A stretch of 64,000 nt of DNA from Piscinibacter sp. Its GTDB lineage: Bacteria; Pseudomonadota; Gammaproteobacteria; Burkholderiales; Burkholderiaceae_C. The notes beneath the pieces were generated by a model. The model saw only the letters and a list, made by a program, of their open reading frames with translations. It was not told the origin of the DNA and did no database searches. Both the position numbers and the translations under genes were made by a program. Shown in pieces: positions 1-64,000 of this stretch; within the stretch, counting starts at the first letter, position 1, and every line of letters starts with the position of its first letter. The stretch spans positions 1-64,000 of the forward strand of contig JAGOAS010000002.1 of NCBI GenBank assembly GCA_017983795.1. Reading direction: 5' to 3'.

Positions 1-1
1 T

Positions 2-82
2 CGCAAGCTCTTGCGTATCGTCTGGGCCGTTTGGAAGAGCGGCAAGCCGTTCGATCCAACACGATTGCAGTCGGCCGCTTGA
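2..82 (+). mobile_element. 3' end of an IS110-family-like transposase (partial)
   Basis: Reading from base 2 gives the last 26 residues of a protein, including RKLLRIVWAVWKSGKPFDP, ending at TGA 80-82. A basic RKLL helix followed by a KSGKPFDP-like tail resembles the C-terminus of IS110-group transposases, the DEDD recombinases that move circular intermediates. The rest of the element lies to the left of the window, so neither the catalytic residues nor the element end can be checked. Only 26 residues support the call. Confidence 0.45.
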
Positions 83-99
83 CGACAGCCATAGAACCT

Positions 100-321
100 C
101 ATACGGAGTCGGCCGGCTGCGCCGGCTGCCCTGCGGTACTCGCTCCGCAGGGCGCGTCGCCGAACTCGCTTCGTTCGCTGCGCTCTCTGCGCTCAAACAC
201 CGGCGACGAGTCAGAAGACGAAGCGCGCGTGACCGCGCGCCGCCCACCTGCGCTGCGTTCCTCGGCGACTCCCAAATCGCCCCCGCGGGCCCGCGCCTGC
301 CGCGCTGAACCAACAGTGGCA
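100..321 (-). repeat. Degenerate copy of the long palindromic element (copy A1, reverse orientation)
   Basis: This stretch resembles the element at 48620-48910 as read on the + strand. It shares a CCGGCTGCGCCGGCTGCCCTGCG-like start (given in part), CGAACTCGCTTCG, then GACGAAGCGCGCGTGACCGC at about 219, and ends with CTGAACCAAC at 303. The terminal inverted repeat is eroded. It is joined head to head with copy A through an inverted repeat (CTGAACC 303-309 with GGTTCAG 343-349, and GTGGCACGC 314-322 with GCGTGCCAC 331-339). Open frames here are not conserved between copies, so I call no gene in 83-689. Confidence 0.55.
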
Positions 322-680
322 CGCACGAGGTGGCGTGCCACCACGGTTCAGCAAAGGGCCGTGAGGGCCGGCTGCGGCGCGCCTATGAAGCGCCGAGGAG
401 GTGAGCAGGGACACAGGCAGTCCAGTGGACTGCCTGTGCCTTGCGAACGGCCGGGCCACTGGCCCGGCGCGGCCTGCAAGGCCAGGGCTTGCGGCCCGCG
501 CGCGGAACGCGCGCATCGTGATCTGACTTGCCGCCTCCTGTCTGAGCGAAACGAACGTCAGTGAGTGCAGCGAGTTAGGCGGCGGGCCGCGAGGCCGAGC
601 ACCGCAGGGAAGCCGGCGCAGCCGGCCGCTTCATCGAAGCGCCGCGGGCGGCCCGCACGGCCCTTTGCCGCGCCACCCTC
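322..680 (+). repeat. Long palindromic element, copy A, ending just past the orn stop codon
   Basis: This is the same element as at 29841-30110. The left border GGTTCAGCAAAGGGCCG is at about 343, and the right inverted-repeat arm is at 639-665, some 25 bp beyond the orn stop. The left arm (351-378) has three or four mismatches against the right arm. The copy is about 90 bp longer than the others because its interior carries three extra perfect hairpins: a 12 bp stem with a 3-base loop at 412-438, a 7 bp stem at 451-467 and a 5 bp stem at 471-483. No gene is supported inside it. Confidence 0.7.
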
Positions 681-689
681 GACCAGCAA

Positions 690-1247
690 TCAAGCCGCCA
701 AGAAATGCTCGCGGTAGTACGCGAGCTCGTCGATCGACTCCTGGATGTCGGCCAGCGCCGTGTGCGCCTGCGCCTTCTTGAAGCCGGCCATGATCTCCGG
801 CTTCCAGCGCTTGGCCAGTTCCTTGAGCGTGCTGACGTCGAGGTTGCGGTAGTGGAAGAAGGCTTCCAGCTCCGGCATGTGGTTGGCGAGGAAGCGCCGG
901 TCCTGGCAGATGCTGTTGCCGCACATCGGCGACTTGCCCGCCGGCACGTAGCGCTTCAGGAACTCGATCACCTGCGCCGAGGCCGAGGCCTCGTCCACCG
1001 TCGAGGCCTTGACGCGCTCGGTCAGGCCGCTGCGGCCGTGCGTGCCCTTGTTCCAGGCGTCCATCGCGTCGAGCGTGGCGTCGCTCTGGTGCACGGCGAA
1101 CACCGGGCCTTCGGTGCGGCAGCCGAGCTGGGCATCGGTCACCACCACGGCGATCTCGATGATGCGGTCGCGCTCGGGCGACAGGCCGGTCATCTCGAGG
1201 TCGATCCAGACCAGGTTCTGGTCGCTCAGGCTCAGGGTGTCGCTCAT
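690..1247 (-). CDS. orn: Oligoribonuclease
   Basis: This is a 185-residue 3'-5' exoribonuclease of the DEDDh type. It degrades two- to five-nucleotide RNAs, including the pGpG left from cyclic-di-GMP turnover, to mononucleotides in the cytoplasm. The DEDD residues are visible: Asp16 and Glu18 in WIDLEMTG, Asp116 in ICQDRRFL, and His162/Asp167 in [11 protein letters not shown]. The length matches the family. The ATG at 1247 was chosen because the reading frame runs on far upstream without homology, while [20 protein letters not shown] is the usual N-terminus. The gene is divergent from the M48 peptidase gene (75 bp apart), and its 3' end runs into the palindromic element. Confidence 0.97.
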
Positions 1248-1322
1248 GAAATTCTGCAGGGATGAAGATGTGCCCGCCGTGTCGGGCGGATGGGGGATTC
1301 TCGCAGTTCTACACTTGCGGCC

Positions 1323-2603
1323 ATGCAAGCCCTGCTCCTGACTTCGTGCTTCGTCGCCGCTCTGCTCGTCTCGCTGGCGCTGAAGTTCTGGCTGGCGTCG
1401 CGCCAGATGCGCCACGTGGCGGCGCACCGCGATGCCGTGCCCGCCGCCTTCGCTGCCACCATCCCGCTGGCGGCGCACCAGAAAGCGGCCGACTACACGC
1501 TCGCCAAGGGTCGCTTCGGGCTGCTCTCCACCGCCTTCGGCGCCGCCGTGCTGATCGCCTGGACGCTGCTCGGCGGGCTCGATGCGCTCAACGGCGCCGT
1601 GCGCGACGCGCTGCAGCCGCTTCTCGGCGGCATGGGCTACCAGCTCGCGCTGCTGGCGGCCTTCGCGCTGATCGCCGGGCTGCTCGACGCGCCCTTCGAG
1701 ATCTGGAGCACCTTCCGCATCGAGCAGCGCTTCGGCTTCAACCGCATGACCTGGAAGCTCTACCTCGCCGATGCGCTCAAGGGCCTGCTGGTCGGCGCGC
1801 TCATCGGGCTGCCGATCGCGGCGCTGATCCTGTGGATCATGGGCGCGACCGGCGCGCTGTGGTGGCTGTGGGCCTGGGCCGCGTGGATGGGCTTCAACCT
1901 GCTCATCCTGGTGCTCTACCCGACCGTGATCGCGCCGCTGTTCAACACCTTCGAGCCGCTCGCCGACGAGTCGCTGAAGGCACGCGTGCAGGCGCTGATG
2001 GCACGCTGCGGCTTTACCGCCCGCGGCCTGTTCGTGATGGACGGCAGCCGCCGCTCGGCCCACGCCAACGCCTACTTCACCGGCTTCGGCGCTGCCAAGC
2101 GGGTGGTCTTCTTCGACACGCTGCTCGCCAAGCTGACGCCCACCGAGGTCGAGGCGGTGCTGGCGCACGAGCTGGGCCACTTCAAGCACCGCCACGTGCT
2201 CAAGCGCATGGTGGCGATGTTCGCGCTCAGCCTGGCCGGCTTCGCGCTGCTCGGCTGGATGTCGGCGCAGGGCTGGTTCTACCGTGGCCTGGGTGTCGAG
2301 CCGAACGTCGCCGCGCCGAACGACGCGCTGGCGCTGCTGCTGTTCCTGCTGGTGGCGCCGGTGTTCGGCTACTTCGTCTCGCCGCTGCTGGCCAACCTGT
2401 CGCGCCGGCACGAGTTCCAGGCCGATGCCTATGCCTGCGCCCAGGCCAGCGGTGCCGACCTCGCCGCCGCGCTGCTCAAGCTGCACGAGGACAACGCCAG
2501 CACGCTGACGCCCGACCCGGTCTACGTGAAGTTCTACTACTCGCACCCGCCCGCCTCGGAGCGGCTCGCCGCCATGCAGCGCGGCGTGGGTGCTCCCGCT
2601 TGA
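1323..2603 (+). CDS. M48 family (Ste24-like) membrane metallopeptidase
   Basis: This is a 426-residue membrane zinc peptidase related to Ste24/CAAX prenyl protease 1. The zinc motif HELGH is at 282-286 and the third ligand motif EFQAD at 364-368. About six hydrophobic segments surround them (roughly 3-22, 66-90, 105-125, 153-205, 298-318, 336-357). Bacterial members act in membrane protein quality control; the substrate here is unknown. The ATG at 1323 is preferred over an in-frame ATG at 1290 because the hydrophobic N-terminus starts there. The stop overlaps the rsgA start codon by three bases, so the two genes are probably translationally coupled. Confidence 0.9.
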
Positions 2604-3508
2604 GCCGCAGCGCCGAGCTCGACCTCGGGCTGGTGGTCACCGGCCACGGCCGGCACTACACCGTCGAGACGCCCGAGGGCACGCGGCTGCACTGCACGCC
2701 GCGCGGCAAGAAGAGCGAATGCGTGGTCGGCGACCGCGTGCGCTGGATGCCCACCTCCACCGGCGAAGGCGTGATCGAGGCGGTCGAGCCGCGCCGCAAT
2801 CTGATGCACCGGCAGGACGAGTGGAAGACCAAGTCCTTCGCCGCCAACCTCGACCAGCTGCTGGTGCTGGTGGCCGCCGAGCCGGTATTCAGCGAATCGC
2901 AGCTGGCGCGCGCATTGATCGCCGCGGAGGCCGCCGGCATTCCGGCGGCCATCGTGCTCAACAAGGCCGACCTGCCGGCCATCGCCGCGGCGCGCGAGCG
3001 CCTCGCACCCTACGCGGCCATGGGCATCGCGGTGCACGAGCTGGCGCTCAAGGCGCGGCCCGATGCGAGCCGCGCGGTGCTCGCGCCGCTGCTCGCGGCC
3101 AAGGCCACGCTGGTGCTGGGCCCCAGCGGCACGGGAAAGAGCACGTTGATCAACCTGCTGGTGCCCGACGCCGGCGCGCAGATCGGCGAGGTGTCGCGCG
3201 CGCTGAACTCGGGCCGCCACACGACGACGACCACGCAGTGGTACTGGGTCGACGGCGCGCGCAGCACGGCGCTGATCGATTCACCGGGCTTCCAGGAATT
3301 CGGCCTGCGCCAGATCGACGCCGCCGCGCTGCCGCGGCTGATGCCCGACTTCCGCGAACCCTCGACGCACTGCCGCTTCTACAACTGCACGCACGTGCAG
3401 GAGCCGGGCTGCGGCGTGCTGGCGGCGGTGGAACGTGGAGCGATCAGCGCCTCGCGGCACCGCATCTACTGCGAGATCCGCGAGGAGCTGGCGCGGTCGA
3501 GGTACTGA
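2600..3508 (+). CDS. rsgA: Ribosome small subunit-dependent GTPase A
   Basis: RsgA is a circularly permuted GTPase that helps late maturation of the 30S subunit. The permuted order is visible in the 302 residues: an N-terminal OB-fold, G4 NKAD at 121-124, P-loop GPSGTGKST at 174-182, the G2 threonine run near 208-212, G3 DSPG at 227-230, then a zinc knuckle with Cys258, Cys263, His265 and Cys271. No ATG or GTG fits the expected N-terminus. The TTG at 2600 overlaps the preceding stop (TTGA) and gives the right length, so I take it as the start. Confidence 0.92.
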
Positions 3509-3521
3509 GACGATCTCCCCG

Positions 3522-3547
3522 GCCGCTCGGCCTGCATGCCGAGCGGC
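3522..3547. terminator. Hairpin between convergent rsgA and the CobD/CbiB-like gene
   Basis: A perfect 10 bp stem (GCCGCTCGGC, 3522-3531, and its complement, 3538-3547) encloses a 6-base loop. It lies 14 bp after the rsgA stop and 47 bp from the convergent gene's stop. A second hairpin (GAGCGTC/GACGCTC, 3561-3579) follows. There is no strong T-run on either side, so this is a likely shared transcription end but not a textbook intrinsic terminator. Confidence 0.5.
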
Positions 3548-3593
3548 GTTCGGGCGGGCAGAGCGTCCTCAGGACGCTCCGCTTCTTCCGCCC

Positions 3594-4583
3594 TCACCCA
3601 ATCAGGTTGGCCAGCGTCAGCAGCGCCAGCAGCAGCATCCACAGCACCACCGAGCGCCACACCAGGCCGACGACGCTGCGCAGGTGGCCGAGCACCGGCG
3701 GCAGGCCGGGCGTGGAGCCCTCGGCGCCGGCCGCCTCGGGCGGCGCGCCGGCCTCGAAGGTCTTGGAGCGGTCCGGCGTGATGCCGGGCGCGGCGCTGCC
3801 GCCCAGCTGCACGCCCACCGCACCCGCCGCGGCGGCGAGGATGATGCCCTCGTTCTCGTGCTTCCACAGCGGGGCGTCGCGCCGCCAGCAGGTGATGGCT
3901 TCCTCGAAGTTGCCCACCACCGCGAAGCCGAAGGCGGTGAGACGCGCCGGCACGTGGTCCATCAGGCCGAACAGCCACTGCGAGCGCTGCATCAGCCGCT
4001 CGTTGACCGGCGCGCCGACGGTGCGGCTCTTGAAGGCCCAGTAGCGGCTCGCCAGCTCGGCCATGCGGTAGAGCACCGCGCCGCCCGGGCCCAGGCCCAG
4101 CGCCGACAGCAGCACGAACCAGAAGAACACGCCGAATACGTGGCGGTGCGCCGCCAGCAGCGAATGTTCGATGACGTGGCGCAGCAGTTCGGTGCGCGGC
4201 AGTTCGCTGGCGTCGAGGTGGCGCCACTGCGCGAGCAGGCGGCGCGCCTCGTCCTCGTCGCCGCGCTCGAAGGCGTCGCGGATGTCGGTGAAGTAGTGGC
4301 TGAACTGGCGGAAGCCCAGCGTCAGGTAGAGCACCGCCACGTCGAAACCGAGCGCCAGCAGCAGGCTGAAGTGGCCGATCGCGTGGTAGGCCAGCATGAC
4401 CAGCAGCGCCGGCACCAGCACGGTGACGCACCAGACGACCCAGGCGTGGTGGTCACGCCCGGCGTCGAAGTTGCGCCCGGCCCAGCGCATCCAGCCGGTC
4501 AGCGTGTCATGGACGAGGTTGTCGCGCGGCAGCGGCTTGAGCTGTTCGATCAGCAGCGCAAACAGGACGGCGAAGAAGCTCAT
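3594..4583 (-). CDS. CobD/CbiB-family membrane protein
   Basis: This 329-residue integral membrane protein resembles the CobD/CbiB family, whose characterised members attach aminopropanol to cobyric acid in cobalamin synthesis. Visible features are an N-terminal hydrophobic helix (MSFFAVLFALLIEQ), membrane segments near 47-85 and 160-185, the family-like stretch near 205-240 (SQWLFGLMDHVPARLTAFGF), and a hydrophobic C-terminus. No other cobalamin gene is nearby, so the true substrate is uncertain and betaproteobacterial members may do something else. The start at 4583 (MSFF) was chosen over upstream codons that lack hydrophobic or conserved sequence. Confidence 0.75.
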   Translation of the reverse strand: MSFFAVLFALLIEQLKPLPRDNLVHDTLTGWMRWAGRNFDAGRDHHAWVVWCVTVLVPALLVMLAYHAIGHFSLLLALGFDVAVLYLTLGFRQFSHYFTDIRDAFERGDEDEARRLLAQWRHLDASELPRTELLRHVIEHSLLAAHRHVFGVFFWFVLLSALGLGPGGAVLYRMAELASRYWAFKSRTVGAPVNERLMQRSQWLFGLMDHVPARLTAFGFAVVGNFEEAITCWRRDAPLWKHENEGIILAAAAGAVGVQLGGSAAPGITPDRSKTFEAGAPPEAAGAEGSTPGLPPVLGHLRSVVGLVWRSVVLWMLLLALLTLANLIG

Positions 4584-4614
4584 GCCGTTCGATGATAACG
4601 GCCATGCGCCGCGC

Positions 4615-5310
4615 TCAACGCGCCAGGAAGGCGTAGAGGTTGCGCAGCATCGCCGCGGTGGCGCCCCAGATGAAATACTCGCGCGGCTGCCCGGCCGCAT
4701 CGACGCCCTGCCAGGGCATGGAGAGGAACTGGCGCCGCTCGCCGCCGAACTCGAATACGTGGCGCCGGTGGTGCGCCGGGTCCATCAGGAAGGCCAGCGG
4801 CACCTCGAAGGCCTCGGCCACCTCGAAGCTGTCGATCGCCAGCGTGAAGCCCGGCCGCACCAGCGCCACCACGGGCGTGACGTGGAAGCCGGTGACGGTG
4901 GTGTAGACCGGCAGCAGGCCGATCACGTCGACGTGCGCCGGCGCAAGGCCGACCTCCTCCTCCGCCTCGCGCAGCGCGGTGTGCACGGCGTCGGCGTCGA
5001 TCTCCTCGGCGCGGCCGCCGGGGAAGCTGATCTGGCCGGCGTGATCGCGCAGGTGCTCGGTGCGGCGCGTCAGCAGCACGGTCACACCCGATGCGTGCGC
5101 GACCAGCGGCACCAGCACCGAGGCGTCGGCCGGCTCGCGACCATCGAACACCCGGCCGTCGCCGGGCAGCTCGGGCTCGCCCGGTGCGCCGGACGCGAAG
5201 CGCGCACGCAGCGCCGCCGCGCCCAGGCGCTCGGCCGGCACCGCGCCCAGGTGCGCGTCGGTGCCGATCACGGGAACGGCGTGCGGGTCGAGGATGCGGG
5301 CGCGGCTCAT
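4615..5310 (-). CDS. Nudix hydrolase, CoA pyrophosphatase type
   Basis: This 231-residue Nudix enzyme is most like the YeaB/NUDT7 group, which splits coenzyme A and related CoA derivatives into 3',5'-ADP and phosphopantetheine. The CoA-group signature LLTRRTEHLRDHAGQISFPGG (residues 79-99) leads directly into the Nudix box, GGRAEEID...REAEEEVGL, at 98-122, with the metal-binding glutamates REAEEE intact. The ATG at 5310 is the first to give a plausible N-terminus. The gene lies downstream of the rplS terminator, 31 bp before the CobD/CbiB-like gene, in the same direction. Confidence 0.88.
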   Translation of the reverse strand: MSRARILDPHAVPVIGTDAHLGAVPAERLGAAALRARFASGAPGEPELPGDGRVFDGREPADASVLVPLVAHASGVTVLLTRRTEHLRDHAGQISFPGGRAEEIDADAVHTALREAEEEVGLAPAHVDVIGLLPVYTTVTGFHVTPVVALVRPGFTLAIDSFEVAEAFEVPLAFLMDPAHHRRHVFEFGGERRQFLSMPWQGVDAAGQPREYFIWGATAAMLRNLYAFLAR

Positions 5311-5324
5311 GGCTGGGGAAGACT

Positions 5325-5354
5325 CAAAGACAAAGCCGCCCATGCGGGCGGCTT
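5325..5354 (-). terminator. Intrinsic terminator of the rpsP-rimM-trmD-rplS operon
   Basis: A perfect 9 bp stem (AAGCCGCCC 5333-5341 with GGGCGGCTT 5346-5354, loop ATGC) is followed on the minus strand by a T-rich run (TTTGTCTTTG). It starts 25 bp past the rplS stop codon, which is a typical Rho-independent arrangement, and separates the ribosomal operon from the Nudix gene. Confidence 0.85.
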
Positions 5355-5379
5355 CGTGCATCGTGCCTCGGGGCCGATT

Positions 5380-5733
5380 TCAGGCGAGCTTCTCTTTGAT
5401 CCGCGCCGACTTGCCCGAACGCTCGCGCAGGTAGTACAGCTTGGCGCGGCGCACGTCGCCGCGGCGCTTGACCTCGATCGAGGCGATCAGCGGGCTGTAG
5501 AGCTGGAAGGTGCGCTCCACGCCCTCGCCGCTGGAGATCTTGCGCACGATGAAGCTGCTGTTCAGGCCGCGGTTGCGCTTGGCGATGACGACGCCTTCGT
5601 AGGCCTGCACGCGCTTGCGCGTGCCTTCGACGACGTTGACGCTGACGATCACGGTGTCGCCGGGGGCGAACTCGGGAATGGTCTTGTTGAGACGGGTGAT
5701 TTCTTCCCGCTCGAGGGTCTGGATCAGGTCCAC
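5380..5733 (-). CDS. rplS: 50S ribosomal protein L19 (bL19)
   Basis: This ribosomal protein of 117 residues sits at the 30S-50S interface. The sequence [20 protein letters not shown], then [16 protein letters not shown] and the end [16 protein letters not shown] are standard for the family. The start is the GTG at 5733, because GGAG lies 6 bases upstream; a TTG twelve bases further up would lie before this ribosome binding site. It is the last gene of rpsP-rimM-trmD-rplS, but has a candidate promoter of its own over the trmD stop codon and a leader of about 95 nt with a small GC hairpin (5787-5802). Confidence 0.98.
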
Positions 5734-5832
5734 TTGTTTCTCCAAGGATCTTGCGCGGGGGTGTTATCGCGTATTGCCCAATTCGGGCGGCCCGCAGGCC
5801 GCTCTGCCCGGCAGAGGATCGAAAAGCCGCAG

Positions 5833-5838
5833 ATTATA
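5833..5838 (-). promoter_or_regulatory. Candidate -10 box for rplS, overlapping the trmD stop codon
   Basis: On the minus strand TATAAT lies exactly over the trmD end: its central TAA is the trmD stop (5836-5834), preceded by a rare CTA leucine codon. A transcript from here would have a leader of about 92 nt before the rplS GTG. I see no good -35 box, so the call is tentative. Confidence 0.4.
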
Positions 5839-6586
5839 GCCCGAGCGAGGCGAGGTACTTCTCGTCGGCCGCCGTGAGCTTTCCGGCGGCGCGGGCCGCG
5901 GCGATCAGTTCGGGGCGGCGCCGCGCGGTGAGTTCCAGCGACCGCTCGCGCCGCCAGCGTGCGATGTCGGCGTGGTGGCCCGACAGCAGCACCGCCGGCA
6001 CCGGCCGCGCAGCCTCGCCCTCGCCCAGCACTTCGGGGCGGCTGTAATGCGGACAGTCGAGCAGAGCGTCGGAGAAGCTGTCCTGCTGGTGCGAGCGCGC
6101 ATCGCCGAGCACGCCCTCCTGCAGCCGCGCCACCGCGTCGAGCAGGGCCAGCGCCGGCAGTTCGCCGCCGGAGAGCACGAAGTCGCCCAGGCTCAGTTCG
6201 ATGTCCACATGGGCATCGAGCACGCGCTGGTCGATGCCCTCGTAGCGCCCGCACAGCAGGATCGCCCCCGGCCCGGCCGCGAACTCGCGCACCAGCGCCT
6301 GGTCGATGCGCCGGCCGGTCGGCGTGAAGTGGATCACCGGCGCCGGCGCTCCGCGGTCGGCCTGGGCCGCGGCCAGCGCGCGCTCCAGCGGCTCGGCCAG
6401 CATCACCATGCCGGGGCCGCCGCCGTAGGGACGGTCGTCGACGCGGCGGTAGTTGTCTTCGGCGAAATCGCGCAGCGGCCAGAGCTTCACCTGCACCTGG
6501 CCGGATTCGAAGGCGCGCCGCGTCACGCCCACTTCGAGCGGGGCGCCGAACAGTTCCGGGAACAGCGTGACGACGTCGAAGCGCAT
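5834..6586 (-). CDS. trmD: tRNA (guanine-N1)-methyltransferase
   Basis: TrmD methylates G37 in tRNAs reading CNN/CGG codons, preventing +1 frameshifting, using S-adenosylmethionine in a deep trefoil knot. The 250-residue sequence shows the family N-terminus [13 protein letters not shown], the glycine loop [12 protein letters not shown] near 52-63, the cofactor knot [13 protein letters not shown] near 110-122 and [18 protein letters not shown] near 138-155, and the [24 protein letters not shown] region typical of the C-terminal half. It begins 14 bp after the rimM stop, as usual in this operon. Confidence 0.98.
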
Positions 6587-6600
6587 GGCGTGCGCCGGCG

Positions 6601-7188
6601 TCAGTAGTCCAGACCCCAGTCGACGCGGATGCGCCGCGCCGGCATGTCGACCTCGTCGATGTACCGGGCAACGAAGGGAATCAGGCGTTCGTCGGCCTCG
6701 CCCTTGCCGCCCTCGGGCAGCACGCGCAGCACGCTGTGCGCGCCGGTGTCCAGCAGGCCGACGACGCTGCCGAGCAGCTGCTCTTCGCGGTTCAGCACCG
6801 CGAGGCCGATCAGATCGACCCAGTAGTACTCGTCCGCACCGGCAGTCGGGAAGCTGGAGCGGCCGACGAAGATGCGCGCGCCGCGCAGTGCCTCGGCGGC
6901 ATCACGATCGGCCACCTCCTGAGCGCGGGCGACGACGCCGTCGCCATGCTCCTTGGCCTCGACGATCTTCAGCAGCGCCGGCAGCGCCGCGGCACCCGGG
7001 CGGGCAGGCCGCGCGTCGTCGGGCTCGCGCAGGAACCAGCGCTTGGAGGAGAACAGCGCCTGCGGGTCGGCGGCGAAAGGCTGGACCTTGAACCAGCCTT
7101 TCACGCCCCAGGCCCCGGCGATGCGCCCGACCTCGACGGCATCGTCGGGCCAGGCCGGCTCGGCAGCGGAAGACGGCGTGGACGTCAC
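6601..7188 (-). CDS. rimM: 16S rRNA processing protein RimM
   Basis: RimM binds ribosomal protein S19 and assists folding of the 30S head. The 195 residues contain the N-terminal reductase/isomerase/elongation-factor-like barrel ([21 protein letters not shown], about 18-38) and the PRC barrel ([23 protein letters not shown], about 120-142), ending in [11 protein letters not shown]. The start is a GTG at 7188. The gene sits between rpsP (32 bp upstream) and trmD. Confidence 0.96.
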
Positions 7189-7220
7189 TGCGCTGCCGCG
7201 CTCGTTGCAGGCAGGCCCGC

Positions 7221-7472
7221 TCAGGCCGCCTTCTTCTTGGCTTCGCCGACCAGGCGGGCGACGGTGGGCGACAGCTGGGCGCCGTTCTTGGTCCAGTGCT
7301 CGACGCGGTCGAAGGCCACGCGCAGCGGCTGCTCGGCGCCCGCGGCGACCGGGTTGTAGAAGCCCACGCGCTCGATGAAGCGGCCGTCGCGGCGGTTGCG
7401 CGAGTCGGCGACGACGATGTTGTAGAAGGGGCGCTTCTTGGCGCCGCCACGTGCGAGTCGGATCACGACCAT
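7221..7472 (-). CDS. rpsP: 30S ribosomal protein S16 (bS16)
   Basis: A ribosomal protein of 83 residues, normal for the family, beginning [20 protein letters not shown]. It is needed for early 30S assembly. The ATG at 7472 has a good AAGGA ribosome binding site 7 bases upstream, which rules out longer versions of the frame. It leads the rpsP-rimM-trmD-rplS operon. Confidence 0.98.
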
Positions 7473-7593
7473 GACTGTTTCCTTGGAAATCCGGGGGTGA
7501 TCGACCTCGCCAGGGACACGTCTGGTGGGGACAGATCGGGGCTCGCCGCCGTAGATACGCCGGTCACCCGACCGGCCAGCAGCGAAACCCGGC

Positions 7594-7599
7594 ATTATA
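7594..7599 (-). promoter_or_regulatory. Candidate -10 box (TATAAT) of the rpsP operon
   Basis: A consensus TATAAT on the minus strand lies about 120 nt upstream of rpsP and 10 bp from the divergent TM2-like gene start at 7610. No clear TTGACA is present; the -35 region would fall inside the start of the divergent gene. Confidence 0.5.
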
Positions 7600-7609
7600 G
7601 TCGGCCGCG

Positions 7610-8053
7610 ATGACCCGCTACCGTTCGAAGACGCTGGCCACCTGGATCGCCGTGCTCGGGGGTGCGCTGGGCCTGCACCGCTTCTACCTGCACGGAACAC
7701 GCGACCCCTGGGGCTGGCTGCACGCGCCGCCGGCGCTCGCCGGCCTGTACGGCGTGCAGCGCATGAACGAACTGGGCCAGGACGACAAGCTGGCCTGGGC
7801 GCTGATCCCGCTGCTGGGTTTCACGCTCGCCGCCGCGATGCTCGCGGCCATCGTTTACGGCCTCACGCCCGACGAAAAATGGGATGCGCGACACAACCCC
7901 GGCTCGGCGGTGCACGACACGCGCTGGGCGCCGATCTTCGGCGTGATCGTGGCGCTGCTGCTGGGCGCGGCCGCGCTGATGGCGAGCGTGGCCTTCAGCG
8001 GCCAGCGCTACTTCGAGTGGCAGGTGGAAGAAGGCCGCAAGCTGAGCCAGTGA
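7610..8053 (+). CDS. TM2-domain-like membrane protein
   Basis: This is a 147-residue protein of unknown function. It opens with [24 protein letters not shown], the glycine-rich GxxGLHRFYL signature of TM2 domains, followed by hydrophobic segments near 62-84 and 108-128. TM2-like proteins are small membrane proteins without a settled role in bacteria. It is divergent from rpsP and convergent with pit (13 bp between stops). Confidence 0.7.
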
Positions 8054-8066
8054 GCGACAAGCACGC

Positions 8067-9080
8067 TCACTTGAAGAGCGCCAGGCTGACCCAGTAGAAG
8101 ATGCCGGCCACGAAGGCCGAGGCCGGGATGGTGAAGATCCAGGCCCAGACGATGTTGCCGGCGATGCCCCAGCGCACCGACGCGGCGCGCCGCACCGAGC
8201 CCACGCCGACGATGGCGCCGGTGATGGTGTGCGTGGTCGAGACCGGGATGCCCAGGCCGGTGGCGATGAACAGCGTCAGCGCCCCGCCCGTCTCGGCGCA
8301 GAAGCCGCCCACCGGCTTGAGCTTGGTGATCTTCTGGCCCATGGTCTTGACGATGCGCCAGCCGCCGAACATGGTGCCCATGCCGATGGCGAAGTAGCAA
8401 ACCCAGATCGTCCAGCTCGGCGGCATCGTGTCGCCGGCCGAGCTGTAGCCGGCGGCGATCAGCAGCATCCAGATGATGCCGATGGTCTTCTGCGCGTCGT
8501 TGCCGCCGTGGCCGAGGCTGTAGAGCCCCGCCGAGATCAGCTGCAGGCGGCGGAACCAGTTGTCCACCCGCAGGGGCGGCACGCGCCGGAACAGGTGCGC
8601 CACCGCCACCATCAGCAGCGAGCCGAGCACGAAGCCGAGCAGCGGCGAGACGAAGATGAAGGCCACGGTCTTGAACACGCCGCCGGCCACCAGCGAGCCC
8701 GCGCCCGACTTGGCGATCACCGCACCGACGATGCCGCCGATCAGCGCGTGCGAGGAGCTCGACGGGATGCCGTACCACCAGGTCACGATGTTCCAGGTGA
8801 TCGCGCCGATCAGCGCGCCGAATACCACGTGGTGATCGACCACGCCCGGCAGCACGATGCCCTTGCCGATGGTGGCCGCCACCTTGAGCTGGAAGATGAA
8901 GATCGCGACGACGTTGAAGAAGGCGGCGAACAGCACCGCCTGCTGCGGCTTGAGCACGCCGGTGGAGACGACGGTGGCGATCGAGTTGGCCGCGTCGTGG
9001 AAACCGTTCATGAAGTCGAACAGCACCGCCAGCACGACCAGCAGCGCGACGACCCAGAAGGCGACCTGGATGTGTTCCAT
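8067..9080 (-). CDS. pit: Inorganic phosphate transporter, PiT family
   Basis: This 337-residue low-affinity phosphate:cation symporter has the two inverted PiT signatures: GFHDAANSIATVVSTG near 28-43 and GGNDAQKTIG near 188-197. Hydrophobic segments fill most of the chain, consistent with 10-12 transmembrane helices. The start at 9080 (MEHIQVAFWVVALL) is the natural N-terminus. The DUF47 gene begins upstream and ends 32 bp before it. This pairing of a PhoU-like regulator with PiT is common and suggests one operon controlling phosphate entry. Confidence 0.95.
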   Translation of the reverse strand: MEHIQVAFWVVALLVVLAVLFDFMNGFHDAANSIATVVSTGVLKPQQAVLFAAFFNVVAIFIFQLKVAATIGKGIVLPGVVDHHVVFGALIGAITWNIVTWWYGIPSSSSHALIGGIVGAVIAKSGAGSLVAGGVFKTVAFIFVSPLLGFVLGSLLMVAVAHLFRRVPPLRVDNWFRRLQLISAGLYSLGHGGNDAQKTIGIIWMLLIAAGYSSAGDTMPPSWTIWVCYFAIGMGTMFGGWRIVKTMGQKITKLKPVGGFCAETGGALTLFIATGLGIPVSTTHTITGAIVGVGSVRRAASVRWGIAGNIVWAWIFTIPASAFVAGIFYWVSLALFK

Positions 9081-9112
9081 GGCGGAAGGAGGAAAAAGCG
9101 CGCGGCCGCGCT

Positions 9113-9760
9113 TCAGGCGTTCTCGAGGACGATGCCCTCGATCAGGTTGGCGACGTCCTCGCAGCGGTCGGAGATGGATTCGAGCTGCTCGTAGATCGCC
9201 TTGAGCTTGATCAGCTCGCGCACGTCGGTCTCCTCGCGGAACAGGCGCGACATCGCGCCGCGCATCACGCGGTCGGCGTCGCTCTCGAGCTTGTCGATTT
9301 CCTCGCAGGTCTTGATCGCCGCCTCGGCGGTGGCCGGCTGGCTGATCTTGGGCAGCAGCGAGACGGCGTGCTGCACGCGCTCGCAGCACTTGGCCGACAG
9401 GTCGCCCAGGCGCAGCACCTCGTCGGTCATGGCGCGCACGTCGTACAGCGACATGGTCTCGGTGGCGTCCTGCAGCAGGTCGAGGATGTCGTCCATCGCG
9501 TTGATCAGGCCGTGGATCTGCTCGCGGTCGATCGGCGTGATGAAGGTCTTGTGCAGCAGGCGCGCGACCTCGGCGGTGACACGGTCGGCGCTGCGCTCGG
9601 CGGAGACCACCTCGCCCGCGTACTTCTCGCGCAGGTCGGGGTCGGCGTAGTTCTGGATCAGCAGGATGAAGGAGCGCGCACCCTCCACGATGTGCGTGCC
9701 GTGCTGGTTGAACAGCTCGAAGAAATTGCCCTCACGCGGCAGCAGCTTGCCGAACAGCAT
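9113..9760 (-). CDS. DUF47 (PhoU-like) regulator of PiT
   Basis: A 215-residue all-helical protein of the DUF47/YkaA family, distantly related to PhoU. The start MLFGKLLPREGNFFELFNQH and acidic helical motifs such as MDDILDLLQDATETM and ESISDRCEDVANLIEGIV are typical. These proteins accompany PiT transporters and probably gate or regulate them. It lies directly upstream of pit in the same direction. The GTGAGGG just before the ATG is a reasonable ribosome binding site. Confidence 0.93.
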   Translation of the reverse strand: MLFGKLLPREGNFFELFNQHGTHIVEGARSFILLIQNYADPDLREKYAGEVVSAERSADRVTAEVARLLHKTFITPIDREQIHGLINAMDDILDLLQDATETMSLYDVRAMTDEVLRLGDLSAKCCERVQHAVSLLPKISQPATAEAAIKTCEEIDKLESDADRVMRGAMSRLFREETDVRELIKLKAIYEQLESISDRCEDVANLIEGIVLENA

Positions 9761-9815
9761 CCCTCACCCCTTCGTCGTTGTCACACGCTTGAACCCGCGG
9801 GAGTGTAGCGGTTGA

Positions 9816-10169
9816 TCAGCTGCGGAAGATGAAATAGACGGCGCCCACCAGACACAGGCCGGCCCAGACGAAGTCGAGCTTGAAGGGCTGGTGCATGTAG
9901 ACCATCGCGAAGGGCACGAACACCGCCAGCGTGATCACCTCCTGCATGATCTTCAGCTGCGCCAGCGAGAGGCCGCCGGCGAAGCCGATGCGGTTGCCCG
10001 GCACCTGCAGCAGGTACTCGAACAAGGCGATGCCCCAGCTGACCAGCGCCGCGAGGTACCAGGGCTTGTCGGCCAGGTTCTTCAGGTGGCCGTACCAGGC
10101 GAAGGTCATGAAGACGTTGGAGGCCACCAGCAGCAGCACGGTCTGCAGCGGAATCGGAATGCCGTTCAT
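9816..10169 (-). CDS. DMT-superfamily small membrane protein (DUF486)
   Basis: A 117-residue protein with four hydrophobic segments (about 5-22, 36-55, 73-92, 98-116), the layout of DUF486 proteins in the drug/metabolite transporter superfamily. FAWYGHLKNLADKPWYLAALVSWGIALFEYLLQVPGNRIG is recognisable for the family (given in part: YLLQVPGNRIG at 60-70). The function is unknown. The ATG at 10169 overlaps the folK stop as ATGA, so it is probably co-translated with folK. Confidence 0.85.
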   Translation of the reverse strand: MNGIPIPLQTVLLLVASNVFMTFAWYGHLKNLADKPWYLAALVSWGIALFEYLLQVPGNRIGFAGGLSLAQLKIMQEVITLAVFVPFAMVYMHQPFKLDFVWAGLCLVGAVYFIFRS

Positions 10170-10651
10170 GCGGGCAGCCTTTCGATGCATTGGCCGGCCA
10201 CGGCAGCCAGCAGCGCGGCCACCGCGCCGTGGCCGGGGATCTCGAGCTGCGGCGCCAGTTCGGCCAGCGGCGCCAGCACGAAGGCGCGCTCATGGGCGCG
10301 CGGATGTGGCAGCGTCAGCTCGGGCGTGGCGAGGCTGATGCCGTCCATCGTCAGCAGGTCGAGATCGAGCGTGCGCGGCGCGTTGCGATAGGGGCGCTCG
10401 CGGCCATGGGCGAGCTCGATGGCCTGCAGGCGGTGCAGCAGTTCCAGCGGCGCCAGCGTGCTGCGCAGTTCGGCCACGGCGTTGAGGTAGTCGGGCCCGC
10501 TGGAAGCTATCGGCGCGCTGCGCCAGAGCGAGGACCGACGCAGCAGTTCGGTGCCGGGCAAGGCCGCCAGCGCTTCGAAGGCCGAGTCCAGCGCGGCGCG
10601 TGCGTCGCCGAGGTTGGCGCCCAGGCCGACGTAGGCGAGGCTCGCGGCCAC
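10166..10651 (-). CDS. folK: 2-amino-4-hydroxy-6-hydroxymethyldihydropteridine pyrophosphokinase
   Basis: HPPK transfers pyrophosphate from ATP to the pterin precursor of folate in the cytoplasm. The 161-residue sequence has the N-terminal AYVGLGANLGD (6-16), the substrate-loop region LWRSAPI, and the family signature RNAPRTLDLDLL near 88-99 with its two metal-binding aspartates. The GTG at 10651 is the only start that fits, five bases after the pcnB stop. The order pcnB-folK is conserved in betaproteobacteria. Confidence 0.95.
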   Translation of the reverse strand: MAASLAYVGLGANLGDARAALDSAFEALAALPGTELLRRSSLWRSAPIASSGPDYLNAVAELRSTLAPLELLHRLQAIELAHGRERPYRNAPRTLDLDLLTMDGISLATPELTLPHPRAHERAFVLAPLAELAPQLEIPGHGAVAALLAAVAGQCIERLPA

Positions 10652-10656
10652 GGGGC

Positions 10657-12174
10657 TCAGGCCGCGTCGGCCGGCGGCGGTGCTTCGCTGCCGGCGCCCG
10701 CCGGCTTGCGACGGCGGCGCCGCTTCCTCTTCGCCGGTTCGCTGGCCTCTGCGGTGGTGCCGAGCGCCCCGCCCGCGCTGCGGCGCGCGCCTTCGCGCTC
10801 GCGCGCCTGCTCGACGAGCGCCTCGCGCTCCTCGTCGCTGCCGAGCGAGAAGTCTTCCCACCACTCGGCCAGTTCGGCGTCGATCTCGCCGGCATCGGCG
10901 CGCAGGCGCAGGAAGTCGAAGCCGGCGCGGAAGCGCGGCTGCTCCACCAGCGAATACGGCACGCGGCCGCTGCGGCGCTCGAAGCGCGGCTGCATCAGCC
11001 AGATCTCGCGCATATCGGCGCCCAACTTGCCGCGCCCGGAGATGTCGCCGATGCGCGCGTCGAAGGCGGCGTCGATGGCCTGCTGCAGCGCCGGGAACGG
11101 TGCCTCGCCCTTGGCGCGGATCTTCTGCCAGCGCTCCTGCACGTCGTGCCACAGCATGCAGGCGAGCATGAAGCTCGGCGCCACCGGCTTGCCCTCGCCG
11201 ACGCGGCGGTCGGTGTCGGCCAGCGCGAGCTGCACGAAGGTCTCGCGGCCGTCGTGGCGCTGCGCCTCGTCGAGCGCCACGTCGAGCACCGGGAAGACGC
11301 CGCGGTGCAGGCCCTGCTTGCGCAGCTCGCCGATGCTCGCCAGCGCGTGGCCGGTCTGCAGCAGCTTGATCATCTCGTCGAAGGTGCGCGAAGCCGGCAC
11401 GTTGTCGAGCAGCGCGGCCATCTCCTGGATGGGCGCGCGCGTCTTGGGCTCGATCTCGAAGCCCAGCTTGGCCGCGAAGCGCACCACGCGGATGATGCGC
11501 ACCGGATCCTCGCGGTAGCGCGTCGCCGGGTCGCCGATCATGCGCAGCAGCTTCTTCTTCGCGTCGGCCAGGCCGCCGTGGTAGTCGACCAGCAGCTCGC
11601 GCTGCGGGTCGTAGTACATCGCGTTGACGGTGAAGTCGCGCCGCGCCGCATCCTCGATCTGCGGGCCCCAGACGTTGTCGCGCAGCACGCGGCCGCTGGC
11701 GTCGACCACGCTGGTCTTGTCGGCGAGCTCGCCCTTGGAGGTCTTCTCGTTGCCGGCCACCTGCTCGGCGGCGGCGGCGTCGATCAGCGCGCGGAAGGTC
11801 GAGACCTCGATCACCTCGTGGTCGCGGCCGCGGCCGAACACCACGTGCACGATGCGGAAGCGCCGCCCGATGATGAAGGCGCGGCGGAACAGCGACTTCA
11901 CCTGCTCCGGCGTGGCGCTGGTGGCGACGTCGAAGTCCTTCGGGCGCAGGCCGAGCAGCAGGTCGCGCACCGCGCCGCCGACGATGTAGGCCTCGTGGCC
12001 GGCCTCGGCGAGCGTCTTCACCACCTTGATGGCGCGCTCGTCGACCAGCGACAGGTCGATGCCGTGCTGCTCCTTGGGCACCTCGACACGCTTGCCGAGC
12101 GTCGCGGCGGCGCCCTTCTTGGCGCCGGTCTTGCTGCCCTTGCCGAGCAGCTTGTCGATGAATTTCTTGATCAT
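10657..12174 (-). CDS. pcnB: Poly(A) polymerase I
   Basis: PcnB adds 3' poly(A) tails to RNAs and marks them for decay. The 505-residue protein shows the class II nucleotidyltransferase head: YIVGGAVRDLLLG and KDFDVATSATPEQV near 62-90, then RRDFTVNAMYYDP and the RNA-binding stretch YREDPVRIIRVVRFAAKLGF. The basic C-terminal tail KRKRRRRRKPAG distinguishes poly(A) polymerase from CCA-adding enzymes and could contact RNA or RNase E. The ATG at 12174 overlaps the preceding stop as ATGA; the frame upstream is inside the HAD gene. Confidence 0.95.
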   Translation of the reverse strand: MIKKFIDKLLGKGSKTGAKKGAAATLGKRVEVPKEQHGIDLSLVDERAIKVVKTLAEAGHEAYIVGGAVRDLLLGLRPKDFDVATSATPEQVKSLFRRAFIIGRRFRIVHVVFGRGRDHEVIEVSTFRALIDAAAAEQVAGNEKTSKGELADKTSVVDASGRVLRDNVWGPQIEDAARRDFTVNAMYYDPQRELLVDYHGGLADAKKKLLRMIGDPATRYREDPVRIIRVVRFAAKLGFEIEPKTRAPIQEMAALLDNVPASRTFDEMIKLLQTGHALASIGELRKQGLHRGVFPVLDVALDEAQRHDGRETFVQLALADTDRRVGEGKPVAPSFMLACMLWHDVQERWQKIRAKGEAPFPALQQAIDAAFDARIGDISGRGKLGADMREIWLMQPRFERRSGRVPYSLVEQPRFRAGFDFLRLRADAGEIDAELAEWWEDFSLGSDEEREALVEQAREREGARRSAGGALGTTAEASEPAKRKRRRRRKPAGAGSEAPPPADAA

Positions 12175-12842
12175 TCTTCGAAGAGTCTGAGGATGCGCCA
12201 GCCGCGCTCGCGTGCCACCGCCTCCAGCGCCGGCGAGGGGTTGGTGGCCACCGGATCGCTGGCGCGTTCGAGCAGCGGCAGGTCGTTGGGCGAGTCGCTG
12301 TAGACGCTGATGCGCTCGAAATCGCCCCAGCCGCGGCCCGACTCGGCCAGCCACTCGCCCACGCGGATCACCTTGCCCTCGCGGTAGCTCGGCGTGCCGG
12401 CGATGCGGCCCGTGATGGTACCCCCCGGGCCGCGTTCCAGCCGCACGGCGATCAGCGTGTCTATGCCGAGCGAGCGCGCGATCGGCGCGGTGACGAAGTC
12501 GTTGGTGGCGGTGACCAGCGCCACCGCGTCGCCGCGCTGCTGGTGCTCGCGCACCAGCGCCAGCGCCTGCGGCCGCAGCGCCGGCTCGACCACTTCGCGC
12601 ATGAACTGCGCGTGCGCCGCCGCGGCGGCTGCGGGCCCGCGCTCGCGCAGCGGCTCGGTGGCGAAGGCGACGTAGGCGTGGATGTCCAGCGCGCCGGCCT
12701 TGTACTGGGCGAAGAACTCGTCGTTGCGGCGTCGGAAGGCCTGCTCGTCGACCCAGCCGAGGCGGATGACGAATTCGCCCCAGGCGTGGTCGGAATCCAG
12801 CGGCAGCAGGGTCTCGTCGAGGTCGAACAGCGTCAGATTCAC
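12171..12842 (-). CDS. HAD-superfamily phosphatase, subfamily IB (SerB-like)
   Basis: A 223-residue haloacid-dehalogenase-type hydrolase. The nucleophile motif LTLFDLDETLLP is at residues 4-15, motif II ALVTATNDF near 100, and motifs III/IV in GKVIRV...YSDSPNDLPLLE near 165-200. Subfamily IB members include phosphoserine and histidinol phosphatases; the substrate here is unknown. The GTG at 12842 overlaps the hda stop (GTGA), and its own stop overlaps the pcnB start. Confidence 0.88.
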   Translation of the reverse strand: MNLTLFDLDETLLPLDSDHAWGEFVIRLGWVDEQAFRRRNDEFFAQYKAGALDIHAYVAFATEPLRERGPAAAAAAHAQFMREVVEPALRPQALALVREHQQRGDAVALVTATNDFVTAPIARSLGIDTLIAVRLERGPGGTITGRIAGTPSYREGKVIRVGEWLAESGRGWGDFERISVYSDSPNDLPLLERASDPVATNPSPALEAVARERGWRILRLFEE

Positions 12843-13522
12843 GGTGCGCCCTCCTCGGCGAGCATCAACTTGAGCATGGGCACGGTGATCGCGCGCTTGT
12901 TGGCCAGCGAGAAACGGTCGAGCCGGTCGAGCTGCGCCATCAGCGGCTTGAGGTTGCGCTCGAAGCGCGTCAGCAGATAGTCCATCACCTCGTCGGAGAG
13001 AAATACGCCGCGCCGGTCGGCCTCGCGGCGCAGCGCGGCGCGCATCTCGGCCTCGGCCAAGGGCTGCAGCGCGAATACATGGCCCCAGCCCAGGCGCGTG
13101 CGCAGATCTTCGCGCAAGGGCAGATCCACCGGCGGCAGGCGGCCGGCCGCAGCGATGGCGATGCCGTGCGTGCTCGCGTCGACGAAGAGCGCGAAGGCGG
13201 CGTGCTGGCGCGCTTCGTCGAGATCCTGGCAGTCGTCGATCACCACCAGCGACCAGGCTTCGTCGAGCTCCCAGGGCAGCGGCGTATCCGGCGCGAACCA
13301 GCCGCTGCGCTGGCCCTGCTCGTGGGCCTGGCGCACCAGCGCGCGCAGCAGGTGGGTCTTGCCGGTGCCGCTGACGCCCCACAGGTAGCTCACCGGCGAG
13401 CGCTGCAGGCCGCCGCCCTGCAGGTGCGCGAGCGCGGCCGCATTGGGCCCGGCCAGCAGGCTCGCGAAACTCTGTTCGGGGCCGTCGCCGATCGCGCCGA
13501 TGGCCAGCGGCAGCTGCTTCAT
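12839..13522 (-). CDS. hda: DnaA regulatory inactivator Hda
   Basis: Hda, bound to the DNA sliding clamp, stimulates ATP hydrolysis on DnaA and so limits re-initiation of replication. The 227-residue AAA+ protein starts MKQLPLAI, where QLPL is a clamp-binding motif. It has a Walker A GVSGTGKTH near 50-58, Walker B LVVIDDCQD near 92-100, and a C-terminal lid ending ITVPMLKLMLAEEG. Its ATG overlaps the stop of the PerM-like gene, and the HAD gene follows with another overlap. Confidence 0.93.
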   Translation of the reverse strand: MKQLPLAIGAIGDGPEQSFASLLAGPNAAALAHLQGGGLQRSPVSYLWGVSGTGKTHLLRALVRQAHEQGQRSGWFAPDTPLPWELDEAWSLVVIDDCQDLDEARQHAAFALFVDASTHGIAIAAAGRLPPVDLPLREDLRTRLGWGHVFALQPLAEAEMRAALRREADRRGVFLSDEVMDYLLTRFERNLKPLMAQLDRLDRFSLANKRAITVPMLKLMLAEEGAP

Positions 13523-14580
13523 CCGCGGTACAGCGGGCTCGCCAGGTAGGCCGCCTGCAGGCGCCGCGCCGCCACCACGATCAGCGCGCTGACCGGCAGC
13601 GCGATCAGCACGCCGGCGAAGCCGAACAGGTGGCCGAAGGCGAGCAGCGCGAAGATCACCATCAAGGGGTTCATGCCGATGCGCTCGCCCACCAGGCGCG
13701 GCGTCAGCCACAGGCTCTCGACCAGCTGGCCGACACCGTAGACCACCGCCACCGCGACCAGGCCGTACCAGCTGGCGAACTGCAGCACGCCGGCCAGCAG
13801 CGCCAGCACCAGGCCGAGGCCGTAGCCGAGGTAGGGAATGAAGATCGCGAGGCCGGTGAACACGCCCACCGGCAGCGCGAGGTCGAAGCCGAACAGCGCC
13901 AGGGCGATGCTGTAGAAGGCCGCGAGGATCAGCATCACCAGCAGCTGGCCGCGCAGGTACTGGCCCAGCACGGCATCGCATTCGTCGAGGAATCCGCCGA
14001 CGCGCTCGCGCATGCGCGGTGGGATCAGCGCGCGTGCGCGCTCCACCAGGCGCGGCCAGTCGTCGAGCAGGTAGAACAGCACCACCGGCACCAGCACCAG
14101 GTTGCCGATCAGGGCCAGCGCGATGCTGCCGCCGATGCGCGCCGAGCTGAGCGCGGCGGCCAGCCCGTCTTCGAGGTTGGCATCGAGGTACTTGAACACG
14201 AAAGCCTTGATGCCGGCGATGTCCAGCGACACGTTGACGCCGAACTGCGCCAGCCAGGGCGCGACGTTGCGGTTGAGCCTGTCGGCCAGCAGCGGGATCT
14301 GCTCGCGCAGCAGCGGCAGCTCCTTGGAGATGATGGGCACGATCAGCAGCAGCACGGCCAGCAGCGCCACGCCGAACAGCACCTCGACCAGCAGCACCGC
14401 CACGAGGCGCGGCACGCGCCGCGCCGCGAGCCGCTCCACCGCCGGGTGCAGCGCGTAGGCCAGCACCGCGCCGACGATGAAGGGCGTCAGCACCGGCGCC
14501 AGCAGCCACAGCAGCAGTGCGGCTGCGACGGCGATGGCGGCCCAGGCGAGGCTGCGGCGTTGAGCGGGCGTCAGGGTCAT
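13519..14580 (-). CDS. AI-2E family (PerM-like) transporter
   Basis: This is a 353-residue membrane protein with hydrophobic segments near 12-45, 58-85, 145-170, 205-235, 240-270 and 300-335, the pattern of the AI-2E exporter/PerM family. LVGERIGMNPLMVIFALLAFGHLFGFAGVLIALPVSA (in part: GMNPLMVIFALLAFGHL) is the conserved block. The transported compound is unknown. The ATG at 14580 was preferred; an in-frame ATG four codons earlier (14592) is possible. The stop overlaps the hda start. Confidence 0.88.
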   Translation of the reverse strand: MTLTPAQRRSLAWAAIAVAAALLLWLLAPVLTPFIVGAVLAYALHPAVERLAARRVPRLVAVLLVEVLFGVALLAVLLLIVPIISKELPLLREQIPLLADRLNRNVAPWLAQFGVNVSLDIAGIKAFVFKYLDANLEDGLAAALSSARIGGSIALALIGNLVLVPVVLFYLLDDWPRLVERARALIPPRMRERVGGFLDECDAVLGQYLRGQLLVMLILAAFYSIALALFGFDLALPVGVFTGLAIFIPYLGYGLGLVLALLAGVLQFASWYGLVAVAVVYGVGQLVESLWLTPRLVGERIGMNPLMVIFALLAFGHLFGFAGVLIALPVSALIVVAARRLQAAYLASPLYRG

Positions 14581-14634
14581 GCGGGCGCGCATTCTACGGG
14601 GCGGCCTTTGCGGCGCCCCGCGCGCTGCCGCTCG

Positions 14635-15504
14635 TCAGTGCAGGCGCGGCGAGCCTTGCCGGCGCAACTCGGCCAGGCGCGCCGAGATGGCGGGCCGGTC
14701 CTGCGCCTCCACGGCGTGTTCGAGGTAGTCGGCCAGGTCGCCTGCCGCAGCGCCATTCATGCCCAGCTCGGCGTAGGCCAGGCCGCGATCGCGCCGCTCC
14801 TCCCAGGCCTGCGGCAACAGCAGCACCAGGCGTTCCAGCACGGCCAGCGCTCGCGGCCAGTCTTCGGCGCTGCGGTGGATCTCCTTCAGGTTGCGCAGCA
14901 TGCGCGCCACCACGTCGCGCGCCGGGGCCGACTGCAGGAACAGGCCGAGCGGCGCATCGAATTCGCCGGTCAGGCCGCGGCTGCGCTTGTACGGGGCCAG
15001 CAGCTCGTCGAGTTCCTCGCGCGACAGCGACTGGCCGGTGAACGGGTCGATCACCACCTCGCCCTGCGGCATCTTCAGCTTGACGAGGAAGTGCCCGGGG
15101 AAGGACACGCCGCGCGCCTTCAGCCCGACCTGCGTGGCCAGTTCGGTGTAGAGCACCGCCAACGTGATCGGGATGCCGCGGCGCGTGGCCAGCACGCGGT
15201 GCAGGTAGCTGTTGGCGGGGTCGTAGTAGTCGTTGACGTTGCCGGCGAAACCGAGCTCGTGGAAGAAGAAGCGGTTCAGCCAGCGCAGGCGCTGCAGCGG
15301 CACGGCATCGGCGGGGATGCGGCGCCTGAGCCGCTCGGCCAGCGCGTCGATCTCGGCCAGCACGCTCTGGATGTCGAGATCCGGGTACTCGTCCTGCCCG
15401 ATGGATACCGCCGCCTCGAGCAGCGGCAGGCTGGCGTCGTCGGCCACGAGCGAGGCAAAGTACCCCAGCGCGCTGGGCGCCTCGAACTGCAGCGAACCGG
15501 CCAT
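14635..15504 (-). CDS. SirB1-family transglutaminase-like protein with tetratricopeptide-type tail
   Basis: A 289-residue protein of the SirB1 family. The first 175 residues contain the transglutaminase-like block (LNRFFFHELGFAGNVNDYYD, RRGIPITLAVLYTELATQVGL, FPGHFLVKL), and the end carries helical TPR-like repeats (DWPRALAVLERLVLLLPQAWEERRDRGLAYAELG). Many members lack peptidase activity and the role is not established. The gene follows murJ by 9 bp, so it is likely in the same transcript. Confidence 0.85.
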   Translation of the reverse strand: MAGSLQFEAPSALGYFASLVADDASLPLLEAAVSIGQDEYPDLDIQSVLAEIDALAERLRRRIPADAVPLQRLRWLNRFFFHELGFAGNVNDYYDPANSYLHRVLATRRGIPITLAVLYTELATQVGLKARGVSFPGHFLVKLKMPQGEVVIDPFTGQSLSREELDELLAPYKRSRGLTGEFDAPLGLFLQSAPARDVVARMLRNLKEIHRSAEDWPRALAVLERLVLLLPQAWEERRDRGLAYAELGMNGAAAGDLADYLEHAVEAQDRPAISARLAELRRQGSPRLH

Positions 15505-15513
15505 GCGACCAGT

Positions 15514-17070
15514 TTAGCCGCGGCGCCTGAATTGTCGAAGGTTCAGGCCGCTGGCCAGCAGGGTGGCGAAGTAGGCCGCGACGGCCGCCGCGATGCACGC
15601 GGCGAGCGCTCCGATGCGCACCCAGGGCTGCGCGCGCAGGCCGATCCAGTCGATCTCGTGCGACGCCCACCACAGCAGCGCGCCCATCAGCGCGCAGGCC
15701 AGCAGCACGCGCAACGCGAACAGCGCCCAGCCGGGCTCGGGCGTGTAGAGCCCCTTGCGGCGCAGGCCGACGAACAGCCAGGTGGCGTTGACCAGCGCGC
15801 CCAGGCCGATCGACAGCGCCAGGCCGGCGTGGCCCAGCAGCGGCACGAAGACGAGGTTCATCAGCTGCGTCAGCACCAGCACGACGATCGCGATGCGCAC
15901 CGGCGTGCGGATGTCCTGGCGCGCGTAGAAGCCCGGCGCGAGGATCTTCACGCCGATCAGGCCCATCAGCCCGACGCCGTAGCCCATCAGCGCCACCGAG
16001 GTGCGCTCGACGTCGCGCGGCGTGATCGCGCCGTAGTGGTAGAGCACCGCCACCAGCGCCTGCGGGAATACCAGCAGCGCCACCGCGCAGGGCAGCGCCA
16101 GCAGCAGCGTCAGGCGCAAGCCCCAGTCGAGCAGGCCCGAATAGCGCGCCGATTCGCCGGTGGCCTGCGCCGCGGAAAGCTGCGGCAGCAGCACCACGCC
16201 GAGCGCCACGCCCAGCAGCGCGGTCGGGAACTCCATCAGCCGGTCGGCATAGGTCAGCCAGGACACCGCACCCACACCCTGGTGCGAAGCGATCTGGGTG
16301 TTGATCAGCAGCGACAGCTGCGCCACCGAAACCCCCAGCAGCGCCGGCGCCATCTGGCGCAGCACGCGCCGCACGCCGGGGTGAACGAAGGCCGCGCGCA
16401 GCGCCGCGGGCGTCAGGCCGATGTGCGGCAGGTAGCCGATGCGCAGCAACGCCGGCACCTGCACGGCGAGCTGCAGCACGCCGCCCAGCATCACGCCGAC
16501 GGCGAGCGCGTAGATCGGCTCGATGCCGTGTCGGCGCAGCAGCGGCGCGAGGGCCCAGGCCGCGGCGATGACGGCCAGGTTGAGCAGCACCGGCGTCGCC
16601 GCCGGCACCGCGAAGCGCTTCCAGGTGTTGAGGATGCCGGCCGACAGCGCCACCAGCGACATGAAGCCGATGTAGGGGAACATCACGCGCGTCATCAGCA
16701 CCGCGTCGTCGAAGCGCTGCAGGCCCGAGGCGATGACCCACACCACCACCGGCGAGGCGATCACGCCGACCGCGCAGGTGAGTAGCAGCGCCCAGAAGAG
16801 CGCCGTGGCGACCGCATCGACCAGCCGGTGCGTGACCTCGTCGCCCTCGCGGGCGCGGGTTTCGGCGAGGATGGGCACGAATGCCTGCGAGAAGGCGCCT
16901 TCGGCGAACAGGCGGCGCAGCAGGTTCGGGATGCGGAACGCGACCTGGAAGGCGTCCATGCTGCCGCTGGCACCGAAGGCGGCAGCGACGATGGCCTCAC
17001 GGGCGAGCCCGGTGATGCGGGAGGCCAGCGTGAAAAGCGATACGGTGGAGGCGGCCCGCAAGAGGTTCAT
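15514..17070 (-). CDS. murJ: Lipid II flippase MurJ
   Basis: MurJ moves the peptidoglycan precursor lipid II across the cytoplasmic membrane. The 518-residue sequence begins MNLLRAASTVSLFTLASRIT and GLAREAIVAAAFGASG, with MDAFQVAFRIPNLLRRLFAEGAFSQAFVP (in part) at about 38-66, all typical of the family, followed by about 14 hydrophobic segments. The upstream region has no clear ribosome binding site, and a TATAAT on the minus strand lies only 12 bp before the ATG, so a very short or absent leader is possible. Confidence 0.96.
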   Translation of the reverse strand: MNLLRAASTVSLFTLASRITGLAREAIVAAAFGASGSMDAFQVAFRIPNLLRRLFAEGAFSQAFVPILAETRAREGDEVTHRLVDAVATALFWALLLTCAVGVIASPVVVWVIASGLQRFDDAVLMTRVMFPYIGFMSLVALSAGILNTWKRFAVPAATPVLLNLAVIAAAWALAPLLRRHGIEPIYALAVGVMLGGVLQLAVQVPALLRIGYLPHIGLTPAALRAAFVHPGVRRVLRQMAPALLGVSVAQLSLLINTQIASHQGVGAVSWLTYADRLMEFPTALLGVALGVVLLPQLSAAQATGESARYSGLLDWGLRLTLLLALPCAVALLVFPQALVAVLYHYGAITPRDVERTSVALMGYGVGLMGLIGVKILAPGFYARQDIRTPVRIAIVVLVLTQLMNLVFVPLLGHAGLALSIGLGALVNATWLFVGLRRKGLYTPEPGWALFALRVLLACALMGALLWWASHEIDWIGLRAQPWVRIGALAACIAAAVAAYFATLLASGLNLRQFRRRG

Positions 17071-17081
17071 GAGAGCGGCGG

Positions 17082-17087
17082 ATTATA
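17082..17087 (-). promoter_or_regulatory. Candidate -10 box for murJ, very close to the start codon
   Basis: A minus-strand TATAAT ends 12 bp from the murJ ATG. Transcription beginning 6-7 bases further on would leave a leader of about 5 nt. This fits with the lack of a Shine-Dalgarno sequence. No convincing -35 box is seen. Confidence 0.35.
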
Positions 17088-17118
17088 GGGAGCCGCTGGA
17101 GCGAGCCCGCGGATGTGC

Positions 17119-17124
17119 TATATT
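17119..17124 (+). promoter_or_regulatory. Extended -10 promoter of rpsT
   Basis: TGCTATATT (TG at 17116-17117, -10 at 17119-17124) lies 36 bp upstream of the rpsT ATG. It is an extended -10 element, which can work with a poor -35 box; CTGGAG at the -35 spacing is only a weak match. Confidence 0.55.
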
Positions 17125-17159
17125 CGCGGTCTTTGCTCCACCCCGGACAGAACCAGCCC

Positions 17160-17453
17160 ATGGCCACCTCTTCCAAAGCCAAGAAGACCGTTCGCATCGC
17201 ATCGGGCCGCAAGCGCGCCCGCCAGGACGTCAAGCTCAACGCCGCCAACACCGCGCTGCGCTCGAAGTTCCGCACCGTCATCAAGAACGTCCAGAAGGCC
17301 GTCGTCACCGGCGACAAGTCCAAGGCTGCCGAGATCTTCAAGGCCGCCCAGAGCGTCATCGACTCCGTGGCCGACAAGGGCCTGTTCCACAAGAACAAGG
17401 CCGCTCGCCACAAGAGCCGCCTCGCTGCCAAGATCAAGGCGCTCGCCGCCTGA
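17160..17453 (+). CDS. rpsT: 30S ribosomal protein S20 (bS20)
   Basis: A primary 16S rRNA-binding protein with 97 residues, very Lys/Arg/Ala-rich and helical: [20 protein letters not shown] at the start, [15 protein letters not shown] in the middle, and [17 protein letters not shown] at the end. The ATG at 17160 was preferred to an in-frame codon at 17115, which lies inside the promoter. It is a single-gene unit closed by a strong terminator and divergent from murJ. Confidence 0.98.
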
Positions 17454-17478
17454 TTCAACTTCCAGGGGTGGAAGAGAC

Positions 17479-17505
17479 GAAGGGCCCGCACTGCGGGCCC
17501 TTTCT
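17479..17505. terminator. Strong intrinsic terminator after rpsT, shared with the convergent DUF3579 gene
   Basis: AAGGGCCCGC (17480-17489) pairs with GCGGGCCCTT (17493-17502) around a 3-base loop, followed on the + strand by TTTCTCATTC. It starts 26 bp after the rpsT stop. Its last base touches the stop codon of the convergent gene, so it probably serves both directions. Confidence 0.85.
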
Positions 17506-17804
17506 CATTCCTTGGTCCGCAGGTGGTTGTCGCGGGCAAAGTTCATCACGAAGTCCCAGGCCATCGGCTCGACGTCGCGCAGCGCCTCGCTGACGATCAC
17601 GCACTTCACGCCGTCGATGACGCGCGGCACGCAATAGGGCGAGTAGCCGATGTAGGCGCTGATGCCGCCCTGGCGCACGCCCTCGGGGCGGAAGCACGCC
17701 ATCGCGCCGGCCAGGCGCTCGGCCCAGTCGCTCGGCCGGAAGGTCTTGCCCTCGAGGGTCACGCCCTGGATGAAGATCTGGCGAGGACGGGCTGCTGCGC
17801 TCAT
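17505..17804 (-). CDS. DUF3579 domain protein
   Basis: A 99-residue protein of the DUF3579 family, found in betaproteobacteria and of unknown function. RQIFIQGVTLEGKTFRPSDWAERLAG (in part: FIQGVTLEGKTFRPSDWAER, about 11-30) and YSPYCVPRVIDGVKCVIV near 52-69 are the family's conserved blocks. No signal peptide or membrane segment is seen. The ATG at 17804 gives the family length. It is divergent from argD. Confidence 0.82.
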   Translation of the reverse strand: MSAAARPRQIFIQGVTLEGKTFRPSDWAERLAGAMACFRPEGVRQGGISAYIGYSPYCVPRVIDGVKCVIVSEALRDVEPMAWDFVMNFARDNHLRTKE

Positions 17805-17898
17805 GCGGGAAAGGTCGGCGGCCGGTATTGTGCCGTCGCCGTGCTGCGTTGCAGCAAGAGCAATGCCGAGGTCGATCGCGCCCATGAGGCCTTATCGG

Positions 17899-17911
17899 CG
17901 CCTCGGAGGCG
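17899..17911. promoter_or_regulatory. Palindrome over the argD promoter region
   Basis: CGCCTC and GAGGCG flank one base, giving a 13 bp palindrome. It ends 6 bp before the candidate argD -10 box, so it covers the spacer. It could be an operator for arginine or nitrogen control, but it does not look like an ArgR box, so the regulator is unknown. Confidence 0.3.
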
Positions 17912-17916
17912 ACCCT

Positions 17917-17922
17917 TAGAAT
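17917..17922 (+). promoter_or_regulatory. Candidate -10 box of the argD operon
   Basis: TAGAAT lies 29 bp upstream of the argD ATG. The -35 region (TATCGG at about 17893) is a poor match. Confidence 0.4.
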
Positions 17923-17950
17923 CTTCCTTCGCCCCGCGCTGGAGAGCCCG

Positions 17951-19165
17951 ATGAATGCCCCGGAAAGAGTGCCCGCTGGCCCCGAGCCGCACGTGATGAA
18001 GACCTACGGCCGCCTGCCGATCGCGCTGTCGCACGGCCGCGGCTGCTGGGTCTGGGACACCGACGGCAAGAAGTACCTCGACGGCCTGGGCGGCATCGCC
18101 GTGAACACCCTGGGGCATGCCCACCCCAAGCTGGTGCCGGCGCTGCAGGATCAGATCGCCAAGCTGATCCACAGCTCCAACTACTACCTCGTGCCGCTGC
18201 AGGAGCAGCTCGCCGCCAAGCTGTGCGAGCTGTCGGGCCTGGCCAACGTATTCTTCTGCAGCACCGGGCTGGAAGCCAACGAGGCGGCGCTCAAGATCGC
18301 GCGCAAGTTCGGCCACGACAAGGGAATCGATCGGCCCGAGATCGTCGTCTATGAAAAGGCCTTCCACGGCCGCTCCATCGCCACGCTCTCGGCCACCGGC
18401 AACCCCAAGGTGCAGGCCGGCTTCGGCCCGCTGGTGGAAGGCTTCCCGCGCGTGCCGCTGAACGACTTCGCCGCGATTCAGAAGCTCGCCGCCAGCAACC
18501 CCAATATCGTCGCCGTCTTCCTGGAAGTGATCCAGGGCGAAGGCGGCATCAACCCGGCCACGGTCGACTACCTGCGCGCGGTGCGCAAGCTGTGCGGCGA
18601 CAAGGGCTGGCTGCTGATGCTCGACGAGGTGCAGTGCGGCATCGGCCGCACCGGCAAGTGGTTCGCCCACCAGTGGGCCGGCATCCAGCCCGACGTGATG
18701 CCGCTGGCCAAGGGCCTGGGCTCGGGCGTGCCGATCGGCGCGGTGGTGTGCGGCCCGCGCGCGGCCAACGTATTCGGCCCGGGCAACCACGGCACCACCT
18801 TCGGCGGCAACCCGCTGGCGATGCGCGCCGGCGTCGAGACGCTGCGCATCATGGAAGAAGAAGGCCTGCTGGCCAACGCCGCGAAGGTCGGCGCGGCGCT
18901 CAAGGCCGGGCTCGAGCGCGAGCTGAAGGGCGTGGCCGGCGTGGTCGAGATCCGCGGCCAGGGCCTGATGCTGGGCATCGAGCTGGCGCGGCCCTGCGGC
19001 GAACTGCTCGGCCGCGCCGCGCAGGCCGGGCTGCTGCTCAGCGTCACCGCCGACAAGGTGGTGCGCCTGGTGCCGCCGCTGATCCTCTCGGAAGACGAAG
19101 CGGCGCAGATCGTCGCCCTCCTCGTGCCGCTGATCAAGGCGTTCCTCGCCGAGCCGGCGAAGTGA
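17951..19165 (+). CDS. argD: Acetylornithine aminotransferase
   Basis: A class III PLP-dependent aminotransferase of 404 residues that forms N-acetylornithine from its semialdehyde and glutamate in arginine synthesis; it may also serve lysine synthesis. Family marks include YLDGLGGIAVNTLGHAHP (about 38-55), FFCSTGLEANEAALKIAR (about 100-117), the PLP-lysine motif MPLAKGLGSGVPIGA (about 254-268, Lys in AKG) and GTTFGGNPLA. It is immediately followed by argF, so arginine synthesis is the likely role. The ATG at 17951 is preceded by GGAGAG. Confidence 0.94.
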   Translation: MNAPERVPAGPEPHVMKTYGRLPIALSHGRGCWVWDTDGKKYLDGLGGIAVNTLGHAHPKLVPALQDQIAKLIHSSNYYLVPLQEQLAAKLCELSGLANVFFCSTGLEANEAALKIARKFGHDKGIDRPEIVVYEKAFHGRSIATLSATGNPKVQAGFGPLVEGFPRVPLNDFAAIQKLAASNPNIVAVFLEVIQGEGGINPATVDYLRAVRKLCGDKGWLLMLDEVQCGIGRTGKWFAHQWAGIQPDVMPLAKGLGSGVPIGAVVCGPRAANVFGPGNHGTTFGGNPLAMRAGVETLRIMEEEGLLANAAKVGAALKAGLERELKGVAGVVEIRGQGLMLGIELARPCGELLGRAAQAGLLLSVTADKVVRLVPPLILSEDEAAQIVALLVPLIKAFLAEPAK

Positions 19166-19170
19166 AGCCC

Positions 19171-20103
19171 ATGAAACCCGGCATGAGCCTGATGAAGCAC
19201 TACCTGCAGTTCAAGGATCTGCGTGGCGAGGAGTACGCCTACCTGTTCGAGCGCACGCGCGAGATCAAGAAGCGCTTCAAGAACTACGAGAAATACCAGC
19301 CGCTGGCCGACCGCACGCTGGCGATGATCTTCGAGAAGGCCAGCACGCGCACGCGCGTCAGCTTCGAGGCCGGCATGTACCAGATGGGCGGCTCGGTGGT
19401 GCACCTGACCACCGGCGACAGCCAGCTCGGCCGCGCCGAGCCGGTGGAAGACAGCGCGCGCGTGATCAGCCGCATGGTCGACATCGTGATGATCCGCACC
19501 TACGAGCAGACCAAGCTCGAGCGCTTCGCCGCGCATTCGCGCGTGCCGGTGATCAACGGCCTGACCAACGAATACCACCCCTGCCAGATCCTGGCCGACA
19601 TCTTCACCTTCATCGAGCAGCGCGGCTCGATCCAGGGCAAGGTGGTGGCCTGGGTCGGCGACGGCAACAACATGGCCAACACCTGGCTGCAGGCGGCCGA
19701 CATCCTCGGCTTCACGCTGCACGTCAGCACGCCCAGCGGCTACGAGATCGACCCGGCCGTCGCCGGCGTGGCCAACGCGGCCTGCCTGAAGACCTTCAAG
19801 AGCCCGATGGCCGCCTGCGAGGGCGCGCACCTGGTCACCACCGACGTGTGGACCAGCATGGGCTACGAGGCCGAGAACGAGGTGCGCATGAAGGCCTTCG
19901 CCGACTGGTGCGTCGATCGCCAGATGATGTCGGTGGCGCAGCCCGACGCGCTCTTCATGCACTGCCTGCCCGCGCACCGCGGCGAGGAGGTCGAGGCCGA
20001 GGTGATCGACGGGCCGCAGTCGGTGGTGTGGGACGAGGCGGAGAACCGCATGCACGTGCAGAAGGCGCTGATGGAATACCTGCTGCTCGGGCGCATCGGA
20101 TGA
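19171..20103 (+). CDS. argF: Ornithine carbamoyltransferase
   Basis: Forms citrulline from ornithine and carbamoyl phosphate. The 310-residue sequence has the carbamoyl phosphate motif STRTRVSF near 62-69, HPCQILAD near 138-145 and the catalytic HCLPAHRG near 269-276. Start codons at 19171, 19183 and 19192 are all in frame; the first is given, and the family alignment would begin at about MKHYLQFKDL. The stop overlaps the start of the phosphoesterase gene (ATGA). Confidence 0.95.
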   Translation: MKPGMSLMKHYLQFKDLRGEEYAYLFERTREIKKRFKNYEKYQPLADRTLAMIFEKASTRTRVSFEAGMYQMGGSVVHLTTGDSQLGRAEPVEDSARVISRMVDIVMIRTYEQTKLERFAAHSRVPVINGLTNEYHPCQILADIFTFIEQRGSIQGKVVAWVGDGNNMANTWLQAADILGFTLHVSTPSGYEIDPAVAGVANAACLKTFKSPMAACEGAHLVTTDVWTSMGYEAENEVRMKAFADWCVDRQMMSVAQPDALFMHCLPAHRGEEVEAEVIDGPQSVVWDEAENRMHVQKALMEYLLLGRIG

Positions 20104-20843
20104 AGATCGCCCTCATCGCCGACCTGCACGCCAACCGCGAATCGGTGGGCGCCGTGATGGCCCACGCCAGCACGCAGGGCATCGACCGCTACGCCTTCCT
20201 GGGCGACTTCGTCGGCTACGGCGCCGACCCCGGCTGGGTGGTCGACCTGGTGCGCGATCACGTCGAGCGCGGCGCCATCGCCGTGATGGGCAACCACGAC
20301 GCCGCGGTGGTGCAGGGCCCGCTGCCGACCATGATTCCCGAGGCGCGCCAGGTGGTGGAGTGGACGCGCGAGCGGCTCGATGCCGAGCAGCTCGCCTTCC
20401 TCGCCGCGATGCCGATGTCGGTCACCGACGCGGATCGCCTGTTCGTGCACGCCAACGCCTTCGCGCCGGCCGACTGGGCCTACGTGCTCGGCCGCATGGA
20501 GGCGGTGCGCAGCCTGCAGTCGACCAACGCGCGCTTCACCTTCTGCGGCCACGTGCACGACCCCAAGCTGTTCCATCTCACGGGCACCGGCAAGATCGGC
20601 GATTTCGTGCCCAGCGACGGCATGCCCATCCCGCTGTCGGAGCAGCGCCGCTGGCTGGTCATCCCCGGTTCGGCCGGCCAGCCGCGCGACGGCAACCCGG
20701 CGGCCTGCTATGCCACCTTCGAGACGGCCAGCAGCACCCTCACCTACTTCCGCGTGCCCTACGACACCGAATCGGCGGGCGCGAAGATCCGCGCGGCCGG
20801 CTTGCCGCAGCGTCTGGCCCGGCGACTCGAACATGGAGAGTGA
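20100..20843 (+). CDS. Calcineurin-like metallophosphoesterase
   Basis: A 247-residue cytoplasmic phosphoesterase with all metal-binding motifs: DLH at 8-10, GDFVGYG with Asp36, GNHD with Asn65/His66, VHAN with His117, and GHVHD with His151/His153. The substrate cannot be told from the motifs; the family includes protein phosphatases, phosphodiesterases and nucleotidases. Its start overlaps argF by 4 bases and its end overlaps the kinase gene by 11, so a reversible phosphorylation pair with that kinase is an attractive inference. Confidence 0.9.
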   Translation: MKIALIADLHANRESVGAVMAHASTQGIDRYAFLGDFVGYGADPGWVVDLVRDHVERGAIAVMGNHDAAVVQGPLPTMIPEARQVVEWTRERLDAEQLAFLAAMPMSVTDADRLFVHANAFAPADWAYVLGRMEAVRSLQSTNARFTFCGHVHDPKLFHLTGTGKIGDFVPSDGMPIPLSEQRRWLVIPGSAGQPRDGNPAACYATFETASSTLTYFRVPYDTESAGAKIRAAGLPQRLARRLEHGE

Positions 20844-22311
20844 CCCGCAGCAGCCCGTCACCTCGAGCGCCGGCCAGCGCCTCGCCGCCGGCCAGGTGAT
20901 CGACGGCTTCCACCTCGAAGAACATCTGCACCAGGGCGGCATGGCGCACCTGTGGCGCGTCACGCGCGTCGATGCCGCGCCGGGCGAGGCGGCCGCGCCG
21001 CTGATCATGAAGGTGCCGCGCATCAAGGGCGGCGACGACCCGGCCACCATCGTCGGCTTCGAGGTCGAGCAGATGATCATGCCGACGCTCTCCGGCGTGC
21101 ACGTGCCGAAGTTCGTCGCCAAGGGCGACTTCACGCGCCAGCCCTACATCGTGATGGAGCACATCCCCGGCACCTCGCTGCGCGCGCGTTTCGACGCCGC
21201 GCCGCTGCCGCTGGACGAGGTGATCGAGATCGGCAGCCGCGTCGCCACCGCGCTGCACGACCTGCATCGCCAGCACGTCGTGCACCTCGACGTGAAGCCG
21301 AGCAACATCATGTTCCGCCCGAGCGGCGAGGCGGTGTTGGTGGATTTCGGCCTGTCGCGCCACGACCGCCTGCCCGACCTGCTCGACGAGGAGTTCGAGC
21401 TGCCCATGGGCACCGGGCCCTACATGTCGCCCGAGCAGGTGCAGTTCGTGCGCAACGATCCGCGCAGCGACCTGTTCGCGCTCGGCGTGCTGATGTACCA
21501 CCTCGCCACCGGCGAGCGCCCCTTCGGCAACCCCAACACCGTGCGCGGGCTGCGCCAGCGCCTGTACCGCGAGCCGGTGCCGCCGCGCGTGCTGCGGCCG
21601 GAGATTCCGCCCTGGATGCAGGAGATCATCCTGCGCTGCCTGGCCGTGCAGCCGGCCGATCGCCACCAGACCGCCGCGCAGCTCGCCTTCGATCTGCAGA
21701 ACCCCACGCAGGTCAAGCTCACCGAGCGCGGCGAGCGCACGCAGAAGAAGGCCGGCGGGCTGACGACGCTCAAGCGCTGGTTCAGCGCGGTGGGCAGCGA
21801 GCCGGTGACCATCGTCAGCGCGGCCGAGCAGACCGAGCGCAGCCCCATCATCGCGGCGGCCGTCGACGTGGCCGGCGCCACGCCGGCGCTGCTCGAAGCG
21901 GTGCGCCACACCGCGCAGCGCCTGCTGCAGACCGAGCCCGGCGCGCGCCTGGCCTGCCTGGCGGTGATGAAGACCAACCGCATCGCCACCGACGATCTGA
22001 TGGAGGCCGACGGCAGCAGCAAGCACGTCAACCTGCTGGTCAAGCTCAAGCACTGGGCGCACCCGCTGCAGAAGGCGCTGGAGCCGCAGCAGCGCGAGCT
22101 GCAGGCCGGGCGCATCACCTACCACGTGCTGGAAGCGCCGGATGCGGCGAGCGCGATCGTCGACTACGCACGCAAGAACCAGGTCGACCACGTCGTGATG
22201 GGCGCGCGCAGCAGCGGCGGCCTGCGCCGCTACCTGGGCAGCGTATCGGCCGAAGTGGTGGCGCAGTGCGACTGCACCGTCACCGTGGTGCGCGCCGCCT
22301 CCGAAGACTGA
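20833..22311 (+). CDS. Serine/threonine protein kinase fused to a universal stress protein domain
   Basis: A 492-residue two-domain protein. Residues 23-290 form a Hanks-type kinase: glycine loop HQGGMAHLW (33-41), Lys60 in LIMKVPR, catalytic loop HLDVKPSNI with Asp153, DFG at 171-173, MSPEQ at 198-202 and DLFALGVLMYHLATGERPF. Residues 338-488 form a UspA-like domain ending with the nucleotide-binding pattern MGARSSGGLRRYLGS (456-470). No membrane segment follows the kinase, unlike PknB-type receptors, so it is cytosolic. The start at 20833 overlaps the phosphoesterase gene. Confidence 0.9.
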   Translation: MESDPQQPVTSSAGQRLAAGQVIDGFHLEEHLHQGGMAHLWRVTRVDAAPGEAAAPLIMKVPRIKGGDDPATIVGFEVEQMIMPTLSGVHVPKFVAKGDFTRQPYIVMEHIPGTSLRARFDAAPLPLDEVIEIGSRVATALHDLHRQHVVHLDVKPSNIMFRPSGEAVLVDFGLSRHDRLPDLLDEEFELPMGTGPYMSPEQVQFVRNDPRSDLFALGVLMYHLATGERPFGNPNTVRGLRQRLYREPVPPRVLRPEIPPWMQEIILRCLAVQPADRHQTAAQLAFDLQNPTQVKLTERGERTQKKAGGLTTLKRWFSAVGSEPVTIVSAAEQTERSPIIAAAVDVAGATPALLEAVRHTAQRLLQTEPGARLACLAVMKTNRIATDDLMEADGSSKHVNLLVKLKHWAHPLQKALEPQQRELQAGRITYHVLEAPDAASAIVDYARKNQVDHVVMGARSSGGLRRYLGSVSAEVVAQCDCTVTVVRAASED

Positions 22312-22322
22312 AGCTCGCGGGC

Positions 22323-22655
22323 GTGGCCGACAACCCCTGCACGCGCTGCGGCGCCTGCTGCGCCAGCTTCCGCGTCGACTTCGCGGTCGAGGAACTGGAA
22401 GGCCGCGGCGGATCGGTGCCCGAGGGCCTGACGGTCGAGCTCAATCACTTCACCTGCCGCATGCGTGGCACCGACCATGCCTCGCCGCGCTGTGCCGCGC
22501 TGGTCGGCACGGTGGGCGTGCAGGCCCATTGCGGCATCTACGAGTGGCGGCCATCGCCCTGCCGCGAATTCGGCCTGCGCGCGCCGCTCGGCCTGGGCGA
22601 CGAGGCCTGCACGCGCGCCCGCGCGCGCCACGGCCTGGCGCCGCTGCCGGGCTGA
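22323..22655 (+). CDS. YkgJ-family cysteine cluster protein
   Basis: A 110-residue protein opening with CTRCGACC (Cys6, 9, 12, 13) and carrying further cysteines in HFTCRMRG, SPRCAALVG, AHCGIYEW, SPCREF and EACTR. This is the zinc- or iron-sulfur-binding pattern of the YkgJ/UPF0153 family, whose function is unknown. The start is a GTG at 22323, 11 bases after the kinase stop, so it is probably the last gene of the argD operon. It is convergent with the next gene (2 bp between stops). Confidence 0.85.
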   Translation: MADNPCTRCGACCASFRVDFAVEELEGRGGSVPEGLTVELNHFTCRMRGTDHASPRCAALVGTVGVQAHCGIYEWRPSPCREFGLRAPLGLGDEACTRARARHGLAPLPG

Positions 22656-22657
22656 GC

Positions 22658-22915
22658 TCAGGCATCGCGCGCCAGCGGCCGCAGCACCGGGCCGGGCCGG
22701 CGCAGCGCTTCGTGCCACTCGGCCAGCAGCGCCTCGTCGTCGCGCCCTTCGTCCACCTGCAGGCCCCGCAGCAGCTCGCGGCTGGATTCGTACCAGCCCG
22801 GCCCGGCGGCTTCCTCGTCGTCACCCGGCCGCATCATGCGGAAGCGGCGCAGGAACAGTTCCTCGTGGGCGCGGTGCCGGCACAGGTCGGCGATGCGGGT
22901 GACGAAGCGGGCCAT
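22658..22915 (-). CDS. Small conserved-looking hypothetical protein
   Basis: I do not recognise this 85-residue protein. It begins MARFVTRIADLCRHRAHEEL and is rich in Arg and Glu, with no membrane segment; a helical cytoplasmic protein is likely. The start at 22915 is well supported by GGAGG 6 bases upstream, and codon use matches its neighbours. It lies about 120 bp downstream of the transglutaminase gene in the same direction, across a hairpin. Confidence 0.6.
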   Translation of the reverse strand: MARFVTRIADLCRHRAHEELFLRRFRMMRPGDDEEAAGPGWYESSRELLRGLQVDEGRDDEALLAEWHEALRRPGPVLRPLARDA

Positions 22916-23012
22916 CGTGTCCTCCAGCGGGTTGGTTGCTGGAAGCCAGTCTCGCGACGGCGGCCGCGCGCCACCATCGCCCTCGCGTGTCACCCGCCCG
23001 ATGTCCCCCGCG

Positions 23013-23035
23013 CCTTACCCCCCACCGGGGGAAGG
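23013..23035 (-). terminator. Hairpin after the transglutaminase gene
   Basis: CCTTACCCCC (23013-23022) can pair with GGGGGAAGG (23027-23035) with one bulge, just past the transglutaminase stop at 23039. There is no T-run after it on the minus strand, so termination strength is uncertain. Confidence 0.35.
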
Positions 23036-23038
23036 CCG

Positions 23039-23866
23039 TCAGGCCTGGCCGGGCGGATGGGCGTCGATCAGCACGCGCACGCGCAGCGTCTCCTCGCCGC
23101 CGCCCTGGCGCACGCCGCGCACCGGCGCACAGGCGGCGTAGTCGGGGCCGATGGCCAGGCGCACGTGGCGCTCGTCCATCGCGCAGCGGTGCGTGACGTC
23201 GATGGCCAGCCAGCGCCGCGTGGCCGGGTCGATGCAGACATCGGCCCAGGCGTGGCTGGCGAGCTGGTGCGCGCTCGGCGAGTGGAAATAGCCGCTCACG
23301 TAGCGCGCCGGCAGCCCGGCGGCGCGGCAGGCGGCGATGAAGACATGGGCCTGGTCCTGGCAGACGCCGGCACCGAGCGCCAGCGCCTCGGCGGCGGTGG
23401 TGCCCACATGGGTGGCGCCGGCCCGGTAGACCACGTGTGCGGCCACGGCATCGGCCAGCGCGAGCAACGCATCGGCAACGGCCGCGCGGCCGGCGAGGTG
23501 TGCACGGCCGAGATCGGCCAGCGCCGCATCGGCCGCGGTCAGCGCGGTGCTGCGCAGGTACAGCGCCGCGTGTGGCGCGGCAGGCTCGTCCACCAGTTCG
23601 GCCGAGGGCGCGGTGCGCACCACGCCATGCGCCGTGACGCTGCCGCGGAAGACGTGGCGCGCATCGCGCTGGCGCACCATGCTCCAGCTGTGCGCGAGGT
23701 TGCCCCAGCCGTCGCGCTGCGCATGCAGATGGCCCGGCGCGCTGACCTGCCAGGCCTCCACCGCCTGGTGCGCATTCGCCTGCGGCGTCAGGCACAGGTG
23801 CTGCAGCGCGTACTGCAGCGGCGCGCTGTACTCGTAGTGCGTCTCGTGGCGGATGCTGAGCTTCAT
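23039..23866 (-). CDS. Transglutaminase-family cysteine peptidase-like protein
   Basis: A 275-residue protein with an N-terminal bacterial transglutaminase-like region (MKLSIRHETHYEYSAPLQYA) and a core with the catalytic triad Cys169 (GAGVCQDQAHVF), His205 (SHAWADV) and Asp223 (IDVTHRC). No signal peptide is visible, so it is cytoplasmic. Such proteins accompany alpha-E and circularly permuted ATP-grasp proteins, as here, and the set is predicted to make and process a small peptide. The start lies 12 bp after the alpha-E gene stop. Confidence 0.9.
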   Translation of the reverse strand: MKLSIRHETHYEYSAPLQYALQHLCLTPQANAHQAVEAWQVSAPGHLHAQRDGWGNLAHSWSMVRQRDARHVFRGSVTAHGVVRTAPSAELVDEPAAPHAALYLRSTALTAADAALADLGRAHLAGRAAVADALLALADAVAAHVVYRAGATHVGTTAAEALALGAGVCQDQAHVFIAACRAAGLPARYVSGYFHSPSAHQLASHAWADVCIDPATRRWLAIDVTHRCAMDERHVRLAIGPDYAACAPVRGVRQGGGEETLRVRVLIDAHPPGQA

Positions 23867-23878
23867 CTCAGCATCCGT

Positions 23879-24850
23879 TCACTGCACCGGCACGAGGAAG
23901 TCGCGGCTGATGCCTACGCCGATGGTATTCACGCGGTCGAGAAACTGCGTCAGGAAGGCGTGCAGCCCGGTGGCGAGGATCTCGTCGATGCGGCCGTACT
24001 GCAGGTCGGCGCGCAGCCGGCCGGCCAGGCGCAGCGTCTCGCCGCTCTGCTCGTTGGCCACCCTACGCAGGTTGCCCACCACCTCCTGCATGCAGGCGGC
24101 CAGCGAGCGCGGCATGTCGGGCCGCAGGATGAGCAATTCGGCCACGCGCTCCGGCAGGATCACGTTGCGGTAGGCCTTGCGGTAGACCTCGAAGCCGGAC
24201 ACCGAGCGCAGCACCGCCGACCAGTGATAGAAGTCGTACTCCACGTCCTTCGCGGCCTGGCCTTGCGCCTGCGCCGCGCCGTGGAACTCGAGGTCGGCGG
24301 CGTGGAACTTCACGTCGAGCAAGCGCGCGGTGTTGTCGGCGCGCTCCAGGAAGCTGCCGATGCGCAGGAAGTGGAAGGCCTCGTCCTGCAGCATGGTGCC
24401 CACGGTCACGCCGCGCGAGAGGTGCGAGCGGAACTTCACCCACTCGAACAGCGCGCTCGGATCCTTCTGGAAATCGCTCGCCGCGACCATGCGCTGGAAC
24501 TCCAGCCAGGTCTGGTTCTGCGTCTCCCACACCTCGGTGGTGAGCGTGCCGCGCACGGCGCGTGCGTTCTCGCGCGCGGCCATCAGGCAGGAGCGGATGC
24601 TCGACGGGTTCTGCGCGTCGGACACCATGTACTGCATGACGTTGCGCGCGCTGATCGCGCCGTAGCGCGTGGCGAAGTCGCCGCTCAGCTCGGAGATGCC
24701 GAGCAGGCCCTTCCAGCCCTTCTCGGCGGCGTCGGCGGATTGCGGCAGCAGCGAGGTCTGGTAGTTGACGTCGAGCATGCGCGCGGTGTTCTCGGCGCGC
24801 TCCATGTAGCGCGACATCCAGAACAGGTGGTCGGCGGTGCGGGACAGCAT
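23879..24850 (-). CDS. Alpha-E domain protein
   Basis: A 323-residue all-helical protein of the alpha-E family (DUF403). The start MLSRTADHLFWMSRYMERAE and the internal copy FLRIGSFLERADNTARLLDVKFH (in part: RIGSFLERADNTARLLD) show the repeated ERAENTARxLDV motif that gives the family its name. The biochemical role is unknown. The gene lies between the ATP-grasp gene (11 bp) and the transglutaminase gene (12 bp). AAGGAG 6 bases upstream of the ATG is a strong ribosome binding site. Confidence 0.92.
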   Translation of the reverse strand: MLSRTADHLFWMSRYMERAENTARMLDVNYQTSLLPQSADAAEKGWKGLLGISELSGDFATRYGAISARNVMQYMVSDAQNPSSIRSCLMAARENARAVRGTLTTEVWETQNQTWLEFQRMVAASDFQKDPSALFEWVKFRSHLSRGVTVGTMLQDEAFHFLRIGSFLERADNTARLLDVKFHAADLEFHGAAQAQGQAAKDVEYDFYHWSAVLRSVSGFEVYRKAYRNVILPERVAELLILRPDMPRSLAACMQEVVGNLRRVANEQSGETLRLAGRLRADLQYGRIDEILATGLHAFLTQFLDRVNTIGVGISRDFLVPVQ

Positions 24851-24861
24851 CTTGTTCTCCT

Positions 24862-26298
24862 TCAGGCTTCCAGCACCCAGGTGTCCTTCGTGCCCCCGCC
24901 CTGCGAGGAGTTCACGACCAGCGAGCCCTCCTTCAGCGCCACGCGCGTCAGGCCGCCGGGCACCATCTGCACCGTCTTGCCCGAGAGCACGAAGGGCCGC
25001 AGGTCGATGTGGCGCGGCGCGATGCCGCTCTCGACGAAGGTCGGGCAGGTCGAGAGGCTCAGCGTCGGCTGCGCGATGTAGCCGGCGGGGTTGGCCTCCA
25101 AGGCCTTGCGGAAGTCGGCGATCTCGGCCTTCGTCGCCGCCGGGCCGACCAGCATGCCGTAGCCGCCGGCGCCGTGCACCTCCTTCACGACCAGCTCGCT
25201 CAGATGGTCGAGCACGTACTTGAGATCGTCGGCCTCGCGGCACAGGTAGGTGGGCACGTTGTTGAGGATGGGCTTCTCGCCGAGGTAGAACTCGACCATC
25301 TTGGGCACGTAGGGGTAGATCGACTTGTCGTCGGCCACGCCGGTGCCGATGGCATTGCACAGCGTCACGTTGCCGGCGCGGTAGACGCTCAGCAGGCCCG
25401 CGCAGCCCAGCGTGGAATCGGGGCGGAAGACCAGCGGGTCGAGGAAGTCGTCGTCGACGCGGCGGTAGATCACGTCCACGCGCTTGGGGCCCTGCGTGGT
25501 GCGCATGTAGACGAAGTTGTCCTTGACGAACAGGTCCTGGCCTTCGACCAGCTCCACGCCCATCTGCTGCGCCAGGAAGGCGTGCTCGAAGTAGGCGCTG
25601 TTGTACATGCCGGGGGTCAGCACCACGACGCTCGGCTCGTTCACCGCCGCCGGCGCCACCGCGCGCAGCGTCTCGAGCAGCATGTCGGGGTAGTGCGCGA
25701 CGGGCTCGACGCGGTGCTGGCTGAACAGCTCGGGGAACAGCCGCATCATCATCTTGCGGTTCTCGAGCATGTAGCTCACGCCGCTGGGCACGCGCAGGTT
25801 GTCTTCCAGCACGTAGTAGCTGCCGCTGCCGTCGGGGTTGGCGGCACGCACGATGTCGATGCCGGCGATGTGCGAGTAGACGCCACCGGGCACGGCCACG
25901 CCCATCATCTCGGGGCGGAACTGCGCGTTCTTGAAGATCTGCTCGGGCGGCACCAGCCCGGCACGGATGATCTCCTGCTCGTGGTAGACGTCGTGGATGA
26001 AGCGGTTCAGCGCCGTCACGCGCTGGGCGAGGCCGCGCTCCATCTCGCTCCACTCGTGCGCCGGGATGACGCGCGGGATCAGGTCGAAGGGAATCAGGCG
26101 CTCGGTGCCGGAACCATCCTCGTCCTTGGCGCCGTAGACCGCGAAGGTGATGCCGACGCGGCGGAAGATCATCTCCGCCTCTTCGCGGCGCGACTTCATC
26201 ACGTCGCGCGGCTGCTGCGCCAGCCAGCGGTCGTAGCCCCGGTAGTGCTCGCGCACCGTCGCGCTGGTGGCGTGCATCTCGTCGAAACTCGGTCTCAT
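24862..26298 (-). CDS. Circularly permuted ATP-grasp protein (type 2)
   Basis: A 478-residue protein of the circularly permuted ATP-grasp family (formerly DUF404/DUF407). Conserved blocks include GITFAVYG near 49-56, ENLRVPSGVSYMLENR-like DNLRVPSGVSYMLENRK at about 170-186, YRRVDDDFLDPLVF near 278-291, AGNVTLCNAIGTGVADDKSIYPYVP (in part) near 307-330 and VVKEVHGAGGYGMLVGP near 372-388. ATP-grasp enzymes ligate carboxylates to amines. It probably makes a peptide-type bond in a pathway with the next two genes. The ATG at 26298 has GAGGAG upstream. Confidence 0.92.
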   Translation of the reverse strand: MRPSFDEMHATSATVREHYRGYDRWLAQQPRDVMKSRREEAEMIFRRVGITFAVYGAKDEDGSGTERLIPFDLIPRVIPAHEWSEMERGLAQRVTALNRFIHDVYHEQEIIRAGLVPPEQIFKNAQFRPEMMGVAVPGGVYSHIAGIDIVRAANPDGSGSYYVLEDNLRVPSGVSYMLENRKMMMRLFPELFSQHRVEPVAHYPDMLLETLRAVAPAAVNEPSVVVLTPGMYNSAYFEHAFLAQQMGVELVEGQDLFVKDNFVYMRTTQGPKRVDVIYRRVDDDFLDPLVFRPDSTLGCAGLLSVYRAGNVTLCNAIGTGVADDKSIYPYVPKMVEFYLGEKPILNNVPTYLCREADDLKYVLDHLSELVVKEVHGAGGYGMLVGPAATKAEIADFRKALEANPAGYIAQPTLSLSTCPTFVESGIAPRHIDLRPFVLSGKTVQMVPGGLTRVALKEGSLVVNSSQGGGTKDTWVLEA

Positions 26299-26342
26299 CG
26301 GAATCGTCTCCTCGCCTGGCAGGGTAGCAAAAAGCAGGCCAT

Positions 26343-28754
26343 TCACTCGCGATGCCAGTAGCGGCGCGCGATCTCGCGCTGGCATCGGCCCGGCTCCGAT
26401 TCGTCGGACCGCCACTGCCAGGCGCCGCAGGCCGGGCTGACGAGCCACGCGACGTCGAGCGCACGGTAGCGTTCCGCGACCTCGGCCGCCGGGTGGCCGA
26501 AGCGGTTGCGGTAGCCGGCCTGCACCACGGCGATCCGCGGCTTCACGGCATCGAGGAACAGCGGCGCCGAGGACGTGCGGCTGCCATGGTGCGGCACGAG
26601 CAGCACCTCGGCGCGCAGCGCATCGCCGAAGCGGCCGGCCAGGCGCAACTCCTGCTCGCGTTCGATGTCGCCGGTCAGCAGCGTGGTAGGCGCGCCGGCT
26701 GCGGCGATGCGCAGCACGCAGGAGACGGTGTTCGGGCGCGCCGCCGCGTCGAGCGCGCCCTCGGGCGGATGCAGAAACTCGAAGCGCACGCCGTCCCACA
26801 CCCAGGTCTGGCCCGCGGCGCAGGGCTGGTGCGGCGCGAGGGCCGCGAGCGGGTGATCCGCCGCCAGCGAGCTCGACAGGGCGCGCACCGGCAGCCCCGC
26901 CAGCAGCGCACGCGCGCCGCCGACGTGGTCGAGATCGCGATGGCTCAGCACCAGACGGTCGATGGCGCGCTCACCGCGCGCGCGCAGCAACGGCAGCAGC
27001 ACACGCTGGCCGGCATCGCTCTCGCGCGAGTACTGCGGGCCGGCGTCGTAGACCAGCAGGTGCTCGCGCGTGCGCACCAGCACGGCCGTGCCCTGCCCCA
27101 CGTCGACCGCGACCAGCTCGTAGTGGCCGAGCGGCGGACGCTGCGGCGGCGTCGCCAGCAAGGGCAGCAGCAGCGGCAGCGCGAGCAGCCGAACACGCCA
27201 GGGCAGCGGCAGCACCAGCAGCACGCCGCCGAGCAGCCCGGCCGCCTGTGCCCACCCCGGTGCCACCGGCACGAACCACAGCGCGGCCGGCAGGCTGGCC
27301 AGCCATTGCAGCCAGGCGAACAGCGGTTGCAGCAGCGCGGCGGCGAGCGTCCACAGCGGCGGCAGCAGGCAGCCCGCCAGCGCCAGCGGCGTGACCAGCA
27401 AGGTGATGAGCGGAATGGCGACCAGGTTGGCGAAGAAGCCCACCAGCGAGACCTGCTGGAAGAACAGCAGCGTCAAGGGCGCGAGGCCCAGCGTGGCGAC
27501 GAGTTGGGTGCGCAGGCCGCCGTGCATCGCCGCCACGAGCCGCGACCACCACGCACCAGGCCGCGCGCGCGCCGCGTCTTGCGCATCGCGCCCCGGCTCG
27601 GCCGCCATCAGCAGCGCCACCGCCGCGAACGAGAGCCAGAAGCCCGGCTGCAGCAGCGCCCAGGGGTCGACCGCCGTCACCACCAGCGCGGCGAAGGCCA
27701 GCACCAGCGGCCAGGGCCAGCGCAGACCGAGGCCGCGCAGCAGCACCACCGCCGCCAGCATCCACACCGTGCGCTGTGCCGGCACCGCCCAGCCGGCGAA
27801 CACCGCGTACACGAAGGCCACCACGAGGCCGCCCCAGCGCGCTGCCTGCGGCGCCGGCAGAGCGAGCATGGCGCGCGGGCTGCGCCGCCACAGCGCGCCG
27901 ATGGCCAGTGCGGCGAGCCAGGCGAACATCGTGATGTGCAAACCGCTGATGGCCATGAGATGACTCAGGCCCGTGGTGCGGAACAGCTCCCAGTCCTCGC
28001 GTTCGATGGCGCCCTGGTCGCCCACCGCCAGCGCCGCCAGCACGCCCGCGGCGCGCGCATCGGCCACACGCGCGAGGATCGCATCGCGCACGCGCTGGCG
28101 CAGCCGTTCGACCGGGTAGGCCGCGCCCTCCTCCACCGCCTGCGCCGGCACCTCGCGCACGTAGCCGGTGGCGCGCACGCCCTGCTCGAACAGGGTCAGC
28201 TCGAAATCGAAGCCATGCGGGTTGAGCGAGCCGTGCGGCCGGCGCAGGCGCGCATCGAAGGTCCAGCGCTGGCCGGCGCGCAGCTCGCGCTGCGGCTGCG
28301 AGAGCGTCGCGTCCTCGTGGAAGCCGCTGTACCAGCCGAGCGCGATGAAGCGTGGCACGGCCACGTCTTCGCCCGCCAACGTGGCGCGCTCGACCTCGAA
28401 GCGGAAACGCAGGCCGCTCGGGCCGGCCTGCGGCAGGCTCGCGACGATGCCGCTGAGTCGCACATCACGCCCCTCGATCGCTGCCGGCAGTTCCTCGGCC
28501 AGGCGCTGCCCGGCGCGCCAGCCGGTGCTGCCGAAGCCGAGCAGCGCGAGGCCGAGCAGGCCCACCACGGCGACGCGGCGCCAGCGCCAGCCCGCGAACG
28601 CGAGCAGGCCGCCGAGCAGCGCGAGCGCGGCATAGATCGACGCGGCCTGCAGCGTGCGCTCCTGCAACTGCAGCGCCACGCCCAGTGGTGCGGCCAGCAT
28701 GGCCACGAACCACCACCTCGCACCCGCCGGTTCCCGCGCCGGTCTGTCTCCCAT
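26343..28754 (-). CDS. comEC: DNA internalization protein ComEC/Rec2
   Basis: An 803-residue inner-membrane channel for uptake of single-stranded DNA in natural transformation. Order of parts: N-terminal hydrophobic helices and an OB-like DUF4131 region (about 10-190), the competence domain with the signature GLSHLMAISGLHITMFAWLA (in part: LSHLMAISGLHI) near 240-255, many membrane segments to about residue 500, and a C-terminal metallo-beta-lactamase domain with LSHRDLDHVGG (HxDxDH) near 600. The start at 28754 (MGDRPARE) was chosen over one at 28805, which would overlap ridA. No other competence genes are in the window. Confidence 0.93.
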   Translation of the reverse strand: MGDRPAREPAGARWWFVAMLAAPLGVALQLQERTLQAASIYAALALLGGLLAFAGWRWRRVAVVGLLGLALLGFGSTGWRAGQRLAEELPAAIEGRDVRLSGIVASLPQAGPSGLRFRFEVERATLAGEDVAVPRFIALGWYSGFHEDATLSQPQRELRAGQRWTFDARLRRPHGSLNPHGFDFELTLFEQGVRATGYVREVPAQAVEEGAAYPVERLRQRVRDAILARVADARAAGVLAALAVGDQGAIEREDWELFRTTGLSHLMAISGLHITMFAWLAALAIGALWRRSPRAMLALPAPQAARWGGLVVAFVYAVFAGWAVPAQRTVWMLAAVVLLRGLGLRWPWPLVLAFAALVVTAVDPWALLQPGFWLSFAAVALLMAAEPGRDAQDAARARPGAWWSRLVAAMHGGLRTQLVATLGLAPLTLLFFQQVSLVGFFANLVAIPLITLLVTPLALAGCLLPPLWTLAAALLQPLFAWLQWLASLPAALWFVPVAPGWAQAAGLLGGVLLVLPLPWRVRLLALPLLLPLLATPPQRPPLGHYELVAVDVGQGTAVLVRTREHLLVYDAGPQYSRESDAGQRVLLPLLRARGERAIDRLVLSHRDLDHVGGARALLAGLPVRALSSSLAADHPLAALAPHQPCAAGQTWVWDGVRFEFLHPPEGALDAAARPNTVSCVLRIAAAGAPTTLLTGDIEREQELRLAGRFGDALRAEVLLVPHHGSRTSSAPLFLDAVKPRIAVVQAGYRNRFGHPAAEVAERYRALDVAWLVSPACGAWQWRSDESEPGRCQREIARRYWHRE

Positions 28755-28803
28755 GGCCGCAGTGTAGGATTTGCGCCCCGCTCCGAACGCTCCAGGATCC
28801 CCC

Positions 28804-29262
28804 ATGTCGAACGTCTACGACCGCCTCGCCGAACTGGGCATCACGCTGCCGCCGCTGGCGGTGCCGGCCGCCGCCTACGTGCCCTTCGTGCGCAGCGGCA
28901 ATCTGGTCTTCCTCTCCGGCCACATCGCCAAGCGCGACGGCAAGCCCTGGGTCGGCCAGCTCGGCGCGGGAATCGACACCGCCACCGGCGCGCAGGCCGC
29001 GCGCGCCGTGGCCATCGACCTGCTCGGCACGCTGCATGCGGCGGTGGGCGACCTCAACAAGGTCGAGCGCATCGTCAAGGTGATGAGCCTGGTCAACAGC
29101 ACGCCCGCCTTCACCGAGCAGCACCTGGTCACCAACGGCTGCTCCGAGCTGCTCGGCGCGGTGTTCGGCGACAAGGGCGCGCATGCGCGCAGCGCCTTCG
29201 GCGTGGCGCAGATCCCGCTCGGCGCCTGCGTCGAGATCGAACTGATCGCGCAGGTGGCCTGA
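28804..29262 (+). CDS. RidA/YjgF-family protein
   Basis: A 152-residue member of the YjgF/YER057c family. Archetypal RidA hydrolyses reactive enamine/imine intermediates; this longer subgroup (N-terminal YDRLAELGITLPPLAVPAA) has no firm function. GNLVFLSGHIAKRDG, the VERIVKVMSLVNSTPAF region and ARSAFGVAQIPLGACVEIELIA (in part) match the family, and the arginine of the active-site motif is ARSAFG. AGGA lies upstream of the ATG at 28804. DsbB follows 5 bp downstream. Confidence 0.9.
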   Translation: MSNVYDRLAELGITLPPLAVPAAAYVPFVRSGNLVFLSGHIAKRDGKPWVGQLGAGIDTATGAQAARAVAIDLLGTLHAAVGDLNKVERIVKVMSLVNSTPAFTEQHLVTNGCSELLGAVFGDKGAHARSAFGVAQIPLGACVEIELIAQVA

Positions 29263-29267
29263 TCGCC

Positions 29268-29738
29268 ATGACCTTGGTCCCGCGCAAGACCTTCGTCGCC
29301 CTGGCGCTGCTGTGCATCGCGGCGGTCGGCGCCGCGCTGTTCACGCAGTACGCGTGGGACATGCAGCCCTGCCCCTGGTGCATCCTGCAGCGGGTGATCT
29401 TCCTGCTGATCGCCGTGCTGCTGCTGCTCGCCGCCTACGCGCCGGGGCGGGTGTTGTTCGCGGGCCTGGGCGTGCTCGCCGCCGGCGCGGGCATCGCCGC
29501 GGCGCTCTACCAGCATTTCGTCGCGGCGAAGTCGACCTCCTGCAACCTCACGCTGGCCGACAAGATCGTCAGCGGCATCGGGCTCGACAAGCTGCTGCCC
29601 GCGGTGTTCGAGGTGCGCGCGAGCTGCGCCGACGCGGCGGTCGACCTGCTGCACCTGCCCTACGAGTTCTGGAGCCTGGGGCTCTACCTCGTCGTGGCCG
29701 TGGCGGCGCTATGGGCGCTGCGTTCGCGCAGCGCCTGA
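29268..29738 (+). CDS. dsbB: Disulfide bond formation protein DsbB
   Basis: DsbB reoxidises periplasmic DsbA and passes electrons to quinone. The 156-residue protein has four membrane helices, the first cysteine pair in MQPCPWCILQR (Cys35/Cys38) and the second pair Cys92 (STSCNL) and Cys120 (RASCAD), all four essential cysteines present. It is close to two secreted, cysteine-rich proteins (34229-37641) that would need disulfide formation. A 70 bp hairpin repeat and the long palindromic element follow its stop codon. Confidence 0.95.
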   Translation: MTLVPRKTFVALALLCIAAVGAALFTQYAWDMQPCPWCILQRVIFLLIAVLLLLAAYAPGRVLFAGLGVLAAGAGIAAALYQHFVAAKSTSCNLTLADKIVSGIGLDKLLPAVFEVRASCADAAVDLLHLPYEFWSLGLYLVVAVAALWALRSRSA

Positions 29739-29764
29739 ATCCGTTCGCCTTCGGTCGTAGAGAT

Positions 29765-29826
29765 CCCGTTCGCGCTGGGCCTGTCGAAGCGCATCGCGGG
29801 GCTTCGACAGGCTCAGCCCGAACGGG
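29765..29826. repeat. Dispersed hairpin repeat, copy 1
   Basis: Two 26 bp arms (29765-29790 and 29801-29826) pair with only two mismatches around a 10-base loop. The core words CCTGTCGAAGC and GCTTCGACAGGCTCAGCCCG (29801-29820) recur at 38906-38977 and 59613-59682. It lies 26 bp after the dsbB stop. REP-like repeats with this core are widespread in Burkholderiales; they can act as transcript ends or protect mRNA 3' ends. Confidence 0.85.
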
Positions 29827-29840
29827 TGAAGGTGCGGCAG

Positions 29841-30110
29841 GCGCGCAGGTGGCCTACCACCGCTGGTTCAGCAAAGGGCCGTGCGGGCCGCCCGCGGCGC
29901 GCCTATGAAGCGGCGAGGAGCACAGGGCTTGCGGCCCGCGCGCGTACTCGCGCGCTTCGTCTTCATGCTCGCCGCGGGTGTCTGAACGCAGCTCGCGAAG
30001 TGAGTTCCGCGGCGGGGCCGCAAGACCGAGCACCGCAGCGGAGCCGGCGCAGCCGGCCGCTTCATCGAAGCGCCGCGGGCGGCCCGCACGGCCCTATGCC
30101 GCGCCACCTC
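29841..30110 (+). repeat. Long palindromic element, copy B (between convergent dsbB and parC)
   Basis: This is the best-preserved copy. It has a left border CAGGTGGCCTACCACC then GGTTCAGC, a perfect 26 bp terminal inverted repeat (29875-29900 and 30070-30095), and inside it a second layer of pairing (CTTGCGGCC at about 29928 with GGCCGCAAG at about 30016). The right end reaches within 10 bp of the parC stop. The rest of 29739-30119 holds only the 70 bp hairpin repeat; no gene is supported in the interval. Confidence 0.8.
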
Positions 30111-30119
30111 CATCAACGA

Positions 30120-32438
<2,319 letters not shown>

Positions 32439-32548
32439 AGGTCGGTCGGAAGCGGCCGGCATTCTCGCGCAAACCCGGAGTCATCCCGCCCGGGCCGCCG
32501 CTGACGCTTGGTTACCATGCGCGCCACGCCCAGACGCCAGGGAGACCC

Positions 32549-34219
32549 ATGCTGTCCGACATCGAGATCGCGCAGGCCGCGCGGCTGAAGCCCATCCATG
32601 CGATCAGCGAGGCGCTGGGCATCCCCGAAGAAGCGCTCGACCCGCGCGGCCGCCACATCGGCAAGGTCGCCCAGCCCTGGCTGGACACGCTGGCCGAGCG
32701 GCCCGACGGCAAGCTGGTGCTGGTGACCGCGATCTCGCCCACGCCGGCCGGCGAAGGCAAGACCACCACCACCGTGGGCCTGGGCGACGCGCTCAACCGC
32801 ATCGGAGCGCGCGCCATCGTCTGCCTGCGCGAGCCCTCGCTCGGGCCGGTGTTCGGCCTGAAGGGCGGCGCGGCCGGCGGCGGCCACGCGCAGGTGGTGC
32901 CGATGGAGCAGATCAACCTGCACTTCACCGGCGACTTCGCCGCCATCGCGCTGGCGCACAACCTGCTCGCGGCGATGATCGACAACCACATCCACCACGG
33001 CAATGCGCTCGGCTTCGACGTGCGCCGCATGACCTGGAAGCGCGTGATCGACATGAACGATCGCGCGCTGCGCGACATCATCATCGGCCTGGGCGGCCCG
33101 GCACACGGTGCGCCGCGCGAGAGCGGCTTCGACATCGTCGTCGCCTCGGAGATCATGGCCATCCTGTGCCTGGCGACGAGCCTCTCCGACCTGAAGGAGC
33201 GCCTGGCGCGCATCGTGGTCGGCGAGACGGCCGAACACCGCCCCATCACCTGCGCGCAGCTGAAGGCGCAGGGCGCGATGGCCGCGCTGCTCAAGGACGC
33301 GATCTCGCCCAACCTGGTGCAGACGCTGGAGAACAACCCGGCCTTCGTGCATGGCGGGCCCTTCGCCAACATCGCGCATGGCTGCAACAGCGCGATCGCC
33401 ACGCGCGCCGCGCTCAAGCTGGCCGACTACGTGGTCACCGAGGCCGGCTTCGGCGCCGATCTCGGCGCCGAGAAGTTCATCGACATCAAGTGCCGCAAGA
33501 CCGGCCTGCGCCCCGACGCCGCGGTGCTGGTGGCCACCTGCCGCGCGCTCAAGTACCACGGCGGCATGGCGGTGGCCGATGTCGGCAAGGAAGACGTGGC
33601 GGCGCTCGAGCGCGGCCTGCCCAACCTGGAGCGCCACTTGCACAACGTGCAGGAGGTCTACGGCCTGCCCTGCGTGGTGGCGATCAACCACCGCGCGCAC
33701 GACACGGCGGCCGAGATCGAGCTGCTGACGCGGCGCGTCGAGGCGCTCGGCGCGCGGGCCGTGGTGGCGCGCCACTGGGCCGAGGGCGGCGCCGGCGCCG
33801 AGGATCTGGCGCGCGCGGTGGTGCAGGCCTGCGAGCAGCCGAACCGCTTCCAGTTCGTCTACGACGAGGCGCTGCCGCTGTGGCAGAAGGTCGAGGCGAT
33901 CGCAACCAAGATCTACGGCGCCGCCAGCGTCACCGCCTCGGCGCCGGTGCAGGAGCGCATCGAACGGCTGCAGGCCGCGGGCTACGGGCACTTCCCGGTG
34001 TGCATCGCCAAGACGCAGATGAGCTTCTCCACCCACGCGCGGCTGCGCGGTGCGCCCAGCGGCCACGTGCTCGACATCCGCGAAGTGCGGCTGGCCGCCG
34101 GTGCCGAATTCGTGGTGATGGTCTGCGGCGACATCATGACCCTGCCCGGCCTGCCCAAGGTGCCGGCCGCCGAGCTGATCGACATCGACTCGCAGGGGCG
34201 GATCAGCGGCCTGTCGTGA
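32549..34219 (+). CDS. fhs: Formate--tetrahydrofolate ligase
   Basis: This enzyme uses ATP to join formate to tetrahydrofolate, giving 10-formyl-THF for purine synthesis and one-carbon metabolism. The 556-residue protein has the P-loop [10 protein letters not shown] near 65-74, [37 protein letters not shown] (in part: [19 protein letters not shown], about 94-112), the [21 protein letters not shown] block (in part) and [18 protein letters not shown] lies 5 bases before the ATG. It has no folate gene neighbour; it is divergent from parC and convergent with the paralog pair. Confidence 0.97.
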
Positions 34220-34228
34220 AGGCCGGGT

Positions 34229-35911
34229 TCAGGCGCGCTGCAGCACGCGGATCAGCGCGTCGATCACGTCCTGCCCTTCGGGCGACTTGAGGCGATAGCG
34301 GCGCAGCGAGCGCAGCAGGTCGCCACGCTCGAGCGATTGCGTGTCGGCGCGCAGCAGCACATTGGCGATGGCGCGCTGCACCTGCAGCGAGCGCGTCGTC
34401 GTGAACAGCCCGGCGATCGCCTTCAGGCTGTGCGGGTCGGACACGCGCTGCTTGGCCAGTGCGTCCAGCGCGCGCACCTGTGCCTCGGGGCCGCTCAGCC
34501 GGCCGATGTCGGCGGCGATGGCCTGCACCTCGCCGGCGCCGGCCAGCGGGCGGTGGCGCAGGTAGGTCTGCGCGACCTCCACGTCGTCGGGGCGCGGGCT
34601 GGTCAGCGCGCGCACCGTGCGGTCGTGGGCCTCGCCGCTGCCCAGGCAGGCGAGCACCGCCGAATGCGCCACCTTCGAGGCATCGGCGGTGCCACCGGAG
34701 CGCACGCGCGCCAGCAGGCCGTCCTCGTGCGCGAGCGGCGAGGCGCACACCAGGTCGACCTCGTGCTTGCCCACCCCGTCGCGCGCCATGCGCGTCGTGA
34801 TCAGGCGGACGAACTCGTCCTGCTGCTGGGTATCGGTCAGCCAGCCGAGCTTGCGCGCCAGGTCGATCATGCGCGACTGCACCGATGCGAGGTCGGCATC
34901 GCGCGTGAAGGCGAGGTAGCGCTCGCGCGATTTCAGGTCGCGCCCGATCGCGTCGAAGGCCGCGGCCACGTCCGGCTGCAGGCGCTGCGAGACGCCCACC
35001 GAGCCGACGTAGCGCTCGAGGTGGTCGAGCAGCATGCGCACCTCGGTCACGTCGCGCCGCAGCACCTCGTGCACGAAGGCCATCTTCTGCGCCGTGCTGC
35101 GCCGGTCGTCGGCGAGGCTGCAGATGTCGTTGCGCAGGCCGATGTGCGGGTCGTCGGCGCCGATGCCCTTCACGCTCACCATCGACGTGGGGCCGAACGC
35201 GCCCAGCAAGGACGCGCTCGGCCGCCCGCTGGCCACCTCGCCGGCCGGCGCCGACTGCAGCACGCGCTCGAGCAAGGGGCCGGCGTAGCGGCCCAGCGGC
35301 GCCTTGGAGGCGAAGCCGTACAGCACCGGCACGTCCTTGAAGATCTGGCGCAGGCGGTCGCGGTTGCTCTCGCCATAGTGCTCGCTCAGCTTCGCCGCCG
35401 TGCGCTGCGCCTCGGGCGCCGACATGCCGGCACGCTGCAGGCTGCGCAGCACCTCGCTGCCGGCGCTGCGGCGCGGGTCGGTCTTCAGCGTGTTGCAGCC
35501 GAACAGGTAGACCTCCTTGAGCTGCGAGAACAGGCCGCTGCACGAGTCGCTGCATGAGGCCTGCTGCAGATCCTCGACCGGCAGCGCCTCGTGGTTCTCG
35601 AAGCGGTCGGTGTAGAACTCGCTGCCGTCGTCGAAGTGGCCGGAGATCACCAGCGCGTCGCAGCGCACGCCGCTGCGGCAGGCCTGCGCCCACCAGTCGG
35701 GCTGGCCGTGCTGCACCAGTTCGACGAAGCGGTACTCGCCCGCCGGCAACTGGCGCATCATCACGTCGCGCTCGTCGGGCGAGTTGATGGTGACCGTGCA
35801 GACCGTCTTCGGCGCGGCCGCCGCCCAGCCCGGCCAGGCCGCCGCGGCCAGCGCCACGGCCGGCAGCCAGCTTCGGGTCTTGGATCGCGCCACCGGCTCA
35901 CGCAGGCTCAT
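34229..35911 (-). CDS. Secreted His/Cys protein, paralog 1 (caspase/CHAT-like peptidase candidate)
   Basis: I do not recognise a named family. Of 560 residues, 1-33 look like a signal peptide (RSK...WLPAVALAAAAWPGWAAAA). The region 34-230 alternates strands and helices. A strand ending in His92 (ALVISGHFDDG) and a strand ending in Cys139 (EVYLFGCNTL) match the His/Cys dyad layout of clan CD peptidases (caspases, CHAT). Cysteines at 38, 78, 84, 120 and 124 are also kept in paralog 2 and could form disulfides. The rest is helical with HEAT-like units near the end. The start at 35911 was chosen for the signal peptide. It follows paralog 2 by 62 bp. Confidence 0.75.
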   Translation of the reverse strand: MSLREPVARSKTRSWLPAVALAAAAWPGWAAAAPKTVCTVTINSPDERDVMMRQLPAGEYRFVELVQHGQPDWWAQACRSGVRCDALVISGHFDDGSEFYTDRFENHEALPVEDLQQASCSDSCSGLFSQLKEVYLFGCNTLKTDPRRSAGSEVLRSLQRAGMSAPEAQRTAAKLSEHYGESNRDRLRQIFKDVPVLYGFASKAPLGRYAGPLLERVLQSAPAGEVASGRPSASLLGAFGPTSMVSVKGIGADDPHIGLRNDICSLADDRRSTAQKMAFVHEVLRRDVTEVRMLLDHLERYVGSVGVSQRLQPDVAAAFDAIGRDLKSRERYLAFTRDADLASVQSRMIDLARKLGWLTDTQQQDEFVRLITTRMARDGVGKHEVDLVCASPLAHEDGLLARVRSGGTADASKVAHSAVLACLGSGEAHDRTVRALTSPRPDDVEVAQTYLRHRPLAGAGEVQAIAADIGRLSGPEAQVRALDALAKQRVSDPHSLKAIAGLFTTTRSLQVQRAIANVLLRADTQSLERGDLLRSLRRYRLKSPEGQDVIDALIRVLQRA

Positions 35912-35973
35912 CGCTTCAGTCTTCCACAGCGCGCCGCCGCGGCGAAAACACATGTAACCACCGTACCGGCGGC

Positions 35974-37641
35974 TCAGCGCGCGTCGAGCAGAGCGATCAG
36001 CGCGTCGATGGTTCCGTCGCCGGCGCCGTTGCGTGCATCGCGCCTGAGCGTGATCAACGTTTGGCGCAAGCTCTGCGCAGGCAGCGCCGAACGATCGGCG
36101 CGCAGCAGGATGCCGGCGACGGCCGTCTGCACGGCCGCCGACGATGTCTGCCCGTACAGCGCCACCAGGCGCTCCAGCACCTCACGGTCGGACACATAGT
36201 GGCGGCCCAGAGCCTCCAGTGCGCGAATTTGTGCCGGCCCGGCGGACAGCGCGGAAATGCCTTCGGTCAAGCGGCGCAGCTCGCGCACGTCGTCGACCGG
36301 CCGCTGGCGCAGATAGGCCTGCGCCAGCTCGACCTGGGCCTCGTCGCTGCTGAGCAGCGCCTGCAAGGTGGCGGCACGATCCGCGGCGCTGCCCAGGCAG
36401 GCGCGCAAGGCGGCATGGCCGGTGCCGCCGGCCGTCTCGCCCGGCGCCGCGCCGGTGGCGAGCCGCCCGTTCAAGGCCCCGTCGGCGTTGGTGCGGCAGG
36501 CGAGGTGGATCTCCGGCACGCCCACCTCGGGCCGCGCATGCAGTTCGGCGAGCATCGCGATCAGTTCGTCGCGGCGCGCCTGCTCGGTCAGCCAGCCGAC
36601 GTCGCGCGCCAGATCGAACATCGCCACGCGCGTGTCGGGCCGGTCGGCGCGGCGCGCGTAGGCCAGCACGCGCTCGCGTGCCTCCTCGTCGCGTGCGATG
36701 GCCTCCAGCACCTGGGCCGCCAGCGGGTCGTCGCGCACGCCGGCGTCGAGCGATTCGCGCAGCCGCCGGATGCGGTCGAGGTACAGGCGCGCCTCGCCGA
36801 CGTGGCGTTGCAGCAGCCCCTGCACGAACGCGAGCTTGGCGGCCACCGGGCGACGCTCGTCGGCGAACTGGCACATGTCCAGGCGCGTCGCCCAGTTCGG
36901 ATCGGCCGGGGTGAGGCCCGACACGGCGGTCAGCCCGAACGGCGTGAAGGCCGACAGCAGCCGGCTGCTCGTGCGGCCGCGCCCGATATCGCGATCGCCC
37001 GCCTGCTGGAAGTAGCGGTCGAGCACGCGGCTGGCGATCGGCCCGACCGGCGCCGTCGACGAGAAGCCGTAGATGGTCGGCACGCCGTCGAACACCTGGC
37101 GCATGCGGTCGCGGCTGCTCTCGCCCTGCGCCGCGGTCAGCGACTTCAGCTCGCGTTCGGCCTGCTCCTTCGGCACGCCCTCGCGCACCAGGCTGCGCAC
37201 CACCTCGGCGGTCGCACCGCTGTGCGGCTCCGGGTTGAGCGTGTTGCAGCCGAACAGGTAGACCTCCTGCAGGCGCGAGAACAGCGTCGGGCAGGAGCCG
37301 CTGCAGGAGACACGCTCGAGCTCGCTCACCGGCAGGAACTCGCGCGCGTCGAGGCTGTCGGGGAAGAATTCGTTGCCGCCGTCGTAGTGCGCCGAGATCA
37401 CGAGGATGTCGCACGCGACGCCGGCGCGGCAGGAGGAATCGAGCCAGTCGGCACGGCCGCGCTCGACCAGTTCGACGAAGCGGTAGTTCTCGTTGCCAAG
37501 GTGGCGGCGGAAGCTCTCCTTCTCGTCGGGCGAGTTGACGGTGATGGTGCACACCGTCCTGGGCGCGGCACCCGCCGCGGCGAGTAGCAGCGCCAGCACG
37601 GCCGCCGCCAGGCATTCCTTCAACCCACGCACGGCCTGCAT
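35974..37641 (-). CDS. Secreted His/Cys protein, paralog 2 (caspase/CHAT-like peptidase candidate)
   Basis: A 555-residue homolog of the downstream gene along its whole length. It has a signal peptide (about 1-26, LAAAVLALLLAAAGAAP), TVCTITVNSPDEK, DILVISAHYDGG with His85, SCSGSCPTLFSRL and EVYLFGCNTLNPEP with Cys132. The His-Cys distance is 47 residues in both proteins. The first residue after the shared His region varies, but H-x-D-x-G and F-G-C-N-T-L are invariant. The C-terminal half is helical. The start is 9 bp after the stop of the lytic transglycosylase gene, so the genes are co-transcribed. The peptidase assignment is inference from motif layout. Confidence 0.75.
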   Translation of the reverse strand: MQAVRGLKECLAAAVLALLLAAAGAAPRTVCTITVNSPDEKESFRRHLGNENYRFVELVERGRADWLDSSCRAGVACDILVISAHYDGGNEFFPDSLDAREFLPVSELERVSCSGSCPTLFSRLQEVYLFGCNTLNPEPHSGATAEVVRSLVREGVPKEQAERELKSLTAAQGESSRDRMRQVFDGVPTIYGFSSTAPVGPIASRVLDRYFQQAGDRDIGRGRTSSRLLSAFTPFGLTAVSGLTPADPNWATRLDMCQFADERRPVAAKLAFVQGLLQRHVGEARLYLDRIRRLRESLDAGVRDDPLAAQVLEAIARDEEARERVLAYARRADRPDTRVAMFDLARDVGWLTEQARRDELIAMLAELHARPEVGVPEIHLACRTNADGALNGRLATGAAPGETAGGTGHAALRACLGSAADRAATLQALLSSDEAQVELAQAYLRQRPVDDVRELRRLTEGISALSAGPAQIRALEALGRHYVSDREVLERLVALYGQTSSAAVQTAVAGILLRADRSALPAQSLRQTLITLRRDARNGAGDGTIDALIALLDAR

Positions 37642-37650
37642 GCGACGGCC

Positions 37651-38358
37651 CTAGCGCGCGGGCTGCAGCGTCATGCCGGTGGCGCGGCGCGCCTGGCGCT
37701 CCTGCAGCAGCGCCCAGTAGAGCTCCAGCACCAGCTGCACATGGGCGCGCGTCTCGGCGATGTCGGGCAGCCGGCCGCCGTGGCGGCGCACCGTGCCCTC
37801 GCCGGCATTCCAGGCCGCCAGCGCGATGTCGATGCCGCCATGGCGCCGGATCAGGTCGGCGAGCATGCGTGCGCCCGTATTCACGTTGACCTGTGCATCG
37901 AGCAGGCGCGTCTCTGCCGGCGTGCGCCGCTCGGCGGCGGTGCCGTAGCGATCGGCCGCCACCGGGGTGATCTGCATCAGCCCGATCGCGCCGCGCGGCG
38001 ACACGGCCTTGGCATTGAAGCCCGATTCGACGGTGATCACCGCCTTGAGCAGTTCCTCGTCGACGCCGTGCTTCTCGGCCGCCGCGCGCAGCAGCGGCGC
38101 GAGCGCCTTCACCTCGGGCGCGATCTCCAGCCACAGCAGCAGGCCGTCGGCGCGGTCGGTCTTGCCGGGCACGGCTTCGCTGCCGCTGCCGCCCGGCGCA
38201 TCGCCGAGCACGCGCCGGTAGCGCGAATCGACCTGCTGCGGCGCGACGTGCGCCATGCCCTGGCCGTCGACATAGGCCCAGACCTCGGCGCGCGCGGCGG
38301 CAGGCAGCAGCGCGATCGCTGCGGCGGCCGCGAGCGCTGGCACCGGCCACGCGCGCAT
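37651..38358 (-). CDS. Lytic transglycosylase (SLT domain) with N-terminal DUF4124-like segment
   Basis: A 235-residue exported enzyme that cleaves peptidoglycan glycan strands. Residues 1-24 form a signal peptide; 25-50 (EVWAYVDGQGMAHVAPQQVD) resemble a short DUF4124-like segment; the SLT domain follows with catalytic Glu111 in ITVESGFNAKAVSPRGAIGLMQI (in part: VESGFNAKAVSPRGAIGLMQ) and AAWNAGEGTVRRHGG. The start shares one base with the GNAT stop (TGATG), so translation is coupled. It leads into the two secreted paralogs, which suggests a joint envelope role. Confidence 0.9.
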   Translation of the reverse strand: MRAWPVPALAAAAAIALLPAAARAEVWAYVDGQGMAHVAPQQVDSRYRRVLGDAPGGSGSEAVPGKTDRADGLLLWLEIAPEVKALAPLLRAAAEKHGVDEELLKAVITVESGFNAKAVSPRGAIGLMQITPVAADRYGTAAERRTPAETRLLDAQVNVNTGARMLADLIRRHGGIDIALAAWNAGEGTVRRHGGRLPDIAETRAHVQLVLELYWALLQERQARRATGMTLQPAR

Positions 38359-38879
38359 CAGGCCGCTCCCTGCTCCCGCGCGCGTTGCAGCGCCGCGTGC
38401 TCCGGCTCGAGCAGCGACATCACGATCAGCGAATCCCAGCCCTCTGCGGTGCGCACGCTCTCGCGCAAGCGCCCTTCCTCGACGAAGCCTTCGCTGCGGT
38501 AGAGCGCCAGGGCGCGGTCGTTGAGCGATTTCACGTCGAGCCAGAAGCGGTGCGCGCCGAGGTCGCGGAAGGCCATCTGCGCCAGCAGCCGCACGCAGGC
38601 GCGGCCCAGGCCGTGGCCCTGGTCTTCCGGCGTCAGCACCAGGCGCTTGAGCTCCACCGAGCGGTGCGGGTTGCGGCAGCCCTGCAGGATGACGAAGCCG
38701 ACGCGCTCGTTGCCCGCACCCGTCTCGACGATGAAGTGGCGGAAGTCGGGGAAGCGGATCGCGCCCTCGTGCTGCGGGCGCTCCCAGGGCGTGATGAAGG
38801 GCAGGTTGGCCTGGTCCTGTTCGACCGAGATGACGAAGTCGAGGTCCGACAGCATCGTCGGCCGCAGACGAATGTTCAT
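38358..38879 (-). CDS. GNAT-family N-acetyltransferase
   Basis: A 173-residue acetyltransferase of the RimI/RimJ type. The acetyl-CoA-binding block LKRLVLTPEDQGHGLGRACVRLL (in part: VLTPEDQGHGLGRACVR) is at about 78-97, and the C-terminal NDRALALYRSEGFVEEGRLRE is typical of GNAT motif B. The substrate is unknown; both ribosomal proteins and small metabolites are possible. It is the first gene of the operon that runs through the lytic transglycosylase and the two secreted paralogs. A hairpin repeat begins 27 bp upstream of its start. Confidence 0.88.
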   Translation of the reverse strand: MNIRLRPTMLSDLDFVISVEQDQANLPFITPWERPQHEGAIRFPDFRHFIVETGAGNERVGFVILQGCRNPHRSVELKRLVLTPEDQGHGLGRACVRLLAQMAFRDLGAHRFWLDVKSLNDRALALYRSEGFVEEGRLRESVRTAEGWDSLIVMSLLEPEHAALQRAREQGAA

Positions 38880-38905
38880 GCCGTTTCGCGCTCAATCGCA
38901 TGGAT

Positions 38906-38977
38906 CCCGTTCGGGCTGAGCTTGTCGAAGCCCACCGCGTGCCATGCACGGCCCTTCGACAAGCTCAGGGCGAGCGG
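38906..38977. repeat. Dispersed hairpin repeat, copy 2
   Basis: The left arm CCCGTTCGGGCTGAGCTTGT (38906-38925) continues to GTCGAAGC. The right arm (38952-38977) reads CCCTTCGACAAGCTCAGGGC then GAGCGG. It lies between the parE stop and the GNAT start, so transcripts from parE would have to cross it to reach the GNAT operon, or that operon's promoter lies within it. Confidence 0.85.
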
Positions 38978-39003
38978 AGTCTGATGATCGAGGCGACTTC
39001 GTA

Positions 39004-40983
<1,980 letters not shown>

Positions 40984-41018
40984 GCAGAGGATTCTAGGAG
41001 CGGCGAGAATGCCGCCCC

Positions 41019-42311
41019 ATGAGCAACGATCGTCTGCGGGCCGAGCGCCGGGCCGCTCCCAAGCCGGCCCGCATCCCCTCGGGGGATCGACCGACGTACT
41101 CGTCGGGCGAGGGGCTGTCAATGACCCAGGTGCTGCTGTGCGGCGCCGCGGTCGTCACGCTGTCCATGGGCATACGCCACGGCTTCGGCCTGTGGCTGCA
41201 GCCGATCACCATGGATCGTGGCTGGACGCGCGAGACCTTCGCCTTCGCGCTCGCCGTGCAGAACATCGCCTGGGGCATCGCCGGCCCCTTCGCCGGCGCG
41301 CTGGCCGATCGTTTCGGCGCCTTCAAGGTGCTGATCGTCGGCAGCCTGCTGTATTCGCTCGGCCTGGTGACCATGGCGCTCTCGACCACGGGCCTGGCCT
41401 TCGCCGGCAGCGCCGGCCTGCTGCTGGGCATGGCGCAGTCGGGCACCACCTACGCGGTGGTCTACGGCGTGATCGGCCGCAACGTCGCGCCCGAGAAGCG
41501 CAGCTGGGCGATGGGCGTGGCCGCGGCGGCCGGCTCCTTCGGCCAGTTCCTGATGGTGCCGGTGGAGAACTGGCTGATCGGCGGCTTCGGCTGGCAGTCG
41601 GCCCTGTTCGTGCTCGGTTGCCTGGCGCTGGCCATCGTGCCGCTGGCCTTCGGGCTGAAGGAGCCGCCGCGCACCGCGGTGACCGCGCAGCAAAGCCTCG
41701 GCGCCGCGCTGCGCGAGGCCTTCGGCTACCCGAGCTTCCGCTGGCTGATGGCGGGCTATTTCGTGTGCGGCTTCCAGGTCGTCTTCATCGGCGTGCACAT
41801 GCCCAGCTACCTGAAGGACCACGGCCTGACGCCCAATGTCGCGACCACCGCGCTGGCGCTGATCGGCCTGTTCAACGTCTTCGGCACCTACGGCGCCGGC
41901 GTGCTCGGCCAGCGCCTGCCGAAGAAATACATCCTCTCGACCATCTACCTGCTGCGCTCGATCGCAATCGTGGTCTTCCTCGCCGTGCCGCTGACGCCGG
42001 CGAGCGTCTATGTGTTCTCGGCGGTGATGGGCCTGCTGTGGCTGTCCACCGTGCCGCCCACCAACGCGGTGATCGCGCAGATCTTCGGCGTGCAGTACCT
42101 CTCGATGCTGGGCGGCTTCGTCTTCCTCAGCCACCAGGTCGGCAGCTTCCTGGGCGTGTGGCTGGGCGGCAAGCTCTACGACGCCACCGGCAACTACGAC
42201 ACCGTCTGGTGGATCGCGGTCGCGCTGGGCGTGTTCGCGGCCATCGCCAACCTGCCGGTGAAGGAGCGCGCCATCCAGCGCGCGCCGCTCCCGGCCGGCG
42301 CCGCGGCATGA
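41019..42311 (+). CDS. MFS transporter, monocarboxylate/oxalate-formate-like
   Basis: A 430-residue transporter with 12 hydrophobic segments. LSMGIRHGFGLWLQPITMDRGWTRETFAFA (in part: GLWLQPITMDRGWTRETFA, about 57-75) and LADRFGAFKVLIVGSLL near 96-112 are typical of monocarboxylate-porter-like MFS proteins. The substrate is unknown. The start is uncertain: the ATG at 41019 adds 34 polar residues and leaves only 35 bp to the divergent parE start, while the ATG at 41121 is preceded by GAGGGG and starts just before the first membrane helix. The second could be the real one. Confidence 0.88.
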   Translation: MSNDRLRAERRAAPKPARIPSGDRPTYSSGEGLSMTQVLLCGAAVVTLSMGIRHGFGLWLQPITMDRGWTRETFAFALAVQNIAWGIAGPFAGALADRFGAFKVLIVGSLLYSLGLVTMALSTTGLAFAGSAGLLLGMAQSGTTYAVVYGVIGRNVAPEKRSWAMGVAAAAGSFGQFLMVPVENWLIGGFGWQSALFVLGCLALAIVPLAFGLKEPPRTAVTAQQSLGAALREAFGYPSFRWLMAGYFVCGFQVVFIGVHMPSYLKDHGLTPNVATTALALIGLFNVFGTYGAGVLGQRLPKKYILSTIYLLRSIAIVVFLAVPLTPASVYVFSAVMGLLWLSTVPPTNAVIAQIFGVQYLSMLGGFVFLSHQVGSFLGVWLGGKLYDATGNYDTVWWIAVALGVFAAIANLPVKERAIQRAPLPAGAAA

Positions 42312-42430
42312 ACCCGCGCCGCATCGCCGCCTGGGCCGCTGTCGCGGCGGCGCTGCTGCTGGTCTTCGCCGCCTACCTCAAGCCCGACCTGATGATGACC
42401 CTGGCCAACCAGCTCTGGGCCTGCTTCTGA
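42308..42430 (+). CDS. Small single-span membrane protein
   Basis: A 40-residue peptide, MNPRRIAAWAAVAAALLLVF followed by AAYLKPDLMMTLANQLWACF. One hydrophobic helix (about 6-22) follows an Arg-rich start, consistent with N-in topology, and a C-terminal amphipathic segment ends in Trp-Ala-Cys-Phe. Its ATG overlaps the MFS stop (ATGA) and its stop overlaps the methyltransferase start (TGATG), so it is very likely translated. I cannot assign a function; a partner of the MFS transporter is possible. Confidence 0.7.
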   Translation: MNPRRIAAWAAVAAALLLVFAAYLKPDLMMTLANQLWACF

Positions 42431-42969
42431 TGCACGCCTCGCCGGCGCCTTCGCCCTGGGTGCAGCGCTGGTCGGCGCTGCTGCCCGAGCATGCGAGCGT
42501 GCTCGACGTGGCCTGCGGCCCGGGCCGCCACCTGCGCTGGTTCGCGCAGCGCGGCTGCAGCGTCACCGGCGTGGATCGTGATGCGGCCGCGCTCGAGCCA
42601 TTGCGTGCCCTCGGCGAGATCATCGTCGCCGACATCGAGAACGGCCCCTGGCCGCTGGTCGATCGAAGCTTCGACGCGGTGATCGTCACGAACTACCTGT
42701 GGCGCCCGCTGCTGCCGGCCATCGTCGAGTGCGTCGCGCCGGGCGGCGTGCTGCTCTACGAAACCTTCGCCACCGGCAACGAGACCGTCGGCAAACCCTC
42801 GCGGCCGGACTTCCTGCTGCAGCCGGGCGAACTGCTGCGCGCCGCCGCCGGCCTGCGCATCGTCGCCTACGAGGACGGTTTCCTCACCGACCCGGAACGC
42901 TACGTGCAGCGCCTCGCCGCGGTGCGCGAGACGGCGTCATCCGGCGTTGCGCCGCGCTACCCGCTGTAG
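42430..42969 (+). CDS. Class I SAM-dependent methyltransferase
   Basis: A 179-residue methyltransferase of the UbiE/Tehb-like type. Motif [20 protein letters not shown] is at 24-42, the acidic ribose-binding residue in [10 protein letters not shown] near 46-55, and motif IV-like [19 protein letters not shown] near 81-99, then [16 protein letters not shown]. The target molecule is unknown. It is the third gene of a coupled set with the MFS transporter and the small membrane protein. Confidence 0.88.
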
Positions 42970-42995
42970 CCGCCGGGCCCGGTTGCCGCGCCGGC

Positions 42996-43001
42996 TAAAA
43001 T
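42996..43001 (+). promoter_or_regulatory. Candidate -10 box of dapA
   Basis: TAAAAT lies 23 bp upstream of the dapA ATG, in a short A/T-rich patch of an otherwise GC-rich interval. No good -35 box is seen. Confidence 0.35.
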
Positions 43002-43024
43002 CCCCGGATTCACCAGGACGCCCC

Positions 43025-43906
43025 ATGAAGCCCATTGTTGGAAGCATCGTCGCGCTCGTCACGCCGCTGCACGATGACGGCGCTGTCGACTACGACGGCC
43101 TGCGCCGGCTGATCGACTGGCACATCGCGCAAGGCACCGACTGCATCGGCGTGGTCGGCACCACCGGCGAGTCGCCCACCGTCTCGGTCGACGAGCACTG
43201 CGAGATCATCCGCGTGTCGGTGGCGCATGCCAAAGGGCGCGTGCCCATCATGGCCGGCACCGGCGGCAACTCCACGCGCGAGGCCATCGAGCTGTCGCGC
43301 TTCGCCAAGGAAGTCGGCGCGGATTGCACGCTGTCGGTCGTGCCCTACTACAACAAGCCCTCGCAGGAAGGCATCTACCAGCACTTCAAGGCGATCGCCG
43401 AGGCCGTCGACATCCCGATGGTGCTCTACAACGTGCCCGGCCGCACGGTGGCGGACATGCAGCCCGAGACCACGCTGCGCTGCGCCGGGCTGCCCGGCGT
43501 GATCGGCGTGAAGGAAGCCTCCGGCAACATCGAGCGCGCGCAGTGGCTGATCAAGCAGGCGCCCAAGGGCTTCGCCATCTACTCCGGCGACGACGGCACG
43601 GCCATCGCGCTGATGCTGCTGGGCGGCCAGGGCAACGTGAGCGTCACCGCCAACGTCGCTCCCAAGCTGATGCACGAGCTGTGCATCGCGGCGATCGAAG
43701 GCCGCGTGCGCGAGGCCACCGCGATCCAGATGCGCCTGCTGTCGCTGCACAAGGCGCTGTTCTGCGAATCGAGCCCGGCGCCCACCAAGTGGGCCATGAA
43801 GCGCCTCGGCCTGATCGGCGACGCCGTGCGCCTGCCCATCACGCCGCTCACGCCGGCCGGCGAGAAGCAGGTCGAGCAGGCGCTGCGCGACGCCGCGCTG
43901 CTGTGA
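43025..43906 (+). CDS. dapA: 4-hydroxy-tetrahydrodipicolinate synthase
   Basis: DapA condenses pyruvate with aspartate semialdehyde, the first committed step of lysine and diaminopimelate synthesis. The 293-residue TIM barrel has GVVGTTGES (Thr46/Thr47), [12 protein letters not shown] with Tyr109, VLYNVPGRT with Tyr135/Arg140, and the Schiff-base Lys163 in [10 protein letters not shown]. Length and residues are standard. AGGA precedes the ATG. BamC follows 88 bp downstream, the order seen in many proteobacteria. Confidence 0.97.
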
Positions 43907-43994
43907 GGCGCGCCTCGCTCCGCCCCGTCCACAACACCGGCGCCGCGCGCAGCCCGCGCGCGGCCTTCTCGGACCCATTCCGGAGATGTTTCCC

Positions 43995-45119
43995 GTGACC
44001 CGTCTTCCCGCCCTTCTGCCGCTGCGCGGCGCCGCGCTCGCGCTGGCCGTCGCCCTCGCCGGCTGCTCGTCGATCGAGAACTTCGTCTCCGGCGACAAGC
44101 TCGACTACCGCAGCCAGGGCTCGCGCACGCCGGGCCTGGAGGTGCCGCCCGACCTGACGCAGCTGGCACGCGACACGCGCTACGCGCCGAGCGGCGGCGC
44201 CGTGAGCGCCTCCACCCTCCAGGGTGCGGCCGCCACGCCCGCCGCCGTGCAGTCGGCCACCACCGTGGCGCCGACGCAGATCGGCGACGTGCGCATCGAG
44301 CGCGAGGGCAACCAGCGCTGGCTGGTCACGCCGCTCACGCCCGAGCAGCTCTGGCCGCGCCTGCAGGCCTTCTGGAAGGACAGCGGCTTCGTGCTGGTGC
44401 TCGACCAGGCCGCCACCGGGATCATGGAGACCGACTGGAACGAGAACCGCGCCAAGCTGCCGCAGGACGCGGTGCGCCGCACCATCGGCCGCGTCTTCGA
44501 TTCGCTCTACTCCACCGGCGAGCGCGACAAGTTCCGCACCCGCGTGGAACGCACCGCCAAGGGCAGCGAGGTCTACATCAGCCATCGCGGCGTCGAGGAG
44601 GTCTACGTCAACCAGCAGAAGGATTCGACGGTCTGGCAGCCGCGCGCGGCCGACCCGCAGCTGGAAGCGGCCTTCCTGTCGCGCCTGATGCAGAAGCTCG
44701 GCGTGGCCGAGGAAACGGCCAAGACCGCGGTGGCGAACGTGCCGGCGGCGCCGACGCGTGCGCGCATGGTCGCCGGCCAGGTGTCGACGCTGCAGGTCGA
44801 CGACAACTTCGACCGCGCCTGGCGCCGTGTCGGCCTGGCGCTGGATCGCGGCGGCTTCACCGTCGAGGACCGCGACCGCGCACAGGGCCTGTACTTCGTG
44901 CGCTATGTCGACCCGAAGGACGTCGGCAAGGGCGAGCCCGGCTTCTTCGCCAAGCTGTTCGGCAAGACCGACGCCGCCGGCGGCCCGCTGCGCTACCGCG
45001 TGCAGGTCAAGGGCGACGGCGATCGCAGCACCGTGGCCGTGCTCAACGCCCAGGGCGCGCCCGAGGCGGGCGAGAACGGCCAGCGCATCGTCGGCCTGCT
45101 GCTCGAAGAACTGAAGTAA
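43995..45119 (+). CDS. bamC: Outer membrane assembly lipoprotein BamC
   Basis: A lipoprotein of the BAM complex that inserts beta-barrel proteins in the outer membrane. After the signal peptide comes the lipobox LAGCSS (Cys near residue 24), then an unstructured stretch with DYRSQGSRTPGLEVPPDLTQ typical of BamC, and two helix-grip domains (about 95-205 and 265-370). The GTG at 43995 was chosen because GGAG is 9 bases upstream; the ATG at 43986 directly abuts that ribosome binding site and is unlikely. The metallo-beta-lactamase gene follows 10 bp later. Confidence 0.9.
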   Translation: MTRLPALLPLRGAALALAVALAGCSSIENFVSGDKLDYRSQGSRTPGLEVPPDLTQLARDTRYAPSGGAVSASTLQGAAATPAAVQSATTVAPTQIGDVRIEREGNQRWLVTPLTPEQLWPRLQAFWKDSGFVLVLDQAATGIMETDWNENRAKLPQDAVRRTIGRVFDSLYSTGERDKFRTRVERTAKGSEVYISHRGVEEVYVNQQKDSTVWQPRAADPQLEAAFLSRLMQKLGVAEETAKTAVANVPAAPTRARMVAGQVSTLQVDDNFDRAWRRVGLALDRGGFTVEDRDRAQGLYFVRYVDPKDVGKGEPGFFAKLFGKTDAAGGPLRYRVQVKGDGDRSTVAVLNAQGAPEAGENGQRIVGLLLEELK

Positions 45120-45129
45120 GGCCGGCGCC

Positions 45130-45912
45130 GTGCCGATGCGCTTCTGCAGCCTCGGCAGCGGCAGCGGCGGCAACGCGACGGTGGTCGAGGCCCGCGACGG
45201 GCGGCACGTCCATCGTGTCGTGATCGACTGCGGCTTCTCGCTGCGCGAGTTCGAGACGCGGCTGGCGCGTGCCGGACTGCAGCCTTCCGAGCTCGACGCG
45301 GTATTCGTCACCCACGAGCATGGTGACCACGTCGGCTGCGCGCTCGGCCTGGCGCGCCGCCACGGCCTGCCGCTGTGGACCAGCCGTGGCACCTGGCGCG
45401 CCATCGGCGGCGGCGACAGCGGCATCGAACCGAACTTCGCGCGCGACGGCGAGCCCGTGGCCCTCGGCGCACTGCGCCTGCAGCCCTACACCGTGCCGCA
45501 CGACGCGGCCGAGCCGCTGCAGCTGCGCTGCAGCGACGGCGCCGCCAGCCTCGGCGTGCTCACCGATGCCGGCTCCATCACCGCCCACCTGCTCGAACAC
45601 TTGCGCGGCTGCGCGGCGCTGCTGCTCGAATGCAACCACGATGCGCGCATGCTGGCCGGGTCGCGCTATCCGGCGTCGCTGAAGGCGCGCATCGCCGGGC
45701 CGCACGGGCATCTGTCCAACGATGTGGCCGCGCAGATCCTCGCCGAGTGCGCGCATGGCGGCCTGCGCCACGTGGTGGCCGCGCATCTGAGCGAGCAGAA
45801 CAACACACCCGATCTGGCGCGCGCGGCGCTCGCCGCGGCCTGCGGGGCGGCGGCCTCGGACATCCTGGTGGCTCACCCGGCCGAAGGCATCGCCTGGCTG
45901 GACCTCGACTGA
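45130..45912 (+). CDS. MBL-fold metallohydrolase, YycJ-like
   Basis: A 260-residue metallo-beta-lactamase-fold protein. The opening FCSLGSGSGGNATVVE and VFVTHEHGDHVGCALGL (HxHxDH near 61-66) mark the YycJ/WalJ-like group, which includes nucleases; LLECNHDARML and AHLSEQNNTPDLAR are further family blocks with metal-binding His residues. The role here is unknown; DNA or RNA processing is possible. The GTG at 45130, 8 bases after AAGG, is preferred over the ATG at 45136. Confidence 0.9.
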   Translation: MPMRFCSLGSGSGGNATVVEARDGRHVHRVVIDCGFSLREFETRLARAGLQPSELDAVFVTHEHGDHVGCALGLARRHGLPLWTSRGTWRAIGGGDSGIEPNFARDGEPVALGALRLQPYTVPHDAAEPLQLRCSDGAASLGVLTDAGSITAHLLEHLRGCAALLLECNHDARMLAGSRYPASLKARIAGPHGHLSNDVAAQILAECAHGGLRHVVAAHLSEQNNTPDLARAALAAACGAAASDILVAHPAEGIAWLDLD

Positions 45913-45945
45913 GCGAGCGAACGAGCGAGGCGGACGCCCCAAATG

Positions 45946-45969
45946 AAAAGGCCGCCTTGCGGCGGCCTT
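45946..45969 (-). terminator. Terminator between MBL gene and Ala-rich lipoprotein gene
   Basis: AAGGCCGCC (45948-45956) pairs with GGCGGCCTT (45961-45969) around TTGC. On the minus strand it is followed by TTTTCATTT, a good intrinsic terminator for the lipoprotein gene ending at 45991. It may also stop the convergent MBL transcript, with a weaker tail. Confidence 0.8.
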
Positions 45970-45990
45970 CCAGCGATCCGGCGAAGCGGA

Positions 45991-46251
45991 TTACTTGGAC
46001 GCGGCGGCAGCGGCGGCCGAAGCAGCGCCGGCGACGGCGGCAGCGGCACCCGAAGCAGCGTCGGCGACGGCCGAGGCAGCGCCGGTCACGGCGGCGGCAG
46101 CGCCCGAAGCGGCGTCGACGGCGGCGGAAGCGGCAGCAGCGGCCGGCGCGGTCACGGCGGCGGGAACGGCCGGAGCGGCCTCTTCCTTCTTGCCGCAGGC
46201 GGCCAGAGCAGCAGCAGCAACCAGGGTCGCCAACAGAACGGTCTTCTTCAT
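45991..46251 (-). CDS. Alanine-rich low-complexity lipoprotein
   Basis: An 86-residue predicted lipoprotein: signal MKKTVLLATLVAAAALAACG with lipobox LAAC (Cys19), then KKEE, then almost only Ala, Val, Ser, Gly and Asp in near-repeats of the form DAASGAAAAVTGAASAV / ADAASGAAAAVAGAASA. It may form a long Ala-rich helix like Lpp or an antifreeze-type rod. The function is unknown. GAGG precedes the ATG. The gene stands alone, with its own promoter, a leader with an 18 bp palindrome and a strong terminator, so it is probably highly and specifically regulated. Confidence 0.8.
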   Translation of the reverse strand: MKKTVLLATLVAAAALAACGKKEEAAPAVPAAVTAPAAAAASAAVDAASGAAAAVTGAASAVADAASGAAAAVAGAASAAAAAASK

Positions 46252-46278
46252 GCTTGTGTCCTCAAATCAAAGAGTCGA

Positions 46279-46296
46279 ACAATTACCGGTAATTGT
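46279..46296. promoter_or_regulatory. Perfect 18 bp palindrome ACAATTACCGGTAATTGT in the lipoprotein leader
   Basis: This perfect, AT-rich palindrome lies 28 bp upstream of the lipoprotein start, inside the leader downstream of the candidate -10 box. In a 70 % GC genome a chance 18 bp AT-rich palindrome is unlikely. It could bind a dimeric repressor or form a leader hairpin next to the ribosome binding site. Confidence 0.6.
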
Positions 46297-46371
46297 GGGA
46301 TCCCTCCGATTCAGCAGAGGCCCATCCACCAGGCCCCGGGGAGCTCGAGCACCCGTATTGGCCAGCCTGCG

Positions 46372-46377
46372 ATTATA
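46372..46377 (-). promoter_or_regulatory. Candidate -10 box of the lipoprotein gene
   Basis: TATAAT on the minus strand lies 120 bp upstream of the lipoprotein ATG. The -35 position falls in a 16 bp palindrome (46385-46400, CTAGGGA-TG-TCCCTAG) that also contains the TAG stop of the upstream gene. Confidence 0.5.
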
Positions 46378-46384
46378 GCCAGAC

Positions 46385-46400
46385 CTAGGGATGTCCCTAG
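46385..46400. promoter_or_regulatory. 16 bp palindrome at the -35 position, over the upstream gene's stop
   Basis: CTAGGGA (46385-46391) and TCCCTAG (46394-46400) are perfect inverted repeats. The site sits where the -35 box of the lipoprotein promoter should be, and it also covers the stop codon of the gene ending at 46397. It may be an operator or a small transcript-end hairpin. Confidence 0.4.
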
Positions 46401-46885
46401 AGTCCGAGGCTGGTCGCCGGAAACGCCTCCTCGGAGCGTTGCAAAACCGCATCAATTTCCTCGCGCCACTGCACCTCGTCGGCGCGCTCGCGCGTGGCCA
46501 CGCCGCGGTAATGCACGCGGTCGTGCAGGCGCACCGAAAGCAGGCCCGGAACCAGCAGGATGGTGGGCATCTGCCCGGCCTCCAGATCGCTGTTGCTGCG
46601 GCCATGCACCACGTGCGAGAACTGACGCCGCCAGTTGACCCAGCGCGCATGGTGACGTGCGATTGCGTCGAAGCTGCGCGCCACGACGTTGAAGCTGCGG
46701 TGCGCCGAGGCCCAGTGCGTCAGGTCGTCGACCACGGCGCGCTCGCCGAGCGGCCAGTCGGCGAAGTCGTCGTCGACCAGCCAGATCTCGCGGCAGCCGA
46801 CCAGCGCCGCCTCGGCGAAGGCGCCGCGCACGGCGTTCTGGAAATCGGTGCGCGATTCGATCATCGCGCGCGTCGGTTCGCTCAT
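46397..46885 (-). CDS. Conserved-looking hypothetical protein linked to the JmjC oxygenase
   Basis: I cannot name the family of this 162-residue protein. It has no signal or membrane segment. Noticeable parts are REIWLVDDDFADWPLGERAVVDDL (in part: IWLVDDDFADWPLGERAVV, about 33-51) and FNVVARSFDAIARHHARWVNWRRQFSHVVHG (in part). A strand with DDD followed by arginine-rich helices recalls phospholipase-D-like or receiver-like folds, but no catalytic motif is clear. Its start shares a base with the JmjC gene stop (TGATG), so the two are translated together. Confidence 0.65.
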   Translation of the reverse strand: MSEPTRAMIESRTDFQNAVRGAFAEAALVGCREIWLVDDDFADWPLGERAVVDDLTHWASAHRSFNVVARSFDAIARHHARWVNWRRQFSHVVHGRSNSDLEAGQMPTILLVPGLLSVRLHDRVHYRGVATRERADEVQWREEIDAVLQRSEEAFPATSLGL

Positions 46886-48027
46886 CACGTCTCCCCGTTC
46901 TTGCCGGCGTGCAGCCAGCCGGCCTCGGCCCATTGCCCGATCAGCTCGCGTGCCTCGGCGCTCAGGGCTTCGACCTCGCGCGCCGACAGCACACGCCGGT
47001 CGGCCAGCCGGCGCATCAGTGTGGCATCGCGCCCGCCGGCGCGAAACGACTCGCCGTTGATGTAGACGTGGCGCACGTCGTACATCATGCGCGTGCGCCG
47101 GTCGAGGCACAGCGCAGCGTTGCGCGCGAGCGCCGCGCCACGATCGAACCACACGCCGGGCTTGGGCTCGCTCAGCACCTCGCCGAGCGCGACCTCGAAG
47201 CCGCCCTGCGAGCGCAGCCAGCGCGCCAGCGAGTCGCGACCGAATTCCTGCAGCGCGGCCGGAATCAGCCCCGGCGTGGTCGTGGCGCCCTGCTTCGGGT
47301 CGCGGTAGATGCGGCCGTCGTCCTCGCCTTCGTCGCCGTCGAGCGAACGCTGCAGCAGCTCGCGCGCGAGTTCATCGGCGCCGGCCGAGCGGAAGCCCAT
47401 CGAGCAGGTCATGCACTCACCTTCGGCGATGCCGTCGTGCGCCCAGCCCGGCGGCAGGTAGAGCATGTCGCCCGGCTCGAGCAGCCAGTCGTGCTCCGGC
47501 ACGAAATTGGTGAGGATCTTCAGGGGCACGCCGCTCTGCAGTTGCGGGTTCGCGATGCGGCCGATGCGCCAGCGCCGGATGCCGTGGATCTGCAGCAGGA
47601 ACACGTCGTAGGAATCGAAGTGCGGCCCGACGCCGCCGCCGTCGGTGGCGTAGGACACCATCACGTCGTCGAGCCGCGCATCGGGCACGAAGCGGAAGCG
47701 CTCGAGCATGGTGCGGGCGCTGTCCAGGTGCAGATCCATGCCCTGCACCAGCAGGCTCCACTTGGGCTGCGTCAGCGGCGGCAGCGCACGGCGCGCAAAG
47801 GGGCCGTGGCGCAGCGTCCAGTCGCGGCCCTGGCGCACGATCAGGCGCGACTCGACGCCGTCGGCCGCGGCCAGCGCGAAGAGCTCGCTGCGCGTGACGA
47901 AAGGCTTGACCATGGGCAAGGCCTGGCGCACCAGCAGCGGCTTCTTGTGCCAGTGGCGGCTCATGAAACGCTCGGGGGAGAGGCCGGCCAGCAGCGGCGT
48001 CGGCGCGGTGATGTCGATCGGGTTCAT
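46885..48027 (-). CDS. JmjC-type ribosomal oxygenase (RoxA/YcfD-like)
   Basis: A 380-residue Fe(II)/2-oxoglutarate oxygenase like E. coli RoxA, which hydroxylates an arginine of ribosomal protein uL16. The jelly-roll iron ligands are His136 and Asp138 (GVGPHFDSYDVFLLQIHG, in part) and His197 (PPGWAHDGIAEG); RWHRI-like RRWRIGRI follows. The N-terminal FMSRHWHKKPLLVRQALP is typical. The C-terminal winged-helix-like part may be the dimer or substrate domain. The target is inferred. It is divergent from slyD. Confidence 0.9.
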   Translation of the reverse strand: MNPIDITAPTPLLAGLSPERFMSRHWHKKPLLVRQALPMVKPFVTRSELFALAAADGVESRLIVRQGRDWTLRHGPFARRALPPLTQPKWSLLVQGMDLHLDSARTMLERFRFVPDARLDDVMVSYATDGGGVGPHFDSYDVFLLQIHGIRRWRIGRIANPQLQSGVPLKILTNFVPEHDWLLEPGDMLYLPPGWAHDGIAEGECMTCSMGFRSAGADELARELLQRSLDGDEGEDDGRIYRDPKQGATTTPGLIPAALQEFGRDSLARWLRSQGGFEVALGEVLSEPKPGVWFDRGAALARNAALCLDRRTRMMYDVRHVYINGESFRAGGRDATLMRRLADRRVLSAREVEALSAEARELIGQWAEAGWLHAGKNGET

Positions 48028-48053
48028 GGGGTCGATTGTGCGATCATCCCGCG

Positions 48054-48575
48054 ATGCTCATCATCGCCCCCTGCGTCGTCACGCTGACCTGGCGCCTCGA
48101 GGACACTCAAGGCAACCTGATCGACGAACTCGCCGAGCCGCTGGAATTCTTCTACGGCGGCGAGGATCTGCTCGAGAAGGTCGAGGAAGCGCTGGCCGAG
48201 CAGGACACCGGCTTCCACGCCGTGCTGCACCTCGAGCCCGAGCATGCCTTCGGCGACTACGACCCGGCGCTGGTGTTCTTCGAATCGAATGCCGACCTGC
48301 CCGAGGGCATGGAGGTCGGCATGCAGTTCGACGGCCCGCCACCCGGCGCGAAGACGCCCGGCATGCCCGCCAGCGCGATCTACACCGTCACCGAGGTCTA
48401 CCCCGAGCACGTGGTGCTCGACGGCAACCACCCGCTGGCCGGCATCGCGCTGCGCCTGGACCTCACGGTGCGCGACGTGCGCGAAGCCAGCGAGGAAGAG
48501 ATCGAGGCCGGCAGCGTCGGCTCCTCGGCCTTCACGGTGCTCAACACCGCGCCGCCCGATACGCCGCTGCATTGA
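48054..48575 (+). CDS. slyD: FKBP-type peptidyl-prolyl isomerase, SlyD-like
   Basis: A 173-residue isomerase/chaperone: IAPCVVTLTWRLEDTQGNLIDEL at the start, FFYGGEDLLEKVEEALAEQDTG, and EPEHAFGDYDPALV, the FKBP strand of SlyD proteins, with an insert-in-flap chaperone region at about 75-130. The His-rich metal tail of E. coli SlyD is missing, so it is unlikely to serve nickel delivery. The ATG at 48054 fits the family; upstream codons are TTG or GTG. The long palindromic element begins about 45 bp after its stop. Confidence 0.88.
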   Translation: MLIIAPCVVTLTWRLEDTQGNLIDELAEPLEFFYGGEDLLEKVEEALAEQDTGFHAVLHLEPEHAFGDYDPALVFFESNADLPEGMEVGMQFDGPPPGAKTPGMPASAIYTVTEVYPEHVVLDGNHPLAGIALRLDLTVRDVREASEEEIEAGSVGSSAFTVLNTAPPDTPLH

Positions 48576-48619
48576 CACGGAAGCGCGTTCGATCAATCGG
48601 CGCGCGCGAGGTCGACGTG

Positions 48620-48910
48620 CAGCAGGCGGAGCGGCAAGGGCCGAGCGGGCCGCCCGCGGCGCTTCGATGAGCCGGTCGGCTGACGCCGACTGCCCTGCGC
48701 TGCTCGATCTCACGGCCCCGCCGCGAAACTCATTCCGCGAGCTCCGCTCGCTGCATTCGGACAGTCGCGGCGAGCATGCAGACGAAGCGCGCGTGACCGC
48801 GCGCGGGCCGCGAGCTCTGTGCTGCTCGGCGGCTCATAGGCGCGCCGCGGGCGGCCCGCTCGGCCCTTGCTGAACCAACCGTGGCATGCCACCTGTGCGC
48901 AAGCCACCGC
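48620..48910 (-). repeat. Long palindromic element, copy C (reverse orientation)
   Basis: It has perfect 27 bp terminal inverted repeats at 48636-48662 and 48842-48868. The interior matches copy B when reverse complemented, with the border GCTGAACCAACCGTGGCATG at 48869-48888. Relative to copy B, both arms have changed together (CCGAGCGG here, CCGTGCGG in B; TGAGCCG here, TGAAGCGGC in B), keeping the pairing. It fills most of 48576-48972 between convergent slyD and the RND gene; I see no gene there. Confidence 0.8.
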
Positions 48911-48972
48911 TGATTCGGCGCGGCAGGCGCGGGGCCGCGCCTGCCGCGCCCGCGCCCGCATCAACGCGCCGC

Positions 48973-51900
48973 TCAGTTCGCCGTCACCACGCTCGCCGTC
49001 TCCGGCGTCGTCACCGGTCCCTTGCCGCTGAAGCGGTCGAGGTAGAGGTAGATCACCGGCGTGATGTAGAGCGTGATCGCCTGCGAGAACAGCAGGCCGC
49101 CCACCACCGCCAGGCCGAGCGGCTGGCGCAGTTCGGCGCCGGCGCCCAGGCCGAGCGCGATCGGCACGGCGCCCATCAGCGCGGCCAGCGTGGTCATCAT
49201 GATCGGGCGGAAACGCAGCACGCAGGCCTCGCGGATCGCGTGCGCCGGGTCCATGCCGTGGTGGCGCTGCTGGTCGAGCGCGAAGTCGATCATCATGATC
49301 GCGTTCTTCTTGACGATGCCGATCAGCAGCAGGATGCCGATGGTGGCGATCAGCGTCAGGTCCAGCCCGGCGACCTCGAGCATCAGCAGCGCGCCGACCG
49401 CCGCCGAAGGCAGGCCGGCGAGGATGGTGAGCGGGTGGATGTAGCTCTCGTAGAGCACGCCCAGCAGCACGTAGATCACCAGCAGCGCCGCGATGATCAG
49501 GATCGCCTGGCTGCCCTCCGAGCTCTTGAACACCGCCGCATCGCCGCCGTAGGCCGTGATGATCGACGCGGGCATGCCGACCTCATGACGGAAGCGGTCG
49601 ATCGCGCTGGTCGCGTTGCCCAGCGGCGCGCCGGGGGCGAGGTTGAACGACACCGTCACCGCCTGCAGCTGGCCGACGTGGTTGACCGCCGTCGGCCCGA
49701 TGGTGCGCTCCACCGTCGCGAAGGCCGCCAGCGGCACCAGTGCGCCGGTGTTGCTGCGCATGTAGATGCCGTTGAAGGCACTCTCGTCGCGCTTGGCCTC
49801 GGGCGCCACCTCCATGATGACCTGGTAGCTGTCGGCGCTGGTGTAGATGGTCGACACCTGGCGCTCGCCGAAGGCGCTGTACAGCGCGCTGCGCACCGCG
49901 TCGATGGACACGCCCAGCGTGTTGGCGCGTTCGCGGTCGATGCGCAGCGAGGCCTGCAGGCCGCGCAGCTGCGAATCGCTGGTGACGTCGCGGAACAGCG
50001 CGGTGTCGGCGCGCATCTTCTCCTGCAGCTTGACGGCCCAGTCGTTCAGCTCGTCGGCCTTCACGCTCTGCAGGATGTACTGGTACTGCGCCTTGCTCGG
50101 GCGTCCGCCGAGCTGCAGGTTCTGGATCGGCCGGAAGTACACCGCGATGCCCGGCAGTTCGCGCATCTTGAGGCGCAGCCCTTCCACCACCTGCTTCATC
50201 GGCTGGCGTTCGGCGCGCGGCTTGAGGGTGATGAACATGCGCCCGGTGTTCAGGGTGTTGCTGCCGCCGCCGTTGAAGGAGGCGACGAAGGCCACGTTCG
50301 GGTCGGCGCGCACCGCCGCTGCGGCGCGATCCTGCAGGCCCATCATGGCCTCGAAGGAGGTGTCTTCCGCGGCCTCGGTGGAGGCGCTGATCTGGCCGAT
50401 GTCCTCCTCGGGGAAGAAGCCCTTGGGGATGGCGACGAACATCCAGGCCGTCGCCGCGAAGGTGGCCAGCGCCACCATCAGCACCGCGAAGCGATGGCGC
50501 AGCGCGATGTCGAGCGTGCGCGCGTAGGCCGCCAGCATCGCGTCGAAGCCGCGCTCGAAGGCGCGCACCAGCGCGCCGGGCGGCTTCTTGTGCGCCTCGT
50601 CGGTGAGGAAGCGGCTGGCCAGCATGGGCACCAGCGTGAGCGAGACGAAGGCCGAAGCGACGATCGCCAGCGAGACGATCACCGCGAACTCGTGGAACAG
50701 CAGGCCGATCACGCCGGGCATGAAGAAGATCGGGATGAATACCGCGATCAGCGAGCTGGAGATCGAGATGATGGTGAAGCCCACCTCGCGCGAGCCCTGC
50801 AGCGCGGCCTGGAAGGGCGGCATGCCCTCCTCCACGTGACGCATGATGTTCTCCAGCATCACGATCGCGTCGTCGACCACCAGGCCCACCGCCAGCGTGA
50901 GGCCGAGCAGCGAGATGTTGTCCAGGCTGTAGCCCAGGCCCCACAGCAGCGAGATCGCGCCGACCAGCGAGACCGGCAGCGAGAGCGTGGGGATCACGGT
51001 CGCGACGAAGCGGCGCAGGAACAGGAAGATCACCAGCACCACCAGCACGATGGTGCCGAGCATGGTCAGCGTCACGTCGTGCAGCGCCTCGCGGATCGAC
51101 TTCGAGCGGTCGTTCACGAGGTTCATGCGCACCGACTGCGGCAGCTGCGCCTTGAAGCCCGGCAGCGCGGCGCGCACCGCGTCGACCACCTTCACGGTAT
51201 TGGCGTCGGGCTGGCGCTGGATGGCCAGCGTGATCGAGGGTTCGCCGTTGAAGTTGGCGTAGGTCTTGACGGTCTCGACGCTGTCCTCGACGCGCGCCAC
51301 GTCACGCAGCCGCACCGGCGCACCGTTGCGCGTGGCGACGATCAGCTCGGCGAACTCCTGCGCGTTGCGCAGCTGCCGGTTGGCCTGCAGCGTGAGCGTC
51401 TGGCGCGCGCCGTCGAGCGTGCCCACCGGCGTATTGGCATTGGCCGCGCGCAGCGCCGCGGTCAGCTCGTCGAGGCTGATGTTGCGCGAGGAGAGCGCGT
51501 CGGGCAGCACGCGCACGCGCACCGCGTAGCGCTTCTGGCCGTAGATCTGCACCAGCGCCACGCCGTCGAGCGTGGAGAGGCTGGGCGAGATCAGGTGCTC
51601 GGCATAGTCGTTCAGCTCGGGCAGCGCCAGCGCCGGCGAGGTCAGCGCGATCAGCAGCACCGGTGCATCCGCCGGGTTGACCTTGCGGTAGCTCGGCGGG
51701 TTGGTCATGTCCTGCGGCAGCGAGCGCTGCGCGCGCAGCAGCGCCGCCTGCACGTCGACCGCCGCGGCGTCGATGTTGCGGCCCTCGTCGAACTCCAGCG
51801 TCAGCGAGGTGCTGCCCAGCGTGTTGGTCGAGCTGATGATGTTCAGCCCCGGAATGGTGGAGAACTGCTTCTCCAGTTGCAGCGCCACCGAGGTGGCCAT

Positions 51901-52074
51901 GGTCTCCGGGCTCGCGCCGGGCAGCTGCGCCGCAACGTTGATGACCGGCGTGTTGTAGCTCGGCAGCGCCGCCACCGGAATCTTCGTATACGCGATCACC
52001 CCGGCCAGCACGATGGCCAGGTTGAGCAGCACGGTGGTGACCGGCCGCCGGATGAACAGCTCGGACAGGTTCAT
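48973..52074 (-). CDS. RND multidrug efflux transporter, inner-membrane pump
   Basis: A 1033-residue HAE1-family RND pump, closest by eye to MdtB/MdtC or MexF-like proteins. It starts MNLSELFIRRPVTTVLLNLA and has the proton-relay DD pair in LAVGLVVDDAIVMLENI near 400-416, the second block GFTIISISSSLIAVFIPIFFMPGV (in part), and the end motif LRFRPIMMTTLAALMGAVPIALGLGAG (in part) near 965-990. The ATG overlaps the adaptor gene stop (ATGA). No outer membrane channel gene is present, so it must use a TolC-like protein encoded elsewhere. Confidence 0.95.
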   Translation of the reverse strand: MNLSELFIRRPVTTVLLNLAIVLAGVIAYTKIPVAALPSYNTPVINVAAQLPGASPETMATSVALQLEKQFSTIPGLNIISSTNTLGSTSLTLEFDEGRNIDAAAVDVQAALLRAQRSLPQDMTNPPSYRKVNPADAPVLLIALTSPALALPELNDYAEHLISPSLSTLDGVALVQIYGQKRYAVRVRVLPDALSSRNISLDELTAALRAANANTPVGTLDGARQTLTLQANRQLRNAQEFAELIVATRNGAPVRLRDVARVEDSVETVKTYANFNGEPSITLAIQRQPDANTVKVVDAVRAALPGFKAQLPQSVRMNLVNDRSKSIREALHDVTLTMLGTIVLVVLVIFLFLRRFVATVIPTLSLPVSLVGAISLLWGLGYSLDNISLLGLTLAVGLVVDDAIVMLENIMRHVEEGMPPFQAALQGSREVGFTIISISSSLIAVFIPIFFMPGVIGLLFHEFAVIVSLAIVASAFVSLTLVPMLASRFLTDEAHKKPPGALVRAFERGFDAMLAAYARTLDIALRHRFAVLMVALATFAATAWMFVAIPKGFFPEEDIGQISASTEAAEDTSFEAMMGLQDRAAAAVRADPNVAFVASFNGGGSNTLNTGRMFITLKPRAERQPMKQVVEGLRLKMRELPGIAVYFRPIQNLQLGGRPSKAQYQYILQSVKADELNDWAVKLQEKMRADTALFRDVTSDSQLRGLQASLRIDRERANTLGVSIDAVRSALYSAFGERQVSTIYTSADSYQVIMEVAPEAKRDESAFNGIYMRSNTGALVPLAAFATVERTIGPTAVNHVGQLQAVTVSFNLAPGAPLGNATSAIDRFRHEVGMPASIITAYGGDAAVFKSSEGSQAILIIAALLVIYVLLGVLYESYIHPLTILAGLPSAAVGALLMLEVAGLDLTLIATIGILLLIGIVKKNAIMMIDFALDQQRHHGMDPAHAIREACVLRFRPIMMTTLAALMGAVPIALGLGAGAELRQPLGLAVVGGLLFSQAITLYITPVIYLYLDRFSGKGPVTTPETASVVTAN

Positions 52075-53276
52075 GGCGCCGATGCCGGCCGCACGGGTGA
52101 CGAGCCCGCCGATGCTGCCGGCGCGCTGCGCTCCACCACCAGGTTGCCCGGCCGCACGTTCTGGCGGCCCTCGAGCACGATGCGCTCGCCGCCCGCGAGA
52201 CCCTGCACGGCGGCATCGTTGCCGGCCGCGTGCAGCACCTGCACCGGCCGCGCCGCCACGCGGCTGCCCTCTTCCACGACGAACACCACCGCGCCGCGCG
52301 GCGATTGCACGATCGCCGCCTGCGGCACCACCACCGCATCCTTGAGCGTGCGCACGGCCAAGCGCACGCCGACGAAGGCCCCCGGCCACAGGCGCTGGTC
52401 GCGGTTGTCGAACTGTGCCTTCACGCGCACCGTGCCGGTGGCCGCATCGACCGCGTTGTCGACGAACTGCAGCCGCCCGGCGAGCGTGCCGCGCCCGTCG
52501 GGCAGTTGCGCCTGCACCGGCGCGCCCGAGCCGCGCAGCGCCGCCAGCGCGTCCGGCAGGTTGCGCTGCGGCAGGCTGAAGGCGACGCTGATCGGATCGA
52601 GCTGGGTGATGGTGACCAGCGCCGCGCCGCCCGGCTGCACGTAGCTGCCCGCCACCACCGGAATCTGCCCGACGCGCCCGCCGCTGGGCGCCGCGATGCG
52701 CGCGTAGGACAGGGCCACGCGCGCGGCGTCGATGGCGGCGCGATCGGCGGCCACCACCGCCTGCTGCGATTCGACCAGCGCCCGGTTGGTGTCGACCGCG
52801 CCCTGCGAGATGAAGTTCTGCGCGAAGAGCTCCTGGCTGCGCGCAAACTGGCGCTGCGCGTCGGCCAGCGCGGCCAGATCCTTCTGCAGCTGCGCCTGCG
52901 CCTTGCCGAGGTTGGCCTGGTCGCTGCGCGAATCGAGCGTGAAGAGCAGATCGCCGCGGCGCACGAACTGCCCTTCCTTCACGTGCACCTGCGTGACCAC
53001 GCTGGCCATCTGGGGCTTCACGTCGACGCTGGTGAGCGCGCTGACGGTGCCGGTGGCTTCGAGCACCACGGGCATGTCGCGCCGCTCGGCGCGCACCAGC
53101 GAGACGCTGACCGGCGCCGCCGAGGCGGCGGCTTGCGGCGCCGCAGGCGTGAGCCCGGACGCATCGCCCGCGGCGGGCGTGCCGCGCCCCTTGAAGACAT
53201 ACCAGGCGCCGCCGCCGAGGACGAGGATGGCGACGAGGATGAGGCCGCGGGCCCGGCCCGTGCTGCGCTCAGGCAT
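52071..53276 (-). CDS. RND efflux periplasmic adaptor subunit
   Basis: A 401-residue membrane fusion protein. One N-terminal membrane anchor (LILVAILVLGGGAWYVF, about 12-28), a lipoyl half-motif VDVKPQMASVVTQVHVKEGQFVRRGDLLFTLD (in part: VTQVHVKEGQFVRRGDLLF, about 95-113), a helical hairpin (DQANLGKAQAQLQKDLAALADAQRQ..., about 118-180) and the second lipoyl half ARIAAPSGGRVG (about 192-203). No lipobox is seen. It overlaps the MarR gene by 8 bp and the pump gene by 4, so MarR-adaptor-pump form one operon. Confidence 0.95.
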   Translation of the reverse strand: MPERSTGRARGLILVAILVLGGGAWYVFKGRGTPAAGDASGLTPAAPQAAASAAPVSVSLVRAERRDMPVVLEATGTVSALTSVDVKPQMASVVTQVHVKEGQFVRRGDLLFTLDSRSDQANLGKAQAQLQKDLAALADAQRQFARSQELFAQNFISQGAVDTNRALVESQQAVVAADRAAIDAARVALSYARIAAPSGGRVGQIPVVAGSYVQPGGAALVTITQLDPISVAFSLPQRNLPDALAALRGSGAPVQAQLPDGRGTLAGRLQFVDNAVDAATGTVRVKAQFDNRDQRLWPGAFVGVRLAVRTLKDAVVVPQAAIVQSPRGAVVFVVEEGSRVAARPVQVLHAAGNDAAVQGLAGGERIVLEGRQNVRPGNLVVERSAPAASAGSSPVRPASAP

Positions 53277-53739
53277 GGGAGAAGCTCCGCTGCAGGAGGC
53301 TCATGGCCTGCGTCACGCAGGCGAGCTCTTCGTTGGAAAGGTCGAGCAGGTGCTGCGCCAGATCGTGCTGCGCGCCGCGCCGCACCAGCTTCATCAGCGC
53401 CACGCCGCTGGCGGTGGCGGCGAGCTCGGTGCGCCGGCGGTCGCCCGCGGCCACGCGCGATTCGAGGTGGCCCGAGCGGATCAGCCGGTCGACCATCGCC
53501 GAGGCGGTCGGCAGCGTCACGCCGAGAAAGGCCGCCAGCTCGGAGATCGAGCTGCCGCGCCGGTCGGCCACGAAGCGCAAGGCGCGGAACTGCGGCACCG
53601 ACAGCGACGGATCGAGCTGCCGCCGCATCACGCCGCGGAAGGTGTCCATGACGGGCGGCAGCGCCACCAGCAGGTGGCCGGCGGTATCGGCCGCATTCGC
53701 GGCGGCGGCAGAACGTGGGGAGCGGGCAGGAGCAGGCAT
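53269..53739 (-). CDS. MarR-family transcriptional regulator
   Basis: A 156-residue winged-helix repressor. The recognition helix region SISELAAFLGVTLPTASAMVDRLIRSGHLE (in part: LGVTLPTASAMVDRL, about 72-86) and the wing SRVAAGDRRRTELAATASG near 93-111 are typical. It is the first gene of the efflux operon, so it most likely represses its own transcript and is relieved by drugs or phenolic ligands. Its upstream region (53740-53824) has a small palindrome that could be its operator. Confidence 0.92.
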   Translation of the reverse strand: MPAPARSPRSAAAANAADTAGHLLVALPPVMDTFRGVMRRQLDPSLSVPQFRALRFVADRRGSSISELAAFLGVTLPTASAMVDRLIRSGHLESRVAAGDRRRTELAATASGVALMKLVRRGAQHDLAQHLLDLSNEELACVTQAMSLLQRSFSHA

Positions 53740-53776
53740 GCGGCAGCGACGGCAGGAACGTCGATGCTTAGCCTAT

Positions 53777-53787
53777 CGAACTATTCG
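53777..53787. promoter_or_regulatory. Possible MarR operator
   Basis: CGAA-CTA-TTCG forms an 11 bp palindrome, 38 bp upstream of the MarR start, within an A/T-richer patch (GATGCTTAGCCTATCGAAC and on). CTTTGTAAAG at about 53805 is another short palindrome. MarR sites are usually AT-rich inverted repeats over the promoter, so the location fits, but the repeat is short. Confidence 0.3.
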
Positions 53788-53824
53788 CGCCAGCGGGTTT
53801 CCCCTTTGTAAAGCAGGCCCCGAA

Positions 53825-54274
53825 TCAATGCTTGCCGGTCGAGCCGAAGCCGCCCTCGCCGCGCTCCGAAGCACCGAACTCGTCGACGCGGCGGAAAGCG
53901 GCCTGCACCACCGGCACGATGACGAGCTGCGCGATGCGCTCCATCGGGTTGATGGTGAACTCGGCCTGGCCGCGGTTCCAGCAGCTCACCATCAGCGGGC
54001 CCCGGTAGTCGGAGTCGATCAGGCCGACCAGGTTGCCCAGCACGATGCCGTGCTTGTGGCCCAGGCCCGAGCGCGGCAGGATCATCGCCGCCAGGCCGGG
54101 GTCGCCGATGTGGATGGAAAGGCCGGTGGGAATCAGCTGCGACTGGCCCGGCGCCAGCACCAGCGGCGCGTCCAGGCAGGCGCGCAGGTCGAGGCCGGCG
54201 CTGCCGGGCGTGGCATAGGCGGGCAGTTGCTCGGCCATGCGCTCGTCGAGCACTTTGAGAGCTATGGTGGTCAT
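53825..54274 (-). CDS. dut: Deoxyuridine 5'-triphosphate nucleotidohydrolase
   Basis: dUTPase hydrolyses dUTP to dUMP, keeping uracil out of DNA. The 149-residue trimeric enzyme has motif 1 [10 protein letters not shown] near 24-33, motif 2 [15 protein letters not shown] near 69-83, motif 3 [13 protein letters not shown] near 86-98, and the mobile C-terminal arm GGFGSTGKH. The ATG at 54274 overlaps the coaBC stop (ATGA); coaBC-dut is a common order. Confidence 0.97.
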
Positions 54275-55497
54275 GTCTTGTCGGCAGCGAGGCGCGCGGC
54301 GATCTCGGCGACCAGCGCGCGCGCGAGGGTGAGCTTGTCGGCACGCGGCAGCTCGCGGTGGCCGGCCGCATCGACCAGCGTCAGCGTGTTGTCGTCCTGC
54401 CCGAAGGTAGCCGGGCCGAGGTTGCCGACGATCAGCGGCACGTTCTTGCGCGAGAGCTTCTCGCGCGCATGCTTCAGCAGATCGTGGCTCTCGGCCGCGA
54501 AGCCGACGCAGTAAGGACGCTGCGGCAGCTTCGCCACCGCGGCGAGGATGTCGGGGTTCTCGGTCAGCTCGAAGCTCGGCGCGAGCTTCTTGCCGTCCTT
54601 CTTGATCTTGTGTTCGGAGAGATTCGCCGGGCGCCAATCGGCCACCGCGGCGGTGGCGACGAAGACGTCGTGATGCGCAGCCACCGGCAGCACCGCATCG
54701 TGCATCTGCTGCGCGGTGCGCACGTCGATGCGGCGCACGTGGCGCGGCGTGGGCAGGTGCACCGGCCCCGCCACCAGCGTGACCTCGGCGCCGGCCTCGG
54801 CCGCGGCGCGCGCGATCGCGAAGCCCATCTTGCCGCTGGAGAGGTTGGTGATGCCGCGCACCGGGTCGATCGGCTCGAAGGTCGGGCCGGCGGTGATGAG
54901 CATGCGCTTGCCCAGCAGCGCCTTGGGCTGGAAGAAGGCGATCAGTTCCTCGAGCAGTTCCTCGGGCTCGAGCATGCGGCCGTCGCCGATCTCGCCGCAG
55001 GCCTGGTCGCCCGCGGCCGGGCCGAGCACGGTGGCGCCGTCGGCGCGCAGCTGCGCGAAGTTGCGCTGCGTGGCCGGATGCGCCCACATCTCGCGGTTCA
55101 TCGCCGGCGCCACCAGCAGCGGGCAGCGCTCGATCGGCCGCGCCAGGCACAAGAGGCTGAGCAGATCGTCGGCGCGGCCGTGCAGCAGCTTGGCAACGAA
55201 GTCGGCACTGGCCGGCGCGACGAGCACCGCATCGGCCTCGCGCGTGAGGTTGATGTGCGCCATGTTGTTGGGCGCTCGCGCATCCCACTGGCTCGCATAG
55301 ACCTCGCGATTCGACAGCGCCTGCAGCGTCACCGGCGTGATGAACTGCTGCGCGGCCTCGGTCATCACCACCTGCACGCTGGCACCCTCCTTGGCCAGCG
55401 CGCGCACCAGCTCGGCGGCCTTGTAGCAGGCGATGCCGCCCGACAGGCCGAGCACGATGTGCCGGCCGGCGAGCTGGCCCTTGGTCATCACGTCCAT
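54271..55497 (-). CDS. coaBC: Bifunctional phosphopantothenoylcysteine synthetase/decarboxylase
   Basis: Two steps of coenzyme A synthesis in one protein of 408 residues. The N-terminal CoaC flavoprotein part ([19 protein letters not shown] near 14-32, [22 protein letters not shown] (in part), PAMNREMW) decarboxylates. The C-terminal CoaB part ([25 protein letters not shown], in part, near 198-222) makes the cysteine amide using CTP. The ATG at 55497 lies 2 bp after the signal peptidase stop; an ATG at 55515 is also in frame. Confidence 0.95.
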
Positions 55498-55499
55498 CG

Positions 55500-56300
55500 T
55501 CACAGGGGCATCCATGCGCGCGACCAATCCGAGAAGTTGAACAGCACCCGCACCGCCTTGCCGTAGACCTGCTCATGCGGCAGGAAGCCCCAGGCGCGGG
55601 AATCCATCGAATTGTCGCGGTTGTCGCCCAGCATCAGGTACTGGCCCGGCGGCACCGTGCAGCGCCACGCGCCGGCGCGCTGTTGCGTGCAGTGCTCGGC
55701 CAGCGCGCCGATGGGCATGCGGCCTTGCACGAAGGGGTTGACCTTGATGTCGTGGCTGCGGCCTTCGAGCGTCTCGCGCAGCAGCCACTGGCCGCGATCT
55801 TCGTCGGCCACCGCGGCGCCGCTGCCATCGCTGAGCAGCTGCACCTGCGCGGGCGCATCGCCGATGCGCACCACGCCGCTGTCGAAGTTCACCACGTCGC
55901 CGGGCAGGCCGATCAGGCGCTTGACGTAGAACTGCGAGACGTCGGGCGGGAAGCGGAATACCACCACGTCGCCGCGCTGCGGCCGGCCCGTCTCGATGGC
56001 GGTGTTGGTGAAGGGCAGGCGCGGGCCGTAGGCGAAGTGGTTGACGAGCAGGTAGTCGCCCACGCGCAGCGTCGGCTCCATCGAGCCCGAAGGCACGCGC
56101 GGCCAGTCGGCCACCGCGACGCGGCAGGTGAACATCAGCGCCACCACGATGAACAGCTCGGCGCCGAAGTGCACCCACCAGGGCTTCTTCACCGGCTCGG
56201 CGCCGAGGCGGCGCAGCTTGAAGCGCCACGCGACCCAGGCCGCGCCGGTGACCAGCGTGGCGAGGAAGAGCATCTCGTTGATGGAGAAACCGATCTGCAT
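55500..56300 (-). CDS. lepB: Signal peptidase I
   Basis: A 266-residue membrane serine peptidase that removes signal peptides from exported proteins. Catalytic Ser73 is in [12 protein letters not shown] and Lys127 in [12 protein letters not shown]; box [11 protein letters not shown] is near the C-terminus. There are two N-terminal hydrophobic segments (about 8-26 and 46-65). In Burkholderiales lepB normally follows lepA; this copy is instead with coaBC and dut, so it may be a second signal peptidase. The ATG at 56300 was chosen; one at 56345 is possible. Confidence 0.9.
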
Positions 56301-56429
56301 GCGAAGGTGGCGCGGCCCCAGGGGGCGGAGCGGCGCATTATTCATCAGCACGGATCGGCAGGGATCGGCGCGATCGAGGGAACCCTTGGTCACGTTCGGA
56401 ACACGAATGGGAAGTACAGTCCCGCACCC

Positions 56430-57701
56430 ATGGCCAACGACACGCTCATTCCCGTGGTGGCTTCGGCCCCAGGCGCATCGGCGCCCGCACCGCTGTGGAC
56501 GCTCGACGGCCTGCGTGCCGCCGACCCGGTGCTCGGCCTCGCGCTGCTGATGCTGGTGGCCATCCTGCTGGCCGAGGCGCTGCACCGCACCTGGCGCATC
56601 CCGCGCACCTGCGGCCACATGCTCACCGGCGCCGTCGCCGGGCCCGTGATGCTGCGCATCTTCCAGGGCCTGGAGCTCGATCCGTGGAAGCCGCTCATCG
56701 ATCTCGCCATCGGCGCGCTGCTGTTCGAGCTGGGCACGCGGCTGCGCCCGCGCTGGCTGCTCGACAACCGCTGGCTCGCGCTGAGCGTGCTGCTGCAAGC
56801 GCTGCTGGCCGGGCTGTTCGTCACCCTCGCATTGGGCTGGCTGGGCGCGCCTTGGCTGACGGCTGTGGTGGCCGGCACGGTGGCCGCGTCGACCTCGCCG
56901 GTGATCGTGCTGGCGGTGAGCCACGAAGCGCGCGCGCGCGGCCAGGTCACCGAGCGCATGCTGATGATGTCGGCCTTCAACGCCGTGGTGGCGGTGGTCG
57001 GGCTCAAGGTGCTGCGCATCCTGCTCGCCTCGGACAGCGGCACGCCGGCCGAGGAGTTCACGCGCGCCTCGATCAGCGCCTTGCGCGTGATCAGCGGTTC
57101 CTTCCTGCTCGGCGTGGCCTGCGGCTTCGTGATGGACCGGGTGAGCCCGCTGGTGCGCGGCACGCCGGCCATGCCGGTGCTGCAGATCGCGCTGGTGATC
57201 ATCGCCAGCATGCTGGCCGCGCAGTGGACGCTCTCGCCGCTGCTCGCGCTGCTGGTGGCCGGCATGACGGCGCGCGCGCGCATGCAGCACGCGCTGACGG
57301 TGGAGCCGCACCTCGGCTCGGCCGGCGCGGTGCTCAACGTGCTGCTGTTCATCTGCCTCGGCCTGCTGTTCACGCTCGACGGCCTGGCGCGGCTGTGGCC
57401 CTGGGTGCTGGTGATCGTGCTGGCGCGCCTGGCCGGCACCGCCGCGGCGGTCGCCGGGCTCGCGAAGCTGAGCGGCCTCGGCCTCAGGCAGGCCGCCGCG
57501 CTGACGCTGGCGCTGCAGCCCATGAGCAGCCTGGCCGTGCTGCTCGCCGCCGACACCTTCGGCTGGAGCTCGCAGCTGCCCGGCGCGCATACGCACACCA
57601 TCCAGGCCCTGCTGCTGGCGACCACGCTGATGCAGGTCACCGGCCCGATCTGGACCCAGCTCTCGCTGCGCCACCTGGCGCGCGAGACCAACGAGAACTG
57701 A
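56430..57701 (+). CDS. Cation:proton antiporter (CPA-type) membrane protein
   Basis: A 423-residue protein with about 12 hydrophobic segments, resembling sodium/proton or potassium/proton exchangers of the CPA superfamily. [26 protein letters not shown] (in part: [14 protein letters not shown]) and [18 protein letters not shown] near 145-162 match the membrane-embedded transport blocks. It has no C-terminal NAD-binding domain, unlike KefB/C. It is divergent from lepB and 16 bp upstream of the carboxylate-amine ligase gene. Confidence 0.85.
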
Positions 57702-57717
57702 CACAGGGACGGACGCC

Positions 57718-58836
57718 ATGGCGCTGCAGGCCTTCACCGTTTCCGAGCCGCTGACGCTGGGCGTCGAGCTCGAGCTGCAGCTGGTCAGCACGCACGACTT
57801 CGACCTCGCCCCGCAGGCCGAGGATCTGCTGCGCGTGCTGAAGAACCACAGCGGCAGCTGGGACGTGAAGCCGGAGATCACGCGCAGCATGATCGAGATC
57901 GGCACCTCGATCCAGCGCCAGCACGCCGTGCTGCTGGCCGAGCTGCGCGACCTGCGCGACCAGCTCGCGCGCGGCGCACGCAAGCTCAACATCGGCATCG
58001 CCGGCGGCGGCACGCACGCCTACCAGCACTGGAGCGAGCAGAAGATCTTCCCCGGCGAGCGCTTCCACTACATCAGCGAGCTGTACGGCTACCTCGCCAA
58101 GCAGTTCACCGTGTTCGGCCAGCACGTGCACGTGGGCTGCGAAGACGGCGACCGCGCGCTCTGGCTGCTGCATGCGCTGTCCCGCTACGTGCCGCACTTC
58201 ATCGCGCTGTCGGCCTCCTCGCCCTACGTGCAGGGCGTTGACACCGGCTTCGACTCGGCGCGCCTGAACTCGGTATTCGCCTTCCCGCTCTCGGGCCGCG
58301 CGCCCTTCTGCCTGACCTGGCAGGACTTCGAGAAGTTCTTCGACAAGATGACCAGCACCGGCGTGGTCAACTCGATGAAGGATTTCTACTGGGACATCCG
58401 CCCCAAGCCCGAGTACGGCACCATCGAGCTGCGCGTCTGCGACACGCCGCTGGCGGTGGAGAAGGCCGCGGCACTGGCCTGCTACCTGCAGTGCATCTGC
58501 CGCTACCTGCGCGAGCAGCGCCCCTTCGAGCCCTCGGAAGACGACTACCTCGTCTACACCTTCAACCGCTTCCAGGCCTGCCGCTTCGGCCTGGACGGCG
58601 AGATCGTCGACCCCAAGACCAAGGAGCGGCATCGCCTGCGCGACGACATCCTGCGCACGCTGGCGCGCGTCGACGAACACGCGCTCGACCTGCAGGCGCT
58701 CGAGGCCTCCAACCTGATCCGCGAGAGCCTGTTCGCCGGCAACGATGCGCAGTGGCTGCGCAGCCAGCGCGGCGACGGGCGGCCGCTGTCGGCGGTGGTG
58801 GAAGCGGCGGCGCAGCGCTGGATGGGCGAGAGCTGA
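57718..58836 (+). CDS. Carboxylate-amine ligase, YbdK type
   Basis: A 372-residue member of the GCS2/YbdK family, which adds an amino acid to a carboxylate with ATP and has weak glutamate-cysteine ligase activity in E. coli. Family blocks are [15 protein letters not shown] near 9-23, [11 protein letters not shown] near 95-105, [15 protein letters not shown] near 131-145 and [15 protein letters not shown] near 231-245. The physiological substrate is unknown. It lies between the antiporter and the ChaN-like gene (4 bp gap). Confidence 0.92.
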
Positions 58837-58840
58837 GGCG

Positions 58841-59626
58841 ATGCGGCCAAGCCTGCGGCTCTGCGGCGGCACCCTGCTGCTCGCGCTCGCGGCCTGTGCT
58901 TCGCCGCCGCCACCGCTGCCCGAGGCGCAGGTGCTGATCTTCGGCGAGCAGCACGACCAGCCCGATCACCAGCGCCAGACCGCACGCGCGGTCGTCGAAC
59001 TGGGCTCGCACGGACGCCTCGCCGCCCTGGTGATCGAGATGGCCGAACACGGCCACAACACCACCGGCGTGCCGCGCGATGCCGACGCGGCGCGCGTGCG
59101 CGAGACGCTCGGCTGGTCGGGCTGGGAGTGGCCGGTCTACGAAGGCGTGGTGATGGCCGCGGTGCGCGCCGGCGTGCCGGTGCTGGGCGGCAACCTGCCG
59201 CGCGCGGCGCTGCGCGAGACCATGGCCGACGCGAGCCGCGATGCGCTGCTCGATGCGGGCGCGCGCGAGCGGCTGACCGAGGCGGTGCGCGAGGGCCACT
59301 GCGGCCTGCTGCCCGCCGAGCAGGAGCCGGGCATGGTGCGCGTGCAGATCGGCCGCGACCAGTCGCTCGCCGCGACCGTCACCGAAGCGCTGCGGCCGGG
59401 GCAGCAGGTGATCCTGCTCACCGGCGCGCAGCACGCCTCGCGCGACCGCGGCGTGCCGCTGCATCTGGCGCGGCTGGCCCATGCACCGAGCGTGCACGTG
59501 CTGATCTTCGGCGAACAAGGCCACGACCTCGCGGCCGACGAGCTGCGCGCGGCGCGATTCACGCCGCGGCCGGATCCCTGCGAGGGGTTGGCCGAGAAAC
59601 TGCGGAAAGGATCCCGTTCGGGCTGA
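58841..59626 (+). CDS. ChaN-family lipoprotein
   Basis: A 261-residue predicted lipoprotein: signal sequence to LALAACASPP with lipobox Cys near residue 20, then VLIFGEQHDQPDHQRQTARA near 32-51 and LAALVIEMAEHGHN, the ChaN core that binds heme in Campylobacter. A second HVLIFGEQGHD repeats near the C-terminus. Its last five codons (GSRSG then TGA) lie inside a dispersed hairpin repeat, so the repeat seems to have set the protein's end. Confidence 0.85.
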   Translation: MRPSLRLCGGTLLLALAACASPPPPLPEAQVLIFGEQHDQPDHQRQTARAVVELGSHGRLAALVIEMAEHGHNTTGVPRDADAARVRETLGWSGWEWPVYEGVVMAAVRAGVPVLGGNLPRAALRETMADASRDALLDAGARERLTEAVREGHCGLLPAEQEPGMVRVQIGRDQSLAATVTEALRPGQQVILLTGAQHASRDRGVPLHLARLAHAPSVHVLIFGEQGHDLAADELRAARFTPRPDPCEGLAEKLRKGSRSG

Positions 59627-59682
59627 GCCTGTCGAAGCCCACCGCGCCACGCGCGGCCCTTCGACAAGCTCAGGGCGAACGG
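59613..59682. repeat. Dispersed hairpin repeat, copy 3 (supplies the ChaN stop codon)
   Basis: The left arm begins CCCGTTCGGGCTGAGCCTGT (59613-59632) and the right arm reads CCCTTCGACAAGCTCAGGGC (59657-59676) then GAACGG. The arms pair with few mismatches around a loop of about 17 bases. The ChaN stop TGA (59624-59626) is inside the left arm, and alaS ends 12 bp past the right arm, so it may serve as a shared transcript end. Confidence 0.85.
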
Positions 59683-59693
59683 CTGCGCTCGGC

Positions 59694-62321
<2,628 letters not shown>

Positions 62322-62367
62322 GGGCCGGAATTCTACCGGCCACCCCCGGGGCGAACGCTCTGTGCGC

Positions 62368-63777
62368 TCAGCCCTGCAACTGGTGGCGTTCGATCTGCGC
62401 GGCCAGCAGCTGCCAGAGCCGCTCGTCCTCGCTGAAGGCGACGTTGAAGCGCATCCAGCCGGTCGTGCGCGGCTGTACCAGGAAGAGGTGGCCCGGGCCC
62501 AGCATCACGCCCTGGCCGGCGGCCTCGCGCGAGAGCTCGGCGGCATCGGGCAGGTCGGGGTGGCGCGCCCACAGGTACAGGCCCGCCTTCGGTTCGCCGA
62601 ACAGCTCGAAGCCCAGGCCGGTGAGGCGTTGCGCCACACGACCATGCGCGTCGGCGAGGCGGTCGCGCAGCGCCTTCAGGTGCTTGCGCCAGCGCCCTTC
62701 GATGAGCGCGCCGAAGGCGATGCGCTCGGTGATGTCCGAGGAGGTCAGGCCCGACACCATCTTCAGCTGCGTCAGCTCGTCGAGCAGCCCCGGCTCGGCG
62801 GCGACGAAGCCGACGCGGATGTTGGGCGAGATGGTCTTGGAGTAGCTGCCGATGTGGATCACGCGGCGCAGCTGGTCGAGGCTGGCCAGCGAGGGACGCG
62901 CGAGCGGGTCCATGTCGGCATACAGGTCGTTCTCCACCAGCGTCAGGCCGTGCGCCTCGGCGAGCTGCAGCACGCGGTAGAGCTGCGCGATCGGCGCCAC
63001 CGAGCCGGTCGGGCTCTGCAGGCGCGGCTGGGTGAAGAACACGCTGGGCTTGTGCTCGACGATCAGCGCCTCCAGCGCCGCGGTGTCGTAGCCCTGCGGC
63101 GTGCGCGGCACGCCGACCAGCCGCGCGCCCAGGTAGCGCAGCATGAACATCAGGTTCGGGTAGCCGGGTTCGTCGACCAGCACCGCGTCGCCCGCCTTGA
63201 CGAGGCGGCGCACCGCCAGGTCCAGCGCCTGGCTGGAGCCCTGGGTGAGCAGCACGTGGTCGGCGCTGGCAGCAATCTGTTGCTCGGCCAGCGTCTCGGC
63301 GATCAGCGCGCGCAGCGCCATGTGACCATGCGGCGAGCCATAACCGCCCAGTTCGGCGCCGTCGGTGGCGAGCTGGCGCAGGCTGCGCCGCACGCCTTCC
63401 TCGAACAGCCAGTCGTGCGGCAGCCAGCCGCAGCCCGCCTTGACGGGCAGGTTGCGGCTCTCGAAGATCTGCTTGAGGTACCAGCGCGCGTCGAAGCGCA
63501 GGTCGGGCGCGCCGCCCTCGCCCGGCGTCGCCACGTCGCCGGCGCGGCGCTTGACGAAGAAGCCGGCGTTGGCGCGCGACACCAGCCAGCCCTGCGCCAC
63601 CAGCCGGTCGTAGGCCTCGACCACCGTGAACACGCTGACGCCGTGCGTCGCCGCGAAGGCGCGGATCGACGGCAGCTTGGCGTCGGGCTGCAGCGAGCGA
63701 TCGGTGATCAGCCGGCGCAGGCCGTCGACGATCTGCGTGACCAGCGGGGTGGAGGAGTCGGGAGCGAGGTTCAGCAT
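62368..63777 (-). CDS. MocR/GabR-type regulator (GntR winged helix + aminotransferase domain)
   Basis: A 469-residue protein. Residues 10-78 are a GntR-family winged helix ([41 protein letters not shown], in part). The rest is a class I aminotransferase-like domain with Lys314 for PLP in [17 protein letters not shown], Asp284 in VENDLY, and SPTGSVAP. MocR proteins use PLP-aldimine chemistry as a ligand switch. The adjacent divergent gene starts like gabT, so this is probably a GabR-like activator of GABA use. The ATG at 63777 is favoured over long upstream frames. Confidence 0.9.
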
Positions 63778-63801
63778 CGGTGGGCGGCAACCGAGGGCTT
63801 T

Positions 63802-63856
63802 CCTGTACAGGCTTCGGGGCCAGCACAGTACGACGCTGCAAGTCGACGTGTGTACA
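63802..63856. promoter_or_regulatory. Twin TGTACA boxes between gabR and gabT
   Basis: A perfect palindrome CCTGTACAGG (63802-63811) and a second box GTGTACATG (TGTACA at 63851-63856) lie in the 136 bp between the divergent starts, 47 bp between their centres. A half-match CAGTAC is at about 63826. Paired boxes recognised by one dimer are typical of MocR/GabR proteins. Confidence 0.5.
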
Positions 63857-63879
63857 TGGTAGCGCCGCCCCCGCATGCC

Positions 63880-63885
63880 TAGAGT
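63880..63885 (+). promoter_or_regulatory. Candidate -10 box of gabT
   Basis: TAGAGT lies 28 bp upstream of the gabT ATG. The right TGTACA box ends 23 bp before it, just upstream of the -35 position, where an activator would be placed. Confidence 0.35.
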
Positions 63886-63913
63886 TGCGCCCGTCGTCAC
63901 GCCGGAGAGCTTC

Positions 63914-64000
63914 ATGCAGCGGAAAACCGCCCCCACCAACACCGCCCTGATGGCGCGCCGCCACGCCGCCGTGCCGCGCGGCGTCGGCCAGGCGCACCAG
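63914..64000 (+). CDS. gabT: 4-aminobutyrate aminotransferase, N-terminal fragment
   Basis: Only the first 29 codons are in the window: MQRKTAPTNTALMARRHAAV then PRGVGQAHQ. The motif TNxxLMARRxAAVxRGVG is the standard N-terminus of GabT, a PLP enzyme that converts GABA to succinate semialdehyde. GGAGAG precedes the ATG. The divergent MocR-type regulator supports the assignment. The rest of the gene is beyond the right edge. Confidence 0.75.
   Translation, partial: MQRKTAPTNTALMARRHAAVPRGVGQAHQ

What the first reader, a model, noticed from the sequence alone, without database searches (positions are those of the whole stretch)
34229..37641. Tandem secreted paralogs with a conserved His/Cys dyad: possible new periplasmic caspase/CHAT-like peptidases
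Two neighbouring proteins of about 555-560 residues share signal peptides, H-x-D-x-G (His92 / His85) after a hydrophobic strand, and F-G-C-N-T-L (Cys139 / Cys132) after a second strand, exactly 47 residues apart in both. This strand-His, strand-Cys layout is that of clan CD cysteine peptidases (established for caspase, CHAT, gingipain and legumain families), though the usual His-Gly is not present. Clan CD domains fused to a helical-repeat tail and exported are unusual. The peptidase function is inferred; export and the shared motifs are seen directly.
Basis: partly seen in the sequence, partly recalled or inferred. Interest (0 to 1): 0.85.

Follow-up and report, generated by a model that had tools for sequence, protein, structure and literature searches.

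The report
Exported caspase/CHAT-like protein pair
Two neighbouring bacterial genes encode a matched pair of probably exported proteins whose front half resembles a caspase-type protein-cutting enzyme and whose back half is a helical-repeat arm; the pair fits no family model searched here, and protein cutting is predicted but not shown.

Summary
Window 34229-35911(-) (560 aa) and 35974-37641(-) (555 aa) are 43% identical tandem paralogs with signal-peptide-like starts and His92/Cys139 and His85/Cys132, 47 residues apart. Pfam, NCBIfam, PADLOC and PDB sequence searches gave nothing at E <= 0.001. The His and Cys are invariant in 32 of 32 aligned proteins and kept in two distant relatives. AlphaFold2 gives an alpha/beta domain plus a helical-repeat tail (pLDDT 89.6; domain alone 84.2). 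Foldseek ranks a SAVED-CHAT protease first, with separase and caspases among the most probable hits, but no E-value is at or below 0.001 and TM-scores are under 0.5. Profile alignment puts both residues on the His and Cys of CHAT proteins, above 598 column shuffles; second genes alone do not exceed them. A tree shows one old duplication, with both copies kept adjacent. Best reading: a new exported clan-CD (CHAT-like) peptidase family acting as a two-protein unit. Fold is fairly well supported; activity, substrate and joint action are inferred.

The parts
35974..37641 (-). first gene of the pair (P0002, 555 aa): signal peptide + CHAT/caspase-like domain + helical-repeat tail
34229..35911 (-). 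second gene of the pair (P0001, 560 aa): same layout, 43% identical
37567..37641 (-). P0002 putative signal peptide, about residues 1-25 (cleavage site approximate)
   Evidence: sequence; crude rule
35813..35911 (-). P0001 putative signal peptide, about residues 1-33 (cleavage site approximate)
   Evidence: sequence; crude rule
36907..37566 (-). P0002 clan CD-like alpha/beta domain (residues 26-245)
   Evidence: model m3857cfffc9ae, pLDDT 84.2; Foldseek
35162..35812 (-). P0001 clan CD-like alpha/beta domain (residues 34-250)
   Evidence: model m621fe579e80c
35977..36906 (-). P0002 helical-repeat (HEAT/ARM-like) tail; not modelled itself
   Evidence: by alignment to P0001, whose tail is modelled
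34232..35161 (-). P0001 helical-repeat (HEAT/ARM-like) tail, 21 helices of four or more residues
   Evidence: DSSP of the model; armadillo/HEAT proteins lead the full-length Foldseek list
37387..37389 (-). P0002 His85 codon, putative catalytic His
   Evidence: invariant; aligned with CHAT His
37246..37248 (-). P0002 Cys132 codon, putative nucleophile
   Evidence: invariant; aligned with CHAT Cys
35636..35638 (-). P0001 His92 codon, putative catalytic His
   Evidence: invariant; aligned with CHAT His
35495..35497 (-). P0001 Cys139 codon, putative nucleophile
   Evidence: invariant; aligned with CHAT Cys

Best explanation
The two genes encode an exported pair of clan CD (CHAT-like) cysteine endopeptidases. 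Each protein crosses the inner membrane by the Sec route and loses its signal peptide (inferred). It folds into an N-terminal caspase/CHAT-type alpha/beta domain in which a His after one strand and a Cys after the next core strand form the catalytic dyad (fold and residue positions predicted, chemistry inferred). The HEAT/ARM-like tail binds a substrate or partner and presents it to that dyad (inferred, by analogy with separase and Raptor, recalled). The paralogs come from one old duplication and are kept side by side, so they most likely act as a unit, for example as a heterodimer or with one activating the other (inferred). The most likely job is a specific, regulated cut of an envelope or extracellular protein rather than bulk digestion (inferred from the sporadic distribution and adaptor-like tail).
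For: His and Cys invariant in 32 of 32 and kept in the distant relatives L024 and L025/L150. AlphaFold2 pLDDT 89.6 full length and 84.2 domain, with the strand-His, strand-Cys order of clan CD. Foldseek on the domain: SAVED-CHAT 8tl0_D rank 1, probability 1.00; human separase 9hn0_B and 9hm7 0.97; caspase-11 6ns7 0.90-0.96; CASP1 8wra 0.82. hhalign to 24 CHAT sequences: score 30.1, single-comparison P 0.0011, His and Cys in register; best of 300 query shuffles 23.4 and of 298 completed target shuffles 20.5; first genes alone score 33.8, P 2.4e-4. Tree: one branch with 100/100 support separates 15 first from 15 second genes. All 10 genomes with a match among 250 of the family carry an adjacent pair. 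Apart from the pair, no clustered family is seen in more than 4 of 17 neighbourhoods.
Against: No activity data. No Foldseek match at E <= 0.001; TM-scores to clan CD entries 0.30-0.47 by query length; response regulators at ranks 2-4, probability 0.57-0.66. hhalign probability to CHAT only 20.6% (11.3% with A2). Second genes alone score 19.8 (P 0.041), below the best shuffles of the joint profile. C14 (25 rows) and C25 (7 partial rows) profiles do not match. The His-Gly usual in clan CD is absent. Coordinates could not be read, so the His-Cys distance is unmeasured. One copy in each of G389, G615 and G1206 leaves about 21-26 profile positions after the Cys unmatched. Export rests on a crude rule. 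Adjacency may reflect linkage rather than joint action.
Confidence: 0.6

Rival explanations
1. Clan CD fold but not a peptidase: an exported pseudo-enzyme or binding module in which the domain is a scaffold, as in Raptor (recalled), with the His and Cys kept for structure or ligand binding.
For: No catalytic evidence; His-Gly missing; entries that hold Raptor/Kog1 (7pqh, 6bcu_W, 5wbk) appear in the full-length Foldseek list, with TM-scores of 0.08-0.19.
Against: Both His and Cys are invariant in both paralogs and kept in the distant relatives, while neighbouring motif residues change.
Confidence: 0.2
2. One paralog is the active peptidase and the other a regulator that keeps the motif by descent.
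For: First and second genes are separated on the tree; the second genes match CHAT more weakly (P 0.041 against 2.4e-4, 15 against 17 rows).
Against: The dyad is kept equally in both.
Confidence: 0.25
3. An unrelated alpha/beta (Rossmann-like or receiver-like) fold; the clan CD resemblance is generic.
For: Response regulators and other Rossmann-like proteins are scattered through the Foldseek lists; no E-value at or below 0.001.
Against: Of the seven shown PDB hits with probability >= 0.90 six are clan CD; a profile of 30 receiver domains scores 16.2 against 30.1 for CHAT.
Confidence: 0.13
4. A secreted toxin or defence effector rather than a housekeeping or signalling protease.
For: Sporadic distribution (10 of 250 family genomes; 6 of 300 order genomes); CHAT proteases occur in CRISPR systems (PMC11417357, passages).
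Against: No PADLOC match, no plasmid match for P0001, no viral-contig relative of A2, no widely shared neighbour.
Confidence: 0.12

Closest known systems
CHAT domain proteases (Pfam PF12770; SAVED-CHAT 8tl0, TPR-CHAT/Csx29)
   Same: best structural match and the only one of four tested families whose profile stands out, with His and Cys in register; a repeat domain in the same chain, as in TPR-CHAT (abstracts in the listings)
   Different: no PF12770 hit at E <= 1 in 32 members; probably exported; His-Gly replaced by mostly His-Phe/Tyr; HEAT/ARM-like tail C-terminal
Separase (peptidase family C50)
   Same: fold match, probability 0.97; protease domain plus helical repeats
   Different: its protease domain is C-terminal (abstract in the listing); eukaryotic; no sequence match in PDB searches
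Caspases and prokaryotic metacaspases/orthocaspases (C14, PF00656)
   Same: fold match to caspase-11 and CASP1; a HEAT-repeat plus metacaspase protein and metacaspases with N-terminal helices that may be signal peptides are described (PMC3501461, passages)
   Different: no profile similarity; no PF00656 hit at E <= 1
Gingipain (C25), clostripain (C11), legumain (C13)
   Same: clan CD families (PMC4357240, section 3 read); exported or lysosomal members (recalled)
   Different: no match to a small C25 profile of 7 partial rows; C11 and C13 were not compared by profile

Membership tests
Clan CD cysteine peptidases | His then Cys dyad in that order, each just after a core beta strand | tested here: met
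   His59 follows strand 53-57 and Cys106 follows strand 100-104 in the model; both invariant
Clan CD cysteine peptidases | caspase-type alpha/beta/alpha fold | tested here: inconclusive
   best matches by probability are clan CD, but none at E <= 0.001 and TM-scores under 0.5
Clan CD cysteine peptidases | Cys-dependent peptide bond hydrolysis | not testable with these tools
   needs an assay
CHAT (PF12770) | match to the family profile over its cut-off | tested here: not met
   not among the 23 families matched at E <= 1 by any of 32 members
CHAT (PF12770) | profile-profile similarity with His and Cys in register | tested here: met
   joint profile 30.1 above 598 shuffles, His/Cys aligned; second genes alone 19.8, not above them
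Peptidase C14 (PF00656) | match to the family profile | tested here: not met
   not matched at E <= 1; hhalign score 14.6, at shuffle level
Peptidase C25 gingipain (PF01364) | match to the family profile | tested here: not met
   not matched at E <= 1; hhalign score 13.0 with 7 partial rows
Separase (C50) | sequence profile of the separase catalytic domain | tested here: not met
   no separase family among the 23 matched at E <= 1; no profile comparison was made

The most novel reading that the evidence does not exclude
A bacterial exported two-subunit 'separase/Raptor-like' switch: a fixed heteropair of clan CD peptidases with HEAT/ARM arms, working outside the cytoplasm to make one specific regulated cut in the cell envelope, and founding a new peptidase family close to CHAT.
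Probability: 0.25. Interest if true: 0.8.

Novelty: new variant of a known kind. Interest (0 to 1): 0.6.

Why it matters
If the peptidase reading holds, this is a family without a Pfam or NCBIfam model that takes a caspase/CHAT-type enzyme out of the cytoplasm, joins it to an adaptor-like repeat arm, and keeps it as a duplicated pair in several betaproteobacterial lineages. It would add an exported, paired member to the CHAT-separase-Raptor group and give a tractable bacterial case for asking how repeat arms steer caspase-type enzymes.

Tried and rejected
Sequence libraries gave nothing at E <= 0.001: Pfam and NCBIfam for both proteins, Pfam for 32 members (23 scattered families at E <= 1, best ERAP1_C 0.0013 and XdhC_C 0.0017 in one or two members each, judged chance or repeat-like), Pfam for two distant relatives, NCBIfam and Pfam for 19 domain rows (a non-significant Peptidase_C80 match, E 0.3, lies at the Cys strand of P0001), PADLOC for three proteins, PDB sequences.

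Operon-partner idea rejected: P0002 starts 9 bases after an SLT transglycosylase gene, with topoisomerase IV-type genes, GNAT and FTHFS genes nearby, but within the flanks held that order recurs only in L003, 1 of 16 loci. ORF clustering over 17 neighbourhoods gave the pair and its antisense or shifted-frame shadows as the widely shared clusters; outside the pair the widest cluster spans 4 loci. Flanks differ in length and some are cut by contig ends.

Mobile-element idea: no match of P0001 in plasmids; 10 viral-contig stretches matched a pattern from A2 but none encoded a relative.

Metacaspase or gingipain membership: not supported. For hhalign I dropped four CHAT loci (L073, L077, L078, L079) and five C14 loci (L084, L098, L099, L100, L108) as partial or stop-bearing. 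Two of 300 target shuffles failed. The register was read from printed alignments for the joint profile and the second genes; for the first genes and A2 only the matched ranges were seen. In one search two second-gene N-termini (L003, L005) were started in mid-frame and two rows (L009, L012) use a TTG/GTG start.

Wider relatives: 1 of 369 class genomes (itself), 6 of 300 order genomes, 2 of 398 phylum genomes, 10 of 250 family genomes, and with the L025 protein 2 of 200 order genomes.

Full report
Observation. The two ORFs are real and correctly placed on the minus strand: P0001, window 34229-35911, 560 aa, and P0002, 35974-37641, 555 aa. They are 43% identical over 529 columns and are the only two matches to P0001 in their own genome at E <= 0.001. 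His92/Cys139 and His85/Cys132 are 47 residues apart in both. GC is 0.69-0.72 in every 4-kb block of the window.

Relatives. One genome-contig scan matched 54 stretches, of which 16 encode a relative; their record titles name betaproteobacterial groups, Piscinibacter aquaticus being closest (75% for P0002, 86% for P0001). Both genes are present in 15 of 16 loci, once cut off by a contig end (L011); L014 (Ideonella alba) shows one gene only in the 11.4 kb held. All 10 family genomes with a match have two adjacent genes on one strand; of the 6 in the order, 4 do and 2 hold a single distant relative: L024, cut by a contig end, and L025/L150, a 444-aa ORF without the long tail.

Conservation. In A1 (32 mature sequences) H59 and C106 are invariant. 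In A2 (19 domain rows with both distant relatives) only 17 columns are invariant and both residues are among them; the N-terminal part of the L025 row is poorly aligned. Six further Cys residues (C5, C51, C87, C231, C356, C389) are invariant in A1, which would suit disulfides in an exported protein; that is inference.

Export. A Lys/Arg-bearing start, a hydrophobic stretch and an A-x-A-like site were found in 31 of 32 N-termini by my own crude rule; the miss (L008 first gene) lacks a Lys/Arg. By eye no lipoprotein box is shared. Periplasm and beyond cannot be told apart.

Structure. AlphaFold2 with A1 gives mean pLDDT 89.6 and pTM 0.84: an alpha/beta domain (mature residues 1 to about 217) followed by 21 helices. 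The domain alone, P0002 first, gives 84.2 and 0.80. His59 follows strand 53-57 and Cys106 follows strand 100-104. Foldseek with the domain against the PDB (1374 matches at E <= 10, 50 shown): rank 1 the SAVED-CHAT protease 8tl0_D (E 1.5e-3, probability 1.00, TM 0.44 by query), ranks 7-8 human separase (0.97), ranks 10-12 caspase-11 (0.90-0.96), rank 18 CASP1 (0.82). Of the 50 shown 7 are clan CD; of the 7 with probability at least 0.90, 6 are. None reaches E 0.001, and response regulators hold ranks 2-4 with probability 0.57-0.66. Against viral models caspase or clostripain entries are 4 of the 50 shown, none significant. The full-length model finds mainly armadillo/HEAT proteins in the 50 shown, with Raptor at rank 24 and entries whose matched chains I take to be Raptor/Kog1 at ranks 3, 15 and 22, and the CHAT protease at rank 38 with probability 1.00.

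Sequence link to CHAT. I took CHAT (PF12770), metacaspase (PF00656), gingipain (PF01364) and receiver (PF00072) sequences from sampled genomes and ran hhalign. The joint profile A3 against 24 CHAT rows scored 30.1 (single-comparison P 0.0011, HHsuite probability 20.6%), and the alignment placed the invariant His on the His of a CHAT H-G motif and the invariant Cys on the Cys of an A-C motif; that these are the CHAT catalytic residues is recalled. A2 scored 28.0 over the same CHAT range; the reversed A3 16.5. C14 (25 rows) scored 14.6, C25 (7 partial rows) 13.0, receivers (30 rows) 16.2, all about shuffle level. The best of 300 column shuffles of A3 scored 23.4, of 298 completed shuffles of CHAT 20.5. 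First genes alone (17 rows) scored 33.8, P 2.4e-4, over the same ranges; second genes alone (15 rows) scored only 19.8, P 0.041, below the best shuffles of the joint profile, though with His and Cys in the same register. This is modest but specific support for CHAT as the nearest known group, carried mainly by the first genes.

A fixed pair. On the tree of 32 proteins one branch with 100/100 support separates the 15 first from the 15 second genes (two rows, L011 and L014, were not counted and lie with the first genes); each label needs one change against a mean of about 10 in 500 shuffles. The simplest account is one duplication older than the sampled lineages, after which the copies stayed adjacent and in order. 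No other gene family is widely shared around them, the widest spanning 4 of 17 neighbourhoods; the local SLT and topoisomerase-gene setting is shared only with L003.

Mechanism. Seen or predicted with fair support: export-type N-terminus, clan CD-like domain with an invariant His/Cys pair, repeat tail, old heteropair. Inferred: peptidase activity, substrate presentation by the tail, joint action of the two proteins, an envelope substrate. The main rivals are a pseudo-enzyme scaffold and an active/regulator split between the paralogs.

Known systems. Clan CD is assigned by the order, type and tertiary setting of the His/Cys dyad (PMC4357240, section 3 read, passages). HEAT repeats joined to a metacaspase, and 46 metacaspases with a single N-terminal helix that may be a signal peptide, are already described (PMC3501461, passages), so neither trait alone is new. 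Five literature searches (listings and starts of abstracts) showed no paper whose title or abstract describes this exported pair; the library holds open-licence papers only, so this is not proof of absence.

Noticed in passing
L152 (G1206), L151 (G389), L028 (G615): One copy of the pair in each of these genomes leaves about 21-26 profile positions (between about 117 and 144) unmatched shortly after the Cys; this stretch has low confidence in the domain-only model but not in the full-length one.
   Followed up: partly
L150:5404-6738: A distant single relative with S-G-H and LFGC motifs 40 residues apart and no long tail, next to a gene that looks like lgt (recalled, not searched); its true start probably lies inside the frame at a signal-peptide-like stretch.
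   Followed up: partly
L155:6895-12627 (own genome, contig 32): The genome also has a conventional CHAT protein in a 1911-codon frame that also passes the PF00656 cut-off; by eye no signal peptide near its start.
   Followed up: partly
window 30120-41022: Topoisomerase IV-type A and B subunit genes lie either side of fhs, the pair, an SLT gene and a GNAT gene; the same order is kept in Piscinibacter aquaticus, L003.
   Followed up: partly
L014: Ideonella alba shows a first-type gene alone in the stretch held, the only full exception to the pair among 16 loci.
   Followed up: no
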